A stretch of DNA of 17,537 nt from the NCBI GenBank assembly GCA_027011025.1, contig JALVAU010000471.1, forward strand, positions 1-17,537, in the 5' to 3' direction. The translations under genes were made by a program, and so were the position numbers. How positions within the stretch are numbered: the stretch's first letter is position 1; the number at the start of each line of letters is the position of its first letter. The DNA comes from Campylobacteraceae bacterium. GTDB taxonomy: Bacteria; Campylobacterota; Campylobacteria; Campylobacterales; Sulfurospirillaceae. Positions 1 through 17,537 of the stretch are shown piece after piece. Under the pieces are notes generated by a model. It made no database searches. It saw only the letters and a program-made list of their open reading frames with translations, and was not told where the DNA came from.

Positions 1-195
1 GGTTGCTCCATTGGCAAGAGAGATAAAAAAGATAAGTCCTATGATAAAACTAGATATAGGTGCTAAAATCGCAAAAAAAGTAAAAATAGAGTTTGCGATT
101 TTTTTAACTTTTATCGAGTATAGATACAGCAATCCTAAAAACAGAGAACTGATGAGAGGTATTAAAACAATCCATGCTAAAAAACTGCTACTCAT
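1..195 (-). CDS. nuoL: NADH-quinone oxidoreductase subunit L, N-terminal fragment (cut by window edge)
   Basis: Reading the minus strand from an ATG at 195-193 gives 65 codons open to the left edge, beginning MSSSFLAWIVLIPLISS. Two hydrophobic stretches (about residues 5-27 and 34-60) fit the first membrane helices of NuoL, the large antiporter-like, proton-pumping subunit at the distal end of the complex I membrane arm. The ATG overlaps the nuoK stop in an ATGA arrangement, and nuoL is the gene expected after nuoK. Only the N-terminus is visible, so the diagnostic charged residues of NuoL cannot be checked and the call rests largely on position and hydrophobicity. Confidence 0.85.
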   Translation of the reverse strand, partial: MSSSFLAWIVLIPLISSLFLGLLYLYSIKVKKIANSIFTFFAILAPISSFIIGLIFFISLANGAT

Positions 196-512
196 AGTGT
201 GCCTTTTTGCTTTAGAGTATTATAATCATCTATATTCGCTGATTTTTTCAGTCTAAACATAGCAACTATCAATGATAAAAAAACAGCAGCTTCAGAAGCT
301 GCTATTGCCATAACCATCATAGCAATAATTTGTCCATCTATATCACCAAAATATTTACTCAGAGTTACTAGCATTAGATTTATAGCATTTAACATTAATT
401 CCAAGGACATATAGATTATAAATATATTTTTTCTACTTATAAGTCCTATAATGCCTAGGCTGAAAAGTAAAATACAGAGTGATATGTAAGACATGAAAGA
501 GGCTTCTATCAT
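192..512 (-). CDS. nuoK: NADH-quinone oxidoreductase subunit K
   Basis: This 106-residue, three-helix membrane protein matches NuoK in length (about 100 aa) and sequence. It carries the two conserved membrane glutamates used in proton translocation, Glu38 in SLELMLNAINL and Glu74 in AASEAAVFL. It sits in the membrane arm between NuoJ and the antiporter-like subunits. Its start overlaps the nuoJ stop by 4 bp, and its own stop overlaps the nuoL start by 3 bp, so translation is probably coupled along the operon. The Lys-rich tail after residue 87 is cytoplasmic. Nothing is missing compared with the family. Confidence 0.97.
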   Translation of the reverse strand: MIEASFMSYISLCILLFSLGIIGLISRKNIFIIYMSLELMLNAINLMLVTLSKYFGDIDGQIIAMMVMAIAASEAAVFLSLIVAMFRLKKSANIDDYNTLKQKGTL

Positions 513-1015
513 CTTCTCTCCTTTTTTCTTGCCAACACAATAGAGCCGATAAGTGCCACCAAAAGCAGTATTGAAATAGCTTCAAAAGGGAGAAGCCATC
601 CTCTAAAAAGTGCATTTCCCAGCATCTTTATGTCTCCAAAATTATCAATTTTTGTGCTAAAATCTTCTATATGGGGCATTCTTGCAAAGGCAGTAAATAA
701 TAGGTAATCCATAGGTGCTAGCACAATGGCAATAAGTAGCATTGTCATATATTTATTAGGCTCTTTTGGGGTATGATCCTGCCTGATATTTAAAAACATG
801 ATAATGAAGAGCAAAAGTGCGATGATGGCACCCGCATATATTATAATCTGCACCATAAACAAAAATGAAGCACTGAGTAGTGCATATAGACCAGCAAGAG
901 CCATGACGGTCACTACAAAACTAAGCGCACTGTGCATCGTACTTGATAGCGTGATCATTCCAACTGCTCCTGTGAGGGCAAATAGTGATAGTATTAAGAA
1001 AAGAATATCCGTCAT
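509..1015 (-). CDS. nuoJ: NADH-quinone oxidoreductase subunit J
   Basis: This 168-residue membrane protein has about five hydrophobic segments and the NuoJ signature region VQIIIYAGAIIALLLFIIMFLN (about residues 54-75), which contains the helix that links the quinone site to the proton channels. The length is normal for NuoJ (about 165-185 aa). Its start overlaps the nuoI stop by 4 bp and its stop overlaps nuoK by 4 bp. It is part of the membrane arm of complex I. The identification is secure from sequence and operon position together. Confidence 0.96.
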   Translation of the reverse strand: MTDILFLILSLFALTGAVGMITLSSTMHSALSFVVTVMALAGLYALLSASFLFMVQIIIYAGAIIALLLFIIMFLNIRQDHTPKEPNKYMTMLLIAIVLAPMDYLLFTAFARMPHIEDFSTKIDNFGDIKMLGNALFRGWLLPFEAISILLLVALIGSIVLARKKERR

Positions 1016-1512
1016 AGTTCACCCCTAAAAGCTTTATTTGCCAATAATTTTTCTCTGTTTAGCACAAAATCCTCTCTTTTGGTGGCAACAAAACTAAAAA
1101 TTCCTGTATCCATCCTGATGGCATCACATGGACAAGCTTCCGCACAGCCACCGCAAAATACGCACTCTAACAAATCTATATTGAATAATGAGGGCATTTT
1201 TTCGTCTATTCCATCTTCTCGCTCAGTCGCTTCTATAAATATACAATCAGAAGGACAGGCAGTAGCACACATAAAACATGCCACACATCTTATAGAGCCG
1301 TCATCTCTGTGTGTTAATCTGTGTACACCTCTGTATCTGCTTGTTATATCTGTTGGTTGCATCTCCGGATAACACTCTGTCTTGATATTTGAGGTGTCTT
1401 TTAGATTTTTTGCAAAGTGTGACATAGTCGTTTTCATACCCGAAAAAATAGCAGGTAGATAGAGTCTGTCTTTTAAGCTTTTACCATATCTTGGAACTAT
1501 TTTTATACCCAT
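1012..1512 (-). CDS. nuoI: NADH-quinone oxidoreductase subunit I (two [4Fe-4S] clusters)
   Basis: This 166-residue peripheral-arm subunit passes electrons from the NuoG side towards NuoB and quinone through clusters N6a and N6b. Two ferredoxin-type motifs are visible: C76-x2-C79-x2-C82-x3-C86-P and C117-x2-C120-x2-C123-x3-C127-P. All eight ligands are present. The N-terminal region (about 1-60) is the amphipathic part that contacts the membrane arm. It starts 1 bp after the nuoH stop and overlaps nuoJ by 4 bp. Confidence 0.97.
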   Translation of the reverse strand: MGIKIVPRYGKSLKDRLYLPAIFSGMKTTMSHFAKNLKDTSNIKTECYPEMQPTDITSRYRGVHRLTHRDDGSIRCVACFMCATACPSDCIFIEATEREDGIDEKMPSLFNIDLLECVFCGGCAEACPCDAIRMDTGIFSFVATKREDFVLNREKLLANKAFRGEL

Positions 1513-1513
1513 A

Positions 1514-2797
1514 TTATACTCCTAGCCCTACAACAACTAAAGCAGTCAAAAAGATATTTGCGATAGACAGAGGCAGAAGGATTTTCCAGCCAAGATTTTG
1601 TAGTTGATCGTATCTAAATCTAGGAAGAGTCCATCTTACCCAGACAAAAACAAAATTCATCAACAGAAGTTTTATAGCAAAAGTTGCTATCTGTATGATC
1701 GCTACGGCAATGTTTGTAGTAGTCTCTGTGATTCCATTAATCAAAAAACATCCCAAAATCCCTATAACTACTATGTTTATGAGTATCAAGACTCTTATTA
1801 ACCATTTGCTTTCATTGTTTCTTTTGTCATCTTTGCTTGGCCAAACATTATTTTTAACAATCCATCTCCCAAAAAGCAGGCTCAAAAGAGGCAGTATGAC
1901 TATTATAGCCAGCATTACAGTGTGAAAATTTTCTTTAAGTGTGTCGGTTCCTAACCAAGGAAGATTGTAGCCACCAAAAAACAGAGTGACTATCAGGGCA
2001 CTAGATGCACTCATAGCTACATACTCACCCACAAAAAACAGTCCAAATTTCATAGCACTATACTCTGTATGGTATCCGCCTACTATCTCACTCTCACCCT
2101 CAGCTATATCAAATGGAGTTCTATTTGCTTCAGCAAAAGCAGTTACTATGAAAATGACGGCAGCAAGAGGTTGTATTACGATTCCCCAAGCGGGAATAAA
2201 ACCAAAGAGTAGTTTGCTTTGAAAATTGACCATATCTACTAGGTTTATAGACCCATAAGTTACTAGCAAAGAGACAAGGGCTAAAGTCATAGATGCTTCA
2301 TAGCTTATCACCTGTGCACCGGCTCTTATAGATCCTAGAAGAGAGTATTTGTTATTGCTAGACCAGCCACCCAAAATTATCCCATATATGCTAAGACCTG
2401 CAAATGCCAAAAACCAAAGAGCGCCCAGATTTATAGGTAATCCTTGCATGATAAAAGTTTGAGAACCTATGACTAAATTATCGGCAAAAGGCATCACCAT
2501 ATATGACAAAAAAGCAGAAACAAATACGATAACAGGTGCTAAAGTAAAGACAAATTTCTCCTTTATAGCTTTTGCCTTAAAATCCTCTTTAAAGACAAGT
2601 TTGAGCATATCTGCAAATGACTGTATAAGTCCACCTAGACGAAATCCATTGATATTGCATCTGTTTGGACCAAGTCTGTCTTGAATAAAACCAGCCACTC
2701 TTCTCTCAACCCAAACTAGTATCGGTGCAGCTCCTAATGAGAAGAGTAGAGCTAAAATTATATTTATGACTATAACTACTACAAGTATCGTATTCAT
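1514..2797 (-). CDS. nuoH: NADH-quinone oxidoreductase subunit H, long form with an internal insertion
   Basis: NuoH anchors the peripheral arm and forms much of the quinone cavity. Conserved family regions are present: VERRVAGFIQDRLGPNR near residues 30-46, the EANRTPFDIAEGESEIVGGYHTEYS loop (about 223-247), and the C-terminal VRWTLPRFRYDQLQNLGWK block (387-405). At 427 aa it is clearly longer than the roughly 325-350 aa typical of the family. The excess lies between FFGGYNLPWL (273-282) and the C-terminal block, roughly residues 290-372. It holds two extra hydrophobic segments (about 293-313 and 333-353) separated by a charged, Asn/Lys-rich loop. The ORF is intact, and it overlaps nuoG by 4 bp (ATGA). 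Confidence 0.96.
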   Translation of the reverse strand: MNTILVVVIVINIILALLFSLGAAPILVWVERRVAGFIQDRLGPNRCNINGFRLGGLIQSFADMLKLVFKEDFKAKAIKEKFVFTLAPVIVFVSAFLSYMVMPFADNLVIGSQTFIMQGLPINLGALWFLAFAGLSIYGIILGGWSSNNKYSLLGSIRAGAQVISYEASMTLALVSLLVTYGSINLVDMVNFQSKLLFGFIPAWGIVIQPLAAVIFIVTAFAEANRTPFDIAEGESEIVGGYHTEYSAMKFGLFFVGEYVAMSASSALIVTLFFGGYNLPWLGTDTLKENFHTVMLAIIVILPLLSLLFGRWIVKNNVWPSKDDKRNNESKWLIRVLILINIVVIGILGCFLINGITETTTNIAVAIIQIATFAIKLLLMNFVFVWVRWTLPRFRYDQLQNLGWKILLPLSIANIFLTALVVVGLGV

Positions 2798-4311
2798 TTT
2801 GTCTCTATCTTTATAGTATTTGTTTTGACACTCTTAAATTTTATGTTTTTTAAGAAATTCATTTTTCCTAAACCGCTATTCCAAACATCTTCACATGTAG
2901 TTTTCCCGTCATTTAGGATTGTGGATAGAAAACTCAATAGATTGACTGCTTCTAGATTTTTATCTATTTTGCAAGAACTAAATTGTATGAAGTTATCGCA
3001 ATTTATGAAGCAACCCTCTCTGCTCATATGAGAGACTGTTGGAATAACAATATCTAGTTTGTCTTTTTGTTTAAAATCTCTATAATTCATCACACCAACA
3101 GATCCTTCAAACCCTAGATTTTCTATGGTTTCTACATCATCTCTGCCAACTAGCAAGACAAAATCTTTATCTTTTATCTGCTCTTTCAAACTATCTATAT
3201 CATCTTTAATTTCTAGATAGGCAAAAGCTTTTCTATTTGGTGTTTTGTCGCTTTTTCTTAGCATATCATCTTCAAAATTTTCATCAAAATTTTCATCAAA
3301 ACCGCTAATTTGCGCACCTAATTTTTGAGATAGGACTTTAAATCTATATATCTCTTCAAGACTTAGAGTAGGCGACAATAAAAACAGAGTTTTAGAGTTG
3401 TATCTCTTTAGTAATCTCTCCATTTTTAAGAGTGCGTACTCAAATTCACTCTCCATACCTCTTATGTAGGCGTTCAAGAGTCTATTTTCATTCTCTTTTT
3501 TATAACTAAGCCTACCATAATCACATATAAAATAGCCATTTATATCTTTGTTAAATCTCGGTCTGTACCTATATACGACATCATCTTTGTATTTTTCTTT
3601 ATTATGATCTACGAATAAGGAGCAACCTCTTGAGCAACCATCACAGATGGCTTCAAGGGGTTTTAGGAACCAAACTCTTTGGTGAAATCTAAAATCCTTG
3701 CTTGTCAAAGCACCCACAGGGCACAAATCTATAACATTCATAGCATAAGGGTTTGATAATTTTGTACCGGGAAATGTAGAGATATATGAGTGGTCATTGC
3801 GAACTACAACACCTAACTCATGAGTTTTTGTGATATTTTTAGTAAATCTGACACATCTAGTGCACAGCACACATCTTTCCCTGTCGAGCATAACATTTGC
3901 TCCTAGGTCTATATGTTTCTTTTTTCTGTTTTTGGGAGTATCTAACCTACTGTCATATAGTCCAACATCCATGTAGTAGTTTTGCAAGGAACACTCACCG
4001 GCTTGGTCACAAATAGGACAATCAACAGGATGATTTATGAGTTCAAGTTCGAGTATTTGTCTTTTTACACGAGCTATGTTTTCACCCTTGGTTCGAATTA
4101 CCATCCCATCAGTTACCGGTGTATCACAAGCTATCTGTGGTCTTTTTTTGCCCTCTATCTCTACCATGCACATACGACAGTTTCCATCTTTGCCCAAAGA
4201 GGGATGATAGCAAAAATGTGGGATATTTACTCCATTTGCTAATAACTCATCTATGAGTGTAGCATCATCTTTTGCATAAATCTCTTTTCCATCAACCGTG
4301 ATTGTTGCCAT
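2794..4311 (-). CDS. nuoG: NADH-quinone oxidoreductase subunit G, short form
   Basis: This is the Fe-S subunit of the complex I electron-input arm. Visible ligands are: [2Fe-2S] Cys34, Cys45, Cys48, Cys62; an His94-Cys98-Cys101-Cys107 site; a [4Fe-4S] set Cys147, Cys150, Cys153, Cys197; and a further Cys223-x2-Cys226-x3-Cys230-x32-Cys263 set matching the N7-type cluster of some bacterial NuoG proteins. The molybdopterin-oxidoreductase-like part that normally follows is reduced to about 240 residues, giving 505 aa against roughly 800-900 in many NuoG proteins. The end is real: the stop overlaps the nuoH start. A 12-bp tandem repeat near 3272-3301 encodes repeated FDEN. It is the first gene of this cluster, with an AAGG Shine-Dalgarno at 4323-4326 on the minus strand. 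Confidence 0.95.
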   Translation of the reverse strand: MATITVDGKEIYAKDDATLIDELLANGVNIPHFCYHPSLGKDGNCRMCMVEIEGKKRPQIACDTPVTDGMVIRTKGENIARVKRQILELELINHPVDCPICDQAGECSLQNYYMDVGLYDSRLDTPKNRKKKHIDLGANVMLDRERCVLCTRCVRFTKNITKTHELGVVVRNDHSYISTFPGTKLSNPYAMNVIDLCPVGALTSKDFRFHQRVWFLKPLEAICDGCSRGCSLFVDHNKEKYKDDVVYRYRPRFNKDINGYFICDYGRLSYKKENENRLLNAYIRGMESEFEYALLKMERLLKRYNSKTLFLLSPTLSLEEIYRFKVLSQKLGAQISGFDENFDENFEDDMLRKSDKTPNRKAFAYLEIKDDIDSLKEQIKDKDFVLLVGRDDVETIENLGFEGSVGVMNYRDFKQKDKLDIVIPTVSHMSREGCFINCDNFIQFSSCKIDKNLEAVNLLSFLSTILNDGKTTCEDVWNSGLGKMNFLKNIKFKSVKTNTIKIETK

Positions 4312-4340
4312 CAGTTATAAAGCCTTATTTGTTTTATAGT

Positions 4341-4346
4341 ATTCTA
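4341..4346 (-). promoter_or_regulatory. Possible -10 box for the nuoG operon
   Basis: On the minus strand a TAGAAT hexamer (one mismatch to TATAAT) lies about 30 bp before the nuoG ATG, in an AT-rich leader. No -35 box is obvious, as is usual in Campylobacterota. A TATAAA-like stretch slightly closer to the gene could serve instead. The inference rests on nuoG being the first gene of the operon and on a divergent neighbour. Confidence 0.3.
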
Positions 4347-4431
4347 TCTAGCCAAAACTTTAAAGTAGCTGTACAATTTATGATAAAATTTTATATTGGT
4401 TATGTTTAAAATATTTATAGGATTTTTAGAT

Positions 4432-4473
4432 ATGCCCTATAGAAAAAATTATGCTCGTATCTCTAACAAATAA
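4432..4473 (+). CDS. Possible 13-codon small ORF upstream of the MFS gene
   Basis: ATG at 4432 opens 13 codons (MPYRKNYARISNK) ending in TAA at 4471. An AGGA stretch at 4419-4422 lies 9 nt before the ATG. It sits wholly in the 231-bp gap between nuoG and the MFS gene. It could be a tiny leader peptide, a decayed coding remnant or chance. The MFS -10 box lies downstream of it, so the two need not share a transcript. Confidence 0.15.
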   Translation: MPYRKNYARISNK

Positions 4474-4509
4474 CTCTTTATGTTCAGGATTTTAGTGGTT
4501 AATATCTAG

Positions 4510-4537
4510 TATAATCCCTAAAGTAAAAAAAAGAGGA
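4510..4537 (+). promoter_or_regulatory. -10 box and Shine-Dalgarno of the MFS gene
   Basis: A perfect TATAAT at 4510-4515 is followed by an A-rich leader with AGAGGA at 4532-4537, five bases before the ATG at 4543. No convincing -35 hexamer is seen 16-18 bp upstream. The rest of the nuoG-MFS gap (4312-4509) is AT-rich and shows no other recognisable element beyond those listed. Confidence 0.55.
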
Positions 4538-4542
4538 AATAT

Positions 4543-5715
4543 ATGTTTAGAAATATCTTCAAATCTCGCGTTGCTCTTTTGTATATACTATCTGTCTCCA
4601 TGATATTTTCTTTTTCAGCTTGGATGTCTCTTTTGAATAACTTTGTTGTTGAAGTCGCAAAATTTAACGGAAGTCAGATAGGATTTTTGCAAAGTATTAG
4701 AGAGATACCGGGGTTTTTGTCTTTTGGTGTGATATTTGTTCTGTTTTTTGTTTCACAGCAAAGATTGGCATATGTATCTATGATTGCTCTAGGTATCGGA
4801 GTTGCCTTCACAGGTCTCTTTCCTAGTACCACAGGGCTCTATGTAACCACTCTTATCATGTCTCTTGGATTTCACTATCTTGCTACGATAAATCAATCTT
4901 TATCATTGCAATGGCTAGACAAAAAGACAAGCCCTGTAACACTTGGTAAAATCGCAGCAGCAAACTCTTTTACTAAACTGTTAGTTTTTGTATTGATATT
5001 TTTTATGATGAAATTTTATAGTGTTGAGTATAAAAGTGTATATCTGATTTTTGGTGGCATCACGATTGTCTTGGGAATTTTATCATGGACTCTTTTTGAG
5101 CACTTTAAAGATGATGTGCCGCAAGAAAATAAACTGAAACTCAAAAAGGAGTATTGGCTATTTTATGTTCTAACTTTTTTTGCAGGTGCTAGACGGCAGA
5201 TATTTATAGTCTTTGCTAGCTTTTTACTTGTTGAAAAGTTTGGTGTTCATATAGAGAGTATGGTTATTCTTCTCTTTGTAAACTCTATACTAAATATATA
5301 TTTAGCACCAAAAATAGGAAAATACATAGTAAGATTTGGCGAGAGATTGGCCCTTAGAATTGAGTATATAGGTTTGATTATCATCTTTACATCATATGCT
5401 TTTGTGAGTGATGTGTATGTGGCATACCTCTTATATATATCTGATCATCTGCTTTTTTCTATGGCAATTGCCCTTAAAACTTATTTTCAAAAGATAGCAA
5501 ATCCAAAAGATTTGGCAAGTGCGAGTGCCATCAGTTTTACTATAAATCATATAGCAGCCGTATTTCTACCTGTGATTTTAGGTATCATCTGGCTCAAATC
5601 AAATGCCTTGGTTTTCGCTATAGGCACACTTATAGCAGTTTGTTCACTTATTTTGTCATTTTTGATTCCAAAAAATCCTAGAGTAGGAAATGAAACGATA
5701 CTCTCTAGGGTATAG
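4543..5715 (+). CDS. Major facilitator superfamily (MFS) transporter, substrate unknown
   Basis: This 390-residue protein is almost entirely hydrophobic, with about 12 predicted membrane helices in two halves separated by a charged cytoplasmic loop near residues 190-205 (FEHFKDDVPQENKLKLKKEY). Length and layout are typical of MFS secondary carriers, which move small solutes across the inner membrane using ion gradients. Partial family features include the GSQIGFLQSIREIPGFLSFG region (about 43-62) and GARRQIFIVFASFLLVEKFG at the start of the second half. The sequence gives no clear substrate. It is transcribed divergently from nuoG and has its own TATAAT and AGAGGA signals. The ORF is complete. 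Confidence 0.85.
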   Translation: MFRNIFKSRVALLYILSVSMIFSFSAWMSLLNNFVVEVAKFNGSQIGFLQSIREIPGFLSFGVIFVLFFVSQQRLAYVSMIALGIGVAFTGLFPSTTGLYVTTLIMSLGFHYLATINQSLSLQWLDKKTSPVTLGKIAAANSFTKLLVFVLIFFMMKFYSVEYKSVYLIFGGITIVLGILSWTLFEHFKDDVPQENKLKLKKEYWLFYVLTFFAGARRQIFIVFASFLLVEKFGVHIESMVILLFVNSILNIYLAPKIGKYIVRFGERLALRIEYIGLIIIFTSYAFVSDVYVAYLLYISDHLLFSMAIALKTYFQKIANPKDLASASAISFTINHIAAVFLPVILGIIWLKSNALVFAIGTLIAVCSLILSFLIPKNPRVGNETILSRV

Positions 5716-5747
5716 ATGATTTTTTATGCTATCGGTTGTCTATTTAA

Positions 5748-5765
5748 TTGATATTTAACTATCAA
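5748..5765. repeat. Small inverted repeat upstream of the 5783 gene
   Basis: TTGATA and TATCAA form a perfect 6-bp inverted repeat around a 6-base spacer (tttaac), 17 bp before the ATG at 5783. It could be an operator or a chance AT-rich palindrome. The gap between the MFS stop and this gene is only 67 bp and otherwise holds nothing recognisable. Confidence 0.2.
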
Positions 5766-5782
5766 ATGCTAAACTGCTTAGA

Positions 5783-6262
5783 ATGAAAACCAAAAAATTT
5801 TTAAAATTTCTTATCTTGGAAATTATAGCTCTATCGCTTATAGTTGCATATTTTACTATAGACTCTAGTGATATTTACAGATGGTATGTCGGAAATACAA
5901 ATTTTGTCAAGCAAGATAAAAGTTGTAATTTGCACAAAGAGGCTTGTAGCGTAGAGTTAAGGGATGGTAGCATTGTAACTCTTAACATAACACCTAAGCC
6001 AATCCCTCTTATGAAACCCATAGAGCTACATGTAGAGACTCAAAATATAGATATAAACAGTCTCAAACTAAAGGTATTTGCTACAAATATGAATATGGGC
6101 TTGATTGAAAAGTCTCTAAAAAAGCTAAAAAAAGGGAGTTATAAAGCTAGTATAACACTACCTTCTTGCATAGTGGGCGGAATGATTTGGGATGTAAATA
6201 TTATAGCAGACAAACCATCAAAGAGCCTAGGAGCTGTATTTGAGTTTCAAACAAGCAAATAA
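5783..6262 (+). CDS. Membrane-anchored extracytoplasmic protein with NMNMG motif (FixH/YtkA-like fold possible)
   Basis: This 159-residue protein has a Lys-rich N-terminus and one hydrophobic segment (about residues 8-25), then a soluble, probably periplasmic beta-rich domain. Notable residues are Cys48, His51, Cys55, the N102-MNMG-106 motif, Cys129 and Met134. The arrangement (a PIPLMKPIELHV strand, then an NMNMG turn, then a GSYKASITLP strand) resembles small FixH/YtkA-like extracytoplasmic domains found beside cytochrome oxidase or copper-handling genes. The Met, Cys and His residues would suit copper, but that is inference. The Shine-Dalgarno is weak (TTAGA directly before the ATG). I do not recognise a specific named gene. 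Confidence 0.6.
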   Translation: MKTKKFLKFLILEIIALSLIVAYFTIDSSDIYRWYVGNTNFVKQDKSCNLHKEACSVELRDGSIVTLNITPKPIPLMKPIELHVETQNIDINSLKLKVFATNMNMGLIEKSLKKLKKGSYKASITLPSCIVGGMIWDVNIIADKPSKSLGAVFEFQTSK

Positions 6263-6285
6263 GAAGATATTAACGCAGTATCATA

Positions 6286-6315
6286 TATAATTCCCATATA
6301 AATTTTAGAGGAGAG
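6286..6315 (+). promoter_or_regulatory. -10 box and strong Shine-Dalgarno of the lipoprotein gene
   Basis: TATAAT at 6286-6291 is followed by AGAGGAGAG at 6307-6315, five bases before the ATG at 6321. This suggests that the lipoprotein gene has its own promoter inside the 58-bp gap after the preceding gene. No -35 box is evident. Confidence 0.5.
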
Positions 6316-6320
6316 TAATT

Positions 6321-7271
6321 ATGAGAAGCATCTTTAGATTTGGTTTTTTGGTTTTGGTGGTGGCTGTTTTTTTTATAGGGTGCGCTAAAACTAGTAGTGT
6401 GCAGACTTTTAATGATTCTGGTTATTTTCAAAAAAGCGTACCTCTTTCTAAGATAGAAAGAGCTATAAAAGCCGGTGCAAATAGAAAAGGTTGGAGAGCA
6501 AGAAAAGTAAAAAGAGGATTGATTGAGGCAGACATACTGGTACGAGGCAAGTATTTTGTTGCTGTCAATATCAAGTATAATCCTTATGGATATAAGATAC
6601 TATATGCAAATAGTAGAAACTTAAAATACAATCCTGCTGATAACTCTATACATCCAAGTTATAACAAATGGGTCTCTTTACTTGAAAAAAATATAAATTA
6701 TGAGTTATCAAATATAGGCATGAATAATGCAGACTATACAGAGCCTAAAATCATCTCCAAAAAGAGAAAAATGAAACATAAAAAGGTAGTGTATAAAAAA
6801 GCTAACGCTATAAATCTTGAAGGCAGAACCATATATATAAGACCAATGGTTCAGTATGCGCCTAATTCAAGGGTAGCTAGAAATATCAAAGAGGAGTGCA
6901 CAGTTCCTAAAGCATTGGCAGAGAGTATAGCAAAATATTCACAAGCAATCGGAGTAGATGTTGAGGTTAAAGACAGGATAGGTAAAAATGACCTTGAGCT
7001 AATAGTCAAAATAGAAGAGGCAATTAGTGCCGGCAATGCTTTTGTAGGCCATCGTAAATTTATTGTTATCTCAGGTATGCTAGTCAAAGGAAAAAAGATA
7101 TACTACTCATTTGATGCAGCAAGACTCTCTGGAGGAGGATACTTTGGAGCATATAGGAGTTCTTGTTCGGTCTTGGGAAGAATTGCAAGAGCTCTTGGAA
7201 AAGATGTAGCAAATTGGCTAAGCAATCCTTATGATAAAGCCATGATGGGCGATACTCAGCTAATTAGATAA
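6321..7271 (+). CDS. Two-domain putative lipoprotein of unknown function
   Basis: The 316-residue product starts with a lipoprotein signal peptide: MRSIFRFG, a hydrophobic core, and lipobox FIGC with the lipidated Cys at position 21. Residues about 36-138 (GWRARKVKRGLIEADI, then YKILYANSRNLKYN and IHPSYNKWVSLLEKNI) resemble a short proteobacterial lipoprotein family normally found as a stand-alone protein. A Lys-rich linker (about 142-162) leads to a second domain (about 168-302) with Cys193 and Cys282, which might form a disulfide, and a Gly-rich SGGGYFGAYRSS stretch. That domain loosely recalls DUF4410-like envelope proteins. No catalytic motif is seen. The gene faces galU. Confidence 0.7.
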   Translation: MRSIFRFGFLVLVVAVFFIGCAKTSSVQTFNDSGYFQKSVPLSKIERAIKAGANRKGWRARKVKRGLIEADILVRGKYFVAVNIKYNPYGYKILYANSRNLKYNPADNSIHPSYNKWVSLLEKNINYELSNIGMNNADYTEPKIISKKRKMKHKKVVYKKANAINLEGRTIYIRPMVQYAPNSRVARNIKEECTVPKALAESIAKYSQAIGVDVEVKDRIGKNDLELIVKIEEAISAGNAFVGHRKFIVISGMLVKGKKIYYSFDAARLSGGGYFGAYRSSCSVLGRIARALGKDVANWLSNPYDKAMMGDTQLIR

Positions 7272-7305
7272 CTAACCCCTTATGCACTACAATGAGCAGA
7301 GCTCT

Positions 7306-7335
7306 TTGTATTGGCAGGGACTAAAGTCCCTACAA
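7306..7335. terminator. Hairpin AGGGACT/AGTCCCT in the convergent gap
   Basis: AGGGACT (7316-7322) and AGTCCCT (7325-7331) form a 7-bp perfect stem around two bases. TTGTA (7306-7310) and TACAA (7331-7335) can extend it with a five-base bulge. It lies after the lipoprotein stop. There is no T-run directly after it, so it is either a weak terminator or a dispersed repeat hairpin. Confidence 0.4.
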
Positions 7336-7348
7336 CCCCCTAAAGCTA

Positions 7349-7368
7349 CGAAAAGCAAGGCTTTTCGA
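7349..7368. terminator. Bidirectional hairpin after galU
   Basis: CGAAAAGC at 7349-7356 and GCTTTTCG at 7360-7367 form a perfect 8-bp stem around a 3-base loop, a few bases downstream of the galU stop on the minus strand. The A and T runs inside the arms give short T-tracts on either strand, so it could terminate both convergent transcripts. The strength is uncertain. Confidence 0.5.
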
Positions 7369-7374
7369 GACTAA

Positions 7375-8202
7375 TTAGACAATATCTTTTTTGTAGAGGT
7401 AGTTCGTTGCCTCTACAAAACCATCAATACTACCACAATCAAACCTTTTGCCTTGAAATTTATAGGCGATTACTCTATCTTTTTTTGACATTTTACATAG
7501 CGCATCTGTTAGCTGAATTTCTCTATTGGTATCTGGCTTGGTATCTTTGATATTTGAAAATATATCCGGGGTCAATATATACCTTCCTATAACAGCCAAG
7601 TTGCTAGATGTTTCGCTGTTTTTTGGTTTTTCTATCATATTTGAAACTCTATAGATGCCATTTTCTAACTCTATCCCCTCTATAATTCCATATTTATGAA
7701 TATCTTGATGATCTACTTCCATCGTAGCTATGATTGAGCACTTGTATCTTTTATAAAGTTTTATCATCTGGGTAAGAACTCCGTCACCATTTTCATTTAT
7801 ACAAAGGTCATCTGCTAACAATACGGCAAAAGGATACTTTTCTCCTACTAAAGCTTTTCCTTTATAGATAGCATCGCCTAGACCTCTCATCTCATTTTGG
7901 CGCGTGTATGTAAATGTACATTTGTCGATTATCTCTCTTATACCATCCAAAAGAGACTCTTTTTTGGTATTTTTTATTTGATGCTCAAGCTCGTATGATA
8001 TATCAAAATGGTCAGTTATCGCTCTTTTCCCACGCCCAGTGATTATCGCCATAATACTACAACCTGCACTCATTGCCTCTTCAACGCCGTACTGTATCAA
8101 AGGCTTAGTAAGTATGGGTAGCATCTCTTTTGGCATTGCTTTAGTAGCAGGTAAAAATCTAGTACCATAACCGGCTGCGGGAAATAGACATTTTTTTATC
8201 AT
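7375..8202 (-). CDS. galU: UTP--glucose-1-phosphate uridylyltransferase
   Basis: This enzyme makes UDP-glucose from UTP and glucose 1-phosphate, supplying cell-surface polysaccharide and LPS synthesis in the cytoplasm. The nucleotidyltransferase signature is intact: PAAGYGTRFLPATKAMPKEM (residues 8-27). Also present are an LLADD metal-binding region (about 133), a VSNMIEKP segment, and GKRFDCGSIDGFVEA near the C-terminus, which binds the sugar phosphate. The length (275 aa) is typical of bacterial GalU. AAGGAAAG precedes the ATG at good spacing. It lies 13 bp after the glycerate kinase stop and is probably the last gene of the minus-strand set. Confidence 0.95.
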   Translation of the reverse strand: MIKKCLFPAAGYGTRFLPATKAMPKEMLPILTKPLIQYGVEEAMSAGCSIMAIITGRGKRAITDHFDISYELEHQIKNTKKESLLDGIREIIDKCTFTYTRQNEMRGLGDAIYKGKALVGEKYPFAVLLADDLCINENGDGVLTQMIKLYKRYKCSIIATMEVDHQDIHKYGIIEGIELENGIYRVSNMIEKPKNSETSSNLAVIGRYILTPDIFSNIKDTKPDTNREIQLTDALCKMSKKDRVIAYKFQGKRFDCGSIDGFVEATNYLYKKDIV

Positions 8203-8215
8203 TAAACTTTCCTTG

Positions 8216-9514
8216 TTATAAAATCATCATTACTATATCCAAAAGATTATTGTGTGTAGGATTTGTTTTTATAAGCCCACCTTTTTTGGAAAAATAGATA
8301 TTTGAATTAAAATCGTTTAAATACCTCTGTATTATAGCAGAATCTACATCTATTTTTTCATCTGTTTCTATTATAGCTCCTGCGGCATCGCTATTTCCAT
8401 CAATTCCATCTGTCGCAGCACTTAAAAAAGTAACTTTTAATTTGTTGTTACAATATTTTAGAAAAGTAAGTGCCAAGTGCTGATTTCTCCCTCCAATACC
8501 GTCTTTTTTTATATCTACCGTACACTCACCGCCAAATAAAAAACAACACCTTTTCTTACTGTTTTGTTTAGCAAAATTATACAATTTTTCGGCTTCATAT
8601 CTCACCTCTTTACTTAATGTTTCTTGAACTATTTTAGTCTTTATATGGGGAGTTAAAATCTTTTTTGCTTTTTCCAAAACCATCTTATTTGATCCAACAA
8701 CTATATGCTTTAGAAGTGGATTTTTGTTTTTAGGACTCTCTTCGTGTCTGTTTTGCACACCCTCTTTTAAAAAGAGTTGAACACTTTTTGGTATTTTATC
8801 AAAAATTTGATACTCTTTTAGAGAGTTTAAGGCGTCTAGGGATGTTGTATTGTCATGGTATAGCGGTGCTGAGCCTATACTTTGGAGATCATCTCCTATG
8901 ACATCGCTTAGTACAAGTACTATACCTTTTGATTTTAAGTTTTTGATTAATTTTCCACCTTTTATGGCTGAGATATGTTTTCTTACACAATTTATCTTCT
9001 CTATTGGCATTGCATTTTTTAACATTAACTCTGTTGTCTTTTGCAACTCTTTTAGTGTGATATTTGTTTCAGGTATCTCAAGTAGTGAAGATGTACCCCC
9101 GCCTAGCAAATATATAAAGAAGTCATCTTTAGAAAGGCTATCTAGTCTGTTTTGGATTAATTTTGCTGAAATTATGCTGATTTTTGATGGTATGGGATGT
9201 GAGCTTTGGATGTATATTGTATCTTTTAGAGTGATATTTTTTTCATAAGCACCTACTAGTAGAGTATCCTTAATTCTGTTACCAAGAAGATTTTGTATAG
9301 ATTTTGCCATAGGAAGTACGGCTTTGCCAGAACCTAATAGATGGATATTTTTAAACTTACTTAAATCAAAAGTAGAATTTTGAATTTTCAAGATATTGTC
9401 ATCGAAACTGCACTGTTTATGTAGAAGATTTTGTGGTGTTATCTCTTTCAAAAGAGTTTCAAAAGCATTTAAAAGTAGTTGTCTGTCTGTCATGAAAGCA
9501 GAGGGATAAATCAA
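8216..9514 (-). CDS. Glycerate 2-kinase (MOFRL family), TTG start
   Basis: Members of this family phosphorylate D-glycerate, usually to 2-phosphoglycerate. Visible motifs are GSGKA (61-65, with the Lys thought to be in the active site), SSHPIPS (104-110), GGGTSSLLE (138-146), KHISAIKGGKL (179-189) and LSDVIGDD (202-209). The MOFRL domain has GGRNQH (341-346), ATDGIDGNSDAAGA (367-380) and T-x-PT-x-NNLLDI near the end. At 432 aa the length is normal. I chose TTG at 9514-9512 because GAGGGG lies just upstream of it and because it overlaps the selenoprotein stop (TTGA). The next candidate, ATG at 9493 (residue 8), has no Shine-Dalgarno nearby. Confidence 0.93.
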   Translation of the reverse strand: MIYPSAFMTDRQLLLNAFETLLKEITPQNLLHKQCSFDDNILKIQNSTFDLSKFKNIHLLGSGKAVLPMAKSIQNLLGNRIKDTLLVGAYEKNITLKDTIYIQSSHPIPSKISIISAKLIQNRLDSLSKDDFFIYLLGGGTSSLLEIPETNITLKELQKTTELMLKNAMPIEKINCVRKHISAIKGGKLIKNLKSKGIVLVLSDVIGDDLQSIGSAPLYHDNTTSLDALNSLKEYQIFDKIPKSVQLFLKEGVQNRHEESPKNKNPLLKHIVVGSNKMVLEKAKKILTPHIKTKIVQETLSKEVRYEAEKLYNFAKQNSKKRCCFLFGGECTVDIKKDGIGGRNQHLALTFLKYCNNKLKVTFLSAATDGIDGNSDAAGAIIETDEKIDVDSAIIQRYLNDFNSNIYFSKKGGLIKTNPTHNNLLDIVMMIL

Positions 9515-9523
9515 TACCCCTCT
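9500..9523 (-). promoter_or_regulatory. Hairpin that can occlude the glycerate kinase start region
   Basis: On the minus strand AGAGGG (9523-9518), part of the Shine-Dalgarno of the kinase gene, is perfectly complementary to CCCTCT (9505-9500). The TTG start lies inside the 12-base loop. Six base pairs, four of them G-C, would compete with ribosome binding unless ribosomes translating the upstream selenoprotein gene open it. This is read from complementarity alone. Confidence 0.35.
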
Positions 9524-9756
9524 TTTTTTATAAGTTTTACCAACTCTCTTGGTTCTGGAAATCTCTCCACAAAAGTTGCAACTTTGTAGAGTTTTGAAAA
9601 GATTAACTTTCCGTTTAAACTCACTTCAAAAGCACCTCGCTCACCTGGCTTTAGTGTCACTTTCGCATCTCTATATACCGATTTTATCTCCTCTTCCGCA
9701 CGGGAAGCTTTTGGTAAATAGTTTCAAATAACACAGTATTCTATAACTATATCCAT
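9511..9756 (-). CDS. SelW/Rdx-type selenoprotein (CxxU), UGA read as selenocysteine
   Basis: Reading from ATG 9756-9754 gives MDIVIEYCVI, then an in-frame TGA at codon 11 (9726-9724), then NYLPKASRAEEEIKSVYRD and onward, for 81 residues if TGA is read as Sec. The result is a full SelT/SelW/SelH (Rdx) protein: the C8-V-I-U11 redox motif after the first beta strand, then LKPGERGAFEVSLNGKLIFSK (about 36-56) and RFPEPRELVKLIKK near the C-terminus. These are thioredoxin-fold redox proteins of the cytoplasm, with exact substrates unknown. AAGG lies 10 nt before this ATG; an in-frame ATG at 9765 is only 1 nt from it, so 9756 is preferred. The gene starts 1 bp after the DUF2333-like stop. Its own TGA stop overlaps the TTG of the glycerate kinase gene. 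A SECIS-like hairpin follows the Sec codon. Confidence 0.92.
9693..9707 (-). promoter_or_regulatory. Candidate bacterial SECIS hairpin of the selenoprotein gene
   Basis: On the minus strand, 16 nt after the in-frame TGA, CTTCC and GGAAG form a perfect 5-bp stem around the loop CGTGC, which contains a GU. Bacterial SECIS elements lie inside the coding region just downstream of UGA, with a short stem and a small G-containing apical loop that SelB binds. Position and loop fit that pattern. CC/GG pairs further out could lengthen the stem across an internal loop. The coding sequence is not broken by it. Confidence 0.65.
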
Positions 9757-9757
9757 A

Positions 9758-10690
9758 CTATCCATTCCTTAATTTATCTCTTAATTCTGCCATCTTTTGT
9801 GAAATCAAACTAGCATCTTTTACAAGTTTTGAGAGATGCCCAAGAGATTCGAGCACAACTATATGGTTTTGTGCGATAGCTTGTTTCAGCAACTCCATCA
9901 TAGGTTTAAAATTCTCTTCATAAGAGGTTTTATCTATCATTTTGTTTTTAAAATCAAAATCTATACCTTTTAGTATATAGTACATCGCTATCAAGTTGCC
10001 TTTTATACGATAAAATTTGTCGTCTTGAGTTGTAAATTTTGTTTTTAACATCAAGTTTGTTTGCAGTTGTTGCTTAAGTCTATCTAGTGCAACAGCTAGA
10101 TTGTCTGAGTTAACAATAAAGACAGCTCTTTTTTTGCTCATATTTTTGTTTTGATCCTCTTTTAGCTGTTGTAGATAAATATCTATATTTGCTACGGCTT
10201 CTTTGACTCTTGTGCTATAGCTTGTAAACATAGGGATTCTAAAATCAGCATATACATCGGAACGAGCTTGGACTATATGTTCATTTGCCCCACCTGTTCC
10301 TCTATTTCTAGCCAGATTATTTTCAAGAGTGTATAGACCTATACGATACATCTCAATTTCACCGACTTGCTCATAGTATTTGTTGTCTATCCAAGTCCTC
10401 ACCCCTACAAAATTTGTCACCAAGCCCTCATCTAAGAGATGTTGCAAGCCACTCTTTAGAGCATCTGTTGTAGTAAGACCTACAAGTTTTGGATAGGTTT
10501 TTATGACAGGAGTTTTATCTGTAGTTACACTATAAAATGGTGCTACGATAAGACTGATAGGGAAAAACCATAACACAAATGCTATAATCGCTAAAATGAT
10601 AAGCAGAAAAAATCTTTTGAAAAATATCCCCCACTCTTTATAATCCAATATGTAAGATATAATCTTTTTTTCTTCTACTGTTTTATTCAT
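9758..10690 (-). CDS. DUF2333-like membrane-anchored protein of unknown function
   Basis: This 310-residue protein has a charged cytoplasmic N-terminus, one strong membrane helix (about 27-50) and a long, mostly helical extracytoplasmic domain. Recognisable stretches include KTPVIKTYPKLVGLTTTDALKSGLQHLLDEG, then NFVGVRTWIDNKYYEQVGEIEMYRIGLYTLENNLARNRGTGGAN, then a FRIPMFTSYSTRVKEAVANIDIYLQQL segment. From memory this resembles the uncharacterised DUF2333 family. The family name is a recollection, not a search result. It lies 7 bp after dppF and 1 bp before the selenoprotein gene. No signal peptidase site or catalytic motif is visible. Confidence 0.65.
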   Translation of the reverse strand: MNKTVEEKKIISYILDYKEWGIFFKRFFLLIILAIIAFVLWFFPISLIVAPFYSVTTDKTPVIKTYPKLVGLTTTDALKSGLQHLLDEGLVTNFVGVRTWIDNKYYEQVGEIEMYRIGLYTLENNLARNRGTGGANEHIVQARSDVYADFRIPMFTSYSTRVKEAVANIDIYLQQLKEDQNKNMSKKRAVFIVNSDNLAVALDRLKQQLQTNLMLKTKFTTQDDKFYRIKGNLIAMYYILKGIDFDFKNKMIDKTSYEENFKPMMELLKQAIAQNHIVVLESLGHLSKLVKDASLISQKMAELRDKLRNG

Positions 10691-10697
10691 CTTTTCT

Positions 10698-11489
10698 TCA
10701 GTCCTTTATAGTTGGTATCGCACTTAGGAGTTTTTTTGTATAGTCTGCTTCGGGGTTTTTAAACAAATCGTCCACACTTTTAAGCTCTACTATATCTCCA
10801 AAATACATAACGACTATTCTATCTGAAATATGCTCAACAACACTTAAATCATGAGATATAAATATATAAGTTAAGTTAAATTCATCTTGCAAATCAAGCA
10901 ATAGATTTAGAACTTGAGCCTGAATTGAGACATCAAGGGCACTCACAGGCTCATCGCAGACAATAATCTCCGGATTTAGAGCCAATGCTCTAGCAATCCC
11001 GATTCTTTGTCTCTGCCCACCTGAGAATTGATGAGGATATCTCTCATACCAATCAGGATGCATGCCCACTTTTTCCATAAGATATAAAACCCTCTCTTTT
11101 ATCTCAATGTCTCTCATGTTTGTATTTAGTTTAAGCGGTTCGCCTATGATTGAGCCGACTTTCCATCTAGGATTTAATGAAGAGTAAGGATCTTGGAAGA
11201 TGATTTGGACTTTTTTTCTATACTCTTCTAACTCATGATGCTGAAGTTTCGTGATGTCCTCTCCGTTGAAAAGTATCTCCCCCCCTGTTGGTTCTTCTAT
11301 CTTAAGGATTAATTTTGCTGTTGTTGATTTTCCACAGCCACTCTCTCCGACCAAGCTTAAAACTTCGCCCCTCTTTACATCAAAAGAGATACCGTTTAGT
11401 GCTTTTATAATTTTTGGTTTTTTAAAGAGTCCTAGGTTTATCTCATAATATTTTTGTAGATTTTTAATCTCATATATGGTTTCACTCAT
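10698..11489 (-). CDS. dppF: Peptide ABC transporter ATP-binding protein (DppF/OppF type)
   Basis: This is one of two ATPases that power the dipeptide/oligopeptide importer on the cytoplasmic face. Walker A is GESGCGKST (48-56), the Q-loop lies in [13 protein letters not shown], the signature is FSGGQRQR (155-162), Walker B is IIVCDEP (175-181), and the switch His is in ISHDLS (213). The C-terminus is short: it stops soon after [11 protein letters not shown], giving 263 aa against about 320 in many homologues, so most of the C-terminal oligopeptide-transporter extension is missing. It overlaps the dppD stop by 4 bp. Confidence 0.92.
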
Positions 11490-12355
11490 CTAATCTCCTT
11501 TGGAAAAGATAGATAGTCAACATCATCATCAACAGTATCTAATTTTGATTTTCTAGGAGTCACGCCAGGAATCGGAATAGAGTGCAAAAGTGCCTTGGTA
11601 TATGGATGCCTTGGATCTTTAAACAACTCTTGTGCACTTGCTTTTTCAACTATATGACCTTTATACATGACTACAACTTCATCGGCTATCTGATAAACCA
11701 CTCCTAAATCATGAGTGATAAAGAGTATGGAGGTCCCTTTTTTATCTTGCAACTCTTTCATAAGATCTAATACTTGGGCTTGGATAGTTACATCAAGAGC
11801 AGTTGTAGGCTCATCGGCGATGAGTAGCTTTGGCTCACATGCCATGGCTATAGCGATCATTACTCTTTGCCTTTGCCCTCCACTTAGTTTAAAGGGATAC
11901 TCTCTGTATTTTTCTCTAGGGTCGGGGATCCCGACTAAATCAAGTGATTCTACTACTTTTTCAAATCTCTGTTTTTTATTTAAGTGTTTTTGATGGAGTC
12001 TAAGCGCTTCATCTATCTGATAACCAACTGTATAAGATGGATTTAGTGATGTCATAGGCTCTTGAAATATCATCGATATTTCGCGACCCCTTATCTTTCT
12101 CATCTGTGCATCACTTAATTTTAACAAATCTTTGCCATCTAGTATCACCTCTCCGCCTTCGATGACTCCGGGATGGTCAATCAGCCTTAGAATTGATAGT
12201 GAAGTTATACTCTTTCCACTCCCACTCTCTCCGACTATACAGACTGTTTTGCCTTTTGGTATCTCAAAACTGACATCATTTACCGCTTTGTTTACTCCTG
12301 CATCAGAGTAGAAAAATGTCTTTAAATTTTTTACTTCTAGTAGATTTTTCATCAT
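11486..12355 (-). CDS. dppD: Peptide ABC transporter ATP-binding protein (DppD/OppD type)
   Basis: This partner ATPase of the importer has Walker [10 protein letters not shown] (42-50, with Ile in place of the usual final Thr), Q-loop [16 protein letters not shown], signature LSGGQRQR (157-164), Walker B LLIADEP (177-183), and switch His in ITHDLG (215). It keeps the family C-terminal [15 protein letters not shown] segment. The length (289 aa) is slightly short for the family. Two adjacent ATG codons (MM) occur at the start. The first overlaps the dppC stop by 4 bp, which favours coupled translation. Confidence 0.93.
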
Positions 12356-13212
12356 TTATCCTTTAGCTTTGGATCTAACACATCCATCAGTCCATCACCC
12401 ATGAGGTTAAAACTAAGAACAGTCAAAAATATAGCAAGACCGGGATAAAAAATCATCCAAGGAGCAGTTGTTATAAATTGTAAAGAGTCACTAAGCATCG
12501 CACCCCATTCAGGAGTCGGTGGCTGAGCGCCAAGTCCTAAAAAGCTAAGTCCGGCAGCCTCTAAAACAGCAGAAGCAAAACCCATAGTAGCTTGCACTAT
12601 GATAGGACTTGCACAGTTAGGAAGTATGACAACAAACATAAGTCTAAAATTTGAAGAGCCATTTATGCGACTAGCTATAACATACTCTTTCTCTCTCTCA
12701 GCCAATACAGAGGATCTGACTATTCTTGCATAAGTAGGTATTCCGACTATTCCTATGGCGGTCATCGCACTAAATAGACTAGGTCCCAAGATTGAGACTA
12801 TAACTATAGCTAAAAGAATCGCAGGAATGGAGAGCATAATATCAACAATTCGCATGATAAAGAGGTCTGTTTTCCCACCAAAATATGCTGCAACTATACC
12901 CATAATCAAACCAAACGATAAAGAGACTCCCACAGATATGGCTCCAACCATCAAAGATATACGAGAGCCGAAAATTATCCTCGAAAATAGGTCTCTTCCA
13001 AAATCATCAGTTCCTAAGATATGACTGCTAACACCTTTGGCATCCCACATAGGAGGGATGAGTCTGTCTGCTAAGTTTTGAATATTTGGTGAATATGGTG
13101 CCACAATCGGTGCAAAAATAGCAGTCAATAGCAACAATACAACTACTATAAATCCTACAACAGCTGCTCTGTTTTTCTTATACTGTTTTATAAATTCAAG
13201 TAAGTTTTCCAT
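12352..13212 (-). CDS. dppC: Peptide ABC transporter permease (DppC/OppC type)
   Basis: This inner-membrane permease of 286 aa has about six helices. N-terminal features typical of the DppC family are an [29 protein letters not shown] segment and [24 protein letters not shown] (about 65-88). The EAA loop that contacts the ATPases is near [27 protein letters not shown], and [18 protein letters not shown] follows, as in the family. It overlaps the dppB stop by 1 bp and the dppD start by 4 bp. Confidence 0.94.
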
Positions 13213-14216
13213 TAGCCCAGCCTTATCTTTGGATTTATAAATGCATACAACAGATCAACTATAAAATTTACTATTATAAATATGATTGCGATGATAAGAG
13301 TGGTTGATTGAATGACTGGAAAATCTCTTTGATATACGGCATTTACCAGCCACTTTCCGATTCCCGGCCAAGAAAATGTAGTCTCTGTCAAGATTGCACC
13401 TGCAAATAGACTTCCTAGCATCAAGCCTATAATCGTAACAACGGGCATCATAGCATTTCTGAGAGCATGTATAAATATGACTTGAAATCTAGAACAACCC
13501 TTTGCCCTTGCTGTTTTTATATACTCCTCCTTCATCACCTCTATCATACTACTTCTTGTCATTCTGGCAATTATTGCCATAGGTATAGTACCAAGTGCAA
13601 TAGCCGGCAAAATCAGGTGTTTTAGTGCATCCCAAAAAGCCTCATAGTCTTTGGCAAGAAGTGAGTCTATAAGATAAAAACCTGTAATATGATCTATATC
13701 AAACTCATACCCAAGCCGTCCCGATACCGGTAGCCATCCGAGCTTAACCGAGAAAAAGTATATGAGTACAAGCCCTAGCCAAAAAACAGGCATCGATACA
13801 CCCGCAAGTGCACCAAACATACTCCCGTAATCAAATATAGAGTATCTCTTAACTGCCGATATAATACCGGCACCAATACCTAAAAATACAGCAAAAAACA
13901 TAGCAACCATAGAGAGTTCAACAGTCGCAGGAAATCTATCTTTAAATTCGCTCATCACCTCTTCGTTACTGTTTGCCGATTTTCCAAAATCCCCGTGTGA
14001 GAGATTTTTTATATAGATAAAATACTGCTCATACAGAGGTTTGTCAAGTCCCATCTGTGCTCTTAGATCAGCGATAGATTGTTTGTTTGCTTTATCACCC
14101 AAAATTGCAGCAGCGGGATCACCCGGTGTTAAATGAACCATGGAAAAGACAAGTAGGGTAACACCAAAGAGTGTGGGAATTGTCCAGAGCAATCTCTTTA
14201 CAATGTAAGAAAACAA
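13212..14216 (-). CDS. dppB: Peptide ABC transporter permease (DppB/OppB type), TTG start
   Basis: This first permease of the importer (334 aa) has about six helices. Typical DppB features are the MFSYIVKRLLWTIPTLFGVTLLVFSMVHLTPGDPA start, MGLDKPLYEQYFIYIKNLSHGDFGKS (about 55-80), the EAA loop KEEYIKTARAKGCSRFQVIFIHALRN, and ETTFSWPGIGKWLVNAVYQRDFPVIQ near the end. The start is TTG at 14216-14214, supported by AAGGAG at 14227-14222 with 5-nt spacing. It lies 120 bp after dppA, with a hairpin and a possible internal promoter between them. Confidence 0.94.
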   Translation of the reverse strand: MFSYIVKRLLWTIPTLFGVTLLVFSMVHLTPGDPAAAILGDKANKQSIADLRAQMGLDKPLYEQYFIYIKNLSHGDFGKSANSNEEVMSEFKDRFPATVELSMVAMFFAVFLGIGAGIISAVKRYSIFDYGSMFGALAGVSMPVFWLGLVLIYFFSVKLGWLPVSGRLGYEFDIDHITGFYLIDSLLAKDYEAFWDALKHLILPAIALGTIPMAIIARMTRSSMIEVMKEEYIKTARAKGCSRFQVIFIHALRNAMMPVVTIIGLMLGSLFAGAILTETTFSWPGIGKWLVNAVYQRDFPVIQSTTLIIAIIFIIVNFIVDLLYAFINPKIRLG

Positions 14217-14262
14217 AAATTCTCCTTATAATAGTTATATCTGAACTTACGCACGAGCTATA

Positions 14263-14268
14263 ATTATA
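14263..14268 (-). promoter_or_regulatory. Possible internal -10 box upstream of dppB
   Basis: TATAAT lies on the minus strand about 47 bp before the dppB TTG, after the dppA-dppB hairpin. No -35 is seen at normal spacing. It could give the permease and ATPase genes their own transcript. In an AT-rich gap a chance match is also likely. Confidence 0.3.
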
Positions 14269-14296
14269 AATAGTGGGTAAGGTCAGAGGTGTAGTG

Positions 14297-14325
14297 ATAT
14301 AAAGAGAGACAAGCTCTCTTTATAT
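14297..14325 (-). terminator. 12-bp hairpin between dppA and dppB
   Basis: On the minus strand ATATAAAGAGAG and CTCTCTTTATAT form a perfect 12-bp stem around a 5-base loop, starting 11 nt after the dppA stop. No long T-run follows, though the 3' arm is itself T-rich. Such hairpins after the binding-protein gene commonly act as partial terminators or protect the upstream mRNA, so that binding protein is made in excess of the membrane components. Confidence 0.65.
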
Positions 14326-14336
14326 GTAGAGGTTTG

Positions 14337-15929
14337 TTATTTATCAAACCAAACTTTATTGAATCTTCTTTTTCCCATAGGGTCAAGTTTGAAGTTCATA
14401 ACACTTTTTCTAATAGGCTCAACTACTAAAGAGTTTGCTATTGTTACCCAAGGAACTTGGTCTGCAAATATCTCCTGAGCTTTCATATAGAGCTTAGTTC
14501 TCTCTTTTATGTCAGTTGTTGTTTTAGCTTTTGCTATCAAAGCATCAAATTCTGGATTTTTCCAACCGGCTCTGTTTGAAGCAGGAATTTTTGCCGCATT
14601 TGAAGTAAGAAGAACATTTAGGAAGTTATCAGGATCTCCATTGTCTCCAGTCCAACCAAGAAGACAAGAGTCATCTTTGTAGTGTCTTCCTTTGTCTAGG
14701 TAAGTTCCCCAGTCGTAGCTTACGATTTTTGTTGTAACTCCAACTTTTGCCAAGTCTGCTTGCATAGCTTCAGCTACTTTTCTTGCATTTGGCATATATG
14801 GACGAGCCACTGGCATTGCCCAAAGCTCAAATGAAAGTTTTGGATAACCGGCCTCTTTTAGAAGTTGCTTTGCTTTTTCTGGATTGTATTTATATTTTTT
14901 TACATTTGCATTATAGCTCCACATCGTAGGAGGGATTGGAGTATAAGCAGGTTTACCGAAGCCGGCATATATAGCTTTTACTATCGCTTCTTTATTGATG
15001 GCATAGTTTATAGCTCTTCTTACTCTTACATCTTTAAACGGAGCAAATTTTACTTGATCAAGTGCAAGGTATCCGACATTTAAACCTTCTTGTTTTACAA
15101 GTTTTATATCTGGGTTTGCCTCAAGTCCTGCTATCTCTTCAGGATTTGGGAAGTCCATGACATGGATTGAGCCGACTTTTAGTTCAGCTGCTCTAACAGA
15201 AGAGTTTGTGATAACTTTAAGGATGAGTTTTTTAATATATGGTTTACCATCCCAGTAGTTTTCATTTGCTGTAAATATCATCTTGTCATCTTTTACCCAC
15301 TTAACCAATACAAATGGACCAGTTCCTACAGGATATCTTGCAAGTCTATCTGATTTACCCTCTTTTAACAGATCCATAGCATAAGTGTTAGAGAGGATTG
15401 AAGCAAAGTCCATAGCCATATTTGAGAGAAATGGAGCTTCTGGTTTTTTAAGAGTTATTTTAACAGTATATTTATCTATCTTAATTACATCTTTTACAAT
15501 TTTATCCATATCCATAGCACCCCAATACTTGTAAGAGCCACCTATTTTATTGTAAGGATGTGTTTTGTCAAATTGTCTTTTTATAGAAAAAAGTACATCA
15601 TCAGCTGTAAACTCATTTCTCTTTTTATAGTATTTTGTAGGGTGAAAATAGACACCTTTTCTTAGGTGAAAAGTGTATTCTAAGCCATCTTTTGAAACAT
15701 CCCAAGATGTTGCAAGTCCCGGCTCCATGATAGTTGTTCCGTTTTTAAACTGAACCAAAGTATTATATACCTGCGTTGAAGCATAAAAGCTCTCCCCGTC
15801 TGTTACATGCGCAGGATCGATTGCTACCGAATCCCCACTTCTTCCAAAGACCAAAACTCCACCATATTTTGGTGCAGCATACATAAGTGTTGTTACAAAC
15901 AACAAAGCCGTTATGAGTAGTTTTCTCAT
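14337..15929 (-). CDS. dppA: Periplasmic dipeptide/peptide-binding protein (DppA-like)
   Basis: This 530-residue solute-binding protein (SBP_bac_5 family) starts with a Sec signal peptide, MRKLLITALLFVTTLMYA, with likely cleavage before APKYGG. Family features include DPAHVTDGESFYASTQVYNTLVQF (38-61), the PGLATSWDVSKDGLEYTFHLRKGVYFH block (70-96), YPVGTGPFVLVKW (199-211), and GWTGDNGDPDNFL (425-437). In DppA proteins an Asp in that last motif binds the peptide amino group. ARPYMPNARKVAEAMQADLAKVGV (375-398) is also DppA-like. GGAGG at 15940-15936 precedes the ATG. It is the first gene of the transporter set. The exact ligand (dipeptide, murein peptide or other) cannot be told from sequence. 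Confidence 0.93.
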   Translation of the reverse strand: MRKLLITALLFVTTLMYAAPKYGGVLVFGRSGDSVAIDPAHVTDGESFYASTQVYNTLVQFKNGTTIMEPGLATSWDVSKDGLEYTFHLRKGVYFHPTKYYKKRNEFTADDVLFSIKRQFDKTHPYNKIGGSYKYWGAMDMDKIVKDVIKIDKYTVKITLKKPEAPFLSNMAMDFASILSNTYAMDLLKEGKSDRLARYPVGTGPFVLVKWVKDDKMIFTANENYWDGKPYIKKLILKVITNSSVRAAELKVGSIHVMDFPNPEEIAGLEANPDIKLVKQEGLNVGYLALDQVKFAPFKDVRVRRAINYAINKEAIVKAIYAGFGKPAYTPIPPTMWSYNANVKKYKYNPEKAKQLLKEAGYPKLSFELWAMPVARPYMPNARKVAEAMQADLAKVGVTTKIVSYDWGTYLDKGRHYKDDSCLLGWTGDNGDPDNFLNVLLTSNAAKIPASNRAGWKNPEFDALIAKAKTTTDIKERTKLYMKAQEIFADQVPWVTIANSLVVEPIRKSVMNFKLDPMGKRRFNKVWFDK

Positions 15930-15954
15930 TCTTTACCTCCATTTTAGTTTTACT

Positions 15955-15963
15955 TTAATTGTA
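15955..15963 (-). promoter_or_regulatory. -10 box of the dppA operon
   Basis: On the minus strand TACAAT at 15963-15958 is preceded by TGA, giving an extended -10 (TGATACAAT), about 29 bp before the dppA ATG and 18 bp before its GGAGG. No good -35 box is seen. It is divergent from the epimerase promoter about 45 bp away, so one regulator could act on both. Confidence 0.45.
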
Positions 15964-16001
15964 TCAGAGTTTCATATTATTTCGCTTAAATATAGAAAAT
16001 T

Positions 16002-16010
16002 TGATATAAT
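16002..16010 (+). promoter_or_regulatory. Extended -10 box of the epimerase gene
   Basis: TTGATATAAT ends at 16010 and contains a perfect TATAAT (16005-16010) preceded by TG, which is an extended -10 arrangement. Transcription would start near 16017, leaving a leader of about 30 nt to the ATG at 16047. The intergenic region between dppA and the epimerase gene (15930-16046) holds these two divergent promoters and nothing else recognisable. Confidence 0.5.
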
Positions 16011-16046
16011 TTGCGCTAATATTACAAAAAAGTGAGTAAAAACGAA

Positions 16047-17126
16047 ATGGATATTAAAGATATAGCTGTAAAAGTCACTAAAGTGCCACTAAAAAAACCA
16101 TTTAAAACTGCTCTGAGAAGTGTTTATGAACTAGAATCCATAATTTTGATTATCAAGACTAAAAGCGGTCTTGTAGGATATGGAGAGACTGCACCCACAT
16201 TTGCCGTAACAGGAGAATCAAAAGAGTCCATCATAAAGGCATTAGATACTATTTGTGAAAATATCAAAGGAGAGAGCTTATATGATTTTAACAGAGTTAT
16301 GGGGGTTGTTCATAGCTCGATAGAGAAAAATTTTAGTGCAAAATCTGCTGTAGAGATAGCTCTTTATGATATATTTGCCCAAAATCTTAAAACTCCTCTA
16401 TATAGACTGCTAGGTGGTAGCAGAAGAGATTTTAAGACAGGCATTACGATAAGTCTAAATGATATTGACACTATGATACAAGACTCAATAGAGGCACAAA
16501 ACAGAGGTTTTGAGTCACTAAAGATAAAGCTAGGCGATGATTATAGGGAGGATATACAAAGGGTAATAGAGATAAAAAAAGCTCTACATGTAGAGACCTC
16601 TTTGAAGCTAGATGCAAATCAGGGTTGGAGTAAAGAGGAGTGTGTAGAGTTCTTAAATAGCATGGAAAAACATCAAATTCCAATAGAATTGATAGAGCAG
16701 CCCGTAAAAAAAGGTGATATAGAGGGACTTAAATACATAAAAGCCAGAAGTTCCATACCGATACTAGCAGATGAGAGTGTTTTTTCACCGATGGATGCTG
16801 TAAAAATCTTGGAAAAGGGTGCGGTTGATTTTGTAAATATAAAACTAGACAAATGCGGTGGAATCTCAAATGCTCTTTTGATAGCCGATATTTGCAAACT
16901 CTATGGTACAAAGTGTATGATAGGATGTATGCTAGAGGGTGCTATCAGCGTAGGAGCAGCTGCACATGTAGCCTCAGCAAGGAGTGATACTATCACTATG
17001 CTTGATCTGGATGCTCCAATCTTATGTAAAACTTCTTCGGTTAGTGGTGGCGTGAAGTTTAGCGGAGCCAATATAGAGTTGTCAGACGGATACGGCTTGG
17101 GTATTGGTGGGCTAAAGCCTACATAA
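16047..17126 (+). CDS. L-Ala-D/L-Glu (dipeptide) epimerase, enolase superfamily
   Basis: This 359-residue protein closely recalls Bacillus YkfB along its whole length: PLKKPFKTALRSVYE near the start, the GETAPTFAVTGES substrate-specificity loop (about 46-58), and the barrel residues. Catalytic acid/base lysines are K159-x-K161 in LKIKLGDD and K266 in NIKLDKCGG. Metal ligands are D189 (LDANQGW), E217 (ELIEQP) and D242 (ADESVF). A D320-L-D322 motif near the C-terminus fits the dipeptide-binding site. The enzyme converts L-Ala-D-Glu from peptidoglycan to L-Ala-L-Glu. ATG at 16047 is preferred over the in-frame GTG at 16032, because GTGAG lies 10 nt before the ATG and nothing precedes the GTG. 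It is divergent from dppA. Confidence 0.93.
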   Translation: MDIKDIAVKVTKVPLKKPFKTALRSVYELESIILIIKTKSGLVGYGETAPTFAVTGESKESIIKALDTICENIKGESLYDFNRVMGVVHSSIEKNFSAKSAVEIALYDIFAQNLKTPLYRLLGGSRRDFKTGITISLNDIDTMIQDSIEAQNRGFESLKIKLGDDYREDIQRVIEIKKALHVETSLKLDANQGWSKEECVEFLNSMEKHQIPIELIEQPVKKGDIEGLKYIKARSSIPILADESVFSPMDAVKILEKGAVDFVNIKLDKCGGISNALLIADICKLYGTKCMIGCMLEGAISVGAAAHVASARSDTITMLDLDAPILCKTSSVSGGVKFSGANIELSDGYGLGIGGLKPT

Positions 17127-17160
17127 AAAATAGAGTTTAAAAAATAGAGTTGAAGCTTCG
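17110..17160. other. Short convergent gap with repeats
   Basis: The end of the epimerase gene contains GGCTAAAGCC (17110-17119), a short inverted repeat. The gap then carries AAAAAATAGAGTT twice in tandem and the palindrome GAAGCTTC. Any of these might help terminate the two convergent transcripts. None is a clear intrinsic terminator. Confidence 0.2.
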
Positions 17161-17537
17161 TTACAAGCAAAGACCTATGGGTAGATGATAGAGACATTTG
17201 TATCTTTTTTGATTGTCCAAATTATTATTTTCTTCAAAAATACAATATGATGATGCTGTGACAGTGCTAAATCCTCTACTTGGCAGCCAATGTTGATATG
17301 CCCATTGAATCAATCTAAGAATATCATCATAATCTCCATTCATAGTAAATACAGCATATACCCCACCTCTTATATGTGATTTTGGTAAACTTGCATTTAT
17401 GGGGATTTTCGTATCCACAGGCTCGATACATGCCACATAATAACATTGGTCTAGTGATGTAATCGCAGGATTGTCATAATATACTTCTATCCGATGGTGA
17501 CTTCCAATATGATTCGACTGCGCCCACACCATAAGCT
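17161..17537 (-). CDS. GyrI-like/AraC effector-binding domain protein, partial
   Basis: The minus-strand frame is open from the right edge to TAA at 17163-17161. The visible 123 or more residues match the GyrI-like small-molecule binding domain found alone or at the C-terminus of AraC-type regulators: RIEVYYDNPAITSLDQCYYVACIEP, then IRGGVYAVFTMNGDYDDILRLIQWAYQHWLPSRGF, and a C-terminal YKCLYHLPI strand. A Met codon at 17532-17530 exists but has no visible Shine-Dalgarno. The frame runs on past it, so the gene probably extends beyond the window, perhaps with an N-terminal helix-turn-helix domain. It converges on the epimerase gene. Its ligand is unknown. Confidence 0.75.
   Translation of the reverse strand, partial: LMVWAQSNHIGSHHRIEVYYDNPAITSLDQCYYVACIEPVDTKIPINASLPKSHIRGGVYAVFTMNGDYDDILRLIQWAYQHWLPSRGFSTVTASSYCIFEENNNLDNQKRYKCLYHLPIGLCL

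What the first reader, a model, noticed from the sequence alone, without database searches (positions are those of the whole stretch)
9511..9756. A SelW/Rdx selenoprotein gene hidden by an in-frame TGA
The sequence shows an 81-codon frame interrupted only by TGA at codon 11, exactly where the second redox Cys of the CxxC/CxxU motif of the SelT/SelW/SelH family belongs (C-V-I-U). The rest of the family signature (GERGAFEVSLNGKLIFSK, FPEPRELV) follows in the same frame. A hairpin sits at SECIS distance, there is a Shine-Dalgarno before the ATG, and both ends fit the operon within 1 bp or by overlap. Standard gene callers would skip it or call a pseudogene.
Basis: partly seen in the sequence, partly recalled or inferred. 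Interest (0 to 1): 0.8.

Follow-up and report, generated by a model that had tools for sequence, protein, structure and literature searches.

The report
Ordinary SelW selenoprotein gene, really there
A small gene that looks broken by a stop codon is really a selenoprotein W gene in which that stop codon most likely codes for the rare amino acid selenocysteine; the same gene is already known in related bacteria, so this is a sound but ordinary find.

Summary
Window 9756-9511 (minus strand) is an 81-codon gene with one in-frame TGA at codon 11. The product matches Pfam Rdx (6.2e-20) and NCBIfam SelTWH_Campy (1e-25). The codon is TGA in 22 of 22 matches found in 41 related genomes; 72 of 74 matches in 200 genomes of the phylum hold one in-frame TGA. 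A 5-bp hairpin 16 nt after the TGA is kept through compensatory changes and is missing in the two cysteine-bearing homologues checked, as expected of a bacterial SECIS. The genome has tRNA-Sec(UCA) and a selD that itself holds an in-frame TGA. selA and selB were not found in this draft; a close relative's selAB segment falls between the ends of two of its contigs, so an assembly gap is likely. SelW with such a SECIS was reported in Epsilonproteobacteria in 2015, and full-length Campylobacter jejuni SelW was supported by Ribo-seq and proteomics in 2025.

The parts
9511..9756 (-). selW: 81 codons with in-frame TGA (Sec) at codon 11; Rdx / SelTWH_Campy family
9724..9726 (-). TGA read as selenocysteine (second position of the CxxU motif, C-V-I-U)
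   Evidence: same codon TGA in 22 of 22 relatives
9693..9707 (-). SECIS-type hairpin: stem 9707-9703 with 9697-9693, loop CGUGC 9702-9698
   Evidence: 5 of 5 pairs in 22 of 22 relatives; covariation 0.365 against 0.168 in shuffles
9766..9770 (-). AAGGA, Shine-Dalgarno-like, 9 bases before the ATG
   Evidence: read from the sequence; not tested
9758..10690 (-). upstream gene, DUF2333; its tail stands directly before selW in 9 of 9 same-genus genomes that have selW
   Evidence: Pfam PF10095 3.8e-12; upstream sequences
8216..9493 (-). downstream gene, DUF4147 + MOFRL (glycerate kinase type, name recalled), with the more likely ATG start at 9493; a neighbour, not part of selW
   Evidence: Pfam PF13660 and PF05161; start judged from L048

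Best explanation
It is the selW gene of a bacterium of the Campylobacterota (the named near relatives are Campylobacteraceae or Campylobacterota drafts). The ribosome starts at the ATG at 9756; at codon 11 the hairpin just downstream holds SelB with Sec-tRNA(UCA), so UGA is read as selenocysteine and the 81-residue protein is completed. The product is a small Rdx (thioredoxin-like) oxidoreductase whose Cys8 and Sec11 can form a selenenylsulfide and probably reduce or sense oxidised thiols. Shown by computation: family, conservation of the UGA, covarying hairpin, tRNA-Sec and selD in the genome. Inferred: real Sec insertion in this organism, selA and selB in the assembly gap. Recalled from family knowledge and not tested: fold, redox chemistry and role.
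For: Family matches. TGA at the same codon in 22 of 22 relatives, one in-frame TGA in 72 of 74 matches in the phylum, TGA in 12 of 13 genome-contig loci and TGC in one. Hairpin: all five pairs in 22 of 22 relatives, 3 of 5 pairs with changes on both sides, five pairs in 30 of 30 fetched phylum loci and, with other bases, in 4 of 4 Sec homologues from other phyla; 0 and 2 of 5 pairs in the two Cys homologues. Machinery: tRNA-Sec, selD with TGA. selA match in 70 of 72 SelW genomes of the phylum sample against 87 of the other 128.
Against: selA and selB were not found in this genome; that they lie in a gap is inferred from one relative (where 40 of 185 candidates were scored). G005 has selW and selB but no selA match, unexplained. 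The hairpin is no more stable than shuffles. The first selW copy of G136 does not pair at the fixed distance (2 of 5). The shuffle and co-occurrence tests do not correct for kinship.
Confidence: 0.95

Rival explanations
1. A pseudogene: the TGA is a true stop and the gene is decaying.
For: selA and selB were not found in this draft; one genome without a selA match, G113, does hold a broken copy.
Against: The rest of the frame is intact and the same TGA is kept in 22 of 22 relatives without further stops; the stem is kept by paired changes; tRNA-Sec and selD are present.
Confidence: 0.02
2. TGA codes for tryptophan here (genetic code 4), as several database proteins print it.
For: 8 of the 12 proteins fetched show W at this position.
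Against: 7 of the 18 window genes I chose end in TGA and their tryptophans are TGG, 53 in all; homologues with a sense codon have Cys there (L017, G185); tRNA-Sec with anticodon TCA is present. The W records look like code-4 gene calls (inference).
Confidence: 0.01
3. A sequencing or assembly error for TGC or TGT.
For: The window is from a draft of 494 contigs.
Against: Separate genomes have the same TGA, some at 93-95% identity, and the hairpin that goes with Sec is present.
Confidence: 0.01

Closest known systems
SelW of Epsilonproteobacteria (PMC4607533, Genome Biol Evol 2015; passages and section 13 read)
   Same: Same family and Sec-encoding TGA, genes often missed in annotation, 5/6-bp apical hairpin after the TGA with an invariant guanosine in the loop
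   Different: This genus was not seen named in the passages read; the gene stands behind DUF2333 here
Campylobacter jejuni SelW on CJnc60 (PMC11955535, Nat Commun 2025; passages read)
   Same: 80-81 aa SelW that needs UGA decoding; full-length translation supported by Ribo-seq and proteomics
   Different: Experimental support exists there and not here
NCBIfam NF041051 SelTWH_Campy and TIGR02174 CXXU_selWTH; Pfam PF10262 Rdx
   Same: The protein matches all three, and NF041051 above its cut-off when C stands for Sec
   Different: Nothing beyond ordinary divergence
SelW-like selenoprotein family (PMC1794560, Genome Biol 2006; passages read)
   Same: Listed as a bacterial selenoprotein family with few Cys homologues in Sec-containing organisms
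   Different: The named SelW-like members in the passages read are from other groups

Membership tests
SelT/SelW/SelH (Rdx) family | Match to the family profiles | tested here: met
   Pfam Rdx 6.2e-20 over residues 3-78; NF041051 1e-25 and TIGR02174 4.9e-17
SelT/SelW/SelH (Rdx) family | CxxC or CxxU motif near the N-terminus | tested here: met
   C8-V-I-U11 with TGA read as Sec
SelT/SelW/SelH (Rdx) family | Thioredoxin-like fold | not tested
   No structure was predicted; sequence matches to solved Rdx chains only
Bacterial selenoprotein gene | In-frame TGA conserved among relatives, Cys in some homologues | tested here: met
   22 of 22 relatives; 72 of 74 matches in the phylum; Cys in L017 and in one G185 copy
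Bacterial selenoprotein gene | SECIS hairpin shortly after the TGA with G in the loop | tested here: met
   5 of 5 pairs in 22 of 22 relatives and covariation; no dedicated SECIS predictor was available
Bacterial Sec-decoding trait | tRNA-Sec (selC) and selD | tested here: met
   RF01852 53.7 bits, anticodon TCA; selD 357.9 bits
Bacterial Sec-decoding trait | selA and selB | tested here: inconclusive
   No selA match, selB only under the cut-off; the relative's selAB segment lies between two contig ends of this draft
Bacterial selenoprotein gene | Selenium in the protein | not testable with these tools
   Needs 75Se labelling or mass spectrometry

The most novel reading that the evidence does not exclude
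In this genus SelW is tied to the genes beside it: it stands directly behind DUF2333 in all 9 same-genus genomes in which it was found, and in one relative (G008) its frame runs without a stop into the downstream DUF4147/MOFRL kinase, which would make a selenocysteine-bearing two-domain protein of 462 residues and would hint that SelW serves a partner encoded next to it.
Probability: 0.05. Interest if true: 0.4.

Novelty: new member of a known kind. Interest (0 to 1): 0.17.

Why it matters
It supports by comparison a small gene that gene calls cut or misread, and it gives a clean set of sequences in which an RNA hairpin can be seen to shape the protein: residues after the Sec change in pairs so that the stem is kept. 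What bacterial SelW does is, to my knowledge, still open (recalled). As a discovery it adds little in kind, because SelW selenoproteins in this phylum are already in print and in NCBIfam.

Tried and rejected
Rejected: pseudogene, code-4 tryptophan and sequencing error (see rivals). Folding energy was dropped as evidence because shuffles fold about as well. The open frame was dropped as evidence by itself. The Rfam scan of the window gave nothing at gathering score. The plasmid search found two distant places, at 35 and 40% identity. The possible SelW-kinase fusion of G008 was followed: a protein search with its first 85 residues gave one hit among 195 candidates, a 449-aa protein that begins after the TGA, on a contig of 26,534 bases, the length of the G008 contig, so most likely the same record. 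One literature search on bacterial SelW, SECIS and Rdx brought a listing of 20 of 638 papers and none was opened from it. No structure was predicted, since the family is clear.

Limits of the counts. The phylum sample is 200 genomes drawn evenly from a larger group, and matches lie in 10 of 47 genera. That the TGA stands at the same codon was seen for fetched loci only; for the others I have the count of in-frame stops. Pairing was checked in fetched loci: 22 of 22, the 30 best of 74 matches, and seven genome-contig loci plus the G136 and G185 copies. The first G136 copy pairs at 2 of 5 positions at the fixed distance; it seems one codon longer there, and a similar hairpin is visible three bases further on (by eye). 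Genome handles for one search were copied by hand; the set sizes agree with their tallies.

Full report
What is there. On the minus strand, 9756-9511 encodes 81 residues with one in-frame TGA at codon 11 and a TGA stop at 9513-9511. With C standing for Sec the protein matches Pfam Rdx at 6.2e-20, NCBIfam SelTWH_Campy NF041051 at 1e-25 and TIGR02174 at 4.9e-17, and solved Rdx chains at best 6.1e-7. A frame with one TGA of this length is not rare by itself: the window has 15, real genes ending in TGA included, and 500 base shuffles have 2.7 on average and at most 10. The claim rests on homology, not on the open frame.

The codon. Of 41 whole genomes (this one and 40 relatives) 22 have a match to NF041051, and each match has exactly one in-frame stop, a TGA; in all 22 it is the fourth codon of the Cys-x-x-TGA motif. 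Of 200 genomes of the phylum 72 have a match, 74 matches in all, and 72 of the 74 contain one TGA. The two exceptions are a cysteine copy in G185, which stands in tandem with a TGA copy, and a remnant in G113 whose frame is shifted upstream of the codon. Of 13 loci from genome contigs 12 have TGA and one, L017, has TGC.

The hairpin. A 5-bp stem, 9707-9703 with 9697-9693 and loop CGUGC, begins after 16 nucleotides from the UGA. All five pairs form in 22 of 22 relatives. On the 20 distinct rows 100% of cells pair (shuffles 91.0%), 3 of 5 pairs have changes on both sides, and the covariation score is 0.365 against 0.168 in shuffles and at most 0.188 when the partner is slid. Residues change with the pairs: in L058 Thr and Val take the places of Ser and Glu, in L056 Phe and Lys do, so the constraint seems to lie on the RNA. 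All five pairs also form in 30 of 30 fetched phylum loci and, with other bases, in 4 of 4 Sec homologues from other phyla (L012-L015); the two Cys homologues form 2 and 0 of 5 (L017 and G185). The first of two G136 copies forms 2 of 5 at this distance. Folding energy is unremarkable.

The machinery. The genome has a tRNA-Sec with anticodon TCA and a selD of 357.9 bits which itself holds a TGA, in the context AGUAAKLAPG; it follows a gene that I take for yedF (name recalled). There is no selA match, and the selB search found four matches under the cut-off, best 186.8 bits, which by length and score are other translation GTPases (inference). In the close relative G004 selA and selB stand at L064 5942-7279 and 7276-9111. 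L064 1-3502 matches contig C18 of this genome up to its last base (4350), and L064 from 10940 on matches contig C22 up to its last base (4314). The segment with selAB thus corresponds to a gap between two contig ends; that call scored 40 of 185 candidates. In the phylum sample 157 of 200 genomes have a selA match; 70 of the 72 SelW genomes are among them, the others being this one and G113, against 87 of the other 128 (Fisher 1.9e-7, not corrected for kinship). Among the 41 relatives 20 of 22 SelW genomes have a selA match, some of them partial; the others are this one and G005, where selB is present, no selA was found and a helicase-like gene lies beside selB. G005 stays unexplained.

Surroundings. 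The upstream gene is DUF2333; before it come genes of a peptide-type ABC transporter (named from memory, except the solute-binding protein, Pfam SBP_bac_5). The tail of the upstream gene stands directly before selW in 9 of 9 same-genus genomes with selW, and the single-contig genome G009 has the same transporter genes and the 310-aa gene in the same order. Downstream genes vary. The kinase-type gene downstream more likely starts at the ATG 9493-9491 than at the TTG 9514-9512, since L048 has an in-frame stop two codons after the TTG.

How databases treat it. Of 24 proteins found with SelW 12 were fetched: 8 carry W at the Sec position and 4 begin after it. So the remark that gene callers mishandle such genes holds in this sample, although NCBIfam has a model for the family.

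What is known. PMC4607533 reports SelW genes in Epsilonproteobacteria, some wholly missed in annotation, with a common 5/6-bp hairpin (passages and section 13 read); it also reports that no optimal SECIS was found for one putative SelW of Campylobacter fetus. PMC11955535 reports Ribo-seq and proteomic support for full-length C. jejuni SelW (passages read). PMC1794560 lists SelW-like among bacterial selenoprotein families (passages read). The find is therefore a new member of a known kind. Its redox role is inferred from the family, recalled and not tested.

Noticed in passing
L057 (G008 contig C11), 346-1731 minus: SelW reads without a stop into the downstream kinase, 462 residues with TGA as Sec; no ATG, GTG or TTG was seen in frame at the junction. 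One draft genome only, so an assembly error is possible.
   Followed up: partly
L106 (G185) and L107 (G136): Tandem selW copies: in G185 the first has Cys and no stem and the second has TGA and the stem; in G136 both have TGA. A natural Sec/Cys pair.
   Followed up: partly
L105 (G113): A genome without a selA match holds a selW remnant whose frame is shifted upstream of the TGA, as expected after loss of Sec use.
   Followed up: partly
G005 contig C4 (L066): selB and selW are present but no selA match was found; a helicase-like gene stands beside selB.
   Followed up: partly
proteins P0003, P0004, P0005, P0009, P0020, P0021, P0025, P0026: Public protein sets print W at the Sec position, which looks like gene calls made with genetic code 4.
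   Followed up: partly
L068 (G000 contig C200), TGA within 4100-5159: selD of the same genome is itself a TGA-containing (selenoprotein-type) selD.
   Followed up: partly
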